The notes below the pieces were generated by a model, which saw only the letters and a program-made list of their open reading frames with translations, did no database searches and was not told where the DNA came from. Positions 1 through 64,000 of a stretch of 64,000 nt of DNA are shown here, in pieces. The position numbers and the translations under genes are program-made. The stretch covers positions 18,972-82,971 of the IMG/VR virus record IMGVR_UViG_3300046004_000818; one strand, 5' to 3'. Within the stretch, counting starts at the first letter, position 1. Every line of letters begins with the position of its first letter. Origin of the DNA: a virus.

Positions 1-67
1 CTAGCTTTTCCAGCTTATCTTTTGAAGATAAGGATACTCTGGCTATAATATTTGCCATCAGCTTCAT
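1..67 (-). CDS. Start of a leftward gene, truncated by the window edge
   Basis: An ATG on the minus strand opens 22 codons that stay open to the window edge and read roughly MKLMANIIARVSLSSKDKLE. An AAAGGG Shine-Dalgarno-like stretch lies four bases upstream. The fragment is too short to assign a function. If real, it diverges from the rightward late genes, so bases 68-192 would be a divergent intergenic region. The alternative is a chance open frame in a leader. Confidence 0.35.
   Translation of the reverse strand, partial: MKLMANIIARVSLSSKDKLEKL
22..49 (+). promoter_or_regulatory. Candidate sigma70-type promoter ahead of the connector genes
   Basis: TTGAAG and a perfect TATAAT are separated by 16 bases. 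An 8-bp hairpin (CTTATCTT/AAGATAAG, positions 14-32) overlaps the -35 box and could be an operator. It would drive the rightward genes from 193, but it lies inside the possible leftward gene at 1-67, which weakens one of the two calls. Confidence 0.4.
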
Positions 68-192
68 GACACCCTTTCTTAGTATTTGTAATACATTGTA
101 TCACAATTTATCCTGAAATTTAGCTACGTAGTTTATACTTGTGCAATTTTTGACGCAGCTAGCTCAGCTAGATAGGTGTATCATCAAAACCT

Positions 193-690
193 ATGCCAAT
201 TACTTCGTTCACAACCTTTGACGAGATTCGCGCAGCTTTGGGAGTATCTGCCACAGAGCTTCCAGACAGTATTATAGGTCAGGAACAATATAGCACACTT
301 GCAGTCTTAGACCTTGAGGCTGTCAATTCTGGCATACCTGCACTGTACTCTACGATTTTTGCACTTCCCGAGGCTAACCGATCTGCTGCTGAACAGCGGT
401 ACTACTTGTTAGTAAGATTGTTCATAACCTACGCAATAGCTCGCAACCTCTTAACCTCGTTACCCCTGTTCTCAGTATCTCGGTTATCTGACGGTCGTGC
501 AGAATTTACTCGTCAACCTGACATATTTGAAGATGTGCGTCTAGGTGTTCAAGGTATGTTCAATACCTTGCGTACCAAGCTCACTACTTCTTATGTAGGT
601 CTTGCTCCCCTTGAAGAGGCTTACAAACAAGCTAGCTTCAACTTCACAGTGTCTACGGGGCTGGGCCTAGACCCTGTGACAAATGCCTAG
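193..690 (+). CDS. Probable head-tail connector or neck protein
   Basis: This 165-residue soluble protein is mostly helical by composition and has no membrane segment. I assign it by position only: it opens a run of tail-completion genes directly before the tail tube gene, where siphoviruses encode connector and adaptor proteins. It overlaps the next gene by eight bases. No Shine-Dalgarno sequence is well placed upstream of the ATG. No catalytic motif is visible, and no specific family is recognised. Confidence 0.6.
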   Translation: MPITSFTTFDEIRAALGVSATELPDSIIGQEQYSTLAVLDLEAVNSGIPALYSTIFALPEANRSAAEQRYYLLVRLFITYAIARNLLTSLPLFSVSRLSDGRAEFTRQPDIFEDVRLGVQGMFNTLRTKLTTSYVGLAPLEEAYKQASFNFTVSTGLGLDPVTNA

Positions 691-1522
691 TCTATTTGAT
701 GTTGCCAAGCACTTTGATGATATACCTGCCACTGATGGGTATACTGGAGCAGCTTTATTCAAGGTTCAAACTAGCACTTTCTTAGGTGCTAGTCCAGATG
801 GCTCTGTAGCTCAGAAGCGTGTCTTCTCTATGGACCCCGCCTTGACTATGCCTGTTCGTAGTTGCATAGTCACACTGGGTGAACGCTACATAACAGGTTC
901 CACAATACTGGACGGTATCTACGGTCAAGCTATCCGTAGATCATACTGGGCAAAGCTGGTCACTGATAGCTTTGAGATACTTACACCGGGACAAGCCTGC
1001 CTTGGAACTGCAGGTGTTTCAGCCTATGGTCGTAGAGCATACCTTAAAGATACTGTCAACGGAGTAACAGACTCTGAGTATGACCCTTTCTGGGAAATAT
1101 TCTTTGCCACTTCTGAATCTGTATTCAAAGGTAGCTTTTTCAAATCTGGTACCACGTTCTACCGTGCTAGGTCTCTCCACCTTGATGAAGCAGGCTTCCA
1201 GAACGCCGCTAGCGACGAGATTGATGCAGGGTCAAGGGTAAGTGTCACGTTTGCTCAAACGGGCCTCTACGACCCAATAAACGATTCCTACGCTGCCGGG
1301 AGCCTCACTACTACGGGTTTCTTAGTCGATAGATATAAGATTTACGATCTGCTATCGTCTGCAGACAAGTTGAACCACGCAGGGGATATGACCTTGGTGG
1401 TAGCATCGAGTGCAGTTACTCCAGTGATAGGCCGTAACATTACTGTTGCTAGTCAGAACTACAGCATCCTTAATCGCACATCTGAGCAAGACGCTTGGAA
1501 CCTCCATGTACGGAGGGTGTGA
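683..1522 (+). CDS. Probable neck or head-tail joining structural protein
   Basis: A 279-residue protein rich in beta-type segments, Thr, Ser and Gly, without signal or membrane segments. The position between the first connector and the tail-completion proteins suggests a virion neck or stopper component. Its stop codon overlaps the start of the next gene (TGATG). I do not recognise the sequence itself, so the function is inferred from gene order. Confidence 0.55.
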   Translation: MPSLFDVAKHFDDIPATDGYTGAALFKVQTSTFLGASPDGSVAQKRVFSMDPALTMPVRSCIVTLGERYITGSTILDGIYGQAIRRSYWAKLVTDSFEILTPGQACLGTAGVSAYGRRAYLKDTVNGVTDSEYDPFWEIFFATSESVFKGSFFKSGTTFYRARSLHLDEAGFQNAASDEIDAGSRVSVTFAQTGLYDPINDSYAAGSLTTTGFLVDRYKIYDLLSSADKLNHAGDMTLVVASSAVTPVIGRNITVASQNYSILNRTSEQDAWNLHVRRV

Positions 1523-2025
1523 TGGGAAAGATGTTTGAGTTCAAAGGTCTGAACAACTTTAGAAATTCTATAGAAGGTAGGAAAGCCTCTATAGAGAAGA
1601 GGGCAAATGCAGCCTTCAGAGAGTATGTGGCAGATGTTTTAACGGAACTATCTCTTAACACACCTCAGTGGTCAGGAGACTTAGCTGCATCTTGGCGCGT
1701 GAAAGCTCAAGGTAGCAGTGGTACTAGGTCAGTGCGTACTGCAGGATACTATGGGCAAACTCCCTTTAAGCAAAATCCATATGATTCTCCTGCTCCCTTC
1801 CGCAAAGGATCAATGCCAGCGGTCGATTATGCGTTAGCCAGAAACACAGATGTTATAAACACTATCTACTATAACACTAGGGTGACTATTTACAATGACA
1901 ACCCTACTGGAGATACCATTACAGAATCTGGCTTAAGGCCGGGTAACTTCATACCCGGAGATATAATGGCTATAGCTCACGTTACCTATAAGTTTAGAAT
2001 AGCAGGAGCAGGTACATGGAACTAG
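1522..2025 (+). CDS. Tail completion protein, HK97 gp10-like by position
   Basis: The start at 1522 is preferred over an in-frame ATG 27 bases upstream because GGAGG sits six bases before it and the codon overlaps the previous stop. The 167-residue product begins with a basic helical segment (FRNSIEGRKASIEKRANAAF) followed by a region resembling HK97 gp10-like tail-completion proteins, which also have a basic amphipathic N-terminus and a PQWSGDLAASW-type core. It overlaps the following gene by ten bases. In that family the product sits at the head-proximal end of the tail. Confidence 0.6.
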   Translation: MGKMFEFKGLNNFRNSIEGRKASIEKRANAAFREYVADVLTELSLNTPQWSGDLAASWRVKAQGSSGTRSVRTAGYYGQTPFKQNPYDSPAPFRKGSMPAVDYALARNTDVINTIYYNTRVTIYNDNPTGDTITESGLRPGNFIPGDIMAIAHVTYKFRIAGAGTWN

Positions 2026-2423
2026 CAAGACAAGCGATAGTTACCGCTGTAGAGGCTGTGAAGGCTGGTGCACCTGTAGCTGGCCTTATCATCGAATACG
2101 ATAACCGTATCATTGTTGATACGCAGACACAGACCAAACCATTTTTCTGTGTGAACATGGTGTTAATGAACGGGCGTCAAGCAGACCTGAATGCCAAACC
2201 TATCCATAGGTTCAATGGTCAAATACATATAGCTGCTGCAGTTAAGGACGGAGCAGGGTCTTCAGACGCCTTGAAATTACTTGACTACTTCTACCCACTA
2301 CTGCATCAGAGAGCTTTAGGTAGCATCCGTACACATATGGCTAAACCTGCTCCAATGAAACCACATCTTGGCTGGTGTTACTACCCTATGCTAATCCCTT
2401 TCTGGTTTGACAAAACTTACTAA
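2016..2423 (+). CDS. Putative tail terminator protein
   Basis: A 135-residue protein starting with ELARQAIVTAVEAVK and continuing as mixed alpha/beta, the usual size and position of siphovirus tail terminators (gpU-like), which cap tail polymerisation and join the tail to the head. It is the last gene before the tail tube gene. The assignment rests on order, length and fold impression, not on a diagnostic motif. Confidence 0.5.
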   Translation: MELARQAIVTAVEAVKAGAPVAGLIIEYDNRIIVDTQTQTKPFFCVNMVLMNGRQADLNAKPIHRFNGQIHIAAAVKDGAGSSDALKLLDYFYPLLHQRALGSIRTHMAKPAPMKPHLGWCYYPMLIPFWFDKTY

Positions 2424-2523
2424 GTGTTAGAACTGTCATACAAGAAACCACCCGAGTATTAAGAGTCAGTCCCCTCTGCCCTGAGATACAGAGTATTATC
2501 CCTCAACTTTCTGGAGAAACATT

Positions 2524-3744
2524 ATGCCCTTAGCATCTAGCTCACTTGTCCAAGTACGATACATTGCCGAAGCCACTTTTGGCGTGATCCCCGGCGCTGG
2601 TAATCCGAAGAACCTACGAATCACTGGTGAGTCCTTGAACTACGACATTTCCAAGGAATCGTCCAAGGAAATCAATAGTACCCGTACCGTATCCTCTGTC
2701 ACTGCTACCACGGCCTCTGCCAATGGCGGCGTCAATGGCGAACTGTCCTATCAGGAATGGGATACCTTGATGGCGGCTACCTTGCAGTCTACTTGGACTG
2801 TTTTCGGTACCAATGGTGTTTCTGGTGCTTCGTCTAGCATTGCCTACACTGCCACAACTCTGACAGCCTCGGTTGCTACCGCTGGTAACGACTCTTGGGC
2901 CAGCCTGAAGAAGGGTCAATGGTTCCGTGTTGTTCACGCAGCTTCGCCCAACGATGGTAAGCTGTTCCGTGTGTCTAGCTCTGTAGCTCCAAGCACTACA
3001 GTGATCACCTTGGATGCCGGTACTCCAGCTAGTGTAGCAGCTACTTTGGTTGGTGGCTTCATTCAGACTCGTCGCCTGACTCACGGTGTTATTCAGACCA
3101 GCTATGTGATCGAACGTGCCAATACCGACATTAGTCAGTTCTTGGCCTACACTGGTATGACTCCTAGCAAGATGACCATTCAGGTCCAGTCTGCCAGTCT
3201 GTCGTCTATCAGCTTCGACTTCATGGGCAAGTCTGCTACTCGCGGTGCAGCTACACAGTTGCCGGGTTCCCCTGTCAACTCTTACGCCTTTGATGTGCAG
3301 TCTGGTGTGTCCGGTTCGTCTTGTGCCCTGTGGGAAGGTGGCGCACCTATCACTGGTACCTTCGTCAAGTCTGTGCAGTTGACCTATGACAACGCTCTGC
3401 GTAGTCAGGAAGCTATCTGCACCTTGGGCGCTGTAGCTATCGGCTCCGGTACGATCAATCTGACTGGTACTCTGTCGGTGTACTTCGCAGATGGCACCTT
3501 GTTTGACAAGTTCAAAACCAATACCAATTCCAGCTTGGCCTTCTCCAGCCTTGATACCGCTGGTAACGGTTACGTCTTCTCTATGCCAGTGGTCAATATC
3601 ACTAGCTGGAAGGTATCTGCTGGTTCTAAGGATCAGGACATGATGATTGATATCAACTTCACTGCTCTGCGTGACGCTGCCAATGCTGATGCTACCTTGC
3701 AAAAGGCCTTCTTCATTGACTCTGTTGGCGTAGCTACTAGCTAA
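2524..3744 (+). CDS. Major tail tube protein
   Basis: The 406-residue product has the N-terminal pattern of phage tail tube proteins (VQVRYIAEATFGVIPG, then NLRITGESLNYD), followed by the Ser/Thr/Gly-rich beta-sandwich composition typical of this family. It would polymerise as hexamer rings around the tape measure. Its codons favour C-ending choices more than its neighbours do, consistent with high expression. A strong GGAG precedes the ATG and a strong intrinsic terminator follows, so it can be made in excess. The 100-base gap upstream holds a TATTAT box but no convincing -35. Confidence 0.85.
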   Translation: MPLASSSLVQVRYIAEATFGVIPGAGNPKNLRITGESLNYDISKESSKEINSTRTVSSVTATTASANGGVNGELSYQEWDTLMAATLQSTWTVFGTNGVSGASSSIAYTATTLTASVATAGNDSWASLKKGQWFRVVHAASPNDGKLFRVSSSVAPSTTVITLDAGTPASVAATLVGGFIQTRRLTHGVIQTSYVIERANTDISQFLAYTGMTPSKMTIQVQSASLSSISFDFMGKSATRGAATQLPGSPVNSYAFDVQSGVSGSSCALWEGGAPITGTFVKSVQLTYDNALRSQEAICTLGAVAIGSGTINLTGTLSVYFADGTLFDKFKTNTNSSLAFSSLDTAGNGYVFSMPVVNITSWKVSAGSKDQDMMIDINFTALRDAANADATLQKAFFIDSVGVATS

Positions 3745-3793
3745 TCTAGGTAACTAGCAACACTATCTCCCGGTTGGTTGGTGGTGTGATTAG

Positions 3794-3826
3794 CCCGGTG
3801 GACGAAAGTTCACCGGGTTTTTCTAT
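3794..3826 (+). terminator. Intrinsic terminator after the tail tube gene
   Basis: A 10-bp stem (CCCGGTGGAC with GTTCACCGGG, one G-U pair) is closed by a GAAA tetraloop and followed by TTTTTCTATTTT. This is a textbook rho-independent terminator. It would set the ratio of tube protein to downstream assembly proteins. Confidence 0.92.
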
Positions 3827-3872
3827 TTTCTGATGTAGAATCTTGGTTCCACTAACCAACTAGGATAAACCT

Positions 3873-4289
3873 ATGTCAAACGCTATTGACTTCTTCAACA
3901 CCTTCGCCACTGACTCTGTAAAAGAGTCTAAGGGAACTGAAACCACGATGCCCGGTTGCGGCGATACCAAGTTCATAGTAGCCCGTGCTGGTAATGTCGA
4001 ATATAACCGTTTGCTCTCTAGCCTCTACAAGCGCAATCGTGCACTGCTTGACAGCAAGGGTGAGACAGCCAATGCTAAGTCTGACGAAATCTTGGCAGAA
4101 GTCTATGCCAAAACAATTCTCTTGGGCTGGTCTGGCACCCTCTTGATTAAGGGCGTAGCTACTGCTTATAGCGAACAAGCTGCTAAGGGCTTGCTGTTGC
4201 TCAAAGACTTCCGCGCTGTGGTGGAGTCTGTAGCATCCGACATGAACACCTTCAAGGCAGTTCAGGATGATGAAGACGCAAAAAACTAA
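3873..4289 (+). CDS. Tail assembly chaperone, short form (lambda gpG-like)
   Basis: A 138-residue soluble protein lying between the tail tube and tape measure genes, the standard place for the tail assembly chaperone. It ends GCA AAA AAC TAA, where the A AAA AAC heptamer in the zero frame is a classic -1 slippery site. The short form is expected to be the abundant product, and in lambda-type systems it coats the tape measure during tail assembly. There is no sequence similarity I can vouch for. The call rests on position, size and the frameshift site. Confidence 0.82.
   Translation: MSNAIDFFNTFATDSVKESKGTETTMPGCGDTKFIVARAGNVEYNRLLSSLYKRNRALLDSKGETANAKSDEILAEVYAKTILLGWSGTLLIKGVATAYSEQAAKGLLLLKDFRAVVESVASDMNTFKAVQDDEDAKN
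4280..4286 (+). other. Programmed -1 ribosomal frameshift site (A AAA AAC)
   Basis: The heptamer sits in the correct X XXY YYZ phase, directly before the stop codon of the short chaperone. Slipping back one base leads into the open frame that runs to 4630, with no stop between. The product would be 138 plus 114 residues. I see no obvious strong stem-loop immediately downstream. Confidence 0.85.
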
Positions 4290-4630
4290 CAGCCTATCTT
4301 GAGTGGTCTGTTAAATGGGGTGGAGAGGTAAAATCTCTCCAACAGATGCAGGAAGAAACAGGCATAACCCCAAAGGCCCTTCTTGATAGGCCCTCCTTGG
4401 ATCAGCGATGGTTCTTTGCTAAATCTGTATTTGATGATCTAAGCGGTAGTAGGAACTATACGGCAGGTGGTCCAGCTAACATACCGTACACTGTGTATAG
4501 TATGTATGCCCATGATAGAGGCTTCTCGCAGTTAGACTTAATAGATGTGTGGGAAGACTTGTCACTTATTGACAGTATCTGGCTTACCAAAGTAGTAGAA
4601 AAGCAAGCAGCACAACGAAAGAGCACCTGA
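4286..4630 (+). CDS. Frameshift extension of the tail chaperone (T part of GT)
   Basis: This frame has an internal ATG at 4346, but the 60 bases before that are also open and join the slippery site exactly. The 114-residue extension begins LTAYLEWSVKWGGEV and continues through LQQMQEETGITPKAL, which looks like the conserved T domain that binds tape measure or tube proteins in G/GT systems. It is unlikely to be made alone, because no Shine-Dalgarno sequence precedes the internal ATG. Confidence 0.82.
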   Translation, partial: LTAYLEWSVKWGGEVKSLQQMQEETGITPKALLDRPSLDQRWFFAKSVFDDLSGSRNYTAGGPANIPYTVYSMYAHDRGFSQLDLIDVWEDLSLIDSIWLTKVVEKQAAQRKST

Positions 4631-4643
4631 TGGTGCTCTTTTT
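4618..4643 (+). terminator. Intrinsic terminator overlapping the chaperone stop
   Basis: AAAGAGCACC and GGTGCTCTTT form a 10-bp stem with a TGAT loop that contains the stop codon, followed by a T-run. A second, weaker AAATGCT/AGCATTT hairpin with a T-run lies at 4661-4680, just before the tape measure ribosome binding site. The pair probably damps read-through into the tape measure gene. Confidence 0.88.
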
Positions 4644-4693
4644 ATTTGTAGGTTAAGGTAAAATGCTGTAAGCATTTTTTGGAGCGAACAGCA

Positions 4694-7600
4694 ATGTCAG
4701 ACAATATCGGTCTTCAACTTGACCCTCCAAAGGGTGTTACCGAAACTATAACAGCCCTGACAGAGTTGGTCACGGCTGTTAACGGTGCTGAAAAGAAGCT
4801 AAACAATAATACCAACTTTGGCAAGCTCGGTATAGAAGAGGCCTTAGCTAAACTACCAAAGTCTTTAGGTGCTGTGGCTACAGCCCTCAAAGCTGCTATG
4901 TATAGTGTCAACCAAGTATTGACTGGCGGCAATGCTGAGACTGTGGATATAGTAAGGTCTGTCAATAGGGCTATACAGCAAGTTTTTGAGCAACGACTAG
5001 CTGTTGTCGGCACCATGACAGACAGGGAGATAGCCAGTTGGCGCAAGTATGGTGTAAGTATCAACGGTCTACAGAAGGCACAGTTAGCCGATAACAAAGC
5101 TAATGTTGCTGCTTTAGTAGCCGCTAGATCAGAGTTCGTAGCTATAGCTACCGCAGCAGATTCCAGAATGAATGCTGGTGGGTTGACATATGACAAAGCA
5201 AGAGATACTGCAGAAGCTAATGCTTATAAGAACCGACTAGCTCAAGCGCTTATATTTGATAAGTCTAGAGAAGCAGCTATGGTAGCTGCTGCGGCAAACT
5301 TTCAGAATATAGCCACAGCATCCAATGAGAAGATGTTGTCTCAGGCTATGATTTTCGACAAAGCCAGAGATGCTCAACTAGCTAGGTCTTATGATACGCA
5401 ACTCGCCCAAGCTTTGGTATATGACAGGGCAAGAGATGCACAGATGGCTAAGTCTTATGAGACACAGCTTTCTCAAGCTTTACTGTTTGATAAAGCAAGA
5501 GATGCTCAGATAGCTAAGTCTTATGAAGACAAACTTGCTCAAGCCTTGCTCTATGACAAGGCAAGAGATGCGCAGGTAGCTAAATCTTATGAGACACAGC
5601 TTGCTCAAGCTTTAACCTATGATAGAGCTAGAGATGCTCAGATAGCTAAGGCTTATGAGACCAAGCTAGCGCAAGCTCTGATCTACGACAAGGTTAGGGA
5701 TGCTCAGATAGCCAAGTCATATGAGACACAGCTTGCTCAGGCTATGATCTTTGATAAGGCTAGGGATGCTCAGATAGCTAAGTCTTATGAGACTAGGCTT
5801 ACACAAGCATTGGCCTTTGATAAAGCAAGAGATGCTCAGTTAGCTAAATCTTACGAGACACAGCTTGCACAGGCCTTGATCTATGATAAGGCTAGGGATG
5901 CTCAGATAGCTAAGTCTTACGAGACTAGGGCTGCTCAAGCTTTGGCTTATGACAAGGCAAGAGATGCTCAGATAGCTAAGTCTTACGAGACACGGATGGC
6001 TAAAGAACTTGCTGCTATAAAGATGCAGGAAGAGTTGGATAAGTTATCATATGAAAAACGCTTAGCTTTTATGGCTAAGTTTAATGCAGCCGTAGCCAAT
6101 GGTAAAGCCTTTGGCGGCATAAACTTTACGTCTATGGAAGCCGCAATCAGTGGTATAAGTCGAGGCTTTGGAGGCATAGCAACTACCATAGCTCACCTCA
6201 TACCTTTTGTGACTGCATTTGTCACAGCAGCCACCACCCTCAAGACCTTGAAAGTAGGTGCTGAGTTTGAGCAAAGCCTGTTTGTTATAAAGGAATTGGC
6301 TGGTAACTCCACAGAGGAAGTTAAAGGCTTATCTGATAGTATGCTGGAACTGTCTAAGACAGGGGTGTACGGTCCACTACAAATGGCTAAAGGTTTGGAG
6401 ATACTGACCTTGGCAGGTCTGAATGCTAAGGATGCTTTCACAGCCCTCCAGCCTACATTGAACTTCTCGCTAGCTGGTGGTGTGAATCTAGATGCTGCGG
6501 CTTCAACATTAGTCGCAGTAGCTACTGCTTATGGTTACAGTGCTGAAGCATTTAGCACTGTTGGAGACATGATAGCCAAGACCGCTGCAGATTCTATGGC
6601 CTCTGTTCAAGGTCTAACAGAGTCCTTCAAGGCTGCTTCGGTTGTTGCTCAGTTGTACGGTGTGTCCTTGGAAGATACGTCCTATATGCTAAAGTCTTTG
6701 GCACAGATAGGTATTCAAGGCTCAGCCGCAGGAACCTCTGTACGTAACTTCTATACAGAGATCACCAAACAATCTGGTAAAGCTTTTGAGACCTTGAAGA
6801 AGCTAAAAGTAGAGATATACGATACTGAGGGGCTTAAGTCTACATTGGAAATATTCAAGGAATTAGCCTTGTCTATGGATAACTTAGACAAGCGTTCTAA
6901 ACAAGCAGCAATGGCTGCTCTAACAAATGAGCGCGGCGGCAAGACTGGTATAGGTGTCATGGAGACAGCTAGGACCGATATAATTAAAGAGCTTAATAAG
7001 CAGGAGCGAGAACACAACCAGCTTACTGGCGAGAACATTACACTGACCACTACAGCTACATTAAGTCTTAAACAGCTTAGTGATGGCTACGACTCTCTCA
7101 TAGCCAAGCAGAAGAAGTTTGCAAAAGAAGCTGCAGGCTTTACATTCCTAGCGGCTCTAGAGAACCAGCTTACCACTATGGGTAGCTATAAAGGATTACT
7201 GGCTAGTCTGGAAGGAGATTTCGCTAGAGCCTTTGGAGTTGCTAGCGATTCAGTATTCTTGTTGTCTGTGGAACTTAGGAAGGCTCTCAACTCTGACGAG
7301 TTCAATGCAGCCTTACAGACTCTGACAGGTGCCTTGATAGGCATGGCTACATCTTTCGCTAAAGCAGTAAGCTACATAAATACTAACACTACAGAGACTG
7401 TAGCAGCAGTGGCTATACTAGGTACTGTATTTACAGCAGTAGGTATCGCATCTAACGCTGCCGCTATAGGGATAGATTTAGCTACCATAAGCCTTACCGG
7501 AGTAAGTTTGGCTATAGAGGGTACTACAGTACAGTTAGGAGTCATGAACACGGTATTTGCACTAGGCCCAGGCAAGATACTGCTACTGATTGCCTCTATT

Positions 7601-10600
7601 GGATTGCTGGTATATGAGATAGGCAAGATTGCAGGAGCTTGGGTAGACGCAGAAAGCGCTAGAGATAAAGCTTTACGGAAAGAGAAGGAGGCTACTGAGA
7701 CTTCCATAGCTGCTTTAAGAGCTAAGGCTGACCAGACTAAATCCTCTATGGAAGCAGAGTTGGAGCGTCTTACTAAGTCTAATCAACTACGGTCTGAGGG
7801 AGCTACTCAACATGAGGCTGACCAAAAACTATTTGGTGAAGCAGCTAAATCACGTATAGAGCAACTCCACAAGGAGAACCTGAGCTTGATAGCTAAGCGT
7901 TCACTTTTGGAAGAGATACAGTTGCTTGAGACTAACCACATGACTGTAGATGCTGGTGGTAACACTACCGCAGCTAAGTCAGTGGCAGAGATAGCCTTTG
8001 AGGTGTCGGCTAGGCAAGCCAAAGCTATAGCCGCAGAAACTGCAGCATACCAAGCTGAGATAACTGCTGTTGACGCCTTAGTAGAGAAGCTAAGACTTGC
8101 TTATGTGGAAAAGGCTAGACTGGACAAAGTGAAGCCTAAGCCTCAAGGTCCAGATTCGGCAGACTTCCCTTCTGGTGGCAGATTTGGAGGCGGGGGTAAA
8201 GGCAAGCCTGATGGCACTAAATCAGAGCTTGAAAGCCTCATCGCTTCCATAGAGAAGTTTAATAGTGTTTCAGACGCTATGGCTGAGTCTAGCAAGAAAG
8301 CTACAGAAGCCCAGACGTTTGAAGCAGGTAGCATGGCTACCTTGCACAAGATAACCAATAACTACACTGGAGACAAGGCTAAACTGGTTGAGGTGGAAAA
8401 CTCTATAGCTGCAGCAGCAGAACGCCGTAAAGCCATACAAGCTGACAATTCAGGTGCTAGCTATATAGCCTCTTTGCAGAACCTAAACAACGAGCTAGAT
8501 AAGCAGGTAGAGACTCACGCTAAACTAACCGCTGCCGAGAAGATTGCAGAGGCCAGCAAGAAGGGTCTTCAGGAAGGTACTATCGCCTTGACCTATTGGG
8601 AAAAGGTATATGCAGAAGCTCTTATGGATAGGGCCAAGGCCTTGGAGAAGCTGAGAGGCCTAGAGGCCCAAGCAGCTAAAGCAGGTGGAGAACTGAAGAC
8701 AGCCACATCTAATGCAAAAGTGTATATGGATACGCTTAAGCAACAACTGCAAGCTGAGACAGAGTTGGAAGCGGCTAGGGATGCAGCTATCCAAAAAGGT
8801 CCACAGTTCGTGGCTAGACTAGAAGCAGAAACTGCAGCTAGGTCAAAGAATGCTGGCAGTATTGTCAAATTGACTGAGAAGATAGACGCACTCAAACTTA
8901 AAGAGAGAGAACTTAAAGCTGAGAAAGGTGTGTTGTCTCCAGAAGATTTGAAGACATTGAAAGAAGCAGAAGACCAGCTAAGTGAAATGACAACTGATCT
9001 TGATGAGATTATCAAGAAGGCAGGGGAGCTGGCTGAGAAGAAGTGGCTCACTATAGACCGTGACCGTATAGCTGGTGATCTAGCTGGTGCAGTAATGACT
9101 GGTTTAACTACAGGTGGTCAAGAGGGTGCCAGAGCCTTACGTGATATTTTGGTCAAGGAGTTTATTACCAACCCTATCCAAGTATGGATCAAGGCTACTA
9201 TCAGTGAGATTATGGGAGGTAGCTCTACAGGTAATGGCCTCACCAACTCATCAGGCGGTTCTCTCACAGGCTTCAAGTCTGTTGACTCCATCCTTGGTGC
9301 TGCTAATAAGATGGCAGACACTTATCTGCACGGTGCTAGTAAGTCCTTGGGTGGCTTCGCTACATCTAGCATTGGTGAGTCCCTTGGTCTAAGCTCTAGG
9401 GCCGAAGATATGATGGGCAACACTATGGGCAACAGCCTGACCACGGCAGGAGAGCTTTTCCAAGCTATGCCCATCGGTGGTATGATTACTGCCTACACTA
9501 AAGGTGGAGCATCAGGCTTCCTGCAAGGTGCTGCTAACATCGGTATATCTGGTGCTGTCACTGGCGGCCTAGCTGCTGCCAGTGCTGGTACAGGTGTAGC
9601 TGCTGGTGCTATGAGTGGGGCTGGTGCAGCCTTGTCTGCTGTACCCGGTTGGGGTTGGGCTATCATGGCAGGACTTGCTATCCTTGGCAATAAGGGTGAG
9701 TATGTCAAGTCTACTGGTGCTTCTGAGCAGACATTTGCCCAAGACGGTACAAGCACTATAGCCGCGCAAAGTGGTGACCATCCGTTTGGTGGCGGTCTGA
9801 ATGCTGGAGCAGAAGCTAATGCATCAGCCGACAAGATCACAACAGGTATGTATAATACCTACACTGATGTAGCTAAGGCACTTGGCATAGGTGTTAAGGA
9901 TGTTAAATTCTCCTACGGGCAGAACAACTCAGATGGAGGCAAGACTTCCATCGGTGGTGGTAGCTACACCTCTATGGAGTTTAAGACCAGTGATGAAGCG
10001 ATCAAGCTAGAGGCATCTAGAGCTGTGCTAGCAGCCTTGAAGGACTCTGATCTACCCACATACCTATCTGGTATGTTTGACAACATAGACCTGTCTGCCC
10101 TGTCTCAAGTAGACGCTGACAGGCTTATGCAAGATGCTAAGGGCTTCAAGGCTATAGCTGATGCTGCTGACTCCCTACCATTCAACAGTCTTACCAAAGC
10201 CAGCCATGCTACACTGGTAGCTTTGACCGCTGCTTCTGGAGGCTTGGATAAACTTACATCGAACCTTACCAGCTACTACGCTAACTACTACACTGATGCT
10301 GAGCGTAACGCTAAGTCTACTAACAGTTTGGGAGACGAGTTTAAGAAGCTAGGTCTGGAGATGCCTAAGACTAAGCAAGCGTTTAGAGAGCTTGTTGAAG
10401 CACAAGACCTGACTACCGAATCAGGTAGAAAGGCTGCTGCTGGACTCTACACCTTGAATGATGTGTTTGCCAAGACTGTAGTGGACACTGGTCAACTGGC
10501 TTTGGATGCTGCTATCAAAGCTGCAGAAGCTGCCACAGAGTCTATGGACATAACTAGGGTTACGGCCTCTGTACTTCCAGCTACTGTTAGAGAGTACACA

Positions 10601-11305
10601 GCTTACTCTAAACTGCTGGCTAGTGGTGCAAGCATAACTCAGAGAGCCTTGAACTTCGACGGTTCAGTAGCTCAAGCTACAGCACTGTCTAGCTCTATGC
10701 AGTCTATGTTCTCTGCCTCCTTGGAACTGGTCACCCAGATCAAGGAGCAGGCTCTGGTTGCTAGTGAAACCTTTGCTGCTTCTCGCGCCACTGTGTTACT
10801 AGATACCTTGAGCATAGACCAGAAGTATGCTTACTGGGATTCCAAGTGGAACACAGACATGGAGGCGCTAAAGACTGCTATAGATCCAGTAGACATTAAG
10901 CTGTTAGCTGCTGATGTTAACAAGTCTATCATGAGTGGTTGGGCCTTGCTAACTGCAGAACAGAAGCTGGGCAGTCGTGCAGAGTTTGATAAACTACTGG
11001 CTGATGCTAATACCTTGGTGGCTGATCGGTACGATACTGCAGAAGGTAGTGTAGACACATCAACTAATGAGGCACTTGTAAGCACACTAAGCTCTGTTCT
11101 TGCAGATGATGCTGCAGCACGTAAAGCTACTAACGCTCAGTTGGCTGAGATACTTCGGATAGGTACCTCTGCTATCGTAGAAGCTGCTGCTGTTCTTCGG
11201 GATGCGGCTGCTAAGCCTAAGCAAGTTGAGGTCACAGTGACTACACAGAGAGCAGCAACAAGTGAGGTAACCTATACTGGTTATGATTTTGGAGGTAATG
11301 GCTAA
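4694..11305 (+). CDS. Tail tape measure protein
   Basis: The 2203-residue product sets tail length. ATG 4694 is chosen over an upstream in-frame TTG because GGAG lies nine bases before it. Residues about 216-435 are ten 22-residue repeats (AQALIYDKARDAQIAKSYET type). Residues about 510-700 match the TP901-type tape measure core (KVGAEFEQSLFVIKELAGNS, then GLSDSMLELSKTGVYGPLQM). Hydrophobic stretches follow near 900-970 and 1590-1660, and long Ala/Lys/Glu coiled-coil segments fill the middle. It directly follows the frameshifted chaperone, as expected. At the usual 0.15 nm per residue the tail would be about 330 nm. Confidence 0.95.
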   Translation: MSDNIGLQLDPPKGVTETITALTELVTAVNGAEKKLNNNTNFGKLGIEEALAKLPKSLGAVATALKAAMYSVNQVLTGGNAETVDIVRSVNRAIQQVFEQRLAVVGTMTDREIASWRKYGVSINGLQKAQLADNKANVAALVAARSEFVAIATAADSRMNAGGLTYDKARDTAEANAYKNRLAQALIFDKSREAAMVAAAANFQNIATASNEKMLSQAMIFDKARDAQLARSYDTQLAQALVYDRARDAQMAKSYETQLSQALLFDKARDAQIAKSYEDKLAQALLYDKARDAQVAKSYETQLAQALTYDRARDAQIAKAYETKLAQALIYDKVRDAQIAKSYETQLAQAMIFDKARDAQIAKSYETRLTQALAFDKARDAQLAKSYETQLAQALIYDKARDAQIAKSYETRAAQALAYDKARDAQIAKSYETRMAKELAAIKMQEELDKLSYEKRLAFMAKFNAAVANGKAFGGINFTSMEAAISGISRGFGGIATTIAHLIPFVTAFVTAATTLKTLKVGAEFEQSLFVIKELAGNSTEEVKGLSDSMLELSKTGVYGPLQMAKGLEILTLAGLNAKDAFTALQPTLNFSLAGGVNLDAAASTLVAVATAYGYSAEAFSTVGDMIAKTAADSMASVQGLTESFKAASVVAQLYGVSLEDTSYMLKSLAQIGIQGSAAGTSVRNFYTEITKQSGKAFETLKKLKVEIYDTEGLKSTLEIFKELALSMDNLDKRSKQAAMAALTNERGGKTGIGVMETARTDIIKELNKQEREHNQLTGENITLTTTATLSLKQLSDGYDSLIAKQKKFAKEAAGFTFLAALENQLTTMGSYKGLLASLEGDFARAFGVASDSVFLLSVELRKALNSDEFNAALQTLTGALIGMATSFAKAVSYINTNTTETVAAVAILGTVFTAVGIASNAAAIGIDLATISLTGVSLAIEGTTVQLGVMNTVFALGPGKILLLIASIGLLVYEIGKIAGAWVDAESARDKALRKEKEATETSIAALRAKADQTKSSMEAELERLTKSNQLRSEGATQHEADQKLFGEAAKSRIEQLHKENLSLIAKRSLLEEIQLLETNHMTVDAGGNTTAAKSVAEIAFEVSARQAKAIAAETAAYQAEITAVDALVEKLRLAYVEKARLDKVKPKPQGPDSADFPSGGRFGGGGKGKPDGTKSELESLIASIEKFNSVSDAMAESSKKATEAQTFEAGSMATLHKITNNYTGDKAKLVEVENSIAAAAERRKAIQADNSGASYIASLQNLNNELDKQVETHAKLTAAEKIAEASKKGLQEGTIALTYWEKVYAEALMDRAKALEKLRGLEAQAAKAGGELKTATSNAKVYMDTLKQQLQAETELEAARDAAIQKGPQFVARLEAETAARSKNAGSIVKLTEKIDALKLKERELKAEKGVLSPEDLKTLKEAEDQLSEMTTDLDEIIKKAGELAEKKWLTIDRDRIAGDLAGAVMTGLTTGGQEGARALRDILVKEFITNPIQVWIKATISEIMGGSSTGNGLTNSSGGSLTGFKSVDSILGAANKMADTYLHGASKSLGGFATSSIGESLGLSSRAEDMMGNTMGNSLTTAGELFQAMPIGGMITAYTKGGASGFLQGAANIGISGAVTGGLAAASAGTGVAAGAMSGAGAALSAVPGWGWAIMAGLAILGNKGEYVKSTGASEQTFAQDGTSTIAAQSGDHPFGGGLNAGAEANASADKITTGMYNTYTDVAKALGIGVKDVKFSYGQNNSDGGKTSIGGGSYTSMEFKTSDEAIKLEASRAVLAALKDSDLPTYLSGMFDNIDLSALSQVDADRLMQDAKGFKAIADAADSLPFNSLTKASHATLVALTAASGGLDKLTSNLTSYYANYYTDAERNAKSTNSLGDEFKKLGLEMPKTKQAFRELVEAQDLTTESGRKAAAGLYTLNDVFAKTVVDTGQLALDAAIKAAEAATESMDITRVTASVLPATVREYTAYSKLLASGASITQRALNFDGSVAQATALSSSMQSMFSASLELVTQIKEQALVASETFAASRATVLLDTLSIDQKYAYWDSKWNTDMEALKTAIDPVDIKLLAADVNKSIMSGWALLTAEQKLGSRAEFDKLLADANTLVADRYDTAEGSVDTSTNEALVSTLSSVLADDAAARKATNAQLAEILRIGTSAIVEAAAVLRDAAAKPKQVEVTVTTQRAATSEVTYTGYDFGGNG
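5339..5998 (+). repeat. Ten tandem 66-bp repeats inside the tape measure gene
   Basis: Each unit encodes 22 residues made of two 11-residue halves that both begin with Ala-Gln (AQALIYDKARD and AQIAKSYETQL). An 11-residue period fits a hendecad coiled coil. Codons vary between copies (for example KSYETQL, KAYETKL, RSYDTQL), so the array is under protein-level selection and not a recent expansion. Two degenerate copies precede it. Confidence 0.95.
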
Positions 11306-11823
11306 TGAGAGTGCTAACGTCAGGGCTTATAGCAGAGCTAGGCTTGATAATCACTAGACCGGGGTACTTGGTCAGTATCGGCTTCGATACGACCTTGTAT
11401 ATGTCCAGCCTAGGGACAGTTACTTGGGACGGACATACGTGGATAGCTGATGACATAAAGGTAGAAGCCTTGGTTAGAGAGCAGAGTGTGGTTAAGTCAG
11501 CCCAGATAAGTATAGGTAACCTGGAGAGTACCTATACTTCACTGATACTTAATCAGGGTATCTCTGATAAACCTGTATCCATCTATTCTGTCTACGCAGG
11601 GGCACCGACTGAAACAGTTCTTGAGTTTAGCGGGGTTGGTGATTCAGCAGAGATTGGTGATAGAATCGTACTCAATCTTATCGGGGAAGCTACCCAAAAT
11701 AGTTTCGCACCTCGTAGAAGAATTGGCCCTGCTGTAGGTATCAATCAAATATTACCAGCAAATACTGTAATTGATCTAGGTGGTTTAGGTTTACCGTACA
11801 TACTTGAGAAGTACTCAATCTAA
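11305..11823 (+). CDS. Distal or minor tail protein (DUF2163-like impression)
   Basis: A 172-residue protein translated from an ATG that shares one base with the tape measure stop. It has the early VTWDGHTWIADDI segment and beta-rich pattern of minor tail proteins found between the tape measure and the tip protein. It probably builds the distal tail ring or hub collar. The family name is tentative. Confidence 0.65.
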   Translation: MRVLTSGLIAELGLIITRPGYLVSIGFDTTLYMSSLGTVTWDGHTWIADDIKVEALVREQSVVKSAQISIGNLESTYTSLILNQGISDKPVSIYSVYAGAPTETVLEFSGVGDSAEIGDRIVLNLIGEATQNSFAPRRRIGPAVGINQILPANTVIDLGGLGLPYILEKYSI

Positions 11824-12146
11824 TGGCTTACCCTACACTCAACATATCCTACGGGGCTACTCAAGACCTGCAAACGGATAGGCAGATAGAACGAGCTACC
11901 AACGGCTCCGTTCGTGGACGGATATTCTATACAGCGCCTAAATCTGTTTTCAGGTTTAACCATGAGTTCTTGACTCCTGCACAGCTAACGACATTTAAGG
12001 CATTCCATTTAGCCAACCTAACCTCTAGCTTCTCTTTTCTCTGGCCTGAGGGGGCAGTTACATATACCTGCATATTTGGCTCAGAGCCAAAGTATACGCC
12101 CACAGCATATGGTGCGCTGGTTAGTGTAGAACTATTGGAGATATAG
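11823..12146 (+). CDS. Minor tail protein
   Basis: A 107-residue beta-rich protein (RGRIFYTAPKSVFRFNHEFL) overlapping both neighbours by one base, so it is co-translated with the tail tip genes. Size and position match small baseplate or tip adaptor proteins between the tape measure and the central tip protein. No motif decides a more exact role. Confidence 0.6.
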   Translation: MAYPTLNISYGATQDLQTDRQIERATNGSVRGRIFYTAPKSVFRFNHEFLTPAQLTTFKAFHLANLTSSFSFLWPEGAVTYTCIFGSEPKYTPTAYGALVSVELLEI

Positions 12147-15100
12147 TGGCAAGCTTATTCGGATTCCCTCCCTTGGTTTGGCAGGTGCCAGTAACACCTT
12201 CGTCTACGCTCAACGCTTCTGCTACTCCTACCGCAGAAGCTAACATGCAAGTTGCTGCATCTTATGCACCTATCCGTGTGATATACGGAACTGTAAGGCT
12301 TGGTGCACAAGTTGTCAATGTAGTTGATTACGGTGGTTACTGGTATGTACAGGTGGTGTGGGGTGAAGGTCCAATCACAGCTATCAGTGCTGTGATGTTC
12401 AACGATGCAGACCCCAACGATCCAGCTAAGGGTGCGACCTGTGTGGTAACTAACTACTCAGGCACCTCTGGTCAGTTGGTTAATGCTGATCTAGTGGCGG
12501 CCTTCGCTGCTAAGGGTGTTGTATATACAGACACTCTTCCCGATATTGCCTACAGTGTATTGCGTATATCCAAGGCTGGTACCAGTGGGATGCCTACTGT
12601 TACGGCCTTGATCCAAGGTCGTGCAGTCTATGATCCTCGCACTACACTCACAGCTTACAGTGACAACCCTGCTTTGATCGTTGCAGACTTCGTTACCAAT
12701 AGCGTCTATGGTATGGGACTTACTGTAGATTGGCCCAGTGTCACTACAGTTGCAAATCTATGCGATGCTATAGTTGGCAGTGAAAAGCGTCGTAGGTTGA
12801 GCCTAGCCTTGGACACCGTTCAGCCTGTGTCTACGTGGCTGGATACTCTGGCTACCTATGCAGGTTGCTGGGCCTTGAAAGAGGGTACGAAAGTCACCTT
12901 GATACCAGATTCGACAGTTGGAGTTAGCCGTACCTACGCTCACGCTTCAGGCCAGATAGCTAAACTGACAGCGTTGAAGCAACGAGGCATAGCTGCTATG
13001 CCTACAGCTATAGAGATAAGGTATACAGACACCACTGCCATACCTTGGAAGGACGCTTCCCAATGGGCTTATTTGCCCGGTGTGCTGGCTGGCACCTATC
13101 CGCGCCGCGAGTCGCAGATTGCCTTGCCGGGGATACAGTCCCCTTCCCAAGCGTATCGGGAGGCTGTAGAGCGTTTGAACAAGCTGACAAACGCTGATCT
13201 ATCGTGTACGTTAGAGGTATTTGATGAGTCCCTTGACTTACAGCCCGGTGATAGAGTGCAGGTTACACACCCTATAGGTCTGACTGCTAAAGATTTCAGG
13301 GTACAGCGTGTAACTTCTAACTATGGCAGACACAAGCTAGACCTACTTGAGTATGACCCAAGTGTGTACTCTAACGCCATAGTGGTTGGTTCGTCTACAC
13401 CTAATACGCTACTACCTGATCCGATGATCCCCCCAACTGCCATCACAGGCTTGGCGGCGGTAGAGACTATCTACAAGGCTGGTGACGGTACTGTGTCTTC
13501 CAGACTTAGTATTGCTTGGGATACTTTGTCAGACATTTGGCAGATACGCTACAGTGTCACTCTTTACCGTATGGATGATGCCATAGGCGGTGGGCTGCTT
13601 AAGGTAATCAATGGTTATAGTGATGTTAACAGCTTCGTGTTTGCACCACTTGAAGATAACTACTATTACCGTGTAGAAGTAATAGCTGAACGTGTGCGTA
13701 CAGGTGTGCAAAGTGCTGTGGCTACCACAGTCGTGCAAGCACTTGGTAAGCTATTGCCGCCAGCCAATGTTACTGGATTTACAGCTACAGCAGGTAAGTC
13801 TGGACTGGTACTGAACTGGTCCCCTGTGGTTGACATAGACATGAAGGGGTATCGTCTTAAATCTGGTTCGTGGGCAGGTACTACGCTATATGATGTAACA
13901 TCTACATCCGTAAACCTTGGTTATGTGGTGGCAGGAACTACTAACTACTATATCAAGGCCCTTGATTTTTCGGGTAACGAGTCTACAGCTACTGCAACTG
14001 TAAGCAGTACAATCACTGCACCAGTTGCAGTAACTGGGCTTAGCTCTACTGTAGATACAGCTACTGTCTTGCTTACATGGAACCCTAGTAGTGCTATCTG
14101 GCCTATTGATCGCTATGAGGTTAGGTATGGTACATCGTGGGCAGCAGGTACTACTGTAGCCACACTCAATGATACTAACTGCAGGGTATCAGCATCTTGG
14201 GCAGGTTCGAGTAGGACATTCTGGGTTAGTGCTTATGACGCAGCAGGTAATATCTCCACAGCATCCAGCCGTGCTGTAGCTCTCACAAAGTACTCTCCGG
14301 TTACTACACTCGGAGTCACCCTTCTAGGTGCAGACTTAAAACTAACATGGTCAGCAGCTACTGGTGGCAGTCTAATGTTAGATTGCTACGAGATTCGGGT
14401 CGGCTCCACGTTCGCTGGAGCAGAACTTCTTGGTACGTCGTCCACAACGGCGTTCACAATCCCTTACCGCTGGAGTGCCAATCAAACATTTTGGATAGCC
14501 CCCAGAGATATGCTTGGTAATAATAGTTCTGGTACTGAGGCTAGTTCAGTCTTTAACTACAGTCTGCCAGCCGCACCAGCAGTAGCCTCTAAACTTATAG
14601 GTGTAAAAGCTGAACTGACTTGGACTACCCCAAGTGCTATTTTGCCTGTAGCAAAATACTCTGTTCGCTATGGCGCGTCATGGGCAGCAGGCGCTGCCAC
14701 TGAAGTCTTAGTAGCAGTCACCAGTCTACGTGTAGCTATTGACTGGGTTCCTGGCACTAGAACATACTATGTAGCCGCTATAGATGTGAATGGTAATGTT
14801 GGAACAGCGTCTGTCGGTACTGGTATTCTTCTTAACGCACCATACGCACCTACGATTGACACCGTGGCCTCATCTGTAGGAGGTGTGCTACTTGACCAAT
14901 ATCGTTTGGCTTGGGATGTGATAACCCCAGATACTACACAAGTACCTATAGATTACTACGTTATAGGTTATGATGCTGTTACCTTAGACAGGACGTTTAG
15001 TTCTACCTATATGGCTACGGCTGATTGGTCAGGGACCAGAACCTTCTGGGTGAAAGCTGTGGATGTGCTCGGTAACATTGGTCCTGACAGCAGCCAGACT

Positions 15101-16309
15101 TTAACCATTAACATACCTACTGCACCTAGCATAACCTCACAGGTTATTGACAACAATGTTCTGCTGTACTGGGCAGGTAGTACAGCTACATTGCCCATAG
15201 CCACTTACGAACTTCGTAAGGGTGCTTCATGGGCTGGCGGTAGTTTGATAGGACAGAAGTCTGGGGGATTTACGACTGTGCTTGAGACAGCAGCAGGAAC
15301 CTATACCTATTGGGTAGCTGCTATAGACTCTGCTGGAAATGTCGGTACTCCTTCTAGTCTGGTAGTCAGCGTATCGCAGCCTCCTGACTACATACTGAAT
15401 ACTGAATGGACTTCAAACTTTGGAGGCACCAAGGTAAATGCTACCGTTGATACTGACGGAAGTTATCTATTTGGAGTAGATACTACAGAGACATGGCAGA
15501 GTCACTTCACTTCCAGAACTTGGGCTGGCCCCAATGATCAGGTAACAGATAGTACGCATGGTGGACCCTTCCCCTACTACATACAGCCGGGATTGCAGCC
15601 AGCAAGCTACACTGAAACTTTCAACTATGGAGCCATCCTGCCGGGTACAAAGGTAACAGTACTGACTGCTGGTGCAGCAGTCTCTGGAACTCCTGTGGTA
15701 AGTATAACCATATCTACAAGCCCTGACAGTACGACTTGGACTGATTACCCCGGTCTGTCATCTGTGTATGCTACAAACTTCCAGTATGTCAAGGTAGCCT
15801 TAACCTTCACAGGCGGCATATACGATCTTAGCTTGCTGCGGGTTACGTTGGACTCCAAGATCAAGAATGCCGCAGGTTCAAAGGCTTGCTTGTCTACAGA
15901 TATACTAGGTACAGCTATAAATTTTAATGTGGAGTTTGTAGATGTTAGCGCCATTAACATAACTCCGTTAAGTACAACTGCGGTTACCGCTATGTACGAC
16001 TACCTAGACGCTTATGTTGCTGGCACATACTCAGTGGTATCCAATGTCTGCACAGTTACTACAGGTAGTGTTCACGGACTTGTAGTTGGGCAGAATGTAA
16101 AGCTTACAACTTCGACAGGTACTGGTATCAGTGCAGTCTACACAGTGGTTACCAGACCAAGCAGCACTCAGTTCACTGTGGCAATGACAACTGCAAACAC
16201 TTCAGGAAATTTAACCACATACGCCCAAGGTTTCAGAGTATACTTGTTCGACGCTGCTGGCACCACAAGGCTCTCTAAGACCGTTTCGTGGGCTGTCCGA
16301 GGATACTAA
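12146..16309 (+). CDS. Central tail tip protein (gpJ-like) with repeated Fn3-like modules
   Basis: Translation starts at a GTG overlapping the previous stop, with GGAG six bases upstream. The N-terminal 400 residues carry the tip-attachment pattern (ASYAPIRVIYGTVRLGAQVV, later WGEGPITAISAVMFNDADP) of the gpJ/phage tail protein superfamily. Residues about 430-1080 hold seven modules of roughly 90 residues that end in a recurring FWVxAxDxxGN signature, like fibronectin type III domains. The C-terminal 300 residues are a separate beta-rich region likely exposed at the tip. It forms the central fibre that contacts the host. Confidence 0.88.
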   Translation: MASLFGFPPLVWQVPVTPSSTLNASATPTAEANMQVAASYAPIRVIYGTVRLGAQVVNVVDYGGYWYVQVVWGEGPITAISAVMFNDADPNDPAKGATCVVTNYSGTSGQLVNADLVAAFAAKGVVYTDTLPDIAYSVLRISKAGTSGMPTVTALIQGRAVYDPRTTLTAYSDNPALIVADFVTNSVYGMGLTVDWPSVTTVANLCDAIVGSEKRRRLSLALDTVQPVSTWLDTLATYAGCWALKEGTKVTLIPDSTVGVSRTYAHASGQIAKLTALKQRGIAAMPTAIEIRYTDTTAIPWKDASQWAYLPGVLAGTYPRRESQIALPGIQSPSQAYREAVERLNKLTNADLSCTLEVFDESLDLQPGDRVQVTHPIGLTAKDFRVQRVTSNYGRHKLDLLEYDPSVYSNAIVVGSSTPNTLLPDPMIPPTAITGLAAVETIYKAGDGTVSSRLSIAWDTLSDIWQIRYSVTLYRMDDAIGGGLLKVINGYSDVNSFVFAPLEDNYYYRVEVIAERVRTGVQSAVATTVVQALGKLLPPANVTGFTATAGKSGLVLNWSPVVDIDMKGYRLKSGSWAGTTLYDVTSTSVNLGYVVAGTTNYYIKALDFSGNESTATATVSSTITAPVAVTGLSSTVDTATVLLTWNPSSAIWPIDRYEVRYGTSWAAGTTVATLNDTNCRVSASWAGSSRTFWVSAYDAAGNISTASSRAVALTKYSPVTTLGVTLLGADLKLTWSAATGGSLMLDCYEIRVGSTFAGAELLGTSSTTAFTIPYRWSANQTFWIAPRDMLGNNSSGTEASSVFNYSLPAAPAVASKLIGVKAELTWTTPSAILPVAKYSVRYGASWAAGAATEVLVAVTSLRVAIDWVPGTRTYYVAAIDVNGNVGTASVGTGILLNAPYAPTIDTVASSVGGVLLDQYRLAWDVITPDTTQVPIDYYVIGYDAVTLDRTFSSTYMATADWSGTRTFWVKAVDVLGNIGPDSSQTLTINIPTAPSITSQVIDNNVLLYWAGSTATLPIATYELRKGASWAGGSLIGQKSGGFTTVLETAAGTYTYWVAAIDSAGNVGTPSSLVVSVSQPPDYILNTEWTSNFGGTKVNATVDTDGSYLFGVDTTETWQSHFTSRTWAGPNDQVTDSTHGGPFPYYIQPGLQPASYTETFNYGAILPGTKVTVLTAGAAVSGTPVVSITISTSPDSTTWTDYPGLSSVYATNFQYVKVALTFTGGIYDLSLLRVTLDSKIKNAAGSKACLSTDILGTAINFNVEFVDVSAINITPLSTTAVTAMYDYLDAYVAGTYSVVSNVCTVTTGSVHGLVVGQNVKLTTSTGTGISAVYTVVTRPSSTQFTVAMTTANTSGNLTTYAQGFRVYLFDAAGTTRLSKTVSWAVRGY

Positions 16310-17440
16310 ATGTCTGACCACTCTCTTCCTACACTAGCCTCAACGTATGCTAACTTCCTATCCCAATTAGGGAGTAGGCTTGATGACTCTGTTAAACAAA
16401 GTCGTTCAGACACTGTAACGCTTACTAACCCTCCCGTAGGTACTGTTCGCTGGAACACAGCCACTTCCAAATGGGAGCATAACACAGGTACTGTTGGTGT
16501 GCCTGTCTGGTCTGCGTTAACTACTACCTACGGTATCAACGTAGCTACTGCTAACGCTTGGGCAACTGGTAGAACCATAGCCACTACTGGTGATGCTACT
16601 GGTACCAGTGCAGCCTTCACTGGGGCAGCCAACCTCAGTTTCGCTCTCACACTTGCCACGGTAAATGCCAATGTAGGAGCCTTCGGCTCTGTCACTTCTG
16701 TGCCTGTCATCACTGTGAATGCTAAAGGTCTGGTGACTGCGGTAAGCACAGCAACACTTGGCAATATAGCTACACAAGCTGCAAGCTCTGTAGCAATCAC
16801 TGGCGGTAGTATTACCAACGTCACCCACGGCACAGGAAACACTTGGAGTGGTACAGCCATACCTATCACCTATGGTGGTACAGGTGGTAGCACAGCTACT
16901 GGTACAGGCTCTGTAGTGCTTGCTACAAGTCCTACACTTGTAACTCCACTACTCGGCACACCCACTTCCGGTAACTTCTCAACTGGTACATTCACTTGGC
17001 CTACGTTCAATCAGAACACAACTGGTAGCAGCGCAAGCTGTACTGGTAATGCTGCCACTGCCTACGGCAAGGCTGAAGGAGCCCTGAGTGTACTTTACGC
17101 AGCTACATCAGGAACTGCTGGCAATATCACAGGTGTAGCTGCTATCGCCAATGGTGGCAGCGGTGCTGCTTCTGGTAAATTGACTGCTACTATTAGTACA
17201 AACACTGCCGCAGTCAATGGTACTACATACACATTCGCTGGTGTATGCGTCTTGACCCTAGCAGCAAGTCCTACTGTAGGTAATTGGGTCGGATTTAGCA
17301 ACCCTACTACAGCTACTGGTGCTAGTATTGATCCTAATGGGAAGAAGATCATGAACACAACAGGTGTTATGTATCTGGACATAACAGCTGGTAGTACACT
17401 TGTTTATAGTGGTGCAACTTATGGGTGGGTCTTAATATGA
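16310..17440 (+). CDS. Tail fibre protein
   Basis: A 376-residue protein starting right after the tip protein gene. It has the common fibre signature GSVTSVPVITVNAKGLVTAV near residue 125 and is rich in Gly, Ala, Ser and Thr. A short helical N-terminus (YANFLSQLGSRLDDSVKQS) may attach to the tip. It probably trimerises as a side or terminal fibre. Confidence 0.8.
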   Translation: MSDHSLPTLASTYANFLSQLGSRLDDSVKQSRSDTVTLTNPPVGTVRWNTATSKWEHNTGTVGVPVWSALTTTYGINVATANAWATGRTIATTGDATGTSAAFTGAANLSFALTLATVNANVGAFGSVTSVPVITVNAKGLVTAVSTATLGNIATQAASSVAITGGSITNVTHGTGNTWSGTAIPITYGGTGGSTATGTGSVVLATSPTLVTPLLGTPTSGNFSTGTFTWPTFNQNTTGSSASCTGNAATAYGKAEGALSVLYAATSGTAGNITGVAAIANGGSGAASGKLTATISTNTAAVNGTTYTFAGVCVLTLAASPTVGNWVGFSNPTTATGASIDPNGKKIMNTTGVMYLDITAGSTLVYSGATYGWVLI

Positions 17441-18489
17441 GTAATTTATCAGATTTCCTTGGTGGAAATAGTGTAATCAAGGGTTACACTGAGTCAGCCA
17501 TCATCAGTACATCACAGATAGTGACAGTACCTGCTGGTACAAAGCGTATTGAGGCTTTGCTATGTGGTGGTGGCGGTGCTGGTGGTTATAATGGTGGTGG
17601 CTTTGGTGGCTTACAGGTGTACGCTATACCTGTAACTGGGTCATCATTAGATGTAGTTATCGGTGCTGGCGGTAGTGGTAGTACTACCACTAGTGTTGGT
17701 AACCGTGGAGGTACCACTAAAGTATCCTCTAACGGTATTACTTACGCTGCTGTAGGGGGTGGCGGTGGTGGTTCATCCAGCAATGTGCTGAGTTCTGCCG
17801 ATGGCAAGTTTGGAGGTAGTGGTGGCGGGTGTTCTTCATACACAAATGCAGGTTGCTCAGGGAGCAGTGGGGGTGCACCATTCAACCCACAGCTATTTTT
17901 GTTCAACCCCTTGGATTTGATAGACTATAATCCAAATCTGTATAGTGGGGTACAGGCAAACTCCACAATCACTATGTGGAGTACTAACGCCTTCGCTTCT
18001 CGCCCTCCAGGGAGTCCAGCACTGACTAACCTTACTGCTGGGTATGAGACAGGAGTCCACCCAAGTTCTTGTGGTATGGGGTATGGCGGTGGAGGGGGTA
18101 TTGGTGGCACTACCAGTGGTAATTTTGTAAACTACCCCCCTGCCCAAGGAGGTGGTAGCGGCCATAGTGTCTATTATGCCTCTCTTCCCGGCAGTCTTGG
18201 TGGGGGTGGTGCATATGGTTACACGGGAGCTACTGCTGGTGCAGGAGGTAGTCTTACATCTATCATTGTGTGGGGACTTACAGGTCATGCTGGTGGTGCC
18301 GGTGGTACAGGATTCGCGTCTGCTGGTGGCGGTGGCGGTGGTGGTATGCTTGGAGTAGGTACTGCTGGTGTGTCAGCTAGTAATGGTGCTGGCGGTGCTG
18401 GCGGTGCTGGAGGCGGCGGCGGAGGTGGCGGTGCCACCTCTAACGCATCAGGCGGCAATGGCTTCGCACGTTTCCGTTTCTATTATTAA
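17437..18489 (+). CDS. Glycine-rich probable receptor-binding tail protein
   Basis: The start at 17437 overlaps the fibre stop (ATGA). The 350-residue product contains many poly-Gly tracts (GGGGAGG, GGGGGG) separated by short Ser/Ala segments, with little else after residue 45. Gly-rich regions of this kind form polyglycine II helix bundles in some phage adhesins such as Salmonella phage S16 gp38, and follow the fibre gene as here. Residues about 145-210 are less Gly-rich and may be a separate host-contact loop. Adhesin function is inferred from composition and position. Confidence 0.7.
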   Translation: MSNLSDFLGGNSVIKGYTESAIISTSQIVTVPAGTKRIEALLCGGGGAGGYNGGGFGGLQVYAIPVTGSSLDVVIGAGGSGSTTTSVGNRGGTTKVSSNGITYAAVGGGGGGSSSNVLSSADGKFGGSGGGCSSYTNAGCSGSSGGAPFNPQLFLFNPLDLIDYNPNLYSGVQANSTITMWSTNAFASRPPGSPALTNLTAGYETGVHPSSCGMGYGGGGGIGGTTSGNFVNYPPAQGGGSGHSVYYASLPGSLGGGGAYGYTGATAGAGGSLTSIIVWGLTGHAGGAGGTGFASAGGGGGGGMLGVGTAGVSASNGAGGAGGAGGGGGGGGATSNASGGNGFARFRFYY

Positions 18490-18497
18490 GGACTGAT

Positions 18498-18986
18498 ATG
18501 CCAAACTATTTTGTAATTGTTGACGGTAAGGTGGATAACGTAGCTGTAGCAGATGCTCCACTAGACGCTAGTTGGGTACTGTCTGATGGTATCCACGGTG
18601 TAGGTTGTCTCTATAACAACGGTGTACTCAGTCGCCCACCTGAGCCTGAAGCCCTTCCAGAAGTTCCCAAACCCTACTTGCACTTCATTGATCTAGGCCC
18701 ATTCAATGATCGCTTTGGTGCTAAAAAGTTAGCTGTTTTAATGTCTTCTGACGCTATCGTGAAGGCATTTAACAGTGACAAATCTGACCGTCGCTGGATC
18801 GACCTTGAACGCCTTGATGTACGTGCTGCTGTGTTCTACATGGCTGGTGTGCCTTTGACTGTCGCCCCCGGCCAAACTGTAACTATGGCCTCTCCTATAC
18901 TTACAGTGGAAGAGGCTACTGCCATCATGGACACTCCAGTATCTTCGGCAGAGCAGCTTGGACTTGTAAAGGCGTACTTCTCATGA
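18498..18986 (+). CDS. Possible tail fibre assembly or accessory protein
   Basis: A 162-residue protein that begins YFVIVDGKVDNVAVAD, a pattern seen in small phage proteins encoded after fibres. Its C-terminal half is helical (MSSDAIVKAFNSDKSD). It overlaps the next gene by four bases. Fibre assembly chaperone is the likeliest role from position, but no diagnostic domain is visible. Confidence 0.45.
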   Translation: MPNYFVIVDGKVDNVAVADAPLDASWVLSDGIHGVGCLYNNGVLSRPPEPEALPEVPKPYLHFIDLGPFNDRFGAKKLAVLMSSDAIVKAFNSDKSDRRWIDLERLDVRAAVFYMAGVPLTVAPGQTVTMASPILTVEEATAIMDTPVSSAEQLGLVKAYFS

Positions 18987-19486
18987 ACTACTTAGAAGCT
19001 AGGTCCAAGATCAAATCCGGTGACTTACTGGCTTGGTCACACCGTGGCTGGGGTACTTGGCATGATATCAAGATTCAAGCTGTGCGTTTCTTCACACAGT
19101 CTGAGTACAGCCATGTAGCTACAGCTTGGTGTGTAGGTGACCGGGTGTTTGTTATAGAGGCGGTACAACCTCTTGTGCGTATCTACCCACTATCCAAGCT
19201 TGGTGAGTTCTATTGGTTGCCGCTTAACTGCAACTGGAATGACAAGGCACTTGACTATGCCTTGTCAAAGGTAGGTGAGTCCTATTCACAGATGCAGGCT
19301 ATTACAGCTTTCTTCAAGACCTTGGAAAAAGAAGACTCTCTTTGGGAGTGTGCCGAACTAGCTGCTAGAGTCTCAGCCTTAGCTGGCTTCGACCTTGGTA
19401 CAGTCTATACTCCGAGCAAAGTGGTACAGAGGGCGCTTGAGCAAGGGGCAGTAACCCACCTGATAACCTCAAAAACCTCTACCTAG
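18983..19486 (+). CDS. NlpC/P60-like (YiiX-type) cysteine hydrolase, candidate lysin
   Basis: The 167-residue protein has the permuted NlpC/P60 layout: DLLAWSHRG near the N-terminus, a His in YSHVATAW near residue 44 and a Cys in WECAELAARV near residue 119. Members of this superfamily cleave peptidoglycan peptide bonds or act on lipids. It opens the lysis cassette, so a cell wall role is plausible. There is no signal peptide, so release would need a holin. A tail-associated peptidase is the alternative. Confidence 0.68.
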   Translation: MNYLEARSKIKSGDLLAWSHRGWGTWHDIKIQAVRFFTQSEYSHVATAWCVGDRVFVIEAVQPLVRIYPLSKLGEFYWLPLNCNWNDKALDYALSKVGESYSQMQAITAFFKTLEKEDSLWECAELAARVSALAGFDLGTVYTPSKVVQRALEQGAVTHLITSKTST

Positions 19487-19521
19487 TGAGGGTACAATGG
19501 TGCACCTGAGTAAGGCCGCAC

Positions 19522-19611
19522 CATGTTCAAAACCCATCCCTTGACGCCCCTGATTCGCATTCGACATACTATGTCGGACGGAGATAGTCTTAGGACAAGA
19601 AAAGATGCTTA
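19522..19611 (+). CDS. Possible 29-codon ORF before the holin-like gene
   Basis: An ATG opens 29 codons (MFKTHPLTPLIRIRHTMSDG at the N-terminus) ending in a TAA that overlaps the next start. The upstream ribosome site is weak and the ORF covers the candidate promoter at 19541. It could be a leader peptide or chance. Confidence 0.2.
19541..19570 (+). promoter_or_regulatory. Weak candidate promoter for the lysis genes
   Basis: TTGACG and CATACT are 18 bases apart, in the 118-base gap before the holin-like gene. The -10 box matches four of six positions only. Confidence 0.25.
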
Positions 19612-20018
19612 ACTGGTACGTTAAACTAAAACGAATCTTACTGATAGATGATACACTGTCAGTAAGATTTTTCTTTGCTATGTGCAGCTTTGGTTATGGT
19701 GTTGATATATGGTACGACCATGCCAAAGATCAGTCTTACCACTTGCTGTATAGCCTTGCCCCTCACTGGACTACCCCAGAAAGCTTCTGGGGTACGTTGT
19801 TTGTGTTCTATTCCATCATGCTTCTAAAAGGCATTACAGGTCAGTATGGTTACTGGCATCTAATCTTTGAGGCTATACTAGGTTGGTCCATTTGGACAGT
19901 TATGGCTATAGTTAACGTTACTATCACAGGTTATCCAGAAGCCTCAATAGGTGGGGCTATTGTAGCCACATGGTTATTAGTTAGGTATCCTACACACTGG
20001 AAGCAGCCCCATGACTGA
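19605..20018 (+). CDS. Multi-pass membrane protein, candidate holin
   Basis: The 137-residue product has about four hydrophobic segments (around residues 20-32, 60-75, 84-103 and 110-126) with basic ends, and it sits inside the lysis cassette. That fits a holin or a related membrane lysis regulator, but holin families are too varied to confirm by eye. AGGA lies nine bases before the ATG. It overlaps the next gene by eight bases. Confidence 0.5.
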   Translation: MLNWYVKLKRILLIDDTLSVRFFFAMCSFGYGVDIWYDHAKDQSYHLLYSLAPHWTTPESFWGTLFVFYSIMLLKGITGQYGYWHLIFEAILGWSIWTVMAIVNVTITGYPEASIGGAIVATWLLVRYPTHWKQPHD

Positions 20019-20316
20019 AACTGCGCTTTATCAAATTGGTGGTGGCTTTGGAGGTCTCGGCGCTCTAGTCCTGCTTATACGCTTGGTATATGTGCAATGG
20101 GTTAAGCAGAACCCCGGCATTCAACAAGCTGGAGCAAGTGTAGACATTTACATACTACTGCGTAAAGAGCTTAAAGTGCTCAGCAGAGAGATGCGCTTGA
20201 TGAAGAAGCAAGTAGCGTTACTGGAACACCTATGCCTTGAGAAGGGTATCAACGTACACGAGATATACACCAAGGCCGGGATATTCGATGAGGTCGAGGA
20301 AGACGATGACAAGTAA
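20011..20316 (+). CDS. Single-pass membrane protein of the lysis cassette
   Basis: The 101-residue protein has one N-terminal membrane segment (FGGLGALVLLIRLVYV), then a basic helical region (LLRKELKVLSREMRLMKKQ) and an acidic tail (DEVEEDDDK). One membrane span plus a charged coiled-coil in this place suggests a holin partner or antiholin. The exact role is unknown. Confidence 0.45.
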   Translation: MTETALYQIGGGFGGLGALVLLIRLVYVQWVKQNPGIQQAGASVDIYILLRKELKVLSREMRLMKKQVALLEHLCLEKGINVHEIYTKAGIFDEVEEDDDK

Positions 20317-20325
20317 GGAGTTGCT

Positions 20326-20724
20326 ATGCAGATTCAAGTTCTAAGAGAGCAGCAGGTAGGCAATGCTACTATAGGCAGTTTGCTTATCGACGGTGCTTTC
20401 CAATGCTACACCCTTGAAGACATAGTGCGTGATGGTCCCAAGGTGATGCACGAGACAGCGATTCCTGCTGGTACCTACAAAGTAATCATCAACTTTAGCA
20501 CTCGCTTCAAGCGTGAACTGCCTCTGCTTTTAGATGTGCCAAACTTTACTGGTGTTCGTATCCATCCCGGCAATACTGCAGCCAACACATCAGGCTGTAT
20601 CCTTGTAGGTACTGCAAAGTCACAGAACAGCATCCTTAACTCTGTTAAGGCCTTTACGCCCTTGTATGAGAAGATGCTCTCTGCTTGGATCAAAAAAGAA
20701 CCTATAGTCCTCAATGTCAAATGA
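20326..20724 (+). CDS. DUF5675-type protein, candidate cell wall enzyme
   Basis: The 132-residue protein matches the DUF5675 pattern I know from phages: CYTLEDIVRDG, AIPAGTYKVI, then GVRIHPGNTAANTSGC near residues 77-92. The His, Gly and Ser-Gly-Cys arrangement recalls the YkuD L,D-transpeptidase active site. Together with its place in the lysis cassette this suggests a peptidoglycan-active enzyme, but I know of no proof of activity for this family. GGAG precedes the ATG and the stop overlaps the next start. Confidence 0.72.
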   Translation: MQIQVLREQQVGNATIGSLLIDGAFQCYTLEDIVRDGPKVMHETAIPAGTYKVIINFSTRFKRELPLLLDVPNFTGVRIHPGNTAANTSGCILVGTAKSQNSILNSVKAFTPLYEKMLSAWIKKEPIVLNVK

Positions 20725-21047
20725 GCTACCTAGTACTCTACGGACCTACAATAGGACTGCTATTCCTAGCAGTCTTTGCTGTGTCCTTGGTAACCTCATG
20801 GCAAAGGCATCACCCCAAGTTCGATCTGTCGGACATACTGACGGGTGATAATGGTAGAGTTAGCTTGTCTAAGCTAGGTGAGGCGTCTGCACTTGTGGTC
20901 AGTACATGGGGCTTTGTTGTATTAACACAACAAGGTAAGCTCTCTGAGAGCTATTTTATAGGTTACATGACTGTCTGGACAGGTGCTAGAATACTCAAAG
21001 CCAAGATAGAGAGCAAATCAAATGAACCCACTAGCCCTAATTCCTAA
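20721..21047 (+). CDS. Small membrane protein of the lysis cassette
   Basis: The ATG at 20721 overlaps the upstream stop, so the 36 bases of open frame before it are discarded. The 108-residue product has an N-terminal membrane segment (YGPTIGLLFLAVFAVSLV), a short soluble stretch, and a second hydrophobic region (EASALVVSTWGFVVLT). A holin or holin-like role is possible. It overlaps the spanin gene by 26 bases. Confidence 0.5.
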   Translation: MSYLVLYGPTIGLLFLAVFAVSLVTSWQRHHPKFDLSDILTGDNGRVSLSKLGEASALVVSTWGFVVLTQQGKLSESYFIGYMTVWTGARILKAKIESKSNEPTSPNS

Positions 21048-21531
21048 ATCTGCTTACGCAGTAGTCATAGCCATGCTAATGGCTACTAGCTGTAGCCTGC
21101 ACTGGGATAACCAAGGGTTGGTGGTAGATATAGCTAAAGAGAAAGTAGTGGTGGCAGACTTGAAAGCTGCTATCAAAACTGCTGACGCTAAGGCTGCTGC
21201 AGAGTCTGCCACCCTGACCAAGAAAGTACTAGAGGCCCAAAATGCTGCAAAGAAACGTGAAGCTATCCTGCTTGCTGATGCTAAGTCTGCCAACACTGCT
21301 CTTGATGGGTTGCGCTTGTCCATCGCCACCGCCAAGTCCTCCTACAATATCGCTAACGTACCCACCTATGCCAGTACTGAGCTTACAGATACCAGCCTCA
21401 AGCTACTCGACCAATGCTCAGAAAGATACACAGTCTTGGCAGCAACAACTGATATCTACGCCAGCTATATCCAAGAAGTAACACAGGCGTGGCCTGTGTT
21501 ACCTATGGTTAAAGCTGTATCACCTGAGTAG
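21022..21531 (+). CDS. Rz-like inner membrane spanin subunit
   Basis: The 169-residue protein has one N-terminal hydrophobic segment (SAYAVVIAMLMATSC) followed by a long Ala/Lys/Glu coiled-coil (residues about 35-100), the architecture of i-spanins. A second gene encoding an Rz1-like lipoprotein is nested in another frame. The pair would bridge the periplasm and fuse the membranes at the end of lysis. The 3' end overlaps the convergent SbcC-like gene by 23 bases. Confidence 0.82.
   Translation: MNPLALIPKSAYAVVIAMLMATSCSLHWDNQGLVVDIAKEKVVVADLKAAIKTADAKAAAESATLTKKVLEAQNAAKKREAILLADAKSANTALDGLRLSIATAKSSYNIANVPTYASTELTDTSLKLLDQCSERYTVLAATTDIYASYIQEVTQAWPVLPMVKAVSPE
21242..21481 (+). CDS. Rz1-like outer membrane spanin lipoprotein, nested in Rz
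   Basis: The 79-residue product begins with basic residues and a hydrophobic signal (LSCLLMLSLPTLLLMGC), giving a lipobox LMGC with Cys24 as the lipidated residue. A Pro-rich stretch (PSPPPSPPTISLTYPPMP) follows, as in lambda Rz1. It lies wholly inside the Rz-like gene in a different frame, the classical embedded arrangement. This implies a Gram-negative host with an outer membrane. Confidence 0.85.
   Translation: MLQRNVKLSCLLMLSLPTLLLMGCACPSPPPSPPTISLTYPPMPVLSLQIPASSYSTNAQKDTQSWQQQLISTPAISKK
21478..21502. terminator. Perfect hairpin where convergent transcripts meet
   Basis: GTAACACAGGC and GCCTGTGTTAC form an 11-bp stem with a 3-base loop, at the end of the spanin gene and about 10 bases beyond the stop of the convergent SbcC-like gene. 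Neither side has a strong U-tract, so bidirectional termination is plausible but may need a factor. Confidence 0.55.
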
Positions 21532-23557
21532 CAAACGCATCTGCTAGGTTGCTGTGGGTTACAACAACCACTTGATCGTAACCTGTAGCAGCTAGCAACC
21601 CCAACATAGCAGTCTCCCGTTCTTCATCCATACCTGCTGCTGGTTCATCCAGCAGCAGGTAGTCAATGGATGGCAGGAACGTCTTGCTTAAAGCCATGCG
21701 TATTGCAAGGCCCAAGGCATCTAGGGTCGATCCAGACAATCCACCTACAGGTTTGCCGCCTACAGCAAAAGAGTTGGAAGACCTTGTAACGATGCTAGGC
21801 TCTCCCCTGATCTGACTAAAGTAGGTAGAGACAGATGCAAGCACGATAGCCCAGAGTCTACCTGCTACTATTGGCCTAGCTTCACGTAGCTTCTTGATAA
21901 GAGCATTGTTTTTCTGCATCTCTTTTAGGGATTCTTCCAACTTCGCCTTAGACTCCATACTTGCTAGATAGTACCCAAGCTCAGTGTCATGCTTCTGTTG
22001 AGCCTGTTCAAGAGCATTGGCCGCATCCTTGTAGGCACCTAGGGCGGTGTTCACCTCTTGCTGCTTGAGCTTAATGGCTAACCGGGTAGCTTCCTTCTGC
22101 GCTAGCAAGCCTTGTGCCAAAATCTTTGCAGGAGTGTCAACCACCAGACCTTTGGTCTCAGTTAACAGCTTTCCCTGCCTATCTGCCAGTTCAGCATACA
22201 CACCCTTGGCCTTGTCATACTCACGCTGTAGCCGTTCACCCTCACGAATCTCAGCCACATAATCAGGCCAAACCTCAACCTGCTTGGGGACTTCGCCCAC
22301 CCAAGTCAACATCCTTGGGTACCTCTGGTCACCACGTTTCGTGAACTTCTCTGTAGCCCTATGCACAGCTTCTAATTGTGTATTTAGTTTTTGTAAATTT
22401 GTAAGAAATACTCTACGAGCTTTCTTTACCTCTAGGTCAACTGTGATTGAAGCTACCTGATCTTCAGCCTCCTTGATCTTGATAGCATTGGCGGCGTTCT
22501 TTGTGACCACCTCTGGTACATCGCTCAGGTCTTTACCGCACAGACCACAAGCTGTCTCAGTGATGATCAAAGCCTTTGCAGTAGCAGCAGCTAGCTTGTA
22601 ATGGACTATGGCATCAGTCATAAAGCCGATAGCAGCCTCGTTAGCTTTCCACTCCTTGTCAAAGTCATCTACTTGAGTAGTCACTGAGGTTGACTCCCAG
22701 AAGACCTTAAAGGCTTTCTCTTTGATAGTATGCTCCCGCATTGCTTCCAAGCCCCGCTTGGCACCCTCTATATCTACGGTAGGTGGTGTAGGTTCCACCA
22801 ATCTGTCCATAAGCTGATCCATCTCTATGGTGATCTGCTCCCAACGCTGCTCGGCTTTCACCACATCGGCAATGATAGCTCTCTGTGCTTGTTCATCAAT
22901 GGTGTCGTTTTCTTCCAGTGTTTCCAACTCTGTCTTAGCTAGCTGAAGTGCTGCTTTGGTGAAAGCAACTGTTGGCTCTAGGTCTTCTGTATCCAGCACA
23001 GGTTTCTTCAGATCATACAGCGGTGTAAGTGTATCAGTGATTTGCTTGGTGTTGCCGCTAGGTAGTTGATCCTGAATCTTTGATATGAGCATATCAAGCA
23101 GGTCGATGTTAGCCAGCTTCTCAATCAGCGGTACAGCCTCACCAGTTTCCAAGGCTCCACGTAGTCCACCTTGAGAGGCCACCATCAGCTTTGTAGCTGC
23201 GTCTGCATTGACACCGAACAGACGTTCAACATACTTGGTTACTTCTGCTTGTCCATTAGCAGTCTCCGTGCCGTTGGTGATCACTGCACCTGACTTGGAA
23301 CGCACTATCGTATAGGAGACTTGCTCGAATGTGAAAGTCAGTTCTACCTTGAGAGAACCCTCTGGCTTCTCGTAGGTAACGGTTTCTGCCAAGGTCATAG
23401 GTAACGCTCTAGCACCGAACATGGCGTACACAACTGCATGATACAAAGTGCTCTTTCCGGCCTCGTTCGCACCCTTAAGCGCAACTAACCCATCTTGAAA
23501 TTGCACAGTCAGGTCTTCGTGCTTCTTAAAGTTCTTGAGTGTGAGTTTAGTAATCAT
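21509..23557 (-). CDS. SbcC/gp46-like recombination nuclease ATPase subunit
   Basis: The 682-residue protein has a Walker A (GANEAGKST, residues 29-37), long coiled coils around a zinc-hook CGLC near residue 338, an ABC signature (GLSGSTLDALGLAIR) and a Walker B (YLLLDEPAAGMD near residue 630). This is the SMC-like architecture of SbcC, Rad50 and T4 gp46. It should pair with the metallophosphoesterase encoded just upstream to process DNA ends in recombination-dependent replication. It starts inside the stop of a 63-residue gene (ATGA). Confidence 0.93.
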   Translation of the reverse strand: MITKLTLKNFKKHEDLTVQFQDGLVALKGANEAGKSTLYHAVVYAMFGARALPMTLAETVTYEKPEGSLKVELTFTFEQVSYTIVRSKSGAVITNGTETANGQAEVTKYVERLFGVNADAATKLMVASQGGLRGALETGEAVPLIEKLANIDLLDMLISKIQDQLPSGNTKQITDTLTPLYDLKKPVLDTEDLEPTVAFTKAALQLAKTELETLEENDTIDEQAQRAIIADVVKAEQRWEQITIEMDQLMDRLVEPTPPTVDIEGAKRGLEAMREHTIKEKAFKVFWESTSVTTQVDDFDKEWKANEAAIGFMTDAIVHYKLAAATAKALIITETACGLCGKDLSDVPEVVTKNAANAIKIKEAEDQVASITVDLEVKKARRVFLTNLQKLNTQLEAVHRATEKFTKRGDQRYPRMLTWVGEVPKQVEVWPDYVAEIREGERLQREYDKAKGVYAELADRQGKLLTETKGLVVDTPAKILAQGLLAQKEATRLAIKLKQQEVNTALGAYKDAANALEQAQQKHDTELGYYLASMESKAKLEESLKEMQKNNALIKKLREARPIVAGRLWAIVLASVSTYFSQIRGEPSIVTRSSNSFAVGGKPVGGLSGSTLDALGLAIRMALSKTFLPSIDYLLLDEPAAGMDEERETAMLGLLAATGYDQVVVVTHSNLADAFATQVIQL

Positions 23558-23745
23558 AGTTTAGCAATCACAAGTTGAAGAGCTTGGGCTGCTGTAAAGC
23601 CCTCGTTGACAAAAGCAGTGTACTGCATATAGGCATGTTTAGCTGCGAATACCATACGCTGTCTGTTGACAGGTGTACCTAGCTCTGCCATAGCCTCCTT
23701 AAGTAGCTGTGCCATCTTAACAGAATCTTGTTCACTCATTGCCAT
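23554..23745 (-). CDS. Small protein between the SbcD- and SbcC-like genes
   Basis: The start at 23745 is chosen because GGAG lies about nine bases upstream. The longer frame would extend into the SbcD-like gene. The 63-residue acidic helical product (MAMSEQDSVKMAQLLKEAM) has no recognised motif. Being sandwiched between the two nuclease subunits suggests an accessory role. Confidence 0.65.
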   Translation of the reverse strand: MAMSEQDSVKMAQLLKEAMAELGTPVNRQRMVFAAKHAYMQYTAFVNEGFTAAQALQLVIAKL

Positions 23746-23749
23746 AGTA

Positions 23750-24760
23750 TTACTCCAAGTTGTGCAAAATTGCAATCTCAGCGGGGTCCAGAACCTCGCC
23801 CAAAGCGGCCCAAACATCAAATGCGCGTACTGATTCAAGTGAGTCGCTGAAGCCTTCCAGACCCTCGTTTGACGCGATCTGGACAGCGTTTGTCACGACC
23901 AAAGCGGGGCTGATCGAACGGAACTTAGCGACTGCGCTAACCACCTGTGCAGCTTGCTCTGCCGTAGCATTGCCAACCATACGAACAAACTTATGGTTGG
24001 TTACTACTGGGTCTGTCCATAGCTGCTCAGTGTACTCACCGCTTTTGTCCATCACTATGTAGTGACCAACCACACCTTCTTCGTCAATACTGGTTCCATA
24101 TTTATAGGAACAACCCTGCCAATCAGATACCGATGTGGCAATCTGATTACCCGGAAGCCGTATCTTGCCTACATGCTTGTGCTGATGCTCATGCCCACAG
24201 ATGATATGCTTAGCCTTGCTAGCTTCTACCTGTTCCTTGGTTATGTTCAAGGACTGATCCGATTGTGCAGCAAACTTGTTGTCATAGTTGACATGCAAGA
24301 ATAGGTAGTCACATTCAGGCACACCTTCCAAAGCTGCATCAAAGGCTTCCTGATTTGGAAGGTGAGGGATCACATAGCCGTAAGGCGTATCAGTAGGTTC
24401 CTTGATAAGGACTACACGACCAGCATAGCTGCTACGCAAATAGTGTAACATAGTTGCTACTAGGTCAAGGCTTGAGGCCACTCCGCTAGTCTTGCTAAGG
24501 TCATGGTTACCTGCCACTAGGTACATATTGCCTGTGGTTCTGTCCAACCAGCTAAGCAGTAGCCTGATAGTCTCTATCGCATCAGAGATATTGACCTCAA
24601 ACTTATCGAACAGATCACCCAAGATCATCAGGTCACCTTGATGCGGCAGCAATGCACCGAACTGTGTAAGCACATAGTTCTTCAGAATCCCCTTGGTCAG
24701 TACAGTGGTACCTGCACTACGTTCCACACCAATGTGGGTATCATTAAGAATGGTTAACAT
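23750..24760 (-). CDS. SbcD/gp47-like metallophosphoesterase nuclease subunit
   Basis: The 336-residue protein shows the calcineurin-like phosphoesterase motifs in order: NDTH (6-9), GDLFDKFE (about 47), GNHD (about 85) and GHEHQH (about 190). These bind two metal ions, usually Mn, and give 3'-5' exonuclease and endonuclease activity in SbcD, Mre11 and gp47. GGAGG precedes the ATG. The ATPase partner follows two genes later. Confidence 0.93.
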   Translation of the reverse strand: MLTILNDTHIGVERSAGTTVLTKGILKNYVLTQFGALLPHQGDLMILGDLFDKFEVNISDAIETIRLLLSWLDRTTGNMYLVAGNHDLSKTSGVASSLDLVATMLHYLRSSYAGRVVLIKEPTDTPYGYVIPHLPNQEAFDAALEGVPECDYLFLHVNYDNKFAAQSDQSLNITKEQVEASKAKHIICGHEHQHKHVGKIRLPGNQIATSVSDWQGCSYKYGTSIDEEGVVGHYIVMDKSGEYTEQLWTDPVVTNHKFVRMVGNATAEQAAQVVSAVAKFRSISPALVVTNAVQIASNEGLEGFSDSLESVRAFDVWAALGEVLDPAEIAILHNLE

Positions 24761-24965
24761 TTGTAACCTCCACTAATATATACTGTTTAACATCTTGAAA
24801 AGGTTCCAAGACTTCTACCAGAGTAGGTTCTTCTGTGTAGTAGGTAGCTGTGATTACTACAGCACTACCGGGATTGAACTCTATCTTTAGACTTGCTAAA
24901 TCTTTGGTAGTCAAGCCCAACCCTTTAGCAAGATCATAGCCCATTTTGTCTGATGTAGCTAGCAT
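24744..24965 (-). CDS. Small protein of unknown function
   Basis: A 73-residue protein (GLGLTTKDLASLKIEFNPGS) with a compact alpha/beta look. It overlaps the SbcD-like gene by 17 bases and the upstream gene by 7, so it is co-translated with the recombination group. No family is recognised. Confidence 0.6.
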   Translation of the reverse strand: MLATSDKMGYDLAKGLGLTTKDLASLKIEFNPGSAVVITATYYTEEPTLVEVLEPFQDVKQYILVEVTNVNHS

Positions 24966-25153
24966 GTTATGCTCACTTTCATGTCGTTAGTCCTATCTTC
25001 CAGCAATTTATTCACCATAGCCAGTAGCTCAAAAGCTTGCTCCCTAGTAACTACTATATCCAAACTGATAGGTACATAGTCAGCGTTGTTCCTGCCAAGG
25101 TCCATAGTAACTGTTCTTATGTGAGTTCTACCCTTGCTCAAGTCTATTTGCAT
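24959..25153 (-). CDS. Small protein of unknown function
   Basis: The start at 25153 follows GGAGG by eight bases and overlaps the resolvase stop. The 64-residue product begins MQIDLSKGRTHIRTVTMDLG and ends in a helix (QAFELLAMVNKLLED). No motif is recognised. It belongs to the recombination transcription unit. Confidence 0.6.
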   Translation of the reverse strand: MQIDLSKGRTHIRTVTMDLGRNNADYVPISLDIVVTREQAFELLAMVNKLLEDRTNDMKVSITC

Positions 25154-25599
25154 TTTAGCGCCTCCCAATTTACGATTAAACCTTGGAGAAGATCAGGCAT
25201 TGTGTACGCCCTTGTGTTTCTAAAATCCCACGAACCTTTGTTAAGAGTCCCGAACCAATCAAGCGGCATCAGCCTCCAGACCTCTGTCGTGCTGTGGTAC
25301 ACGATAACACCACAGATGCTGCCAGCTATTTGGCGCTTCCGCATCCTAGCTCTTTGATCTAGCTCAAAATTACCTACAGGTAATCTGTAGTCATGCGCTA
25401 CTTCCTTGACCTCAAGAAGTAGGTTACGACCTTGGTGGTACAAGACGAAATCCCCGCACCGGGGATTTGCCATTTTACCCATTGATGATCTGGCATCATA
25501 GATACGTTCGTAGGTGAAGTTAGGTAGCGACAGGTCCAGCTTCTTGAACTCCTTGTCTAGCTTTCCTTCCCCCACTTTTCCCCGGTTTGCTTCTGACAT
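25144..25599 (-). CDS. RecU-like Holliday junction resolvase
   Basis: The 151-residue product has the PD-(D/E)XK pattern of RecU: an N-terminal NRGKVGEGKLDKEF helix, RCGDFVLYHQGRNLLLEVKE with the catalytic Asp, Glu and Lys, and the following ELDQRARMRKRQIAG helix. RecU-type enzymes cut four-way junctions, useful here to resolve concatemers. The ATG at 25599 is preferred over 25611 because GGAG lies six bases upstream. It overlaps the upstream gene by 80 bases, an unusually long overlap. Confidence 0.82.
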   Translation of the reverse strand: MSEANRGKVGEGKLDKEFKKLDLSLPNFTYERIYDARSSMGKMANPRCGDFVLYHQGRNLLLEVKEVAHDYRLPVGNFELDQRARMRKRQIAGSICGVIVYHSTTEVWRLMPLDWFGTLNKGSWDFRNTRAYTMPDLLQGLIVNWEALKCK

Positions 25600-25801
25600 A
25601 TTGTTCTCCATCTCTTCTCTCGTTGACTTCTACAAAGGTGTGTCCCTTGGAAGTTTTAACTGGTGTATCCGCTGCCACCTGTGCGGTCAGTCCGTATTTA
25701 TAAATCCTAGTGGTCAGGGTATGTGCGTTGATATTGGCTCTTGCAGCTATCTCCTTAAGAGATAGCTGCTCACCGTTATACATATAACGGATGGGGATCA
25801 T
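25520..25801 (-). CDS. Helix-turn-helix protein
   Basis: The 93-residue protein contains a clear HTH (LSLKEIAARANINAHTLTTR, residues 13-32) and a basic Gly/Lys/Arg-rich tail. It probably binds DNA as a regulator of the recombination operon or as an accessory to the resolvase, whose gene its 3' end overlaps. The start overlaps the upstream stop (ATGA). Confidence 0.65.
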   Translation of the reverse strand: MIPIRYMYNGEQLSLKEIAARANINAHTLTTRIYKYGLTAQVAADTPVKTSKGHTFVEVNERRDGEQYVRSKPGKSGGRKARQGVQEAGPVAT

Positions 25802-26106
25802 GCTGTGTAATCGTCAGGTGCGCTTACAACGTAATACAAAGTAACCCTTGAAGGATTCAAGGGGCTTGCATGTTTGCCTAACCACTCTTTTAGCTCGGCT
25901 AACCCTGTCATGTCATTACAGTTGTCTATAAACAACCGTGAGCTAAGCTCAGTTATTGGTGTTTTAGTATGCCTAATCTCTTTAAGGGCTTCATCAAGAG
26001 TCATTATCAGCCCATGCGGTTCTAGCGCTCTTTGAAGCTCGTACAGTGCCTCTGTTTTGCCGCTACCTGATACGCCTTGTATCCGAATACATTTTACATT
26101 AGCCAT
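25798..26106 (-). CDS. Small P-loop nucleotide-binding protein
   Basis: A 102-residue protein with a Walker A (GVSGSGKT, residues 11-18) and a VTLYYVVSAP strand near the end. It is much shorter than known kinases or helicases and lacks an obvious lid or Walker B. It may be a minimal kinase-like or AAA-like fold. AAGGA precedes the ATG. It is the first gene downstream of the promoter at 26186-26215. Confidence 0.65.
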   Translation of the reverse strand: MANVKCIRIQGVSGSGKTEALYELQRALEPHGLIMTLDEALKEIRHTKTPITELSSRLFIDNCNDMTGLAELKEWLGKHASPLNPSRVTLYYVVSAPDDYTA

Positions 26107-26120
26107 GTTGGTTCCTTGTG

Positions 26121-26150
26121 AAGTTGATTGCCGTTGATTGTCATTGATTG
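26121..26150. repeat. Three 10-bp direct repeats (TTGATTG core)
   Basis: TTGATTG occurs at 26124, 26134 and 26144, exactly ten bases apart, so all copies face one side of the helix. They lie just downstream of the predicted start site of the leftward promoter and look like an array of protein-binding half-sites. Confidence 0.75.
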
Positions 26151-26181
26151 CAGCTATAGAACTATAGAACTATAGCTGCAA
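26148..26181. promoter_or_regulatory. Operator-like inverted repeat after thyX
   Basis: TTGCAGCTATAG and CTATAGCTGCAA are perfect 12-bp arms around a 10-base spacer that itself repeats CTATAGAA. The right arm overlaps the expected transcription start of the 26186-26215 promoter, which fits a repressor operator. It could also act as a weak hairpin terminator for thyX. Confidence 0.6.
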
Positions 26182-26185
26182 CTTC

Positions 26186-26215
26186 ATTATAGCCAGTGCC
26201 TTTCAAATGCTGCAA
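26186..26215 (-). promoter_or_regulatory. Sigma70-like promoter for the recombination operon
   Basis: On the minus strand TTGCAG is followed after 18 bases by a perfect TATAAT. The -35 box matches only three of six positions. It lies in the last codons of thyX and points at the P-loop, HTH, RecU and SbcD/SbcC-like genes. Confidence 0.55.
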
Positions 26216-26864
26216 CTGCTACCGGCACAATCGGCCTGATAAGCTCTAGCATTCCTTCGGCGTACACCCGAATCTCATACTGAGCGTGGGGGTGTATCCG
26301 CAGTTTGATGAACTTCATCAGGTTCAAGAGGTTGACTGTGCCGAAGCAATGGCTGTAGGTGTTGACAGGTAGCACACCTCTAGCCAGTTCACGAGGACAG
26401 CCCATAGCAATCATGCGATTGTAGAGGTTGAAAGCCGAGGCACACTGATCGACAATGGCAAGCTGCAGGTCCATAGCTAGTGGGTGCATCGTGTCAGTAC
26501 GCATCTGCTTGTTTGTCTCTGACTGTGTCGTGATCTGAGAAAGCTCAGGTACATAGTACTCTTCTGGAAGAGGAGTGTAACGTGCACTGACTTCGTTATA
26601 TGCCCATGTCCTATGACGGTGCCACTGGCGGAAAACGAAGATCGGAGCCTTGATATCGAATGTAAAGGTCACCGACTCAAATGGGCTAGTGTGGTGATTT
26701 TTGACCAGATAGTCTATCAGTTTGGTATCTTTACCTTCGTCATCTCCAGACCTCCATTCAGCGTCATAGCTGACTCGTGCATTACGCACGATAGAGAGGT
26801 CATTGCCCATCGACTCTACAAGCCGAAGATGACCGTGGTTAAGTAGTTTGATTGTTTGTGTCAT
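26187..26864 (-). CDS. thyX: Flavin-dependent thymidylate synthase
   Basis: The 225-residue protein carries the ThyX signature RHRTWAYNEVSARY at residues 83-96, a variant of RHRxxSxNExSxRY. The enzyme makes dTMP from dUMP using FAD, NADPH and methylenetetrahydrofolate. AAGGA precedes the ATG. It lies directly after the DNA polymerase gene and near a dUTPase gene, so the phage supplies both dUMP and its conversion to dTMP. Confidence 0.95.
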   Translation of the reverse strand: MTQTIKLLNHGHLRLVESMGNDLSIVRNARVSYDAEWRSGDDEGKDTKLIDYLVKNHHTSPFESVTFTFDIKAPIFVFRQWHRHRTWAYNEVSARYTPLPEEYYVPELSQITTQSETNKQMRTDTMHPLAMDLQLAIVDQCASAFNLYNRMIAMGCPRELARGVLPVNTYSHCFGTVNLLNLMKFIKLRIHPHAQYEIRVYAEGMLELIRPIVPVAVAAFERHWL

Positions 26865-26865
26865 G

Positions 26866-29800
26866 TTATTCCTTAGTAAGTTCTTTCAATCCACCATCAA
26901 TAGCTTCCTTAGTAGGAAAGCTGCCTATCTCAATCTGCACACCAAATGAAGGTCCAAAAGATATGCTAGACTCTACAGGTACAGTCATATCGGCATACTG
27001 TTCAACCATGCACTGATGCATAGCAGGGATGAACTTATACAGATCATCTATAGTGCAGCTAGCTACTACTTCATCGTGCACAGGGCCGATGATTTCGCAA
27101 TCAAACAACTGCTCCAACCTAGCCTTGAACATACGGCCTTCTGCCAGCTTGGTCATCTCTGCACAGCTACCTTGAATCTTCGTGTTCACAGCTTGACGCT
27201 CAGCCTTGCTGTTCTCATAACGATCCCGAGAAGTCAGTGCAGGTTGTAAGTGGCGAACTGCACCGAGCTTAGTACGGACATAGCCGATACGCTTGGCCTC
27301 TGCAATGACCTCTTCCTTCCACTCAGCCACTTCTGGAAAGGCAGCTTCCTTGGCGTCGATGTAAGCCTGAGCAGCATCTTCCGAGATAAGCATTGTTGCA
27401 GCTAGCTTCGGAGCCATAGCCCCGTATTCCACAGTGAAGTTAACCTTCTTACCTAACGTACGATAACCTTTGACTGACTTGTACATCGGAGATGTATGGT
27501 CAGCTAGCAACTGTGCAAACAGTTCGTAGGTCCACTCAATCGCAGGTTCTTCCCGCATGGCGATACCAAGACCTGTCAGGCAGTGCATATCCTTGAGGTT
27601 GTCACCAACAAAACAGTCCAGCATATTCTGGTCACGGCTGTAGTCAGCAATCACACGCAATTCCTGAGCAGCAAAGTCCATAGAGATTACTACTGCGTTC
27701 TTCTTGTGCGGTATGATGACCTCACGGAACCTAGCTGCCTGACCCTCTATCTTAGGATGCTTAGGCATCTGTTGCATGTTCGGTGCATTGGAACTAGCAC
27801 GGCGAGTGTTAGTGGCACACTGGTTATGCGAACTGTGGATACGGCCTGTCTTCCAGTGCACAAAGTAGGGGTAGGTCTTATAGTATAGACCACGCCGTGT
27901 CTCTACCATCTTCATCAGTTTCAAGGCGTTGAGTACAGGCTTCTGCTCTGGTGTAGCGTCTTGTGCTTCAGCATAGGCAAAGGCCAGTGCATCAGTCTTT
28001 GGTGACCCTTGAGTAGCTCCAGCTTTTCTAGCGAGAGGCGTAGGCTTGTTATAGACCCGAATAGGTAGACCCATAGTCTCATACATCAGACCCTGCATCT
28101 GCTTGGGGCTACCCGTATTGAAGATAGGCTTGGCAGACCAGAAACTACCTACATAGTTTGTAAGAGCTTCCCAGTTACCACTGGACACAAGCTCTGCCAA
28201 TACTGGCCCACCCTGCTCTCGCATAGCCTCTGCCAGCCGATCCAGCTTGCGTACTGCTGTCTCCAAGGGTTTCTTGTAGACAATCTCAAAGGCTTCCTTC
28301 AACTGTGCTGGTGTCACCTCTGCTGTATACACAGGCTTAACAGTACCAGCCCAACCCTTGCTAACAAGGTAGTCATTGAAGATTGCCTCTGCATTGTTGT
28401 AGGTCTGGTCATCTATGGCCTCCAACTCTTTGGACTTAGCTACGTCACACTTAGTCCCGTGGATGAAGGACTGTACGTGACCATACATAGCGTCTATCTC
28501 TACATCAAGGTAGACTTTCCAATGGTGTTCAAGCTGCATATGCAGCTTAGCAAAGTTGTGGAAGGAGACTGTGCAGATAGTGTCATCGCAACCGTAGTCC
28601 TTGACATGAGCGCCTGTCAGTTCCCGCATCTTGTACTGCACACCGTCGATGGTAGTAACAGTTTTGTAATCTACTTGGTCGTAGTTGAACCAACGTTTTG
28701 AGAGTTTCTTGAGTCCTCGGCTTTCATTTTCATCAACATAAGACGCCTCAAGGATAGTATCAAGCACGTTCGGTAACAAGCCTTCAGAACCATTGTCTTC
28801 CCAACCCTTCGACCACCCGTTATATAGTACAGTACCTTCGAAGGAGAAGTTGTGGATGATGAACTGTGTACCGGCATCTGCTAACTCCTTGATGAAAGCT
28901 TTTAGGTCTTCACTGGATACATTGTCGGTAGCTGTATGATCTACCGAGATATAGGCAGTGTGCTGCAGATTACGCCCATAGGTCAAGGACATACCTGTAA
29001 GCTCTGAACCGATCACATCAACACCAGCACCCTCTTCCTTACCTTGTGCTTGCAGCCACTCATCTGACTCATCTGGTGTAGATGTTTCAATGTCTAGGCC
29101 CACATACTCGCTGACCCCTATTAGCGGCCTAGCTTTTTGTTTGAAGGCTTCCCAGTTAGAAGCAGTAATCAGTTTGGCTGTGTAGTTCCAGTGAGCTAGA
29201 CGCTCATCCTTCACCTCGCCACGGATCAAGCCCGGTGTAAATTGCAGAGGATTCTGCAATGTGTTGACCCACTCAGGGTAGATTCGAGCCAGTTTGTAGG
29301 ACAGCAGGAAGTCTTCACGACCTTTGTAGATTTTGTCTACCATCTTGTTGTCTAGCTCTGGTATCAGATCATCAAGGCTACCGATCCTAGCCATACGGTC
29401 TAGCTCTGCCATACCATCTACACCAAACTCCTTGTAGAAGTCAGGCCACGCCTTGTCAACTCCAAACTGCTTGATGCCTGTAATACTGTCACTAGTGTCA
29501 CCGACCAGAGCTTTGTAAACAGTTACAAAGCGTGTAGGGAAATCACCATACTTGTTCTCACCCTTGACACCGTTAATCAGAACAGTTATCTCAGCACCGT
29601 AAGCATTGGTGCCGTTGAGTACTGTCATGTCTCCGTCGTTAGTAGAGATAAACAAATCTTCCTCAGAGTTGACAGCCAGATAACCAAGTATATCGTCACC
29701 TTCTACGCTATCTTGTGTAACGGAACAGGCACCGAGCGACCCGAAAACCTGCTGCAAGCGGTCACGAAGGGCTTGAAATTCAATGTAGGCATCGACAGCC

Positions 29801-30069
29801 CTATTGCCCCGTTTGGCCTTGTAGGTGGACGATATGGCAAGCCTTGGAGCCTTTGACTCCATACCCTCAAAGACCATGATCATATCCTTGGGCTGCAAGT
29901 TGCAGTTGCGGAGAGTGGCTACCACATGGTTAACAGCATTCTCATAACCATAAGCTGCTGTATTAACCTGTATCAACCGTCCGTTGTGTGGAATCTTACT
30001 GCCTTCTACGTCTATACCCACCGATAGGCAGGTCCAGATCACTGATGACATATCAAATGCGATTCTCAT
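26866..30069 (-). CDS. polA: DNA polymerase I with 5'-nuclease, 3'-5' exonuclease and polymerase domains
   Basis: The 1067-residue protein has three regions. Residues 1-300 look like a FEN/PIN 5'-nuclease (VEGDDILGYLA near 122, STNDGDMTVL near 140, GDTSDSITGIKQFG near 195). Residues about 320-560 are a DEDD exonuclease (GLDIETS near 324). The rest is a family A polymerase with motif A MDFAAQELRVIADYS near 800, motif B RTLGKKVNFTVEYG near 870 and motif C PVHDEVV near 997. Motif B keeps Phe at the position of E. coli Phe762. The second exonuclease motif reads HNFSFEG, with Glu where Asp is usual. Most phage family A polymerases lack the 5'-nuclease. Confidence 0.95.
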   Translation of the reverse strand: MRIAFDMSSVIWTCLSVGIDVEGSKIPHNGRLIQVNTAAYGYENAVNHVVATLRNCNLQPKDMIMVFEGMESKAPRLAISSTYKAKRGNRAVDAYIEFQALRDRLQQVFGSLGACSVTQDSVEGDDILGYLAVNSEEDLFISTNDGDMTVLNGTNAYGAEITVLINGVKGENKYGDFPTRFVTVYKALVGDTSDSITGIKQFGVDKAWPDFYKEFGVDGMAELDRMARIGSLDDLIPELDNKMVDKIYKGREDFLLSYKLARIYPEWVNTLQNPLQFTPGLIRGEVKDERLAHWNYTAKLITASNWEAFKQKARPLIGVSEYVGLDIETSTPDESDEWLQAQGKEEGAGVDVIGSELTGMSLTYGRNLQHTAYISVDHTATDNVSSEDLKAFIKELADAGTQFIIHNFSFEGTVLYNGWSKGWEDNGSEGLLPNVLDTILEASYVDENESRGLKKLSKRWFNYDQVDYKTVTTIDGVQYKMRELTGAHVKDYGCDDTICTVSFHNFAKLHMQLEHHWKVYLDVEIDAMYGHVQSFIHGTKCDVAKSKELEAIDDQTYNNAEAIFNDYLVSKGWAGTVKPVYTAEVTPAQLKEAFEIVYKKPLETAVRKLDRLAEAMREQGGPVLAELVSSGNWEALTNYVGSFWSAKPIFNTGSPKQMQGLMYETMGLPIRVYNKPTPLARKAGATQGSPKTDALAFAYAEAQDATPEQKPVLNALKLMKMVETRRGLYYKTYPYFVHWKTGRIHSSHNQCATNTRRASSNAPNMQQMPKHPKIEGQAARFREVIIPHKKNAVVISMDFAAQELRVIADYSRDQNMLDCFVGDNLKDMHCLTGLGIAMREEPAIEWTYELFAQLLADHTSPMYKSVKGYRTLGKKVNFTVEYGAMAPKLAATMLISEDAAQAYIDAKEAAFPEVAEWKEEVIAEAKRIGYVRTKLGAVRHLQPALTSRDRYENSKAERQAVNTKIQGSCAEMTKLAEGRMFKARLEQLFDCEIIGPVHDEVVASCTIDDLYKFIPAMHQCMVEQYADMTVPVESSISFGPSFGVQIEIGSFPTKEAIDGGLKELTKE

Positions 30070-30091
30070 TTTCTTCCTTAGATGTTAAAGA

Positions 30092-30109
30092 AGCCCTCCG
30101 AAGAGGGCT
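30092..30109 (-). terminator. Intrinsic terminator ahead of the polymerase gene
   Basis: On the minus strand AGCCCTC-TTCG-GAGGGCT is followed by TCTTTAA. It follows the 81-residue gene and precedes the polymerase gene. The same GCCCTC/GAGGGC core with TTCG loop recurs in the terminator at 43822-43849. Confidence 0.78.
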
Positions 30110-30113
30110 GTAC

Positions 30114-30359
30114 TTAGTATTTCGGAGCCTGCTTGTCTGGGCCGGGGGTACTGGAGTTGTCCAACTCCATTGGAGCGATGGTAGGTACTGTCTCTAGACG
30201 TTGCTCATCAAACCAGTTGGCATCCCGCAGCTTCCCCTCCTTATCCACTGTTGGATTTAGCAATACCTGATGGCAACCTGTTAGGTACTCCACTCGACCT
30301 GTGGCCATGCCCTCAAAGCCTGTAACCTTATCTTTGTATGTCCAGCCTAATGTGATCAT
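30114..30359 (-). CDS. Conserved small phage protein
   Basis: An 81-residue protein with the pattern GFEGMATGRVEYLTGCHQVL followed by ANWFDEQRLE, which I recognise as a small domain recurrent in phage early regions but without known function. GGAG precedes the ATG. The tail is Pro/Ser-rich and probably disordered. Confidence 0.7.
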   Translation of the reverse strand: MITLGWTYKDKVTGFEGMATGRVEYLTGCHQVLLNPTVDKEGKLRDANWFDEQRLETVPTIAPMELDNSSTPGPDKQAPKY

Positions 30360-30370
30360 AATAACTCCTA

Positions 30371-30595
30371 TTATTCAAACGGGTTGACTTGCTGCTCTTG
30401 CCCGAAGTAGACAGCTTGCCCAATCACAATGATAACTAGGCATATACCTGCTACTACGTCTGCCCACAAAGGCAGACGGAAGACCTGACTATACAGCACA
30501 TATAACAAGGTCATATTCAGACCTGACAAACGTGTGGGTAGTGCCTTGTGTGACACTACCTGACGCTTCTTCTCAACTGGTTTGTTGATTTGCAT
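30371..30595 (-). CDS. Small membrane protein
   Basis: The 74-residue protein has a basic N-terminus, an amphipathic middle and one strong membrane segment (VVAGICLVIIVIGQAVYF). It overlaps the upstream diphosphohydrolase-like gene by 23 bases. Function unknown. Confidence 0.6.
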   Translation of the reverse strand: MQINKPVEKKRQVVSHKALPTRLSGLNMTLLYVLYSQVFRLPLWADVVAGICLVIIVIGQAVYFGQEQQVNPFE

Positions 30596-31121
30596 TTTTA
30601 GTATCCTCTATGGTAAAGTGCCTAGGAACTGGATGATCCTTATACAGTACTCGCATATGCTGCATCTGCGCTTGCACATCCTTATAGGCACTACGGATAG
30701 AGTAGCTAGGTGGACGATCATCCACTAGTACTCCCATTTCTGTGGCCTCTAGGAGAATACTGCAACACGCCATAATGTTACCAAGGTGGTGTGTTCCATC
30801 CACAGGATCGTGACTCTCGCCACTGACGTAGGCATCTATATGCCGACCCATAGCAGAGACATAGATGGAAGCCCTTGCACCAGCATCACGCCAATTCCAA
30901 GCACCATACTTTACTTGCCCACAGAACTGTGCAGAAGCCCAATGAGCCTTGGCAATGGGTGATAACAACCACAAAGGTACTTTGTCACCAGCTATAGCGT
31001 CCTTGGGGTTAGTTGGTTTGATAGTAGCACCAATAGGTGCTGTACCAGCAGCTTGAGCCAAGCCCATAGCTGCCCTACCTGTATCAGAGGTTCTGTCTGC
31101 CATAGTTTGACATTTACTCAT
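30573..31121 (-). CDS. Probable dATP/dGTP diphosphohydrolase (DUF5664-type)
   Basis: The 182-residue protein has the family pattern NPKDAIAGDKVPLWLLSP, KYGAWNWRDAG, and HIDAYVSGESHDPVDGTHHL, with the His, Asp and Glu cluster expected to hold metals. The domain family is annotated as a dATP/dGTP diphosphohydrolase N-terminal domain. In Z-DNA phages related enzymes act with PurZ, but no purZ-like gene is in this window. Here it sits with dUTPase, ThyX and polymerase, so nucleotide-pool control is the safe reading. Confidence 0.72.
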   Translation of the reverse strand: MSKCQTMADRTSDTGRAAMGLAQAAGTAPIGATIKPTNPKDAIAGDKVPLWLLSPIAKAHWASAQFCGQVKYGAWNWRDAGARASIYVSAMGRHIDAYVSGESHDPVDGTHHLGNIMACCSILLEATEMGVLVDDRPPSYSIRSAYKDVQAQMQHMRVLYKDHPVPRHFTIEDTKNANQQTS

Positions 31122-31555
31122 ACACCTGTACTCCCAAAGCCGCTAGTACCTCTGGCAGTATTGCCCAACTCATCTGATTCTTCCAACTCATACTGTGGAA
31201 GCTGCACTATCATGGCCTGAGCCACCCGCTCACCATTGCCGATGAAGAACGGAAGATCACCTTCGTTAATGAGCTTGACCATAACCTCACCACGGTAGTC
31301 AGAGTCAATGACTCCTGTGCAGTTAGCAAGACGTACACCTGACTTGAATCCATGCCCACTACGGCTATACACCATCATGACATGGCCTTCTGGTACCTCA
31401 AAGGCTAAGCCTGTAGCCACTATCTTAGCTTCTCGCGGTGCGATGCAGATCGGCGCACCTCTCACAAGGCTTACCAGATCAAAGCAAGCTGCACCGTCTG
31501 AGGCAAACCGTGGCGCAGAAGCACCCTCTTCTAGCTTCTTATACTTGAGTCTCAT
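31118..31555 (-). CDS. dut: dUTP diphosphatase
   Basis: The 145-residue trimeric-type dUTPase shows its five motifs: DGAACFDL, SRSGHGFKSG, GVIDSDYRGEV, GERVAQAMI and the C-terminal RGTSGFGSTG. It hydrolyses dUTP to dUMP and so feeds ThyX and keeps uracil out of DNA. Its stop overlaps the next gene start (ATGA). Confidence 0.95.
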   Translation of the reverse strand: MRLKYKKLEEGASAPRFASDGAACFDLVSLVRGAPICIAPREAKIVATGLAFEVPEGHVMMVYSRSGHGFKSGVRLANCTGVIDSDYRGEVMVKLINEGDLPFFIGNGERVAQAMIVQLPQYELEESDELGNTARGTSGFGSTGV

Positions 31556-32208
31556 ACTAACCTCATCTTTTCTAGTGAATATTTAATATCTTTATGCCAG
31601 TCTGGTTGTTCCATCATCCAGCGTCTATAGCCGACAGGTATATCAGCAAATAACTTTCCTTTGTGCATACCGAAAGGCATACGCTGAATCATCTTTGGTT
31701 TGCTTTCAAGCTCTACCAAGGCTGGTAAGGTTCGACCAGATAGCTTCAAGATCAGTTGTAGCAACTCATAGGTAGTGCGACAGTCACCCATCGCGCTATG
31801 TGATTGCTGCTTAGATAGCTTTAACTCCTGCTGGAGTGTGGCTAACTTGTGATTGGTTGTACCCTTGATCCAAGCCCTTGAAAGAGCTAAGGTACATACG
31901 TCAGCATTGAAAACTACGTGTTCACCTGTAACCCGCATATCATAGGAACAGTTGTGACCAATCCATACAAATGGTTGGGGGACCAACGCACATATCTCAG
32001 CATTGCTAGGTAGACCTGCAACAGCTTCGTTGGTAATACCGTGAATGTCAACAGCGCCTTGTTCCATAGGCATCTGAGGGTCTGTGCGATGGACTTGCTC
32101 ATCCAAGATGTTCATGTTCTCATCTACCTGTATCCATGCAATCTCACAGGCTTTGATAGGTGAACGGAGTCCCGATGTTTCGGTATCAAGAATTATATAG
32201 TTTGTCAT
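31552..32208 (-). CDS. DEDDh 3'-5' exonuclease with ExoX-like C-terminal domain
   Basis: The 218-residue protein has ExoI DTETSGL (8-14), ExoII WIGHNCSYD near 82-90 and ExoIII HSAMGDCRTTY near 137 with the catalytic His. Residues about 178-212 (MPFGMHKGKLFADIPVGY) form the small C-terminal domain seen in ExoX-like exonucleases. It may proofread or trim DNA for recombination. The start overlaps the HNH gene stop, with no separate ribosome site. Confidence 0.85.
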   Translation of the reverse strand: MTNYIILDTETSGLRSPIKACEIAWIQVDENMNILDEQVHRTDPQMPMEQGAVDIHGITNEAVAGLPSNAEICALVPQPFVWIGHNCSYDMRVTGEHVVFNADVCTLALSRAWIKGTTNHKLATLQQELKLSKQQSHSAMGDCRTTYELLQLILKLSGRTLPALVELESKPKMIQRMPFGMHKGKLFADIPVGYRRWMMEQPDWHKDIKYSLEKMRLV

Positions 32209-32702
32209 GTTCTAGCAAATGTTCCGTAGTTTAGTTTAGCAGCTTCATCATAGGCAGTTTTAGCTGCCTCAATGGAGTCATAAGTGCCTAGGCTCTTGGA
32301 CTTGGAGTTTAAGGTTATCTTTGCCTCCCATCTACCCAAAGCTTTCGCTGGATATACGCCCTTGACGCCTGACTTACTATGCTTCCAACCCACACCATTG
32401 CGGTTATTTTCGGCTCTGCTGGCTTCTCTCAGATTCAGCCAAGCATTATCACTACGGTTACCGTTTGCATGGTCTAAAGTTTCTCTAGGCCACTCTCCAG
32501 TAACTAAACACCAGATAAGTCTATGAACTAAATAACTCTTGCCATCAACAGATACTGAATAGTACCCTGCATTGTGTGTGCTATGTGCAAGTTTCCCACC
32601 TACAGCATTATACTGTTTAGTATAGTTACGTCTAAGGCCTCCTTCAACTATACTATAGTTGAAGAGTTCCAAAAGCCTAACCTGTGTAGGTGGGTTGCTC
32701 AT
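32205..32702 (-). CDS. HNH endonuclease with C-terminal AP2-like domain
   Basis: The 165-residue protein has an HNH core (VHRLIWCLVTGEWPRETLDH, then NGNRSDNAWLNLREAS and AENNRN) followed by an AP2-like DNA-binding region (SGVKGVYPAKALGRWEAKI). Free-standing homing endonucleases of this type insert between phage genes. It separates the SSB and exonuclease genes and has a weak ribosome site. Confidence 0.88.
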   Translation of the reverse strand: MSNPPTQVRLLELFNYSIVEGGLRRNYTKQYNAVGGKLAHSTHNAGYYSVSVDGKSYLVHRLIWCLVTGEWPRETLDHANGNRSDNAWLNLREASRAENNRNGVGWKHSKSGVKGVYPAKALGRWEAKITLNSKSKSLGTYDSIEAAKTAYDEAAKLNYGTFART

Positions 32703-32713
32703 AACAGCATCAC

Positions 32714-33373
32714 TTAGTCAGCTTTGGGTAGATCATCCGAGAAATCATCCTCGGCCCTAGATGTACCGCCCAAGCTCTGACCACGATCCCAGAACAGGAC
32801 ATTGCCCAGACCAAAGCTAACACCACGCTTACCAGAGAAGTCGTAGCCATAGGCATTCAGGCTCACCTTGAAGTAGTCACCTGAACCGCACTCGGCTGGA
32901 TCAATGATTTCGTTGCTATCGCGGTCCAAGATTTTCGGCTTGAACTTTGAGGCAACAGCCATAACCCAATGGCCTTTGCACTCTTCCCCAAACTCTTCCC
33001 CATTGCTAGGGCGGGGCAGATCACCATCATGCAGAGTGGTGTCGATCTTGGCGGGACGCTTGCCGGGGAACTTGAGATTGATAGCAGTCTCACGGGCTGC
33101 TTCGATCTTAGCGAGGGTAGCTTTGTCATCCTTGGGAATCAGGATGGTCATGCCGAACTTAGGAGTATCGCCTTCCTTAGCGTTCTTCGGCAGTTCAGCC
33201 TTGAACAACTTGCAGTAAGAACCGCGAATAACACCTGTTACGACTTTAGTGGAGGGAGTATTAGTAGCCATTTTATTTCCTTGAATTGCCTTAGTTACCT
33301 GAGAAGCGGGTTGAGTTTTAGAATATGTGGCGTCTTCCACATCTTCAAATTTAGGTGCATTTAATAGACCCAT
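32714..33373 (-). CDS. ssb: DUF2815 single-stranded DNA-binding protein
   Basis: The 219-residue protein matches DUF2815 (YCKLFKAELPKNAKEG, FGMTILIPKDDKATL, AYGYDFSGKRGVSFGL) and ends in an acidic tail (EDDFSDDLP) as SSBs do. Two start codons each have an AAGGA site: ATG 33373 and ATG 33271, the second giving 185 residues. DUF2815 genes commonly sit beside polA and primase genes. Confidence 0.85.
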   Translation of the reverse strand: MGLLNAPKFEDVEDATYSKTQPASQVTKAIQGNKMATNTPSTKVVTGVIRGSYCKLFKAELPKNAKEGDTPKFGMTILIPKDDKATLAKIEAARETAINLKFPGKRPAKIDTTLHDGDLPRPSNGEEFGEECKGHWVMAVASKFKPKILDRDSNEIIDPAECGSGDYFKVSLNAYGYDFSGKRGVSFGLGNVLFWDRGQSLGGTSRAEDDFSDDLPKAD

Positions 33374-33397
33374 AGTAGTTCCTTTATTACCTAGATT

Positions 33398-33426
33398 ACC
33401 TTATGTCGTTCTATTCCGACTGTCAA
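33398..33426 (-). promoter_or_regulatory. Candidate promoter for the SSB gene
   Basis: A perfect TTGACA is followed 17 bases later by TAAGGT, a poor -10. A CTTAGCA/TGCTAAG hairpin at 33427-33443 touches the -35 side and may be an operator or terminator. The 106-base gap otherwise shows nothing. Confidence 0.35.
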
Positions 33427-33479
33427 CTTAGCAGAGTGCTAAGATTTTATTGTAGCAGACTTTTGCAAATCTGACACAA

Positions 33480-33779
33480 TTATTTCTTGAATGCAGCGAT
33501 GCGCTCACCTAGCACTTCGGTATATTTGTCCATGTAGCCTTTCTGCAACAGAAGCCGTGCCTGTTCATCTACACTTAATGCAGCAAACACAGGGCTAACC
33601 ATTATGAACTCTGCCAAGGCGTCAATCTTTTTATCCAACTCTTCCTTCTCTATTACAACACGCACTTGATGTGGCTGTAGTGTCGAAGGCTTAGGGCATG
33701 GCCCACTGTAGCCGTGAAATTTAAACATAGACTCAAGCTCAGGCATTGGCTCTCCACATATCTCACAATTATGTACCAT
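33480..33779 (-). CDS. Conserved phage protein with zinc-binding N-terminus
   Basis: A 99-residue protein starting CEICGEPMPELE with a further Cys in HGYSGPCPKP, enough for one zinc site. The remainder is helical. The pattern recurs in phage early regions with no known function. AAGGAG precedes the ATG and the gene follows the primase-helicase. Confidence 0.68.
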   Translation of the reverse strand: MVHNCEICGEPMPELESMFKFHGYSGPCPKPSTLQPHQVRVVIEKEELDKKIDALAEFIMVSPVFAALSVDEQARLLLQKGYMDKYTEVLGERIAAFKK

Positions 33780-33792
33780 AGTCTCTCCTTAG

Positions 33793-36654
33793 TTACTTTA
33801 GTTGAAACGCATAAACACCATTCCGTTGCATAGCGTCGTAATCTAACAACAACGACTCCTGTCTCACCTGTGTTGTCCCCTGCTCACCCATTATGTATAG
33901 AGGACTATCCTTCATAGCCTGAACGAAACTAGCATCACCCATAAACAAGGGCAACACATTGATGTTACGGCAATGCAGCCTGTACTTGTTGTACGCAAGC
34001 CTACCAATGATGTTCAGCACAGCTTTACCGCCCATGTCCTTAACCTCAAAGTCAACATGGTTGTTGAGCCTACATGGGTGATCTGCTGCGAACCGTGACA
34101 TATCAGACAACATTTCAAAGACCTTGATAAACTCTGGTACAGAATTCTTAACGATCTTATCCATTTCGGTATAGATATGTGGTATCAGTCCCAAGACCTT
34201 CTCTGCCAAACTATCTTCAGCCTTGGGTAGAAATAGAGCTACCACTTCAGCAAACTTAATTAGACCAAACTCAGTCACAGCATAGTTGAATATAGAACGC
34301 TCATTCATGTTCTGTTTAATGAACAAGGTGTTAGCGTCACAAGTTTCTAAGCTATCCTCTGGTTGGATACTAAGCGCCTTAGTTACCCTGTCCAGTATAG
34401 GTTGGAACTCAGCATTGAAACTCTCAATGGTTGTCTGGCTCACAATGCTAGCTGCTAAGTGCTGACCAATGATAGCAAGGCACTTTACATTGGCTTGAAA
34501 CTTATCCCATGATGGTTTCGTCCGTCCTGCCAGTCGCCCATTCTGGCGTTTAAGGGTCACCAAAACAGTTCGGTGCAGAATGGCACCCTCTGTCTCCATC
34601 GCTTCGGCTAGGAAGGCTGTAGGCCCGGTCAGATCGACTTGGCTCAAGCCCTTGAAAGACGGTGTGGCGCGGTTGCCGCCGCCGCGAGAAACTGCATGAC
34701 CGTTATAGCTTGAACGGAAGTAGCTACGCATATCTTCTAACTTTTGCTGGCTCATTGTATGAGGCTTGTACTCATCAATGATAACAGGAATAGAAGCACT
34801 ACCTGACATGATAGAGGTAATAGCAAAGTTACTGGAACTAGCAGTTGTTACTACAGGTTTTTGGTTCAGATAGAACATATGCAACATGGACTCTAGCATA
34901 CGACTCTTACCTGTACCTGCTGGCCCTGCCACATGAAGCAGTGGAAACTGGTTATGTTCCAGTCGGAACAGTTGGGTGTAGAAAGAAGCGGTAATCCACC
35001 CAATTATCTTAGCCAGTGATGGCGCTTCTTGACAACCCAACAAGCCTTCAAGCATAGACTGCATACGTTCTACGTTACCGGGGTCCAATGCTACAAACTT
35101 AGGCCATGACGGTGCATTAGCTAAGTCGGTCTTGAGTAGTGGCGCTGGTCCTGGGTCTGGAGCCAACTCTACCCGTAGCCCTAGATCATACAGATGCTTG
35201 GGAATACGGACTTCATTAGCATCTGCCCAAACTAAAAAAGGCTTACGAGCTTCCACTATATTAGACTGCGGCATACATAGTACATCAAGACCCTCTGAGG
35301 TTGTGGCATAGCTAGTAGCTGTACCTAGTTTAATCTCTTTAAGCATATGTGTGTAGATATAACGTGAGTGTATATCGCTCCCTGTGAATGAAACACCTCG
35401 GTCATTGATCGCCTTATGTAGTGCGCTATTGCTAGCGAATGAGTCACGTTCCAGCTTGATAGCAGATGACCGATTGCCTGTAACAATAGTGGCTTTGATA
35501 ACTGCAATAGCCTCTGTCTCAGGGTCCAACAACGCTGACACGTTCTTGAAACACGCATCCATTATGTGACGGTCACCCTGCTCAGTAGCAGCATAGTAGT
35601 TATTGTTCTTGATAAAAATACCACTGGTATCTTCTGTAGTGAACTCTTCTTGGTCATCATCTTCGCTGAACTCATTGCGAGTCTCAAGCATAGACTGGAT
35701 AGGTCCAATAGCATAGTCGTACCCTACACCATCCTCAAGATAGTTGTACATCCTGCGTAGCTCATGCTCACGCTTGCCAGCAGAGTTGTACCTATAGCCA
35801 TCTCCTGTGTGGTTCTCAATAAGACCTTGACATTGTGCTATTAGTTCGTCTTCTGATAACTTCGCTTCTAGCGCATAGATACCAAGCTGAATGGCTATCT
35901 TGTTGAAACCTATACCTTCTTTGACATTCTCCCCCTTCATCAATTGCTTGATGATTGGTAGATGCCTACGCAAGGTAGCAGCATCTACAGGCTTAGTTCT
36001 GATCTTCTTCAAGGCCCGTAGCTTCTGTTCAATACCTGCATAGAGGATAGCGAACTGAGGCCTGAAGGTCGGAGTAGCCGTTATCAACGGTCGTGGAGTC
36101 TTGCACAACTCTGCGTAGCTCTCAGGTGTCAGTGCAGCTAGCTCTGCTGGTGTGATCTGAACCTTATAGTTGGAATTGTCTCTGACATTGTAATGTGTGC
36201 GAAACATGCGCCCCTTACGAGCACTGTATACGGCAAAGTCCAAGGTGGGTACTGCTAATTTAAATGCCAGTTCCTTGTAGATAGCTGGTAACTTATTAAC
36301 TGCTGCTACCTTCTCCATGAATACTACTGGTGGCACCAGTATATGCAAGCCCTTCTTGCCAGACAGGAAGATTTCCATATCTGAGTCTTGCAGATCATAC
36401 TTCTTCAACTTAACTACAAGTGACTTCGCGCCTTCTATAGACTCTTCTAGCTCTGTGGAGTCTAGGTCGAAGTATAACGGCCCCAAATACTTGGCCCCCT
36501 CTACCATTGGCTTTGGTGAGTCCTTAGCCAACAAGGTGTCGCAAGCTAGTACAGTTATGAACGTAGGCTTTAACTTGTCAAAGTCAATAGTATCGTGGCA
36601 TGTTACCCAATCTTCTGTGCCACCAACTAGCTGGTAGCTTCTATAGAGAGTCAT
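33793..36654 (-). CDS. Primase-helicase (archaeo-eukaryotic primase plus P-loop ATPase)
   Basis: The 953-residue protein begins with an AEP-type primase: LGPLYFDLDST (DxD metal site near residue 61) and LSGKKGLHILVPP (sxH motif near 100). The C-terminal part has a Walker A (AGPAGTGKS near 580) and Walker B (VIIDEYKPH near 620) of a helicase-type ATPase. One protein would thus unwind and prime the fork. The 5' leader contains the large inverted repeat at 36671-36816. Confidence 0.88.
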   Translation of the reverse strand: MTLYRSYQLVGGTEDWVTCHDTIDFDKLKPTFITVLACDTLLAKDSPKPMVEGAKYLGPLYFDLDSTELEESIEGAKSLVVKLKKYDLQDSDMEIFLSGKKGLHILVPPVVFMEKVAAVNKLPAIYKELAFKLAVPTLDFAVYSARKGRMFRTHYNVRDNSNYKVQITPAELAALTPESYAELCKTPRPLITATPTFRPQFAILYAGIEQKLRALKKIRTKPVDAATLRRHLPIIKQLMKGENVKEGIGFNKIAIQLGIYALEAKLSEDELIAQCQGLIENHTGDGYRYNSAGKREHELRRMYNYLEDGVGYDYAIGPIQSMLETRNEFSEDDDQEEFTTEDTSGIFIKNNNYYAATEQGDRHIMDACFKNVSALLDPETEAIAVIKATIVTGNRSSAIKLERDSFASNSALHKAINDRGVSFTGSDIHSRYIYTHMLKEIKLGTATSYATTSEGLDVLCMPQSNIVEARKPFLVWADANEVRIPKHLYDLGLRVELAPDPGPAPLLKTDLANAPSWPKFVALDPGNVERMQSMLEGLLGCQEAPSLAKIIGWITASFYTQLFRLEHNQFPLLHVAGPAGTGKSRMLESMLHMFYLNQKPVVTTASSSNFAITSIMSGSASIPVIIDEYKPHTMSQQKLEDMRSYFRSSYNGHAVSRGGGNRATPSFKGLSQVDLTGPTAFLAEAMETEGAILHRTVLVTLKRQNGRLAGRTKPSWDKFQANVKCLAIIGQHLAASIVSQTTIESFNAEFQPILDRVTKALSIQPEDSLETCDANTLFIKQNMNERSIFNYAVTEFGLIKFAEVVALFLPKAEDSLAEKVLGLIPHIYTEMDKIVKNSVPEFIKVFEMLSDMSRFAADHPCRLNNHVDFEVKDMGGKAVLNIIGRLAYNKYRLHCRNINVLPLFMGDASFVQAMKDSPLYIMGEQGTTQVRQESLLLDYDAMQRNGVYAFQLK

Positions 36655-36670
36655 CTGCTTCTTTCTTATT

Positions 36671-36816
36671 AGCGTAGCTTACTGTTAGAAGAACCCCATT
36701 TTCGGTGAAAGTTACCGGACAACCCAAGAACCTGACGGTTTGAGATTACGGCTCGAAAATGGGGTTCATCTAACAGCAAGCAAACGCTTGCGGGGTTGTC
36801 GGAATGCGCCTTTCAC
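36671..36816. other. Large inverted repeat with switch-like pairing in the primase leader
   Basis: Arms 36671-36704 and 36754-36788 match over about 35 positions with three mismatches and one gap. The core GAACCCCATTTTCG/CGAAAATGGGGTTC is perfect. The 49-base spacer carries two segments that pair outside the repeat: GTGAAAG (36705-36711) with CTTTCAC (36810-36816), and GACAACCC (36718-36725) with GGGTTGTC (36793-36800). These pairings cross the arm pairing, so they give a pseudoknot or a mutually exclusive fold. A GCAAGC/GCTTGC hairpin lies at 36776-36791. The 180-base gap holds nothing else I can identify. Confidence 0.85.
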
Positions 36817-36834
36817 AGCGGGTGTAATCTTACA

Positions 36835-38235
36835 TCAGTTTCGACCATAAAAAACGTCCCGCAAAGATGTTTTTGTCTGCTCCACGGTGTCGGTCAGGTC
36901 GATGTTAGCTGCTAGGCGCTTGATGATACTGTCTTGGATAGTGCCTTGAGCATCTGCAAACCTCATGGTAGGAGGTACTGTCTGGCCTACCCTATCTATT
37001 CGTCCACAGCTTTGACTCATATACAAAGGAGATGTAGGTATCTCCAAGTGTAAAGATTCTGAGCAAACAAACTGAGGGTTTAGACCTGCGCCAGCACTCT
37101 GGTACTGAAACACGCCTATACGCACACTTGGATCGTTCATGAACTTGTCTACGTTCTTGGCACTATCTACTTCACTGTATGCTCCTACAGCACTATAGCC
37201 TAACTCCTTCAGATACTTTAGTACCGAACGGCTGGTCATAACGTATATAGTCCAAATGATTAGTTTACTCTTGGTAGGGTCCAAGCATTCTGTCTGCTCA
37301 ATGGTCATGTCAATCAAGTCGTAGCAGGCACTGCGTTTTGTAGGGTCGCCAGCGAAGTGGCCCCAGTTGCATATGATCTGCTGAGCCGCATGGTAGAGCC
37401 GAGTAGCAGTGGTTGCGTCTATCTTACTACCATCATCCAGCAATAACAACTGTTCTTCCAACAACTTCTCATACAGCTTCATGTGCTCTGGGTCAAGCTC
37501 ATAACTGGTGTCTGGGTATATAGGTGCCAACGAGTAACCATGCACCTCCTTTTTCGTCCTATGCACAGACTTGATTGCAAAGTTCTCAGCAAGCATTGGG
37601 AGGTTCTGGTAAGCCTTGATAGAGCCAAAGAAGTCTCGCTCAGCTACGTGCATTTGCTCAAAGTGAGCATAGCTTCTGTATATTTCAGGACTACGCAACT
37701 TGATGAATGTATAGCAGTCTGTGGGCTTACTGGTAGGTGTACCTGTTAGCATCTGCAGTCGGCGGTTCTTGCTGAACGTACCTACACATGTATATAGTTT
37801 TGACTTAACGTTCTTAATTGACTGTGCTTCGTCTACTATAAGTTCCACATGAAGACCTTGAAGCTCTGCAAATACACGCTCGAAATCTCTGCGGAAGATA
37901 TCAGATGACATTAGTACCCAACGCTTATCAGCAAGAGTCATCTTCTTGCGAATAGGTGGGGTACCTTTGTACATCAGCACACGCTCACTGACACGCTCTA
38001 ACCACCGTTTCCACCCTAGCAAGAGAATGGGAGGCATGATTACAACAGTGACCTGTGGCTCACTGATTAAAGATACGGCTGTGGATATGACAGTTTTGCC
38101 ACACCCAACCTCATAGCGATTCAAACTCTTGTTCCATTGCAGGAAGGTCTCTACGTCTTGTACCTGCAAATCCTTAAGCGCGAATCCAGCCTTCTCTTCA
38201 AATCTGTAGGCTTCGTTAAAAGCTTTGTATGTCAT
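36835..38235 (-). CDS. SNF2-family DNA helicase
   Basis: The 466-residue protein has motif I YEVGCGKT (about 41-48), motif II DEAQ (about 135), motif III LTGTPTS and motif VI QSCGRIDRVGQ (about 405-415). SNF2-type phage helicases are usual beside polA, primase and resolvase genes and probably remodel or reverse replication forks. Translation is coupled to the upstream gene by a four-base overlap. Confidence 0.92.
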   Translation of the reverse strand: MTYKAFNEAYRFEEKAGFALKDLQVQDVETFLQWNKSLNRYEVGCGKTVISTAVSLISEPQVTVVIMPPILLLGWKRWLERVSERVLMYKGTPPIRKKMTLADKRWVLMSSDIFRRDFERVFAELQGLHVELIVDEAQSIKNVKSKLYTCVGTFSKNRRLQMLTGTPTSKPTDCYTFIKLRSPEIYRSYAHFEQMHVAERDFFGSIKAYQNLPMLAENFAIKSVHRTKKEVHGYSLAPIYPDTSYELDPEHMKLYEKLLEEQLLLLDDGSKIDATTATRLYHAAQQIICNWGHFAGDPTKRSACYDLIDMTIEQTECLDPTKSKLIIWTIYVMTSRSVLKYLKELGYSAVGAYSEVDSAKNVDKFMNDPSVRIGVFQYQSAGAGLNPQFVCSESLHLEIPTSPLYMSQSCGRIDRVGQTVPPTMRFADAQGTIQDSIIKRLAANIDLTDTVEQTKTSLRDVFYGRN

Positions 38236-38495
38236 AGTGGCTTTAGCCCTGCTTCCTCAAGCAGGCTCTCTAGGCTTTGCTGCAGAATCGAACTGACATA
38301 TGGAATCTGATCCCGACTGAACAATGTCTGTATATGGTAGTTACCGATACTGATGTGCATTGTGAAGTGACCATCCACAGGTGGTTTGAGTACCCGTTCC
38401 AGAAAGTCCAACCTGTCTAGCATCACTACTAGCTCTGGTGCCGTACAGCCGCCATGATTGTTGAGTCTGTCGCGCAAATCTTTTGTGTTAGTCAT
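38232..38495 (-). CDS. Hypothetical protein
   Basis: An 87-residue protein (helical start DLRDRLNNHGGCTAPELVVM, ending LEEAGLKPL) with overlapping start and stop codons on both sides. No recognised domain. Confidence 0.65.
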   Translation of the reverse strand: MTNTKDLRDRLNNHGGCTAPELVVMLDRLDFLERVLKPPVDGHFTMHISIGNYHIQTLFSRDQIPYVSSILQQSLESLLEEAGLKPL

Positions 38496-38908
38496 ACTGA
38501 TCTCTCTTCAAGGTTTACACCGGCTTCAGCTACTGCAAGCAAAACAGTTCTTACAGCAGGAGGTAGACACTTGTTGTCTGTCTCTACCAACCTGTAAAAA
38601 CCTCTAGGCCGCAGGAAACATAACCAATCTCCAATAGGCACATCATTTAATACATGGTGTGTATGGGCTTGGTAGTAGGTAAACCTGCCGATGATGCTAG
38701 TCTGCTCTGCCACAGTCTCACACTTACCGCCAACGTCTGCCCATGCAAGGTTGAAGGCTCCGTAGTTCTTGGGAGCTATCAACCCTATGCCTTTCGTCTT
38801 GCCTCCTTCCGCTGGCAGGACATACTCGGTAGGATGTTTTGGTGACCAGTGGTAGTTGGCCAGTCGATCACACATCTTTCTTATCTGTTGAATAGTAGCT
38901 TCTTCCAT
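38492..38908 (-). CDS. Hypothetical protein
   Basis: A 138-residue mixed alpha/beta protein (RLANYHWSPKHPTEYVLPAE). GGA precedes the ATG. It overlaps the upstream gene by 28 bases. No recognised domain or catalytic motif. Confidence 0.65.
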   Translation of the reverse strand: MEEATIQQIRKMCDRLANYHWSPKHPTEYVLPAEGGKTKGIGLIAPKNYGAFNLAWADVGGKCETVAEQTSIIGRFTYYQAHTHHVLNDVPIGDWLCFLRPRGFYRLVETDNKCLPPAVRTVLLAVAEAGVNLEERSV

Positions 38909-39237
38909 AACGATGGTCCTTCTTTATTTTCTCTAGTCGGGACAGTTTCTACTATCTCCGCTGGAGTCAGGTTGACTCCCAGTAAATCCAAGGTCTTTCG
39001 TTGCACCTCTAGCGACATTTCTGCACCCATCGTACCCCAATTGATGCAGTGCATTAAACGTAACGCACTATAGTCAGCTGTTCGCATGAGGCCGCTGATA
39101 CCTAGCAGCTTGCCTACCTCATCGACAACACAGATATCGAAATGGTTACCTTGAAACATCTTCTTCAAAGAGATAATGATAGCTGCTTTCTGAAAGCCTG
39201 ACAGGTCAGGCTCATCCATTAGTTCTGATGCGTTCAT
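38881..39237 (-). CDS. Hypothetical protein
   Basis: A 118-residue protein with a helical N-terminal half (SGFQKAAIIISLKKMF) and an Asp/Glu-containing ICVVDEVGKLLGISG segment. It follows the ligase gene by a four-base overlap, so it belongs to the DNA-processing unit. No family recognised. Confidence 0.65.
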   Translation of the reverse strand: MNASELMDEPDLSGFQKAAIIISLKKMFQGNHFDICVVDEVGKLLGISGLMRTADYSALRLMHCINWGTMGAEMSLEVQRKTLDLLGVNLTPAEIVETVPTRENKEGPSLWKKLLFNR

Positions 39238-40091
39238 GCTATATCCTTCCAGCGATAAAAGCGACCATGCCGGGGAACGTCCTTCTCACCTATAGGCAGA
39301 TGACGGAACGTACACATCTTTCCGATGTACTTGTCTTTATTAAGCAACACTTCCCGACGCTGATCGTGATTTAGCTTCCCGGCGCTAATGTTGAAGACCT
39401 TAGTACCCATTTGGATTACAAAGCCTCCTGCCATACCATTGCCTACAAGGTTTTCGGCATGGGTGCTACGGGCTGTACGCCCTAACTCATTGGTAAAAGT
39501 AGGGTTATTGTTAGTCATGGCTTCAAATACATCGACTACAATACCGTCTGAGTCCAGAAACGGTTTGAACTTCAACATATCCTGCGACTTTGCAGTGGCT
39601 CTGCCTTCTTTGTAGAGGGCAGAGCCATTCCGCAAAATGGCACCCTCATAGCCTAGCTCCAACTGGTCAGCGTAGAACCTATCAAGATCATCTTGACTGT
39701 TCAGGATAGTTTGTGGCAGCACCTTGATATAAGAGGGCAAGGTCATGCCTAATAAGCGGTTGTACCGATCTGAATATGGTAGTACCTTGTCCATCACATC
39801 GAAGGCGTAGAACATAATGTCAGTGATGTGGCGATCTTCTGTTCTGACCGCTGAGCTAGTTACATGGTATACATCATGTGCAGTGGGGTCACCGCAGATA
39901 AACTCACCATCAAGCCCTTGAGTAGCAGCCATCAGTTCTCGCAACCGGAAGTTGGGGATAGGTTTCAAGCTGCGTGTGACACATGTTCCATACTGCGTCA
40001 CACCACGGATACCATCTAGCTTTGAACTAGCAAACTTGGGAAACGTGAGTGGATACTTTGCGTCTGGTTCAGATGCGAGGTTTGGTTTCAT
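39234..40091 (-). CDS. ATP-dependent DNA ligase
   Basis: The 285-residue protein has motif I KLDGIRG with the adenylated Lys24, LDGEFICG (motif III region) near residue 60, YEGAILRN near 145 and MLKFKP near 168 (motif V). It is short for a ligase, like other phage minimal ligases with only nucleotidyltransferase and OB domains. It would seal nicks after the polymerase 5'-nuclease removes primers. Confidence 0.93.
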   Translation of the reverse strand: MKPNLASEPDAKYPLTFPKFASSKLDGIRGVTQYGTCVTRSLKPIPNFRLRELMAATQGLDGEFICGDPTAHDVYHVTSSAVRTEDRHITDIMFYAFDVMDKVLPYSDRYNRLLGMTLPSYIKVLPQTILNSQDDLDRFYADQLELGYEGAILRNGSALYKEGRATAKSQDMLKFKPFLDSDGIVVDVFEAMTNNNPTFTNELGRTARSTHAENLVGNGMAGGFVIQMGTKVFNISAGKLNHDQRREVLLNKDKYIGKMCTFRHLPIGEKDVPRHGRFYRWKDIA

Positions 40092-40321
40092 AGTTTTCCT
40101 TGGTTAGTGGTTGCTCGATGCCAGTCTGAATCTCTTGGAGCCTCTTTCTTCAATACGGATATTAGTTCGTCAATCTTTTTCTGAGCCTCGTTAACCTTGT
40201 TCATGCAATGTGTTTCACGGTTACGGGCCTCTGACGCAAGCTGCTTCGCATGTCTATGCTCGTCAGTAGCTACCGCGAATGCACAGATAGCTTCATCAAG
40301 AAGTTTGTTTAGGCTTTTCAT
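40088..40321 (-). CDS. Small coiled-coil protein
   Basis: A 77-residue helical protein with regularly spaced Ala, Glu and Lys (HAKQLASEARNRETHCMNKV). AAGGA precedes the ATG. It overlaps the ligase start. Function unknown. Confidence 0.6.
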   Translation of the reverse strand: MKSLNKLLDEAICAFAVATDEHRHAKQLASEARNRETHCMNKVNEAQKKIDELISVLKKEAPRDSDWHRATTNQGKL

Positions 40322-40334
40322 TCTCAGTCCTTAG

Positions 40335-40745
40335 TTAACGATCACCGAAGGCTTGATGATCAAAGTCCATGTCCATAGCGAAGTCAAACTCTTCTTCATC
40401 ATCAAACTCTTTGGTAGTGAAGTCCACAGCGTTACGCAGCTTGGAAGGGAGTGCCTTTACAGTCTCAGCTAACGTGGCTTTCCTAGGCTGTAGCTTCAGT
40501 CTATCTAGCTGCTTGTACTCGTCCCGGTCAACCTTGCAGATGATCCACTTGTACTCATAGGGAGCATTAGGATCAAGCCTAGGCGTCTTGTGCACCTGAG
40601 TGATAGTGACAATCTTTGTCTCACCTCGGGCATCTACCACCGCTTGGTCACCCACCTTGAAATCTTCGATGTGGGTCTTGTAGGTGTACTGTTTGCTAGA
40701 GCCGGGAAACCTAGCCATTACCGTCGTGTAGTCTATAGGTAACAT
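40335..40745 (-). CDS. Conserved phage protein with SH3-like look
   Basis: A 136-residue protein: KQYTYKTHIEDFKVGDQAVV, then YKWIICKVDRDEYKQL, and an acidic C-terminus (FDDEEEFDFAMDMDFD). The N-terminal half resembles small beta-barrel phage proteins of unknown function. The acidic tail may bind a basic partner or mimic DNA. Confidence 0.65.
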   Translation of the reverse strand: MLPIDYTTVMARFPGSSKQYTYKTHIEDFKVGDQAVVDARGETKIVTITQVHKTPRLDPNAPYEYKWIICKVDRDEYKQLDRLKLQPRKATLAETVKALPSKLRNAVDFTTKEFDDEEEFDFAMDMDFDHQAFGDR

Positions 40746-40756
40746 AGTACTCTCCT

Positions 40757-40945
40757 TTAGTGATTAGGTAAGCTAACCTCTAGCTGAAGCTTGACAAGCC
40801 CTAACTTCACATTGATAGCCCACAGTTCAAAGAAGCCCATAGTAGTTAGGAAGCTAACATCATAACCCCACTTGTCGTAAGCAAACCATGCCACGAATAC
40901 TAGCCATAGCATATTACTCCACTCAGCCTTTATGAGATCTAACAT
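40757..40945 (-). CDS. Small membrane-associated protein
   Basis: A 62-residue hydrophobic protein (MLWLVFVAWFAYDKWG, then FFELWAINVKLGLVKL), likely one or two membrane spans. AAAGGAG precedes the ATG. Function unknown. Confidence 0.6.
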   Translation of the reverse strand: MLDLIKAEWSNMLWLVFVAWFAYDKWGYDVSFLTTMGFFELWAINVKLGLVKLQLEVSLPNH

Positions 40946-40949
40946 AATC

Positions 40950-41399
40950 TTACTCCTTTGCTAAATGCGCCGTAGGGTGCTGCACATAATCATCCCCATA
41001 GCGAGATGGAAGTGCTAGGAAGTCGTAAGCCCCACGGCGCGGGGTGCTTACTTTCAACTCATCGCCTTGATAACTACCTTCCGGTACAGTATACTCCTTT
41101 TTTGCCGCAATTGTCAAAGTCTTCGATCTGACATTCTGGCTGGCAAGGAAGTTGAGCATCACCCTGCCCTCGGAAGTTAGTGAGTACTTACTATCAAAGT
41201 AAGAAACATGGCCCTCGTGCTCTAGCACATCAAGGCACTCACGCTGGAACTCAGTGATACTTAGCATCCGTTTGAGAGGGTGCACCAAGGTATCCCATAC
41301 CCTGTCTACGGTATAGTTGCCGATAGACAGGACTAATAGCACCTGTTGCTGAAGCCCACCGGGGAGGTATTCGTTACCTCGCAAATCTAGTTCTGACAT
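40950..41399 (-). CDS. Possible winged-helix protein
   Basis: Residues about 15-90 of this 149-residue protein look like a winged-helix domain (LQQQVLLVLSIGNYTVDRVW, then ITEFQRECLDVLEHEGHVSY and the wing SKYSLTSEGRVML). The rest is likely flexible. It could be a small early regulator. AAGGA precedes the ATG. Confidence 0.55.
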   Translation of the reverse strand: MSELDLRGNEYLPGGLQQQVLLVLSIGNYTVDRVWDTLVHPLKRMLSITEFQRECLDVLEHEGHVSYFDSKYSLTSEGRVMLNFLASQNVRSKTLTIAAKKEYTVPEGSYQGDELKVSTPRRGAYDFLALPSRYGDDYVQHPTAHLAKE

Positions 41400-41400
41400 A

Positions 41401-41607
41401 TCAATCCTTTTTAGTTGTTGGTAGTGGTGCCCAACCTACCCAAAAGTCATCGTCAGGTTTCCCTGAGTAGTGACCATACTGAGCTACACCACCTCTGCCT
41501 TTTAGCTGTACCTTGACACCTCTAGGACAGGTAGCCATAGGTTGCCAGTGGTACTTAGTATCCACCGCTACAGTATCAGTGGAATCTAGTTTAAACTCCT
41601 GACTCAT
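41401..41607 (-). CDS. Hypothetical protein
   Basis: Start 41607 follows GGAAGGG and overlaps the end of the upstream gene. The longer frame to 41694 lies wholly inside that gene. The 68-residue product contains YHWQPMATCPRGVKVQLKG and DDDFWVGWAPLP. Such Trp-rich small proteins recur in phages with no known role. Confidence 0.6.
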   Translation of the reverse strand: MSQEFKLDSTDTVAVDTKYHWQPMATCPRGVKVQLKGRGGVAQYGHYSGKPDDDFWVGWAPLPTTKKD

Positions 41608-41860
41608 CATTACCCTTCCGTTGTTTTTCCAACACATTAAGTAGCCACTGCACTTGCTCAGCACTACCTCTTGTCTGGTTTTCAAAGTAGTCACATAAAA
41701 TACGTAGCCGTTCTATCTCTTCACCAAGCATCTTATAACGCTTGGCCTCGACAGACTTGGCCTTGTACTCAGGCGTATCTATCAATTGGGTACATTCAAG
41801 CAAGGCCTGAATGTACCATTCTCTAGGTGTTAGTAGAGGGTTTAGATACACGCTTAGCAT
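41591..41860 (-). CDS. Hypothetical helical protein
   Basis: An 89-residue protein, mostly helical (EAKRYKMLGEEIERLRILCD). AGGAG precedes the ATG, which supports this start. No recognised family. Confidence 0.6.
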   Translation of the reverse strand: MLSVYLNPLLTPREWYIQALLECTQLIDTPEYKAKSVEAKRYKMLGEEIERLRILCDYFENQTRGSAEQVQWLLNVLEKQRKGNDESGV

Positions 41861-41906
41861 CTTTCTTCTCCTGCCGCAGCTTGTCTATGGCAAGATTGTG
41901 GGCCAT
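41823..41906 (-). CDS. Possible 27-residue overlapping ORF
   Basis: A basic helical peptide (MAHNLAIDKLRQEKKDAKRV) between two genes, overlapping the next gene by 38 bases. The open frame continues upstream to 42026 but that part only shadows the neighbour. The ribosome site is weak. Confidence 0.3.
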   Translation of the reverse strand: MAHNLAIDKLRQEKKDAKRVSKPSTNT

Positions 41907-41919
41907 GACCTGCAAGCTG

Positions 41920-42288
41920 TTAGCTATTCGGGGTGATTTCGGGGATGCCTGTCCCGGCGGCTCCAGCCTTGTCCCCATCACCGTCATTATCGTTGTCGCT
42001 AGTGTCGGCTGTGTCTTCATCTTCAAGCTCCGTCAGTTTGTTGATTAACTCATCTGCATAGTAGCTAGCCATTTCTGCTACTAGTGTGCCAGAGATAGGT
42101 GACTCCGAGAAACTGCCTCTGGTAATCAGGGCTTGCATAGCAAGGCTAGCGAAGTGCTGCCTGATAGTTATTCCCGTGTATACCTCACAGAAGCCGGGCG
42201 CAATCTTGGTTCCATTGTACCCTTCTATATCACGGTCAGTATGGTTATTCTCCAATGTAGATGGATGAATAGGAAAGTCACAGTGCAT
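41920..42288 (-). CDS. Hypothetical phage protein
   Basis: A 122-residue protein with TGITIRQHFASLAMQALITR in the middle, a pattern common in small phage early proteins, then an acidic Asp/Glu-rich stretch and a Gly/Pro tail. AAAGGAG precedes the ATG. Function unknown. Confidence 0.65.
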   Translation of the reverse strand: MHCDFPIHPSTLENNHTDRDIEGYNGTKIAPGFCEVYTGITIRQHFASLAMQALITRGSFSESPISGTLVAEMASYYADELINKLTELEDEDTADTSDNDNDGDGDKAGAAGTGIPEITPNS

Positions 42289-42526
42289 CTTTAACTCCTT
42301 TAGAAATGGTGGTCATCCTGAATGCTCCTAGATCAGTGACCTTCTTCAGCTTACGATTCTCAGCATCCTCAAGCACTTGATAGCCTCTAGCTAACTTTGT
42401 ACTGAGGGTCTTCACTGGCATTGGTTGGGCCTTGAACTCAAGACCTGTAGCTTTCATAGCAGTATATAGAAGGTTGCTTAACAATCCTAGCTCTGTAATG
42501 TCTAGGTGAACGGCTTGTGTTTTCAT
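42278..42526 (-). CDS. Hypothetical protein
   Basis: The ATG at 42526 immediately follows the upstream stop. The frame extends further upstream but only as a shadow. The 82-residue product (HLDITELGLLSNLLYTAMKA) is helical. There is no Shine-Dalgarno site, so translation is likely coupled to the Ser-rich protein gene. Confidence 0.55.
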   Translation of the reverse strand: MKTQAVHLDITELGLLSNLLYTAMKATGLEFKAQPMPVKTLSTKLARGYQVLEDAENRKLKKVTDLGAFRMTTISKGVKDAL

Positions 42527-42527
42527 G

Positions 42528-42986
42528 TTAGTCTGATGATGATGAACTGTCTGAACTGCTAGAGCTATCGGAGCTACTAGAACTACTATCACCCCATGAG
42601 CCACTGGCTCCGCCTCCACCGAAGTCACCTCCGCCACCACTACGGATAGGTTCAGGGCTAGGTGTATAGAGGCGATCTGGACCTGACTCTGGAAAGGCAT
42701 AGCTACACACCGGGTCAGAGCTAGGTTCAACTCTTGTAGAAGACCTGAACTCACGGCGATCCACAGCACTATTAGCTTCCCGCTTCTCTAGGGGTACAGC
42801 GGGTGGCCTCTTGGGAGGGTAGCTAGGTTTGTAGTAGCCTGTAACGCTTTTACGCAAGCGTTCTACCTTGGCATTGGCTTCTTCAATAAGCTGAACACAG
42901 ATAAGGCAGGGCGGTTGAGGCCCATTGAAGACAAGCCTTTGATAGGTATGTCCTGCACGACAGGTGTGGTTGTAGCCGAAGATCAT
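42528..42986 (-). CDS. Zinc-binding protein with serine-rich tail
   Basis: The 152-residue protein has Cys residues spaced for zinc (HTCRAGHTYQRLVF, then CLICVQLIEEA), a helical segment, a Pro/Arg-rich linker and a C-terminus of Gly and then almost only Ser and Asp. A Ser/Asp run of this length is unusual in phage proteins and may be low-complexity DNA expanding by slippage. Function unknown. Confidence 0.65.
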   Translation of the reverse strand: MIFGYNHTCRAGHTYQRLVFNGPQPPCLICVQLIEEANAKVERLRKSVTGYYKPSYPPKRPPAVPLEKREANSAVDRREFRSSTRVEPSSDPVCSYAFPESGPDRLYTPSPEPIRSGGGGDFGGGGASGSWGDSSSSSSDSSSSSDSSSSSD

Positions 42987-43192
42987 TTCCAGAGTCTCCT
43001 AATGGTTAAAAGATTGTAGGCCATAGTGCCTAACATACACACTAGCATGACTATACTAATTAGACCTAAAACAAAAAGCCCTAGGATGCCTAGGTATATG
43101 TCAAACACTTCTTTAAGCGGGTTGTCGCTTCCAGTATAGGCAATCAGTAGCAATGCCGTGACAAGGCTAAAGATTAGGAGCCCTATTAACAT
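42983..43192 (-). CDS. Two-span membrane protein
   Basis: The ATG at 43192 follows GGAGG by six bases, so the 19-codon upstream extension is rejected. The 69-residue product has two membrane segments (IGLLIFSLVTALLLIAY and LGLFVLGLISIVMLVCML). Function unknown. It overlaps both neighbours. Confidence 0.65.
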   Translation of the reverse strand: MLIGLLIFSLVTALLLIAYTGSDNPLKEVFDIYLGILGLFVLGLISIVMLVCMLGTMAYNLLTIRRLWK

Positions 43193-43367
43193 GGCTGGCC
43201 TCCAAGGTGTTTTGCAGTTGTGCTTCTTTGCGGGTAGCTTTATCAGCATCTAACTGAATGTCAACAAAAGGGTTCTTAACCCCGAAGATTTCCTTGACCT
43301 TAGCCTCAGAGGGGATAAAAGGTTTCAAGGCGGCGAGGATAGTTGGATGGATGTGATCGTTGCTCAT
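43167..43367 (-). CDS. Hypothetical protein
   Basis: The ATG at 43367 follows AGGA. A longer frame lacks a ribosome site. The 66-residue product begins MSNDHIHPTILAALKPFIPS and is helical with charged residues. Unknown function. Confidence 0.55.
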   Translation of the reverse strand: MSNDHIHPTILAALKPFIPSEAKVKEIFGVKNPFVDIQLDADKATRKEAQLQNTLEASHVNRAPNL

Positions 43368-43513
43368 AGCTTTTTTCCTACAATAAAACTTAGAACAATA
43401 AACAGTACAGCGGCGACCATGCAAGCTGTACCCATATAAGACCTAAAGCGTGGTGTCAGATTGTGGGATAGGTACACAGCACCCAGGATGAGAAAGAGGT
43501 CTACGCTACTCAT
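43364..43513 (-). CDS. Small membrane protein
   Basis: A 49-residue product from the ATG after AAAGGA at 43513, with two hydrophobic segments (VDLFLILGAVYLS and CMVAAVLFIVLSFIVG). It shares its start with the stop of a 28-residue ORF. Confidence 0.55.
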   Translation of the reverse strand: MSSVDLFLILGAVYLSHNLTPRFRSYMGTACMVAAVLFIVLSFIVGKKL

Positions 43514-43596
43514 GGTGTTCCTTTCTGCACAAGCGTGCCGCAGCACTTCTGCTGGTCAATCTCGGTGTCTACCTGAAGGACCATTTGTTGTTTCAT
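43510..43596 (-). CDS. 28-residue ORF coupled to its neighbours
   Basis: An ATG overlaps the upstream stop (ATGA), GAAGG lies seven bases before it, and its own stop overlaps the next ATG. The peptide begins MKQQMVLQVDTEIDQQKCCG. The chain of couplings is the main support. Confidence 0.5.
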   Translation of the reverse strand: MKQQMVLQVDTEIDQQKCCGTLVQKGTP

Positions 43597-43799
43597 TTCC
43601 GCACCTTCTCTTTCGGTGGAGTCTTGAACCACCAGACGTAGCAGACATTGTTAACCTGCTCTTTGTTAGCCTGGATAAAATCCGTTACATCAAATGGGAC
43701 TGGTTTGGGAGCGTGTTCAAGGCCTAGTCTGTAGCATAGCCAACCAGTTGAAGCTATTGCATACATAGCTAAGGCTAGCCAAGTGAAAGCATATCGCAT
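43593..43799 (-). CDS. Small membrane-anchored protein
   Basis: The start at 43799 follows AAAGGA. The 68-residue product has one N-terminal membrane segment (YAFTWLALAMYAIASTGWLC) and a basic tail. It is transcribed from beyond the strong terminator at 43822, so either read-through or a hidden promoter is needed. Confidence 0.6.
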   Translation of the reverse strand: MRYAFTWLALAMYAIASTGWLCYRLGLEHAPKPVPFDVTDFIQANKEQVNNVCYVWWFKTPPKEKVRK

Positions 43800-43821
43800 C
43801 TCTATTCCTTTCAAGAGTGAC

Positions 43822-43849
43822 AAAAAGGCCCTCCGAAGAGGGCCTTTTT
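43822..43849. terminator. Strong bidirectional intrinsic terminator
   Basis: AAAAAGGCCCTC and GAGGGCCTTTTT form a 12-bp stem around CGAA (TTCG on the minus strand), with T-runs on both strands. It ends the single-gene unit 44206-43822. Confidence 0.92.
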
Positions 43850-43868
43850 AGACTAGCTACGCAATAGC

Positions 43869-44141
43869 TTAGGCAGCAGGAGCGTCTGCCACTTTCCACA
43901 CGCCGACTGCATCAGTACCGTCAGCTTGCTTGAAGGTACGCACAGAGAATTTGGACTTGTCACCAGAGCGAGCACGGTAGGCAACCAGAGCCGAAGTGAT
44001 ACGGGACTGAGCCTTGGCGCGGTCAATCACTTCATTGTCGATGATGGCAGGGCCACCAACAGTCAGGGAGCCGAAGGGGTACTTGCTGGTAACAGCGCGA
44101 GTGGTCTTAGGGATAGCGATTTGAACGAGTTCGATAGACAT
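43869..44141 (-). CDS. Conserved small phage protein, probably highly expressed
   Basis: The ATG at 44141 follows AAAAGGA. The 90-residue product contains TSKYPFGSLTVGGPAIIDN and later FSVRTFKQADG and GVWKVAD, a widespread phage pattern without assigned function. It has its own strong promoter and terminator and C-rich codons, unlike the neighbours. It may be an abundant nucleic-acid-associated or takeover protein, but that is a guess. Confidence 0.75.
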   Translation of the reverse strand: MSIELVQIAIPKTTRAVTSKYPFGSLTVGGPAIIDNEVIDRAKAQSRITSALVAYRARSGDKSKFSVRTFKQADGTDAVGVWKVADAPAA

Positions 44142-44176
44142 GATAAATTTCCTTTTAGGATGGTTGGTGAGATTCA

Positions 44177-44206
44177 ATTATAAGCACAGAAATACACGAA
44201 ATACAA
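44177..44206 (-). promoter_or_regulatory. Strong sigma70-type promoter
   Basis: On the minus strand TTGTAT is followed after 18 bases by a perfect TATAAT, about 35 bases upstream of the 90-residue gene, in an A/T-rich gap. It is the best promoter match in the leftward region. Confidence 0.75.
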
Positions 44207-44218
44207 AAGTTTTCAGAT

Positions 44219-44455
44219 TTATTTCTTCATAGTTGAGTCCTCCGTTGAAAATTGACCTTTCGTGGTCGTGTTGTTGCTCTGTGACAACAGCCGCTCATGT
44301 CGAGCGACCATATCAGAGTAGTAGGTAATCATCAAGGTAGCGTAAGAGGCGTTAGATTCTACCTCCATGAGCTTACACCGAGCTACAGCTAACTGTCGTT
44401 GTGCCACCATCAGGTGGTTGGGAGTGGTTAACTTATCCCATAGTTTTGTCAGCAT
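44219..44455 (-). CDS. Hypothetical helical protein
   Basis: A 78-residue helical protein (MVAQRQLAVARCKLMEVESN) of a type common in phage early regions. Just two bases separate it from the upstream gene. Function unknown. Confidence 0.6.
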   Translation of the reverse strand: MLTKLWDKLTTPNHLMVAQRQLAVARCKLMEVESNASYATLMITYYSDMVARHERLLSQSNNTTTKGQFSTEDSTMKK

Positions 44456-44457
44456 AT

Positions 44458-44697
44458 CTAGTTCCTCACGATACTGATTGGTTTACCTTCACCCTCTTGA
44501 ATCAAGTGGATGAAGGTTTGGTTATCCACACTGGCAGAATACTCTAACCAGCCGGGTCGTTGGCAAGCGCGTAGGTCTATAGCTCTACGAGGTGGAGCTT
44601 GAACCATCACCTCCTTGGAGCCTACAGGTATGTGCTTGATAAGCTCTCCAAGTGCCATCATATCAAGACAGGGGCCGAAGACTTGTATCTTTAACAT
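44458..44697 (-). CDS. Hypothetical protein
   Basis: A 79-residue mixed alpha/beta protein (VFGPCLDMMALGELIKHIPV). GGAGG lies seven bases before the ATG, inside the upstream gene. Function unknown. Confidence 0.6.
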   Translation of the reverse strand: MLKIQVFGPCLDMMALGELIKHIPVGSKEVMVQAPPRRAIDLRACQRPGWLEYSASVDNQTFIHLIQEGEGKPISIVRN

Positions 44698-44921
44698 TTC
44701 TCAACCTCCAGCTTATCGTCAGGCTGTAGTGGGTAGTGGTTATACATAGTACCATCATACCTTCTAAAGGTTACAAGCACAGTTTCTTTCTTGAAAAAGT
44801 CTACTCCAGAGCTTACTGTATGCACCTCACACAGTTCAGGCATCGCATGAGCACCGTAACCCATATCACAGTTAAGCCGCATGCCGGACTTAAGCTCTTT
44901 AGCTTTTATTGTGGTTAACAT
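44691..44921 (-). CDS. Hypothetical protein
   Basis: A 76-residue beta-rich protein (IKAKELKSGMRLNCDMGYGA), like small beta-barrel phage proteins. It overlaps both neighbours by 7 bases. Function unknown. Confidence 0.6.
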   Translation of the reverse strand: MLTTIKAKELKSGMRLNCDMGYGAHAMPELCEVHTVSSGVDFFKKETVLVTFRRYDGTMYNHYPLQPDDKLEVEKC

Positions 44922-45193
44922 GCTAGCCCCAACTCTGCACTCTTGATCTTAGCTTTCGGAGGCTCTATCTTCTGCAACCACGATTGAGCAAAGTCTGCTT
45001 CACCTGTCACTATATAGGTGCCAGCGTCAGTTAGCTGCTTGATAAACTCTCCTTTGCATCTCCAGATACGACCGTACTGGCTATGCTCCCCTTGGAGGGA
45101 TATGACTGTAACAGTCAAGTCAAGGTTGGGGCTTTTGCGTTGCCCTAGCCCACCGACTACGATGCATAGATCACCTGCTTGTATTGGCTTCAT
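44915..45193 (-). CDS. Conserved small phage protein
   Basis: A 92-residue protein with the pattern GDLCIVVGGLGQRKSPN, GRIWRCKGEF and DFAQSWLQKIEPP, which I recognise as a recurrent phage early protein of unknown function. GGAGG precedes the ATG, and the start overlaps the stop of the 42-residue gene. Confidence 0.68.
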   Translation of the reverse strand: MKPIQAGDLCIVVGGLGQRKSPNLDLTVTVISLQGEHSQYGRIWRCKGEFIKQLTDAGTYIVTGEADFAQSWLQKIEPPKAKIKSAELGLAC

Positions 45194-45318
45194 TCTATCA
45201 CCTCCGCATAGACAATCTTAATACACTTGAAACAGCAGCTAGCGTTCCAAGGTTCTGTTTCGTGAAAACGAGGACGTTCGTCTTCTTCGTCTTCCCATGT
45301 TAGCCATCCGATCTTCAT
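45190..45318 (-). CDS. 42-residue conserved phage protein
   Basis: MKIGWLTWEDEEDERPRFHE then Cys-Cys-Phe-Lys-Cys. Start and stop both overlap neighbouring genes (ATGA), and the Trp and acidic pattern is one I recognise from other phages' early regions. The Cys residues could bind a metal. Function unknown. Confidence 0.7.
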   Translation of the reverse strand: MKIGWLTWEDEEDERPRFHETEPWNASCCFKCIKIVYAEVIE

Positions 45319-45602
45319 CCTATAAACCCCGGTGCGTCAAGTAGGTTGAGCTTGCTGCTCTTGCTACTCAGGTTTTTGATAGCAGACTGGTACTTTTTAT
45401 CGAACTCAGTCAGCGCCATTTCCTCGGCCTCTTCCAGATTGGAAGCTGTTACCTGTACTGTAGCGTAGCCTGTAAACTCTACGTCAAAACGATAACTGGC
45501 TGTGACCTTCGGCTTGAACTTCCGTTGGTTGCAGCAGTCGCAAGGCTTGTACTGGTAGCCGCAGTCTTTCTCAACTGGGCAAGTAGAACAGTGTCCATTC
45601 AT
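45315..45602 (-). CDS. Cysteine-rich N-terminal protein
   Basis: A 95-residue protein whose first 28 residues hold six Cys (CSTCPVEKDCGYQYKPCDCC), likely a zinc site, followed by a beta region (YRFDVEFTGYATVQVTASN) with a helix after it. GGAG precedes the ATG. Function unknown. Confidence 0.65.
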   Translation of the reverse strand: MNGHCSTCPVEKDCGYQYKPCDCCNQRKFKPKVTASYRFDVEFTGYATVQVTASNLEEAEEMALTEFDKKYQSAIKNLSSKSSKLNLLDAPGFIG

Positions 45603-45790
45603 TGTATCATCTCCGGTGATGGTAGCAAGCTGCTACCGTGTCTGATGTGTCGAACCAGGGCTTCAAGTGCTACTAACAAGTGCTGCTTTCCCGGTTCACC
45701 ATTAGCCATCAAGTACTCAGGCAGTCCCTCAAGCTCTATGGGAACTGTCTTGTCTGTCAAGGGCCATATTACTGTATGCACTGGTGCCAT
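45599..45790 (-). CDS. Hypothetical protein
   Basis: A 63-residue protein (ELEGLPEYLMANGEPGKQHL) linked to both neighbours by one- and four-base overlaps. AAAGGA precedes the ATG. Function unknown. Confidence 0.6.
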   Translation of the reverse strand: MAPVHTVIWPLTDKTVPIELEGLPEYLMANGEPGKQHLLVALEALVRHIRHGSSLLPSPEMIQ

Positions 45791-46113
45791 CAGAAGTCCT
45801 TTGGAATAGAAGCATAGTACTCGGGGAAAGGCGTAAGGGCTATACGCTTAGCCACCTTGTAAGCAGCTAGGATATCCGCCACCTCTTCCCTGTACTCTTT
45901 CAAGGACTCCTTGGCCGCTGTTTGGTCTTCTCGTATGGCTTCCTCTGGGGTGCGGAAGTACATTCCACAACTCAGGTTAGACACAAAGCGTCTGCCATCT
46001 TTCTGGCGTCCTGATACTTGCTCTGTGGCAGCGTTGTAGCTTTCTACGGTACAGCGTTCTAGCTTTCCGCCCCAGAACGTGTAGACGTACTCAATCTCTG
46101 GCTTTGTAAACAT
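45790..46113 (-). CDS. Hypothetical protein
   Basis: A 107-residue protein with a beta-rich N-terminal half (YVYTFWGGKLERCTVESYNA) and a helical C-terminal half. AAGGAG precedes the ATG. It overlaps the upstream gene by 55 bases. Confidence 0.62.
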   Translation of the reverse strand: MFTKPEIEYVYTFWGGKLERCTVESYNAATEQVSGRQKDGRRFVSNLSCGMYFRTPEEAIREDQTAAKESLKEYREEVADILAAYKVAKRIALTPFPEYYASIPKDF

Positions 46114-46301
46114 AGCTTCTCTCCTTTATTAAAATGTGACAACTCTTTCCAGTCGCCACGATGGATACCGTGGACCACGCGGTATTTGCCAGAGGCTTTT
46201 GCTGCTTCATTAGCAGAAGCCTCTGTGTAGTGGTGGCTCATACGTCTGCCACCTTTCTGCGCCGTTACGAACGGCGCTTCTGTGTTAAACAGCTTGCTCA
46301 T
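46059..46301 (-). CDS. Hypothetical protein with a long 3' overlap
   Basis: An 80-residue protein (HHYTEASANEAAKASGKYRV). Its last 18 codons overlap the next gene and look like shadow sequence, so a shorter ancestral gene may have lost its stop. Function unknown. Confidence 0.5.
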   Translation of the reverse strand: MSKLFNTEAPFVTAQKGGRRMSHHYTEASANEAAKASGKYRVVHGIHRGDWKELSHFNKGEKLCLQSQRLSTSTRSGAES

Positions 46302-46710
46302 TGGGAGGTGTCAGCCTTAGAATCTCGAACGTAGTACCGTCCTTGACCGTGCTGATGTAGCTCTTATGCCCCCACAACCTACTGGCTGCACCGCAAACTG
46401 CACGTTGCAAAGCAATGGCATGGGCCTTGGTCGGACTCTTGTACTCCCAAGACTCACCGTTAGCTAACAGCGGCAGCACATCAAGGTAGCCGGTGTCCTT
46501 GAAGTCGTTGACCTTATGAAAGCCTGCCTTCTTCACTGGCTTCTGGTTAAGCTCTAGGCCATTGATGTGCATCACACCGTCTGCTGTTTGCATAGCAAAC
46601 TTGCAGCCACCAGAAGTATGCTCTTTGCCTTTGTAGACAATAGCATACTCTGCACCGATTGTAGATAGCAGCAATGCTGCACGACGAAATGCCGATTCGC
46701 GAACGTCCAT
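46285..46710 (-). CDS. Hypothetical protein
   Basis: A 141-residue protein (ALLLSTIGAEYAIVYKGKEH, later SPTKAHAIALQRAVCGAASR). The alpha/beta pattern is clear but no family is recognised. It has a terminator directly upstream, so it needs its own start or read-through. Confidence 0.6.
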   Translation of the reverse strand: MDVRESAFRRAALLLSTIGAEYAIVYKGKEHTSGGCKFAMQTADGVMHINGLELNQKPVKKAGFHKVNDFKDTGYLDVLPLLANGESWEYKSPTKAHAIALQRAVCGAASRLWGHKSYISTVKDGTTFEILRLTPPNEQAV

Positions 46711-46729
46711 AAAATTCCCCTTAATGGTT

Positions 46730-46751
46730 AAAAAATGTAGCCGTAGCTACA
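46730..46751 (-). terminator. Intrinsic terminator after the HNH gene
   Basis: On the minus strand TGTAGC-TACG-GCTACA is followed by TTTTTT. Confidence 0.82.
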
Positions 46752-46763
46752 GGTGGTGTGTTA

Positions 46764-47417
46764 CTACGGTAACTGTGGAACCGTAGACAGAGCTTTTTCT
46801 ACTGACCATCCTCTGCGTAGTCTACCGTGGAGTGTCCCTGGATTTAGACCTACCAGGTGTGCCCATTGCGATACTGTGCGCCGTTCTCCATTATGCTCAA
46901 GCCATACGTTGGCTGACGTATTATTTTGTTGCACATCACTGGTAGTCCATTGACAGTTATCAGGTCCGTAAGGTTGAGAATTGTCTATACGATCTAAGCT
47001 ATGATCGACACTTGGTCTTGACCCTACAGCCTCATAAAATACAGAGAAGTCTTTCCAGCTTTCTGGTGGTGTACGATCTTTGTATAGGTGGTACCTCTTG
47101 TCTTTGGGGTTTGTACACCTAGCCCACATACTTTTCCAAACTTCGTACTCTGGTACACCAGTCATACCATGTTTCGTATGTACCTCCCTGACTCTCTCCT
47201 TTTGGAGACAACCACAGCTAGTTGTATTTCCGCTTGGTAGAGCGCTACCTCTCACTGTAATTGCATTTCCACAACTACATTGACAGATGTACTGTGTAGG
47301 TTGCCTTTTAGATGCTACCCTAGTCACGGCTGTAAGGCGTCCAAAGACCTTCCCGCTTAAATCCTTGGCATTTAAGCGTAAGGGCGTCGAGACTGTTGTA
47401 GAATTGGCGTTGTCCAT
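46764..47417 (-). CDS. HNH endonuclease with N-terminal zinc region
   Basis: The start at 47417 follows GGAG. The 217-residue protein begins with a Cys-rich module (FGRLTAVTRV, CQCSCG, TTSCGC), then an HNH-type core (SLDRIDNSQPYGPDNCQWTT) and a C-terminal helix-turn-helix-like segment (TVSQWAHLVGLNPGTLHGRL). This is a free-standing mobile endonuclease of the phage HNH type. Hairpins on both sides isolate it transcriptionally. Confidence 0.88.
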   Translation of the reverse strand: MDNANSTTVSTPLRLNAKDLSGKVFGRLTAVTRVASKRQPTQYICQCSCGNAITVRGSALPSGNTTSCGCLQKERVREVHTKHGMTGVPEYEVWKSMWARCTNPKDKRYHLYKDRTPPESWKDFSVFYEAVGSRPSVDHSLDRIDNSQPYGPDNCQWTTSDVQQNNTSANVWLEHNGERRTVSQWAHLVGLNPGTLHGRLRRGWSVEKALSTVPQLP

Positions 47418-47453
47418 TGCTGTTTGCTCCTGACGCAAAAGTGATAGAAAGTG

Positions 47454-47482
47454 GTCACGGAAACCTGCAAAGTTTCCGTGAC
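47454..47482 (-). terminator. Perfect hairpin after the fused ORF
   Basis: GTCACGGAAAC and GTTTCCGTGAC form an 11-bp stem with a 7-base loop, followed on the minus strand by CCACTTTCTATC. The stem is strong but the U-tract is weak. Confidence 0.65.
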
Positions 47483-47504
47483 TGCGCCAATTCTAGCACA
47501 ACTT

Positions 47505-48548
47505 CTAAGCTCTAGCATCCAGAATCTCCACCATATCGGAGATAGCAGCATCCCACTCTGCTTGCAGCGCCTTGACCTTCTTGCTGACTGTCTTCACTGC
47601 ATTCAAGGCGTCACGCTCGCCCTCTGCCTTCTTGATAGCGGCGATCAGTTGTTGGTCGGTCATCTCGGTCACGTTGTTGCCGTAGACGTAGGTGATTGTT
47701 TCGATGGCTTTCATGGTATTTTCCTTTTGAAGTGGTTGAATTGTGCACGTTTGCGGTGTGCTTCCCGATAGCTGTAAGAAGGCATAGGCCGATGCGTCGT
47801 CAACAGGGCCACTGTTCCAGCTTGAGGCATTGAAATCGCCGTTGTTAATAAGCATGTTACCTTTGTGAATAAGCACATTAGACCATGCCTTGACACTTGG
47901 TTCCTTCGCTTCCTTCTGCTCCTGCATCATAAACCAATCCCTAACTTTCTGAGCCTGCCATCCAAATGCTTCATGGATATGAAAGAGATCGGAGTAGGAT
48001 TTGTACATAACATCTCCACCTAGCCGCTTCCAGGAGAGTATGGTAACCTTGTTGACAATAAGGTTGCCTAAGTTTTTCGACAAAGCTGCCTGCTGCTCAT
48101 CATGATAGTTATCAACTACGACACTTAGTACAAGGTTCTTGAACCTGCTGAACTGCTTATTGCTTACAGCAGACTGAGCTAAAGAATCAGCTTCTACCTT
48201 TTTGCAAAGCCTGTAAAGCATCTCTGGCTCTGTTGCTGAGTCTACCTCTGAGACAGTAGCAGGACGTTTACCAAGTCTAAACAGTGTAGCCTCTTTTAGA
48301 CCCCTCGCTGCTTCACCAAGCTGACTTAGCACTGCTAGATGACCAGTGCAGTTGCCCCCGCTTAAGTAATCCCACGTAGTAGCTACGACAGTCCTCAATG
48401 GAGTACCTACTTGCATATCATGCAAGGGTACACCTTGCAAAGTGTCGTAGACACCCTGCTTGAACTTTTCGTAGCCCATGTCTATAGGTAAGTGTGAGCA
48501 TTGCTGCACACACTTAATCAGCAGATTAACCGCTGCTTTGGTTATCAT
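47505..48548 (-). CDS. Unknown protein fused in frame to a conserved 69-residue phage domain
   Basis: The frame encodes 347 residues. Residues 1-278 match nothing I know. From Met279 (ATG 47714) the sequence YVYGNNVTEMTDQQLIAAIK and the following coiled-coil resemble a small stand-alone phage protein. AAAAGGA lies seven bases before ATG 47714, so that part may also, or only, be made from an internal start. A second frame ends in a TGA overlapping ATG 47714. Confidence 0.65.
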   Translation of the reverse strand: MITKAAVNLLIKCVQQCSHLPIDMGYEKFKQGVYDTLQGVPLHDMQVGTPLRTVVATTWDYLSGGNCTGHLAVLSQLGEAARGLKEATLFRLGKRPATVSEVDSATEPEMLYRLCKKVEADSLAQSAVSNKQFSRFKNLVLSVVVDNYHDEQQAALSKNLGNLIVNKVTILSWKRLGGDVMYKSYSDLFHIHEAFGWQAQKVRDWFMMQEQKEAKEPSVKAWSNVLIHKGNMLINNGDFNASSWNSGPVDDASAYAFLQLSGSTPQTCTIQPLQKENTMKAIETITYVYGNNVTEMTDQQLIAAIKKAEGERDALNAVKTVSKKVKALQAEWDAAISDMVEILDARA

Positions 48549-48750
48549 CTAACTTCTCCTTCTGTATAAAGTCGCGGTTCTTGAGCCTGACAGACCCAAT
48601 TACCACGTTACCGTCACCATAGATGATCTTCCAAACACGCTTAGGTGTTGTCTTATACCCTTGTGCGGCACAACCTAGTAGTGTTCGGAGGGTCACCCCT
48701 ATATCTGGCACCTTCAAGGTGGCATTCACTGTGTCGATGATTACTGACAT
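48526..48750 (-). CDS. Hypothetical protein
   Basis: The start at 48750 lies one base past the metallopeptidase stop and follows GGA. The 74-residue product (IDTVNATLKVPDIGVTLRTL) has a beta-rich end. Function unknown. Confidence 0.58.
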   Translation of the reverse strand: MSVIIDTVNATLKVPDIGVTLRTLLGCAAQGYKTTPKRVWKIIYGDGNVVIGSVRLKNRDFIQKEKLDDNQSSG

Positions 48751-48751
48751 A

Positions 48752-49939
48752 TTACATTCCAAGCAGGTACTGGAGGCGGGTGACTTTAGCACGCTCTGCG
48801 TCTAGGTCACACAGCAGCCGAACGATACCGTTCGTCATGTCTGCATCACCACCACAGTAATCGTCTATGTCTTCCCGCGACATGGTTTCGAAGTCGAAGT
48901 CCAAGGTTGGTTCTTCTGGTTCGATAAATAGGGAGGGCTTACCAGAAGTTGTACCAGTGTTCTTGGTCTCTTGCCCCTTCCCAAAAGAATAGTCTCTCAT
49001 ACCTTTCCACGACTCTGACTGTTTGTAGGCCACCTCTGCCACCGGCACACGTTCTGGCTTCAGCGCTGCCCAGTCGAGTTTGATAGCAGCCTGTGTAAGC
49101 AGGTTCAGGTGGTTCCAATCTTGGTACTCGCTGGAACTATGCTGCATAGCGTAGCCAACACCGATGTTGATGCATTCAGGGATGATGGAGTTGTACACCT
49201 TGCTATCTGTGAACACACCCTTGGTGGATATCTCATACTTGAGGCCCAGATCGGTCAAGGCTTTTGCCAGTGCCTTGCCGTAGCCGACTGAGGCACAGGG
49301 CGTACCACCTTGGGTGATGATGACTTCATCACTGTTAGGCCGGTCAAAGGCGATACAGGCACTGAATTGCTTCAACCACTCTGGATGCTTGGCTTTCATA
49401 GCATTGGCAGAAATGCCGCCACGTTCTTCGCCACGGTGGAAGATGTAGGTGCCACCTACCTTGGCCTCTATCATCTTGAGCATGATGTAGATACCGGCAC
49501 CGTCATCTGCACCCAGACACCCTGACTTCTTGTCTGCAAGGAAGATGTGCTGGAAAGCTTCGTCGAAGAACACACTCTGCAGTGACCCGTCAGACTCATG
49601 GGTAGAGTGCATAGTGTCAACGTGACAGGAGAACAGAGTCTTGAAGCCTGATCCGATTTGCACAGTGACAGCACCTTCTGCCATAGCCACAGGCTTGTGG
49701 CCTAGCTTTTCAAGGTGTTCGTGCAACCACTTGACAAAGTTCAGTTCTCCGGTGGAGTTGTGTGCACGTTTAGTACACAGGATGGCGGCAATCAGTGGGT
49801 CCATTACGGTTACCTCAGTTGGTGGTGGGGGTTTGGGTACTGGCTTAGACAGACCTATCTTAGCCACTTTGGTAGGTTCAACGAGAAGGCTACCTTGAAG
49901 AGCTTTGACTTCTTCAGGTGTGAGTGTTGCTAGTGTCAT
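48752..49939 (-). CDS. M20/M28-like zinc peptidase
   Basis: The 395-residue protein has the co-catalytic metallopeptidase motifs: SCHVDTMH (about 103-110) with His and Asp metal ligands, GADDGAGIY (about 143) with the bridging Asp, and HRGEERGG (about 167) with the catalytic Glu pair. Such enzymes are aminopeptidases or amidohydrolases. The N-terminal 45 residues are Pro-rich and the C-terminal 90 acidic. A peptidase is unusual among phage early genes and might process a host protein. AAGGAG precedes the ATG. Confidence 0.8.
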   Translation of the reverse strand: MTLATLTPEEVKALQGSLLVEPTKVAKIGLSKPVPKPPPPTEVTVMDPLIAAILCTKRAHNSTGELNFVKWLHEHLEKLGHKPVAMAEGAVTVQIGSGFKTLFSCHVDTMHSTHESDGSLQSVFFDEAFQHIFLADKKSGCLGADDGAGIYIMLKMIEAKVGGTYIFHRGEERGGISANAMKAKHPEWLKQFSACIAFDRPNSDEVIITQGGTPCASVGYGKALAKALTDLGLKYEISTKGVFTDSKVYNSIIPECINIGVGYAMQHSSSEYQDWNHLNLLTQAAIKLDWAALKPERVPVAEVAYKQSESWKGMRDYSFGKGQETKNTGTTSGKPSLFIEPEEPTLDFDFETMSREDIDDYCGGDADMTNGIVRLLCDLDAERAKVTRLQYLLGM

Positions 49940-49948
49940 GGTAACTCC

Positions 49949-52039
49949 TTAAGCGTAGGTGCTGGTATTGTCGCTAAGGGCAGAGAGAACAGTAGCGGCA
50001 GGAAGTATGGCGCTGTACATACTTCCCGTACCCACTATCGTAGTTGCAGTCCTTAGCCACTCGGCTGTGCTAGTCCCTCCAGTTGGCAGGGACACGGTAG
50101 CACCTGTGACAGGCTCTGGCTCGACACAGGTATTCATGGACACATCATGCTGTCCATTGTAGTCAATGGCTTCTGCTTCTGCCAAGAAGGTGCTGTAGTA
50201 CCTGTTCAGTTGCTTCAACGTCTTCATAGCTGTGCTATCGCTCAAACCGCTAGACTCAAGGTAGCTGATAGACAGTGCATACATCTCGGGCCATGCTGGA
50301 AGTCCCCTCCAGTTGTACTCATACAACGCTTTACCTTTGTAAATTATGTAGTCAGATACATAACCCTTGAGGGTACTTATCACGATCTCATACACACTGT
50401 AGCCCTCCCTGACTCTGTCCTCAATGTGTGCAACCAAGTACGGATAGGAGTTGTCATCTCCCGGATGGAAACTCTCTGATCTCAGATGCCAGAAGTAGGT
50501 ACCAAAGAGTCGAGTACGCTCAACATTGCGCTTGAACTCCCATGTACCGTCGTAGAGGTGGCGAATATCGTGCACCCCTTCCACAACCTTTCGGCCTGTG
50601 GAAGTCTTCTCCACCTTGGTAAGTGTGTCAGCATAAAGTACCACACCCTTGCTGATAGAGTGAATTTTCGTCCAGCCCTTGTCAACCTCTTGCTGGTGCA
50701 CCCACCCAAGCTGACCGGCAACCACAGCCTGTACAGCATCTGCACCTTTTATCAGGTACTCGCCAGACTGCTTATAACCATCTGAAGCTTCAACCTCCCA
50801 ACTCATGGCTGGAAGTATCCAATCCTGCTCGTCTGGGTAGTGTCGTGCATCCAGCTTCCTGAAACCTGCCCACTTGCGTTGGTCCTCTGTGTCTGGGAAC
50901 GTGCGTCCACCGTGGTAGAACGTAACAATGTCAGCCGTTGTCCTATACAGGTTGGGATAGCCGCCCTGCCCATTCCGAATGTGTATGTCGATACCTGCAT
51001 CGTACACCTCTTCACAGACCATGACCTTCTTGGTATAGTCATCCTTGAGGTAGAACGGATGCAACTTGTCAACCAAGCAGTTGACCATCTTGCCTGACAC
51101 AGCGCAAGCCTTGTGGAATTGACTTGTAGTTACATCAATAAAATTGTAATAACCACCAGTAGAGGTGCAGACACGTATAGCTTCTGACCCACAGGCTGAA
51201 CGTATGCCTTCTATCCTGTCTGGATAGACGCTCATCAACTTACCGTCAAGTAGTACCACGCTGCTGCGTGAGGGGCTGCCCACAGTACCTTCACCGTCAA
51301 GGTAGGGCATCACATAGCCCTTACTGTAGCCCAGCTTGATCTTCTTGAACTCGGCCCCATGCCAACAACCCGGCTTAAAGTCTGCACGTCTGAGCCGCTT
51401 CTCCAGCTTCTGGTCACCGTAGATGCGAATGTAACGCTTATCAGTCTCAGAGGGCATGTAGACCATACTGCGTCCGGTAATGGCCCCAGATGCACTGCGT
51501 ACGATAGCTATGCCTATGTTAGGCATGTCATAGACCTCTGTAGGATGGTGGCCTTCTACGTTGAAGGCGTGAGTGTCTTTGGTCATGCATGAACCTACAC
51601 CCGAGCTTAGCTCGTTGTAGACCTTAGCAATGTCTGCACCGTACAACAGTTCCACCTCACCTGTGACTTCACCTAGGTGGTCGGCAACTAGCTGGCCTAC
51701 CTCTTCGTCCTTGTAGTGAGGATAGTACTTGGCAATGAATTTACCAAGAGTAGTCTTCAACTGCCTGTCGGCTTCACCTGAAGCCTTGTCAGGTGTGTAA
51801 GCAATGTAGTTGGGGTCTTCCTTGCTAACGTGCAAGGCAAACTGCGGCAGCTTCTTGTTGAAGTTAGTGATTACTTCTGAAGGTGGTGGATAGATGCCCT
51901 TCTCTATACGCAACCACTCACGGCGCAACCACCAAGGGATGTAGTAGTCTGTCCCGGCAGCGTTGAGAATCTTCTGATTAACCCTACCGAATGGGGCTAA
52001 CTGTGCCTCACTGGTGATCTTGTCTTCAAGACTTGCCAT
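49949..52039 (-). CDS. Large conserved phage protein of unknown function
   Basis: The ATG at 52039 follows AAGGAG. The 696-residue protein contains SSGVGSCMTKDTHAFNVEGH, GRSMVYMPSETDKRYIRIYG and LGYSKGYVMPYLDG. I recall such a large protein in many big phages without a known function. A Gly/Thr/Ser-rich tail follows residue 640. It is the largest unassigned early gene here. Confidence 0.7.
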   Translation of the reverse strand: MASLEDKITSEAQLAPFGRVNQKILNAAGTDYYIPWWLRREWLRIEKGIYPPPSEVITNFNKKLPQFALHVSKEDPNYIAYTPDKASGEADRQLKTTLGKFIAKYYPHYKDEEVGQLVADHLGEVTGEVELLYGADIAKVYNELSSGVGSCMTKDTHAFNVEGHHPTEVYDMPNIGIAIVRSASGAITGRSMVYMPSETDKRYIRIYGDQKLEKRLRRADFKPGCWHGAEFKKIKLGYSKGYVMPYLDGEGTVGSPSRSSVVLLDGKLMSVYPDRIEGIRSACGSEAIRVCTSTGGYYNFIDVTTSQFHKACAVSGKMVNCLVDKLHPFYLKDDYTKKVMVCEEVYDAGIDIHIRNGQGGYPNLYRTTADIVTFYHGGRTFPDTEDQRKWAGFRKLDARHYPDEQDWILPAMSWEVEASDGYKQSGEYLIKGADAVQAVVAGQLGWVHQQEVDKGWTKIHSISKGVVLYADTLTKVEKTSTGRKVVEGVHDIRHLYDGTWEFKRNVERTRLFGTYFWHLRSESFHPGDDNSYPYLVAHIEDRVREGYSVYEIVISTLKGYVSDYIIYKGKALYEYNWRGLPAWPEMYALSISYLESSGLSDSTAMKTLKQLNRYYSTFLAEAEAIDYNGQHDVSMNTCVEPEPVTGATVSLPTGGTSTAEWLRTATTIVGTGSMYSAILPAATVLSALSDNTSTYA

Positions 52040-52340
52040 GTTCTTTCTCCTTGTAAAAAGCGATAGCTTCAATAGCTATCTGTTCAAGGTCGTGCTTAGC
52101 GTGCTGCTCTTCCACAACCTTTGCGGTAACACGTTTTGGTTGTGTCCACTCAAGCCTCTTGCTGAAGTCCTCATACATAGCGTGAGTCTCCCAGATACCG
52201 TCGATCTTACACACGGTAGCCTGTGTGACTAGCATACCGTTGTAGTTCTTAGCTGTACGCAGATTGAGGCGACGTTTGTCACCTAACTCTTTTGAACTGG
52301 TAGTTTGCCAGTTGCCTCGGCTGTCTTTTGAGGTAAACAT
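52026..52340 (-). CDS. Hypothetical protein
   Basis: A 104-residue protein with a beta-rich start (SKELGDKRRLNLRTAKNYNG) and a helical end. GGAGG precedes the ATG. It overlaps the large downstream gene by 14 bases, which suggests coupled expression. Confidence 0.62.
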   Translation of the reverse strand: MFTSKDSRGNWQTTSSKELGDKRRLNLRTAKNYNGMLVTQATVCKIDGIWETHAMYEDFSKRLEWTQPKRVTAKVVEEQHAKHDLEQIAIEAIAFYKEKEHGKS

Positions 52341-52341
52341 G

Positions 52342-52539
52342 TTATACCTCCAGCCCTTTAAGGACCAGCGTGCGCCCTATGACTACCAACCACAGCCCAT
52401 AGAAGACAGTGGCATAGCTAAGATGCGCCTCTACTGGCGCGATCTGGTTGTAAGGAAACCAGATCAATACAGCAATCGCTGCAGTAAGTGCTACAAATCT
52501 GCACATTGCTTCAAGTAGCTTTAATAGTGTGTTATACAT
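52342..52539 (-). CDS. Small membrane protein
   Basis: A 65-residue protein with two hydrophobic segments (FVALTAAIAVLIWF and ATVFYGLWLVVIGRTLVL). AAAGGAG precedes the ATG. Function unknown. Confidence 0.6.
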   Translation of the reverse strand: MYNTLLKLLEAMCRFVALTAAIAVLIWFPYNQIAPVEAHLSYATVFYGLWLVVIGRTLVLKGLEV

Positions 52540-52560
52540 GGTTCACTCCTTTGGAAAATT

Positions 52561-52584
52561 CGGACATGGGAATTCCCATGTCCG
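52561..52584. repeat. Perfect 24-bp palindrome
   Basis: CGGACATGGGAA followed by its exact reverse complement. It lies after the H1-like gene and has no U-tract. Confidence 0.9.
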
Positions 52585-52592
52585 GTTTAAGC

Positions 52593-52615
52593 CCGATACG
52601 GGAATCCCGTATCGG
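52593..52615. repeat. Second palindrome, 11-bp arms with one-base centre
   Basis: CCGATACGGGA, A, TCCCGTATCGG. It lies nine bases from the previous palindrome. The outer sequences differ, but both centres are GGGAAT(T)CCC. Confidence 0.9.
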
Positions 52616-52625
52616 ATGAAGGCTC

Positions 52626-53183
52626 TTACTTCTTAGCAGCCTTCTTTGCCACTGTCTTCGTAGCAGGTTTTACAACCTGTTTAGCAATGGCCTTAAGAGG
52701 CTTTGTAGGTGCCTTTGCAGCCACTTTAGCTTTGGCTGGTGCCTTGGCCTTGACCGACGCTTTTGGCGCGGCCTTGGCTGTTTTTGTAGCCACCTTTGTG
52801 GCTTTTGCGGGGGCTTTCACCACCTTAGTAGCCGCTTTCGTGGCCTTTACAGGCGCCTTCTTCGGGGCAGCTTTCTTGGCAGCAGGCTTTGCCTTTGGCG
52901 CAGCTTTGGCCTTCGGAGCAGCCACAGTCTCGACAGGTGTAGCCACAACAGGTGCCGGGCGACCGTCATCCAAGGGCAACTTCGTACGCTTGTCACGGAT
53001 GACGCAGTACAGAGGGTTGTCAGGGTTCTCGATGAAGAACACCAACTTCTTGCCGCGAGTCGATGGGTTCGCTGCATGGATAGCGGCGAAGATACGGCGC
53101 TTTTCAGATTTCCGAGCATAGCGATCCATGCCACGGGTTTTCAAGAGGGCTTCGGCTTGTTGGGTTGTGATAGTCATTTGCAT
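52626..53183 (-). CDS. Histone H1-like Ala/Lys/Pro-rich DNA-binding protein
   Basis: The ATG at 53183 follows AGGA, so 11 upstream codons are rejected. The N-terminal 85 residues form a small domain (TTQQAEALLKTRGMDRYARK, RRIFAAIHAANPSTRGKKLV, LYCVIRDKRTKLP). Residues about 95-185 are almost only Ala, Lys, Pro, Thr and Val with AAPKKAP-type repeats, like eukaryotic H1 tails and bacterial H1-like proteins. It should bind DNA or RNA non-specifically and might compact phage or host DNA. Confidence 0.82.
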   Translation of the reverse strand: MQMTITTQQAEALLKTRGMDRYARKSEKRRIFAAIHAANPSTRGKKLVFFIENPDNPLYCVIRDKRTKLPLDDGRPAPVVATPVETVAAPKAKAAPKAKPAAKKAAPKKAPVKATKAATKVVKAPAKATKVATKTAKAAPKASVKAKAPAKAKVAAKAPTKPLKAIAKQVVKPATKTVAKKAAKK

Positions 53184-53301
53184 GATACGTTTTCCTATTA
53201 AAAAGGATGGAGTCAAATTACCTAGAGGCGTCTAGGCAGCGTTCGCTAGAGTCAACTAGCAGAAGGGTTGAGGCACTAGCCCCGCACTGGTAGCGGGGTT
53301 T

Positions 53302-53370
53302 CTAGTATGCGTTCAGGGCTCTAAGTAACTCAGACTCAAGAGCCTCTACAGTGTCAGGTTGTAATTTCAT
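53302..53370 (-). CDS. 22-residue ORF with strong ribosome site
   Basis: MKLQPDTVEALESELLRALN, preceded by AAGGAG five bases before the ATG. It directly follows a 48-residue gene. A GC hairpin (CCCCGC/GCGGGG at 53280-53298) and CCTAGA/TCTAGG (53221-53236) fill the 118-base gap to the H1-like gene. Confidence 0.5.
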   Translation of the reverse strand: MKLQPDTVEALESELLRALNAY

Positions 53371-53372
53371 GG

Positions 53373-53519
53373 TTACTCCTTAATTAGGTTGCGGCCCACC
53401 GTCACTAGGTGCCTAGCCTTATCGAAGCACAGCTTGTAAGAAGGGCCTTGGTAGTCGTGGGCCGCAAACATAAGGTTGCAGTCTGCAATACTAGGTGCCC
53501 TAGAGTAAACAATTCTCAT
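53373..53519 (-). CDS. 48-residue protein
   Basis: MRIVYSRAPSIADCNLMFAA, then a Tyr-Lys-Leu-Cys-Phe segment. AAGG lies six bases before the ATG and the stop is directly followed by the next ribosome site. Function unknown. Confidence 0.58.
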   Translation of the reverse strand: MRIVYSRAPSIADCNLMFAAHDYQGPSYKLCFDKARHLVTVGRNLIKE

Positions 53520-53551
53520 ATGAGGCCTTGGCAAATGCAGACTGCAAACCG

Positions 53552-53875
53552 TTAGGTGTTGACCACTACGACAGTCTTACCTGCCAGCGGGTTAGACATA
53601 GCGGCGTAGGCTTCAAGTGCAGCCTTGCACTCGTCGGGAGTGAGAGGGCGAATCTCAATATCGCCTTTGTGGTTGGGATCATAACTATTGTCCCACAGAT
53701 GTGGGTGATCTGTTGTCTGAGCCTTGAGGTAAGGCATCACAGAATCCATCACCCTTGGAATCATGTGAGTCATAATGCCACCCTCACCGATCAACCATTC
53801 AAGGTCTTCGTAAACGTGGCCGATATTGGTGTGAAGGCGACCTGTTGTAAGGTTGCGTAGACGTTGGATACCCAT
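53552..53875 (-). CDS. Conserved phage protein
   Basis: A 107-residue protein with GHVYEDLEWLIGEGGIMTHM, IRPLTPDECKAALEAY and NPLAGKTVV, a set of segments that recurs in a common phage early protein of unknown function. GGAG precedes the ATG. Confidence 0.7.
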   Translation of the reverse strand: MGIQRLRNLTTGRLHTNIGHVYEDLEWLIGEGGIMTHMIPRVMDSVMPYLKAQTTDHPHLWDNSYDPNHKGDIEIRPLTPDECKAALEAYAAMSNPLAGKTVVVVNT

Positions 53876-53911
53876 GTTGTTACTCCTATAAAAAGTGGTT
53901 ATGCTTTCAGC

Positions 53912-53938
53912 AAGTGGCCCCTATCAGCTAGAGGCCAC
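53912..53938 (-). terminator. Strong hairpin at a gene junction
   Basis: On the minus strand AGTGGCCTCTA-GCTGA-TAGGGGCCACT forms an 11-bp stem with one G-U pair. There is no U-tract, so termination is uncertain. Confidence 0.45.
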
Positions 53939-53948
53939 TAACCGAAAG

Positions 53949-54128
53949 TTATAATTTCTTGGCGGGAAGGCAGTACCCCCCCGAAGCACTGCCACCCATA
54001 GGGCATATGCCCCAGTCAATCTGGCGCACCATACGGCGCCTGATGTCGGCTTCTACACTACTTACCTCTTGTGCTTCGGGACACGCAAAGCTGAGTAACA
54101 AGCCGACCATTATGTAGAGTGTTGGCAT
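53949..54128 (-). CDS. 59-residue protein with N-terminal hydrophobic segment
   Basis: MPTLYIMVGLLLSFACPEAQ looks like a short signal or anchor, then an Arg-rich helix and a Gly/Cys region. Its ATG lies two bases past the upstream stop and has no ribosome site of its own. An exported small protein is possible. Confidence 0.5.
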   Translation of the reverse strand: MPTLYIMVGLLLSFACPEAQEVSSVEADIRRRMVRQIDWGICPMGGSASGGYCLPAKKL

Positions 54129-54130
54129 AG

Positions 54131-54307
54131 TTAACTGTGAGTGTAGCCGTCAGGCTCAACACCCAAGATCATGCCGCAATAGGGGACCATAGCGCACCCA
54201 GGTCCGGGCTGCACAAGGCGGCGAAATGTTCGATAAGAGATTTTGCGCTCAGTACGATTCCAGATACGGTGTACTGCTTCGCGCTGAAGGCGTGTGAGGA
54301 CTAACAT
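54131..54307 (-). CDS. Conserved 58-residue phage protein
   Basis: The start at 54307 follows AGGAG. MLVLTRLQREAVHRIWNRTE and the ending GMILGVEPDGYTHS match a pattern widely found in phage genomes, with no known function. Confidence 0.68.
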   Translation of the reverse strand: MLVLTRLQREAVHRIWNRTERKISYRTFRRLVQPGPGCAMVPYCGMILGVEPDGYTHS

Positions 54308-54358
54308 AAAAATGCTCCTATAAAAATACAGCATGACGCTGTGGTTGAAATAACTAAC

Positions 54359-54437
54359 TGGTGGGACTAATAGGATTTGAACCTATGACCAATAAATTAT
54401 GAGTTTACTGCTCTAAACCTGCCTGAGCTATAGTCCC
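54359..54437 (-). tRNA. tRNA with CAU anticodon (Ile2 or elongator Met)
   Basis: On the minus strand the cloverleaf folds cleanly: acceptor GGGACTA/TAGTCCC, D stem GCTC/GAGC, anticodon stem GTAAA/TTTAT with loop CTCATAA, T stem ATAGG/CCTAT with loop TTCAAAT, discriminator A, and encoded CCA. The anticodon stem lacks the three G-C pairs of initiator tRNA. The TTGGTC variable region and GTTCAAAT loop resemble E. coli tRNA-Ile2, which reads AUA after lysidine modification. The 3' end of an HTH reading frame overlaps it. Confidence 0.92.
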
Positions 54438-54668
54438 ACTAGGTAGTGATTTCCAGTGCTTCATCACCGTATTACGGGTTATACCCAAATCTGCAGCTAT
54501 AGAGTAGGATGTACCACCTGCGGCTCTTAGCCGCAAAATAGCTTCTACGTCTGCTTTCACTGTGCCTGTAAGAACCGGGCTCAAACCTTGAGTCGAGCAT
54601 ACCGTGTATCCAGTTACGGAACATGGCACACTCTTCTTCTGTGATCTCTCGTCTCTCAAGTGCCCCAT
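54405..54668 (-). pseudogene. HTH portion of a split regulator
   Basis: This frame carries a strong helix-turn-helix (SYSIAADLGITRNTVMKHWK) after VLTGTVKADVEAILRLRAAG, but its first 30 codons are only the shadow of the overlapping 98-residue ORF and have no ribosome site. A +1 shift at CCC-G in the other frame would join the two into one protein ending in the tRNA. It is either a programmed shift, a mutation or a sequencing error. Confidence 0.6.
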
Positions 54669-54768
54669 AAGCTAGGCCACAGAAGTATCTGCTAGGGCTC
54701 TCTCTGCCTGTGTGCAAAATCTGCAGGCACACTTGTGCCCGGCGAACCTGCTCGCTAATCTGAGACAT
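54472..54768 (-). CDS. N-terminal portion of the split regulator
   Basis: Start 54768 follows AAGGAG. Residues 1-60 (MSQISEQVRRAQVCLQILHT to NWIHGMLDSRF) look like normal protein. From about residue 65 the frame degenerates into Arg/Ser/Tyr-rich sequence, the shadow of the HTH frame. A +1 shift at FEP (TTT GAG CCC G) leads directly into VLTGTVKADVEA. See the HTH portion. Confidence 0.65.
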   Translation of the reverse strand: MSQISEQVRRAQVCLQILHTGRESPSRYFCGLAYGALERREITEEECAMFRNWIHGMLDSRFEPGSYRHSESRRRSYFAAKSRRWYILLYSCRFGYNP

Positions 54769-54779
54769 TGGTCTCTCCT

Positions 54780-54968
54780 TTAAAAATAATTTGCCAACCA
54801 CCCGCTTAAGACTCTCGCAAACTCTGATGCTGATACCCGTCCTGATCTAGATACATTAGTATCATATTTGATACGGCTGTATAGATACTCGTCCTCGATC
54901 CTGATACACGTTTGTAGTACGGTGTGTAACTGCTGCGATGGTTGGCGAAACTGGTTAGGACTTGTCAT
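54780..54968 (-). CDS. Hypothetical protein
   Basis: The ATG at 54968 is chosen and the annotated-looking TTG start nine bases upstream rejected. The 62-residue product is RIEDEYLYSRIKYDTNVSRS in the middle. No recognised family. Confidence 0.5.
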   Translation of the reverse strand: MTSPNQFRQPSQQLHTVLQTCIRIEDEYLYSRIKYDTNVSRSGRVSASEFARVLSGWLANYF

Positions 54969-55209
54969 ATGCTGCAAGGACTAGGCCCACAGCAGCAGCT
55001 ATACCAAGTGCTGGAAGCCTTCGGCGCGGTCTCGGTGTGCGGTTAAGGCCTTGTGCCTCTCGCTTAATCTGCGCCTCTTGGTAGAGTAGCTCCCTCTCGA
55101 TTTGGCGCTTTCGGAAGACCTCAGCCTTTATAGCTGCTTCCTGTTCGTTGCGTTCAAGGGCTTCAGCTATGCGCTGCTCCTTTGTGCCTCTTTGCTTAGC
55201 TTGTCCCAT
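54955..55209 (-). CDS. Conserved protein with basic helix and C-terminal membrane segment
   Basis: MGQAKQRGTKEQRIAEALER is a pattern I recognise from other phages. A long charged helix and an Arg-rich stretch lead to a C-terminal hydrophobic segment (ALGIAAAVGLVLAAY). An 84-residue tail-anchored protein. GGAGG precedes the ATG. Confidence 0.65.
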   Translation of the reverse strand: MGQAKQRGTKEQRIAEALERNEQEAAIKAEVFRKRQIERELLYQEAQIKREAQGLNRTPRPRRRLPALGIAAAVGLVLAAYDKS

Positions 55210-55218
55210 GTGTACCTC

Positions 55219-55479
55219 CTATGGGTGGTTACCGTTGAACCAAGGTCTGTACTGACCTTGTAGAAACGTGCCTAATACCTCGTACTGTTCGGCAGGGTAT
55301 GGAGGGTAGTCTTTACCACACACTGACATAACCTCTGCGATAGCAAGGGTACCTGCATCCTTGAAGGATGTAGCTGATATGTTCTTGGCTATGTACTGCA
55401 AGTCCTGTAGGCTGTTGTAGCCCTCCACCTGACTTATCAGATTGACAGGACGCATGACGATAACATCAAACTTAGGCAT
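55219..55479 (-). CDS. Hypothetical protein
   Basis: An 86-residue protein (FDVIVMRPVNLISQVEGYNS) with a ferredoxin-like alternation. GGAG precedes the ATG. It overlaps the upstream gene by eight bases. Confidence 0.6.
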   Translation of the reverse strand: MPKFDVIVMRPVNLISQVEGYNSLQDLQYIAKNISATSFKDAGTLAIAEVMSVCGKDYPPYPAEQYEVLGTFLQGQYRPWFNGNHP

Positions 55480-55795
55480 TTTCGAGTATCTCCTTTAGTT
55501 CTTTCAAATGAGACTCCACCGAAGCTATCTTGCCTTTAAGCTGAGCAAGTCGTGTCTCACGCTCATAACTTTTCTCTTTACGCTTGGTGGTAATTATCCA
55601 CGTTACATGAAGATCATACACACCCTTAGGTGCAGTCTTGAGTATCTCATCACAAATCTCTTCAGCAGATTCAGAACTGCGCCGATAACACGCTTCATCA
55701 GTGATGATATGGAAGGGTTTCTTAACCTTCTTAGGCTTTACAGGCTCAGGGTTGTAACCGTGTGGGTTACGGGTGTAACCATCAAACGCTCCCAT
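55472..55795 (-). CDS. Hypothetical protein
   Basis: The start at 55795 follows GGAGG by six bases. The 53 codons of open frame upstream only shadow the previous gene. The 107-residue product has KPKKVKKPFHIITDEACYRR and a C-terminal coiled coil (ETRLAQLKGKIASVESHLKE). Confidence 0.62.
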   Translation of the reverse strand: MGAFDGYTRNPHGYNPEPVKPKKVKKPFHIITDEACYRRSSESAEEICDEILKTAPKGVYDLHVTWIITTKRKEKSYERETRLAQLKGKIASVESHLKELKEILENA

Positions 55796-56000
55796 TTCCA
55801 TCCTCCCACAGTACACGCACATTGTTGCACCAAGGGCTTTCCTCATAGCGCATACGATACTCATGTGGATACACGATAGCGTGCTGCTCCTGCCCCTCAG
55901 GTGTTGTGTAGATGACAACCTTAGCGGCTTTTGGATCGTCATAGTAGTGACCATCGGCGGCGATAATCTCTTTGGCTGTCTGTGCTGTTATTGATCCCAT
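55782..56000 (-). CDS. Hypothetical protein
   Basis: A 72-residue protein (KEIIAADGHYYDDPKAAKVV). AAGGAG precedes the ATG. Its last codons contain the GGAGG site of the next gene. Function unknown. Confidence 0.62.
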   Translation of the reverse strand: MGSITAQTAKEIIAADGHYYDDPKAAKVVIYTTPEGQEQHAIVYPHEYRMRYEESPWCNNVRVLWEDGNGSV

Positions 56001-56011
56001 GTTAGCTCTCC

Positions 56012-56233
56012 TTAGTAAACCAGTAAGTCATACGGTGTGCAGTGGTCATCCCGCAACTCCAAGTAGTTGAGCTGGTGGCAGATAAACAACCGATGACGGT
56101 TATCCATATAGGCATCACAAGGTGTGAGCCATTGTGATTGAGTCACACTCTCAGCAACTGAGACTATGTGATTGCGTGCAGACTTTGAGTCCTCACACCC
56201 AAGGTAGTAGAAGAAAAGGTCTTCGATACCCAT
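56012..56233 (-). CDS. Hypothetical protein
   Basis: A 73-residue protein (GIEDLFFYYLGCEDSKSARN) with an aromatic-rich start. GGAG precedes the ATG. No recognised family. Confidence 0.6.
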   Translation of the reverse strand: MGIEDLFFYYLGCEDSKSARNHIVSVAESVTQSQWLTPCDAYMDNRHRLFICHQLNYLELRDDHCTPYDLLVY

Positions 56234-56234
56234 G

Positions 56235-56663
56235 TTAACGCTCCATCAAGGTTAGCTTGTAGAACCTGCATACGCTTATATCTACATCAGCATAGGCGAT
56301 TGTGTAGTCCTCGCCAGTGTTCTCGTTGGAGCAGGTAAAGTCTTCTCCAAGGCAATACTGCATACGTAACCATATGTCATCACCGCCTACATAGAAGCAA
56401 GCATCTTTAGCTAGACGCTTTACCGCCTCTTCCGAAGTCTCAAGCTTTGGTGGAGTGAGTGGAAACTTGTGGTGATCACCTGCACCCTGATAGTGGGTAA
56501 AGCCCTGATTGACTGCCCATACAAGGGCGGCTTGTTTGACGGAGGGTACTTCAGAGGCATGGCACTGGTACTCTTTCAGGCTCTTGCCTCTGTAGCACAG
56601 AGACACATAGTTACCCTTCGCCTGACCCCATAACGTACCCCATGCGAGAATGACGGTCTTCAT
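56235..56663 (-). CDS. Hypothetical protein
   Basis: The start at 56663 overlaps the upstream stop (ATGA). 26 upstream codons are shadow sequence. The 142-residue product has LAWGTLWGQAKGNYVSLCYR, and near the end DIWLRMQYCLGEDFTCSNEN. Function unknown. Confidence 0.6.
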   Translation of the reverse strand: MKTVILAWGTLWGQAKGNYVSLCYRGKSLKEYQCHASEVPSVKQAALVWAVNQGFTHYQGAGDHHKFPLTPPKLETSEEAVKRLAKDACFYVGGDDIWLRMQYCLGEDFTCSNENTGEDYTIAYADVDISVCRFYKLTLMER

Positions 56664-56875
56664 ACCCGATTCTCGATCTCTGTAATGCACTCTTGTGCAG
56701 CAGCTTTCCACGCTGCATGGGTAATAACCCCGTCCGTCCAAGGTTCGGACTCGACTATCTGCTTTGAATACTGCGAGATAGCCTCAATGATGAATGCCTG
56801 TTTGAGGGCACCCACTTGACTGTACTCCATCATGTGAGTAACTAGTTGCACATTGGTTTGTGGTTTCTTAGCCAT
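56660..56875 (-). CDS. Hypothetical protein
   Basis: A 71-residue helical protein (VGALKQAFIIEAISQYSKQI). AAAGGAG precedes the ATG. Function unknown. Confidence 0.6.
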   Translation of the reverse strand: MAKKPQTNVQLVTHMMEYSQVGALKQAFIIEAISQYSKQIVESEPWTDGVITHAAWKAAAQECITEIENRV

Positions 56876-56896
56876 TGAAAAATACTCCTTTAAAAA

Positions 56897-57022
56897 CTAA
56901 CACCAGCCTTCTTCAGCGTAAAACTTACGCCGAAACAGAATGAACCAAGTGAAGGGGACTGGTGTGAACCCTTGCTTCTGCGCTCTCTCCAGATGATCCC
57001 AATAATCCTGTCTGAGTCTCAT
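56897..57022 (-). CDS. 41-residue overlapping gene
   Basis: MRLRQDYWDHLERAQKQGFT, then aromatic residues and FRRKFYAEEGWC. GGAG lies eight bases before the ATG. It overlaps the 3' end of the 130-residue gene by 98 bases. The amino acid pattern here is more protein-like than the last 30 residues of that gene. Confidence 0.62.
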   Translation of the reverse strand: MRLRQDYWDHLERAQKQGFTPVPFTWFILFRRKFYAEEGWC

Positions 57023-57317
57023 TACCAAACTCCTGTTTAAGCTTCTCATATAGCTTGCGCCTTTCTTTTAGGTCAAAGGCCTCACGCTTCATACGATATG
57101 CCATTTCTAGGCCCGTTTCAAGGCGGGGATAGCTGACTGTGCCTTCTATATCGGTGTCCTCAAACCGATGAACGACACGAAACGTAACCATAGGTATAAC
57201 CTTAGGTGGGCACTCTGCCTGAATACCTCGTAGCTGGTCTATAAAATCAGCTAGAGGTGTATCTCCGAAGGTGGGAGGGTCGAAGTATATTTCTTCGACT
57301 GTCATTTGTGGTGTCAT
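56925..57317 (-). CDS. Hypothetical protein with overlapped C-terminus
   Basis: A 130-residue protein: VEEIYFDPPTFGDTPLADFI, KVIPMVTFRVVHRFEDTDIE, then a helix (RMKREAFDLKERRKLYEKLK). Its last third (LLGSSGESAEARVH) lies over the 41-residue gene and looks like shadow sequence, so the original stop may have been lost. GGAGG precedes the ATG. Confidence 0.6.
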   Translation of the reverse strand: MTPQMTVEEIYFDPPTFGDTPLADFIDQLRGIQAECPPKVIPMVTFRVVHRFEDTDIEGTVSYPRLETGLEMAYRMKREAFDLKERRKLYEKLKQEFGNETQTGLLGSSGESAEARVHTSPLHLVHSVSA

Positions 57318-57625
57318 TAAAAGTCCTCCGGTACAATAAAGCCAGCACCACGTACAAGGGCTATAGCTTCCTTTGGTAGGTCGTACAGCCCATCGTAGTC
57401 TACAAGGGTATTGCCCTCAAAGATGAGGCCTATTTGATAGACCTCATCGAGTGATGGTATATGCCACTCTATACAGTAGTGCACATCAGAGGCCGGGAAA
57501 GGCCAGCTTGTGCTTGTCTCACGATACAAGGTCATCGTCGATTGATGAGTGCCGATAGGCCGAAGTTCGTGCGAGTTGTCCACCAATGGCGCTGTGAAGG
57601 TGGATTCACCTATTTTGGTTAGCAC
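57317..57625 (-). CDS. Hypothetical protein, GTG start
   Basis: A 102-residue protein starting at GTG with GAGG seven bases upstream. It overlaps the upstream gene by seven bases. Segments include SDVHYCIEWHIPSLDEVYQI. Function unknown. Confidence 0.6.
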   Translation of the reverse strand: MLTKIGESTFTAPLVDNSHELRPIGTHQSTMTLYRETSTSWPFPASDVHYCIEWHIPSLDEVYQIGLIFEGNTLVDYDGLYDLPKEAIALVRGAGFIVPEDF

Positions 57626-57984
57626 GACTCTGCCTCTGCGACTAGCATCAGAAACGTCAGCATCTGTGTTCTAGACTCACCATCCGGGAAAAGAGGTAGG
57701 CTATCAACTACAGATAGGTACTTGTACGCTGAACTGAAGTCAAGGTATGAATCGTAGCCGTGGACCTTCCGTTCGATATGCTCCACTAGGTCATCGAACT
57801 CGCTATCCGTCAGTACACGCTCATAAGGTACGTACACCTTAGGGGGCTCAGGAGGCTCAGGTAGATCAAGCGTGTCTAGCCCTTTCAGGTAGGTGTTGTA
57901 GTAGGTGTTGTAGTAAGCTACCGCAATGATGGTAGCTATTACACAGACGATGAAAATCGCCAAGGGCAAGGGATAAACGGGCAT
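57619..57984 (-). CDS. Membrane-anchored protein
   Basis: The 121-residue protein has an N-terminal membrane anchor (LPLAIFIVCVIATIIAVAYY), a duplicated YNTYYNTY segment, a Pro-rich linker (LPEPPEPPKVYVP) and a helical C-terminus. AAAGGAG precedes the ATG. Function unknown. Confidence 0.62.
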   Translation of the reverse strand: MPVYPLPLAIFIVCVIATIIAVAYYNTYYNTYLKGLDTLDLPEPPEPPKVYVPYERVLTDSEFDDLVEHIERKVHGYDSYLDFSSAYKYLSVVDSLPLFPDGESRTQMLTFLMLVAEAESC

Positions 57985-58003
57985 TTCAGACTCCTTTGAA
58001 GGG

Positions 58004-58759
58004 TTAGGGTAGGGTAGGCTCAGTCGGGTCGATTGGAGGTGTCCAGCCCTCGTTGTGAAGGTCTGGGAAGTCTTCTGGGTTCAAGGGCTTCGCTACGAAT
58101 GGTTTTGAGGCCGGGGGAGCATAGGAAGCGGGTGCAGGGCCATTGCGAAGCCACGTGTTGTGGTCTCGCCAGTAGAGGTAGGCATACAGTTGACCACCTT
58201 CACGCCATTTTGTGCCTGAGCCTTTAGAGCAGGGGCTATAGGCGGTTTCTGTGGGGCTAAAGACGTGTTCGTCAAAGTAGGCGACTGCTTTAGTCGTCTG
58301 GTCATCAGACAGGTCGCCTATATCACAGTAGAAATCGAGCCATTGTGCTGGCACTTTCAAGGCGTAATGCCAGCCTGAGTCGGGTTCTGGGACTTTGTCC
58401 TCTTGTGCTGGCGCTGGTGTGAAGGGTAAGGCCAAGTCTGCCAGATAGAACTTGAATAGGCGACAGTCAGGTGGCACATCGTCTGTAGACTTCAAGACGA
58501 GAATCCTATCTTCATAGACAGCTAGGCGCGGTAGATGCACAAAGAGTTCTTGCGCTAGCTTTGTGTCCTTGGTGCCACACAGAGGGCACTTTACAGCATT
58601 GGCTCGTAGGGCTGTATTCCAGCATTCTCGCTGGGTACCGCAAGCATTACACTTGACGGTGATAAGTCGATTCTTGCCCTTGTACTTAGCAGGCAAGTCA
58701 GTGACAGTAAAGCCATTGAGGCTTGTCCCCGGAGGGATGGTAGTTTTGCGCCCTTTCAT
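58004..58759 (-). CDS. Zinc-ribbon protein of unknown function
   Basis: The 251-residue protein has a treble-clef or zinc-ribbon pattern at the N-terminus (VKCNACGTQRECWN and VKCPLCGTKDTK, residues about 35-66). A middle region and a Pro-rich C-terminal tail follow. The zinc part looks like those of phage HNH nucleases, but no HNH core is present. AAGGAAAGGA precedes the ATG. Confidence 0.62.
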   Translation of the reverse strand: MKGRKTTIPPGTSLNGFTVTDLPAKYKGKNRLITVKCNACGTQRECWNTALRANAVKCPLCGTKDTKLAQELFVHLPRLAVYEDRILVLKSTDDVPPDCRLFKFYLADLALPFTPAPAQEDKVPEPDSGWHYALKVPAQWLDFYCDIGDLSDDQTTKAVAYFDEHVFSPTETAYSPCSKGSGTKWREGGQLYAYLYWRDHNTWLRNGPAPASYAPPASKPFVAKPLNPEDFPDLHNEGWTPPIDPTEPTLP

Positions 58760-58940
58760 GGGATTCCTTTCCTTACGGATAAAAAGACTTTATTATATAC
58801 TGGGTTGAGGGGGGTAGGGGTCTCGTAGGAGAAAATTTCATTCAAGGCGAAGGCCTCTGAAAACAAAATAGCCCACACGTAGCTCAAATTTTTATATGTA
58901 TATCTGATTAAGGACATATATATAAGTAATAGGGTCAAAT
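58760..58940. other. A/T-rich gap, possible promoter region
   Basis: A minus-strand TATAAT occurs at 58792-58797 without a convincing -35. A 53-codon open frame (start 58917) covers the gap and overlaps the next ATG but lacks a ribosome site, so I do not call a gene. Confidence 0.35.
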
Positions 58941-59189
58941 CTAGTAGTTTCGGCCTACATTTAGACGCACTCGGAACCCTCTTGGATCGACTTTGCTAAC
59001 GCTGTAGCTGTATACGCGACAGCCACAGCAGTCGTGGTCGTGTGTGCAGTGAGAAGAGAATTTTTCTCTCAGTGCGTCATAGACTGCGCTGATAGGTGTG
59101 TTTCTTGGTGTGCTGACCTTGAAAGTCATCTTGCACACCTCATCAAAGCCATACAGCGTAGTTACTTTTGGGTTCAAAAATTTCAGCAT
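58941..59189 (-). CDS. Histidine/cysteine-containing small protein
   Basis: Start 59189 follows AAGGAG. The 82-residue product has HCTHDHDCCGCRVYSYSV, a cluster of His and Cys that may bind metal, in a beta-rich context. Function unknown. Confidence 0.6.
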   Translation of the reverse strand: MLKFLNPKVTTLYGFDEVCKMTFKVSTPRNTPISAVYDALREKFSSHCTHDHDCCGCRVYSYSVSKVDPRGFRVRLNVGRNY

Positions 59190-59210
59190 AATTTTCTCCT
59201 TGAAGATGCG

Positions 59211-59244
59211 CTTAAGCAAGAGGTTTTAAGGCCTCTTGCTTAAG
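59211..59244. terminator. 13-bp perfect hairpin
   Basis: CTTAAGCAAGAGG and CCTCTTGCTTAAG around an 8-base loop, between two leftward genes. There is no U-tract on either side. Confidence 0.55.
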
Positions 59245-59246
59245 GG

Positions 59247-59462
59247 TTATACTTCCCAAGGCTTGATCTGCATAGACCGCCAAGGTGTACGTGGGGCCTT
59301 GTATCCGCTATCGTTATTGACGATGTTGTTCAGGATTTTGGTGGCCTTGATTAACTGGCGCTCGTAGTGCTTCTTGAGAGCAGGTTGGCCCTCTTTGTTG
59401 AAAAGCTTTTGCAGGTCTTTGACCTGTGCCTGTGCCTCTTGGCGGCTGATGCAGATAGTCAT
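59247..59462 (-). CDS. Hypothetical helical protein
   Basis: The start at 59462 follows GGAG by eight bases and overlaps the upstream stop. The 71-residue product is helical (REAQAQVKDLQKLFNKEGQP). The H1-like protein has a related start (MTITTQQAEALL versus MTICISRQEAQAQV). Confidence 0.6.
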   Translation of the reverse strand: MTICISRQEAQAQVKDLQKLFNKEGQPALKKHYERQLIKATKILNNIVNNDSGYKAPRTPWRSMQIKPWEV

Positions 59463-59605
59463 TTGCAAAGCTCCTTGCGACGGGCTGCAATAGCTGCTTG
59501 CATGGATGCCTTTGGGTCAATGGCGCGAGGTAGTGTAGGCTTTACCATGCCACTCTTGATAAGGTTGTTGAGGACTGCACGATCATTCTTGTTTACGTTT
59601 GCCAT
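59459..59605 (-). CDS. 48-residue protein
   Basis: MANVNKNDRAVLNNLIKSGM, ending in a basic helix. AGGAG precedes the ATG and its stop overlaps the next start. Function unknown. Confidence 0.6.
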   Translation of the reverse strand: MANVNKNDRAVLNNLIKSGMVKPTLPRAIDPKASMQAAIAARRKELCK

Positions 59606-59618
59606 TTTTTAGCTCCTA

Positions 59619-60002
59619 TTAAACTTTCTGTGTACCGATTTCGTCGCAAATGTCTTTTGCCTCTTTGAGGCGTAGCCCATGCTGTTCTTTGAGGAACTTG
59701 ATTGCCGTGACCTTGAGAGGCACTGGCTGGCGGTAGAGGCTGTTAATGATGCTCCACTCTGCCTCTGTAATCTGCAAATACGCTTTTGCGCTCCAGCTTA
59801 CGCTGTAGGTGTATGGATGGTCAGGCATAGCTACCATTGCCAGCACTACCTCTTTGGCCTCCCAAGGTGTCAGGTCGTGCTGGCTCAGGATCAAATCTCT
59901 TGCCAGTTCTGGGTTGTCCTCGCAGAGGGCTTTGGCAATGTTGTAGGTCAGGCTTGACAGCCTAATTTCTCCGAGACTCTTCTCATATATGAACGTACGC
60001 AT
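59619..60002 (-). CDS. Protein with ribosomal L7/L12 C-terminal-like domain
   Basis: The last 35 residues of this 127-residue protein (VPLKVTAIKFLKEQHGLRLK, then EAKDICDEI) follow the helix-loop-helix pattern of the L7/L12 C-terminal domain, which recruits translation factors. The N-terminal half is helical with SLTYNIAKALCEDNPELA. Phages carry such L7/L12-like fragments, but their role is not known to me. Confidence 0.62.
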   Translation of the reverse strand: MRTFIYEKSLGEIRLSSLTYNIAKALCEDNPELARDLILSQHDLTPWEAKEVVLAMVAMPDHPYTYSVSWSAKAYLQITEAEWSIINSLYRQPVPLKVTAIKFLKEQHGLRLKEAKDICDEIGTQKV

Positions 60003-60020
60003 GGATAACCTTTCAAAGCA

Positions 60021-60046
60021 AACAGCCCACGGGATTGTGGGCTGTT
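60021..60046 (-). terminator. Hairpin terminator before the L7/L12-like gene
   Basis: AACAGCCCAC and GTGGGCTGTT form a 10-bp stem with a 6-base loop. On the minus strand TTTGCTTTG follows. It lies right in front of the next ribosome site, so it may attenuate that gene. The 82-base gap upstream (60047-60128) holds only a CCTAG/CTAGG hairpin. Confidence 0.65.
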
Positions 60047-60128
60047 AGGTTTGAAACCTAGGTGTTTAGATCTAGGTCTTTATTTTTAGAAAATCGCTGG
60101 AAATTTTCAGGAGTTAACCTGTCCCCAA

Positions 60129-60215
60129 TTATTTTCTGAACCAGAACCGCACGAAGTCGGTCCAGATGTTGCGCTTCTCTTCGTATGGGTAGCCGTAGTC
60201 GTTGTACTTGACCAT
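60129..60215 (-). CDS. 28-residue ORF
   Basis: MVKYNDYGYPYEEKRNIWTD plus a basic end. GAGGA lies eight bases before the ATG, which is directly after the upstream stop. Confidence 0.5.
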   Translation of the reverse strand: MVKYNDYGYPYEEKRNIWTDFVRFWFRK

Positions 60216-60216
60216 G

Positions 60217-60387
60217 TTAGAAGTCCTCGCTTGTAGCCAATAACCCGATAACAATGGACAGAACTATGCCTATACAAGCCATAGTGATTTGTGGGACTGT
60301 AGTAGCCAGCACAAGAAGCTGGATAAGACACACGCCAAGGCCCATTAAAGCGCCTAGCATTGCGAAGAACCTTGCTACTGCTTTCAT
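60217..60387 (-). CDS. Small membrane protein
   Basis: The start at 60387 is preferred. The 56-residue product has two hydrophobic segments (FFAMLGALMGLGVCLIQLLV and ITMACIGIVLSIVIGLLA). Function unknown. Confidence 0.58.
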   Translation of the reverse strand: MKAVARFFAMLGALMGLGVCLIQLLVLATTVPQITMACIGIVLSIVIGLLATSEDF

Positions 60388-60668
60388 TTCATGCCTGCCA
60401 TTCTCAGCCACTTGGCTGCTGCATCATTTCCGCATATACCGTCATAAACCATGTTCTGATCTATGCCTGCCTGTGTAATGGTCAGACCATCTACCTCAAG
60501 CTCGTCATCCACATCATCAAAGTCCACACCTTCACAGGTGTTGATGTTGTGCAGGTGCTGAAGCTCTGCGAGGATTGCTGTGGGCAGCAACTCTGCTTGA
60601 TAAGCCAAAGGTTCTGCTGTGTTCTTGAACGACAGCTTACGCTCATGGGGAATGTGAACTACTGGCAC
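60384..60668 (-). CDS. Hypothetical protein, GTG start
   Basis: GTG start with AAAGG upstream (TTGAAAGGTAT leader, a recurring element of this region). The 94-residue product is acidic in the middle (GVDFDDVDDELEVDG). Function unknown. Confidence 0.6.
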   Translation of the reverse strand: MPVVHIPHERKLSFKNTAEPLAYQAELLPTAILAELQHLHNINTCEGVDFDDVDDELEVDGLTITQAGIDQNMVYDGICGNDAAAKWLRMAGMK

Positions 60669-60872
60669 AATATACCTTTCAAAAATGCCTGTTGGAAGCA
60701 GTCAGGCTCTGCCTATGTGTGATGTGATGGTCGGCGCGTTGGGTTTCCGGTGTAACCTTAGCCTTGATTTCCGGTGCGATCTTGATCTTACATATAACCG
60801 TCCACTTTGTTATATGCGCTATAGGAGGTTGTTAGTCCTATAGGACAGGCTCTGAGGCCTGTGCTATAAGTT
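60669..60872. other. 204-base gap with repeat-related elements
   Basis: Holds one inverted copy of the 14-base minisatellite unit (60698-60711) and an ACAGGC/GCCTGT hairpin (60845-60862) that matches the hairpin in the 72-bp tandem repeat. No open frame of note. Confidence 0.6.
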
Positions 60873-61094
60873 CTAGTAGTGCCCGTCACGCATGACTAGA
60901 GGGTCAAGGCTGTACACGAAACCGTTAGGGCTTGAACTACCTACAGAACTGCCTGCAGGAAGGAAGCAAGTGGCGTCTATGCTTGCGTGATTCTCTTGGA
61001 GAAAATCAAATCTAAGACTATTCTTCACATTGACTGTGCCTGTATGTGAACCGGGCACAGTGATTAACGTCTTGCCATTTGTGAGTAGTTTCAT
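60873..61094 (-). CDS. Hypothetical protein
   Basis: The ATG at 61094 follows GAGG. The 73-residue product (SLRFDFLQENHASIDATCFL, then a Ser/Gly stretch) is beta-rich. The start overlaps the stop of a GTG-initiated gene. Confidence 0.6.
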   Translation of the reverse strand: MKLLTNGKTLITVPGSHTGTVNVKNSLRFDFLQENHASIDATCFLPAGSSVGSSSPNGFVYSLDPLVMRDGHY

Positions 61095-61225
61095 GCTGCA
61101 CCTCGCGCCATGTAGGTGACGACAGCTTTTGCGTCCATTGCAAAGGCGCAGAATTGCGCCCATGTGAGAGGCTTGAAGCCTTCGATGCTGGCATTGACAC
61201 AATGCCTTGCGAATAAGTATTCCAC
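61091..61225 (-). CDS. 44-residue protein, GTG start
   Basis: GTG with AAAGG six bases upstream. The product begins MEYLFARHCVNASIEGFKPL. Its stop overlaps the next ATG. Function unknown. Confidence 0.55.
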   Translation of the reverse strand: MEYLFARHCVNASIEGFKPLTWAQFCAFAMDAKAVVTYMARGAA

Positions 61226-61274
61226 GATATACCTTTCAAAATCTAGGGGTCTGCCTAGTCAGTCTGTGTGAGTA

Positions 61275-61418
61275 CACAAAGGACAGGCTCTAGGCCTGTG
61301 CTTTAGATACTACAAGGAAGGGTCTGCAAGCCTTTCCAAGCGTCCCCACAAAGGACAGGCTCTAGGCCTGTGCTTTAGATACTACAAGGAAGGGCCTGCA
61401 AGCCTCTCCAAGCGTCCC
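61275..61418. repeat. Tandem 72-bp duplication
   Basis: Two adjacent 72-base copies differ at only two positions, both in a GGAAGGG/CCTTTCC hairpin where the changes keep the pairing. Each copy contains an ACAGGC/GCCTGT hairpin and the 3' end of the 61-residue gene, so copy one is a remnant of that gene's tail. The changed positions are transitions. Confidence 0.92.
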
Positions 61419-61567
61419 CACTTGAATACTACGTGCTGCACCTCTCGCCCTTCCTTGAGGGCCTCAGAGACAGCTTTAAGCCCTTGCATATAAGCTGCAT
61501 TCAGGGCCTGTTCAGTCAGGCTCAGGCTTGGAATCTGACGCTCCAAGAACGTGCACTGATAAGCCAT
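61382..61567 (-). CDS. Hypothetical protein
   Basis: A 61-residue protein (LTEQALNAAYMQGLKAVSEA) ending in KWGRLERLAGPSL, inside the second copy of the 72-bp repeat. It starts two bases past the upstream stop. Confidence 0.58.
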   Translation of the reverse strand: MAYQCTFLERQIPSLSLTEQALNAAYMQGLKAVSEALKEGREVQHVVFKWGRLERLAGPSL

Positions 61568-61568
61568 A

Positions 61569-61754
61569 CTAGACTGCACGTATCTCTACGATACCGTTCC
61601 GCAAGTCTCTGTCTGTGACCACATATTTGTGATCTTTGAGCAGCGTTCTTACTGCTTGCTCATTCTCAGGCAGCATACTCAGATGAACCCGGACATTTCT
61701 GACAAAGTTAATATCAGTGCACAGAGTTGTTAAGAGAATATTTAGAGTGTGCAT
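61569..61754 (-). CDS. Hypothetical protein
   Basis: A 61-residue protein (NVRVHLSMLPENEQAVRTLL). AAGG lies seven bases before the ATG. Function unknown. Confidence 0.58.
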   Translation of the reverse strand: MHTLNILLTTLCTDINFVRNVRVHLSMLPENEQAVRTLLKDHKYVVTDRDLRNGIVEIRAV

Positions 61755-61763
61755 ATGTTCACC

Positions 61764-62018
61764 TTAACAGATATACACGTTCAACTTACCCGGATTCTCC
61801 CACTCGCAGAATAAGCCCTTGCTTGTCAAGGTATCGTCGATCTTGGGGCTTACACCAAAGATTCCCCAAGATTGGCAGTAGTACTCTGCCCATGTCTCTT
61901 GGTCGTTTTCTTCAGCACTGATGCTGAAGTTTCCATAAGCTGTGTTGTTGTCATTGACAAACACCGGGCAACCCATTTTTTTCAGCGCATTAAACGCTGC
62001 TACATATACCTTCTTCAT
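61764..62018 (-). CDS. Hypothetical protein
   Basis: An 84-residue protein (YVAAFNALKKMGCPVFVNDN, later QETWAEYYCQSWGIFG). It begins with the TTGAAAGGTAT ribosome site and is the first gene after the structured leader. Confidence 0.62.
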   Translation of the reverse strand: MKKVYVAAFNALKKMGCPVFVNDNNTAYGNFSISAEENDQETWAEYYCQSWGIFGVSPKIDDTLTSKGLFCEWENPGKLNVYIC

Positions 62019-62044
62019 ACAATACCTTTCAAGTTAAACTACTA

Positions 62045-62321
62045 CCACAAAGTAAAGCCCTGACTAGCAGGGCTTCTGGCTTTGTGGCCTGAACTAGGTT
62101 CAAGCCAACTCGGTCTGTCTATCTATCCGTTAGCTGCGCTGACCATTGAAGCGCGTTTAGTCGGTTCACTTTGCCACGCCAACCATTGAGGCGTACTTAC
62201 TACAACCAGTGCAGTAGAAGGGACTCACAGCGAATCCCCTAATGACTTCCATCAAGCTGTCATTAAACTTGTCTCTTACTCTACCCAGAGACTTGATTTA
62301 TCCGTTACACGCCACGGATAA
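62045..62321. ncRNA. Candidate structured non-coding RNA or leader: an array of hairpins
   Basis: Consecutive stems are: CCACAAAG/CTTTGTGG (62045-62087) enclosing AAGCCCTG/CAGGGCTT, TGAAC/GTTCA (62090-62102), GCGCT/AGCGC (62136-62154), ACGCC/GGCGT (62176-62194), TAATGAC/GTCATTA (62240-62265), GTCTCT/AGAGAC (62271-62292) and TTATCCGT/ACGGATAA (62298-62321). The third and fourth share the loop RACCATTGA, lie 40 bases apart and have different but complementary stems. No open frame crosses the region. It could be a 5' leader or an independent RNA. I cannot tell the strand. Confidence 0.5.
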
Positions 62322-62615
62322 CACGGCGTTACATACTTGTCAGGTATGGTTTATCGTATGGTTAACGTATCTCCCATTTAGACTATGCGAGACTGTCTGA
62401 ATCTATAAAGTAAGCGGTTAAGCAAACTATTTTAGAGACAGGTTATCCCCTAGCGGTCGTCAATACGTCCCATTGTGATAAACAACATCATTGATTACTT
62501 ATCTAGTACGGGACTTGGGAGAACTGCCACTGTCAACCCAAGGATCATAAATAATCGCTGATTTCTACTATTCTTTAGACTGAGTTTGTCCCTATACCCT
62601 ATATTGTAGGGTTCT
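62322..62615. other. Non-coding gap
   Basis: No usable open frame. It has a near-tandem TATGGTT repeat (62345-62367) and an ACCCTA/TAGGGT hairpin just before the 14-base array. A minus-strand TTGACA (62531-62536) has no -10 partner. Confidence 0.5.
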
Positions 62616-62719
62616 AGAGCCTGACTGCCAGAGCCTGACTGCCAGAGCCTGACTGCCAGAGCCTGACTGCCAGAGCCTGACTGCCAGAGCCTGACTGCCA
62701 GAGCCTGACTGCCAGAGCC
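62616..62719. repeat. 14-base minisatellite, seven copies plus six bases
   Basis: AGAGCCTGACTGCC is repeated perfectly. Open frames through it are artefacts of the repeat. One more copy lies reversed at 60698-60711. Confidence 0.95.
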
Positions 62720-62808
62720 AAAATCAATCACCAAACCTGACCTACGTTTAGACCAAAGCAAAGCCAAAGCAGAAGCAAAGACTAAGCAAAGATCAAACCC
62801 TGCCGGGA

Positions 62809-62878
62809 AATGCTGTAATCAGCATTATTGAAAGCATACAGTCTAATCCTGACTAAGCAGGATTAGGGTTTATGCTTT
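62809..62878 (-). terminator. Two hairpins after the Ala/Lys/Glu-repeat gene
   Basis: AAAGCATA and TATGCTTT (62831-62878) enclose CTAATCCTG/CAGGATTAG. The minus-strand order then reaches AATGCTG/CAGCATT (62809-62826). The first hairpin overlaps the stop codon. T-tracts are weak. Confidence 0.65.
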
Positions 62879-63623
62879 AAGCTGTGACAGACTCCAAAGT
62901 GACTAACAAAGCTTTGGCGGCTTCGGCGGCTTCGCCCATTCCGCTTGCGTCAATTTGCAACATTTTGATTTTGTGGGCGGCTTCGGCTTTGGCTTCGGCT
63001 TCGGCTTTGGCTTCGGCTTTGGCTTTGGCTTTGGCTTCGGCTTTGGCTTTGGCTTTGGCTTCGGTTATAGCCGCTTGGATACTGTCCAGTTGGGCAGTAT
63101 CCAGCATTCCGGCCTCGATCAAGTCATTGAAAGCCGCAACAAACTCCAAAGCTGTAAACGGGCGTACAGTATTGCGGGGAACCAGATCGAGCCGCAATAC
63201 TTCGGCTTCAAATTCAGCCTTGGCCTTGGCTTCGGCCTTGGCCTTGGCTTCGGTTTTCTTTTCTTCGGATTGTGGGACTTTCACTCCCAAGGGTGCCACA
63301 GATTCGGCGAAGCTTGTTTCAGCTTTGCTGATAACGTCAAGCCAATATGCTAAATCCTCTGCCGGTTGATCGTCAAACCCGACACCCTTTGGCGCCAAAT
63401 AGCCGACCTTGATATGATCCGTAGCCGCGCTGATAGCCGCTAATATGACCTTACCCTTGGCAGTCTTGCCACAATTCAGTACGGCATTGTTTAATCCAGT
63501 CCGGTTATTTGACCGAATAAACATTGTGAAAGCTTCGCTGAATGACTCATTCAGCAAAGCTTTAGAAGCTTCATTGTTACCGACGACAGATGCGACGACA
63601 GATGCAAAATTGATTTTAGCCAT
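62877..63623 (-). CDS. Protein with two Ala/Lys/Glu repeat segments
   Basis: The 248-residue protein has a normal alpha/beta N-terminal domain (residues 1-120), a charged helix (TEAKAKAEAKAKAEFEAE), a second compact part (FTALEFVAAFNDLIEAG) and a longer helix of alternating Ala with Lys or Glu (residues about 187-218). Such segments form single charged alpha-helices. It is the first gene of the leftward block here, has its own promoter and attenuator-like hairpin, and may be an early linker or DNA-associated protein. Function unknown. Confidence 0.75.
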   Translation of the reverse strand: MAKINFASVVASVVGNNEASKALLNESFSEAFTMFIRSNNRTGLNNAVLNCGKTAKGKVILAAISAATDHIKVGYLAPKGVGFDDQPAEDLAYWLDVISKAETSFAESVAPLGVKVPQSEEKKTEAKAKAEAKAKAEFEAEVLRLDLVPRNTVRPFTALEFVAAFNDLIEAGMLDTAQLDSIQAAITEAKAKAKAEAKAKAKAEAKAEAEAKAEAAHKIKMLQIDASGMGEAAEAAKALLVTLESVTA

Positions 63624-63637
63624 GCTGTTTCTACCTT

Positions 63638-63662
63638 AAAAAATCACCCTATAAACCGGGTG
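63638..63662 (-). terminator. Attenuator-like hairpin in the leader
   Basis: On the minus strand CACCC-GGTTTATA-GGGTG is followed by ATTTTTT and then directly by the ribosome site. It lies downstream of the promoter, so it could attenuate transcription. Confidence 0.6.
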
Positions 63663-63708
63663 TCGTTTCGGCGCCTAGTTTGGCGTCTATGCTTTTCGGC
63701 ATGGCTTG

Positions 63709-63737
63709 ATTCTAGGTTACAAATTACCATTACTCAA
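63709..63737 (-). promoter_or_regulatory. Sigma70-like promoter for the first leftward gene
   Basis: TTGAGT and TAGAAT on the minus strand are 17 bases apart (four and five of six matches). Confidence 0.55.
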
Positions 63738-63785
63738 ATATACATTTCAATTGACTATGCAAGACCAATAGGCAAAGCCTATTGT

Positions 63786-64000
<215 letters not shown>

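Follow-up and report, generated by a model that had tools for sequence, protein, structure and literature searches.

In antisense control of the satellite-phage or P1/P7 c4 type, a partner acting in trans is complementary to the loops. In phage mRNA operators of the T4 gene 32 type, an H-type pseudoknot precedes the start codon and the gene downstream encodes an autogenous repressor. The TwoAYGGAY motif is pictured as two hairpins with the same loop motif, and GOLLD and ROOL RNAs are carried by phages.

The put RNA of phage HK022 is about 70 nt long, acts in cis on the transcript and consists of two long stem-loops that lie close behind an early promoter, within an early-operon leader (PMC9378689). 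It comes in two versions, putL and putR, found near two promoters, and suppresses termination in cis via the zinc-binding domain of RNA polymerase (PMC9378689). In the mRNA of T4 gene 32, the operator is a small pseudoknot that precedes the gene; it stands as a single element next to a start region rich in UUAAA, and the operators of relatives have diverged strongly in sequence (PMC535899). The candidate RNA TwoAYGGAY has, to go by its name, two conserved AYGGAY elements (PMC2864571). GOLLD and ROOL are described as large, structured, ornate non-coding RNAs (PMC12286853).

The window analysed here is the whole stretch of 64,000 nucleotides and covers bases 18972–82971 of an 82971-base virus record. 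The proteins match phage terminase, portal, capsid, tail, DNA polymerase, primase and helicase families, and the source is an unclassified 83-kb phage. The closest viral-contig relatives of the DNA polymerase are 51–53% identical to it, and a DNA polymerase search of genome contigs found no relative. The two ends of the record (window 63882–64000 and L215:1–134) run into one common (CCAGACA)n array; thus the record probably represents a circular map that was cut within the repeat. The stretch L215:150–900 is non-coding, contains two DnaA-box-like TGTGGATAA sites and TATACACAA inverted repeats, and is a possible replication origin. At window 52626–53216 a 196-aa Lys/Ala/Pro-rich protein is encoded, which resembles histone H1-like tails.

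Genes run leftward from about 21.5 kb through the right end, and two of them are separated by the long spacer that holds the hairpins (Table 1). No convincing reading frame was found in the spacer on either strand. Because all neighbouring genes run leftward, the RNA to consider is that of the minus strand, which is the more likely transcript strand; the sequence-only reading of this DNA had taken the plus strand. The region gave no promoter signal above chance, and promoter-like sites are no commoner there than in shuffles. Protein searches returned no close relatives of the flanking 248-aa and 251-aa proteins. The 84-aa protein downstream has no family match, and its relatives occur in Roseobacter phages CRP-13 and CRP-207, in phage DSS3_MAL1 and at 75 places in viral contigs. 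These relatives point towards phages of Rhodobacteraceae.

The sequence TTGAAAGGTAT is found three times in the genome (window 62032, 61239 and 60682, minus strand), each time just 5′ of a leftward start, and is likely a shared ribosome-binding leader. In an intergenic gap at window 61275–61421 a 72-base sequence stands twice in tandem; the copies are 97% alike and have inverted repeats within them.

Table 1. Features of the spacer and its flanking genes (window coordinates)
Feature	Position	Strand	Sequence or description	Basis
Downstream leftward gene, 84 aa	61764..62018	-	relatives in Roseobacter phages and 75 viral contigs	
Non-coding leader/spacer holding both hairpins	62019..62876	-	858 bases between two leftward genes	
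Long two-part hairpin just before the 84-aa gene	62045..62087	-	CCACAAAG...CUUUGUGG, inner GAAGCCCUG...CAGGGCUUU; weak terminator-like tail	
GACCGA tail of E3	62110..62115	-	GACCG pairable with loop UGGUC	
Hairpin E3 (first in the earlier reading)	62136..62154	-	minus-strand RNA GCGCU-UCAAUGGUC-AGCGC; plus-strand form GCGCT-GACCATTGA-AGCGC; arms 62136-62140/62150-62154, loop 62141-62149	sequence and covariance-model match
AACCGA tail of E2	62161..62166	-	AACCG pairable with loop UGGUU; candidate H-type pseudoknot, zero-nt junction	
Hairpin E2 (second in the earlier reading)	62176..62194	-	minus-strand RNA ACGCC-UCAAUGGUU-GGCGU; plus-strand form ACGCC-AACCATTGA-GGCGT; arms 62176-62180/62190-62194, loop 62181-62189	sequence and covariance-model match
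Candidate H-type pseudoknot E1	62298..62329	-	ACGCC/GGCGU stem and 8-bp second stem UUAUCCGU/ACGGAUAA	
Seven 14-base tandem repeats in the spacer	62616..62719	not assigned	AGAGCCTGACTGCC	
Inverted repeat just past the 248-aa gene	62831..62878	not assigned	terminator-like	
Upstream leftward gene, 248 aa	62877..63623	-	Lys/Ala/Glu repeats	

The sequence-only reading described two hairpins with different stems and a near-identical loop, 40 bases apart from start to start, and both are present exactly as described. On the minus strand both loops read UCAAUGGUY. The arms had been said to differ and yet stay complementary, and they do so: two of the five stem pairs differ, each by a double compensatory change (A-U/G-C and C-G/U-A), no change breaks the pairing, and the other three pairs are invariant. 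The likeness reaches past the loop, with 18 of 24 aligned positions alike (75%). Since the similarity exceeds the loop and the stem changes compensate, it is reasonable to regard the two as paralogous, as had been claimed. Coming from two sequences only, the compensatory changes are suggestive rather than strong evidence; their count was equalled in 108 of 500 shuffles, a weak control with n = 2. Shuffles would lead one to expect 0.8 copies of the 9-mer RACCATTGA as such in the window, which has seven; the five further sites (window 2212, 2916, 13608, 34424 and 37298) are all on the minus strand and have no stems.

The window contains 122 perfect hairpins with a 5-bp stem and a 9-nt loop, one strand counted. 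We scanned for pairs of perfect 5-bp stems with loops of 8–12 nt, at most 200 nt apart and with no more than one loop mismatch. E2 and E3 are the sole such pair within the 64-kb window, and 60 dinucleotide shuffles (3.8 Mb) produced zero pairs. From about 2.1 Mb of other phage-derived and viral DNA, the scan returned three distinct pairs whose stems differ, one of which falls in this phage's own capsid gene. The real-sequence background is about 0.1 pair per 64-kb window, a rate that is only approximate because part of the background DNA was fetched by loop pattern. At this rate a chance origin of the pair is unlikely but conceivable.

The main rival explanation is a chance or neutral likeness, in which a hairpin- and repeat-rich spacer gained the pair by local duplication and the loop has no specific function. 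It has to be taken seriously, though we hold it to be doubtful. About three comparable pairs in 2.1 Mb, including the one in the capsid gene, speak for it, and the spacer and its surroundings are full of duplications, among them the 14-base array and the two 72-base copies. The local folding z near zero and the absence of a homologue anywhere searched point the same way. However, both stem differences are compensatory, the 60 shuffles contain no pair, and RACCGA with a matching first base follows each hairpin. If the pair is not real, it shows that hairpin-rich phage spacers yield look-alike pairs, roughly one to two per megabase.

The RACCGA sequences lie 3′ of the hairpins on the minus strand, 9 nt past the E2 stem and 20 nt past the E3 stem. 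The first base of RACCGA agrees with the variable loop base, giving UGGUU/AACCG for E2 and UGGUC/GACCG for E3. The single loop difference would be explained by pairing with the candidate tail, because the first base of the tail matches the variable base. RACCGA is otherwise sparse in the genome: uniform base use would predict about 81 sites on the two strands together, and there are 31. Of the 244 hairpins in the window, 56 (23%) are followed within 25 nt by a tail capable of five pairs; in other loci the share is 17%. The 5-bp stem of the candidate E1 is the same as that of E2, and its loop differs. At scores of at least 24, the candidate-pseudoknot total of the leader is within the shuffle range and does not exceed the highest shuffles. 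We regard the pseudoknots as possible structures.

Compared with dinucleotide shuffles, the minus strand of the spacer is predicted to fold better, with z −5.0 for 62019–62880 and z −4.6 for 62019–62620; for 62019–62580 the value is −3.8 on the minus strand versus −1.8 on the plus strand. The excess is not exceptional for this genome, in which 4 of 32 random windows have a z lower than that of the leader. In the immediate surroundings of the hairpins the predicted folding is unremarkable (z −0.4 to −0.5), and the minimum-energy fold of 131 nt of the minus strand lacks both hairpins and prefers another structure. The case for the hairpins is the repeated pattern, not energy. The earlier description of the pair as RNA elements is plausible because the hairpins sit in a non-coding stretch whose gene strand, the minus strand, out-folds shuffles; the folding excess, however, is not unusual for the genome.

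In DNA form both hairpins are inverted repeats as well, and tandem arrays are close by. The pair could thus act at the DNA level, as protein-binding sites or as single-strand initiation hairpins near a replication control region; the contig junction is no more than about 2 kb from the spacer, and on its other side are DnaA-box-like TGTGGATAA sites and AT-rich repeats. We consider this explanation unlikely. Conservation of the loop combined with compensatory variation in the stems is more in keeping with a single-stranded fold than with recognition of a duplex, and the minus strand folds better than the plus strand.

An AUG stands at the same place in both loops, and short frames follow, MVGVAK and MVSAANG, each ending in a stop. 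The two AUGs might be leader-peptide starts of short upstream reading frames, which we regard as very improbable: neither AUG is preceded by a ribosome-binding site, the copies show no excess of synonymous changes, and nothing convincing matched the longer frame around E2. The idea that the repeat (KYASMV/KRASMV) arose as coding sequence was weighed and dropped.

Searches with the covariance model R1 for a third copy in the 83-kb genome and in seven related contigs, and for copies at 75 loci of the 84-aa gene, gave chance-level matches only. The matches that we read in context, at L202:5149, L196:4307, L304 and L310, were rejected as copies, all being within coding sequence. When viral contigs were scanned with loop-pair and stem-anchored patterns, the count among the matches listed is about the chance estimate, and none of the matches listed has two stemmed loops outside this genome. 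A DNA similarity search of phages and plasmids returned nothing convincing. The sequence-only reading had proposed a pattern search for further stem-RACCATTGA-stem elements; among the matches listed, no third copy or homologue appeared in the genome, in relatives or in the viral, phage and plasmid collections. Because no homologue was found in any collection searched, there is no independent covariation. As for an antisense partner, no 12-base stretch of the hairpin region recurs elsewhere in the genome on either strand, so the search yielded no phage-encoded partner of that length; 9-base loop matches do exist elsewhere, without stems.

Among the 69 relatives of the 84-aa gene that were checked, nearly all closely trail another reading frame and are thus operon-internal, with no such leader. 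None of the 69 has a shared-loop pair upstream; therefore, the hairpin element does not travel with the 84-aa gene.

Two relatives, G002 and G006, have spacers at what looks like the corresponding place. In G002, a 966-nt non-coding stretch (L201:16220–17185) with z −5.4 comes after a leftward Ala-rich gene beside the terminase genes. A similar place in G006 has a 226-aa low-complexity gene, a long hairpin and a folded stretch with z −5.7 over 311 nt; a 12-base tandem array is nearby, and the contig nearly ends there. Both folded stretches directly follow a low-complexity gene near the terminase-side junction. Because G002 and G006 also carry a strongly folding non-coding stretch there, the group as a whole may be marked by a folded spacer here, to judge from three genomes. 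BLAST detected no sequence relation between the G002 spacer and the window spacer, and the upstream proteins of the relatives show no significant match to the 248-aa protein (BLASTP E 0.15 or worse). Orthology of these upstream genes is judged by position and composition only.

The tandem arrays of two spacers share GGCTCTG, within a 14-base unit at window 62616–62719 (reverse strand) and within the 12-base unit GTGGCTCTGCCC of the relative at L207:12499–12666. CTTRCG occurs seven times in the G002 spacer L201:16220–17185, against about 0.6 expected from its genome. It was rejected as an analogous shared-loop motif, since the copies are not at equivalent hairpin positions.

The stretch might also be a free-standing structured non-coding RNA and not a leader, like the large ornate phage RNAs. 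Its length of 858 nt, the whole-region z of −5.0, the long hairpins at both ends and the similar stretches, unrelated in sequence, in two relatives would suit such an RNA. Nevertheless, we find it quite improbable. An Rfam scan of the whole window at the gathering threshold returned one tRNA only, and a scan of 61000–63000 at E up to 10 returned two chance-level matches and no TwoAYGGAY, GOLLD, ROOL or tmRNA; the stretch has no strong promoter or terminator and is not conserved in sequence between relatives.

We tentatively favour, with a confidence somewhat short of even, the reading that the pair is a locally duplicated, structure-constrained, cis-acting element in the folded minus-strand untranslated leader of the leftward gene block. 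The leader RNA would be a fast-evolving one. The element would be transcribed from the minus strand, and each copy could close into a small pseudoknot by pairing the loop UGGUY with the RACCG that follows. The pair would work in cis, giving the nascent transcript or the mRNA a recognition element with two sites. In the likeliest mode, the element would be bound by a protein of the phage or the host, or else by RNA polymerase itself, and the binding would tune the read-through or the translation of the following genes.

We counted for the leader reading the 858-base non-coding gap, the leftward flanking genes, the compensation, the uniqueness of the pair, the minus-strand folding, the RACCGA tails and the spacers of G002 and G006. 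Counted against it were the lack of a homologue, the ordinary local z, the 131-nt fold without the hairpins and the 4 of 32 windows with lower z, as well as the tails on 17–23% of hairpins with 5-bp stems and 9-nt loops, the operon-internal relatives of the 84-aa gene, the lack of a promoter signal and the weak upstream orthology.

A broader proposal, which we rate as rather unlikely, is that the phage group keeps a long folded RNA by place and not by sequence, between the first leftward gene and the rest of the block, and that here tandem pseudoknots with one shared loop dock a putative regulator. If real, the pair would represent a compact RNA control element with two sites, in a lineage of phages that is poorly known. 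It would also be a handle on a position-conserved, sequence-free leader RNA of a kind that similarity searches miss.

Compared with the known systems, the locus departs from c4-type antisense control in that no 12-base stretch of the hairpin region recurs in the genome on either strand and the 9-base matches lack stems. It differs from GOLLD and ROOL, to which the region has no Rfam match, and from TwoAYGGAY, since the loops here are AUGGUY and not AYGGAY and there is no Rfam match at E 10. A phage mRNA operator such as that of T4 gene 32 is comparable in placement and may have a parallel in the candidate pseudoknots E1, E2 and E3 upstream of a gene, which differ from it in being candidates only, with such tails common (17–23%). 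The put RNA of HK022 differs in that the present locus has two 5-bp hairpins with a shared loop, and promoter-like sites at shuffle frequency. Yet here too two hairpins lie in a putative leader position, and in this placement the locus is comparable to put.
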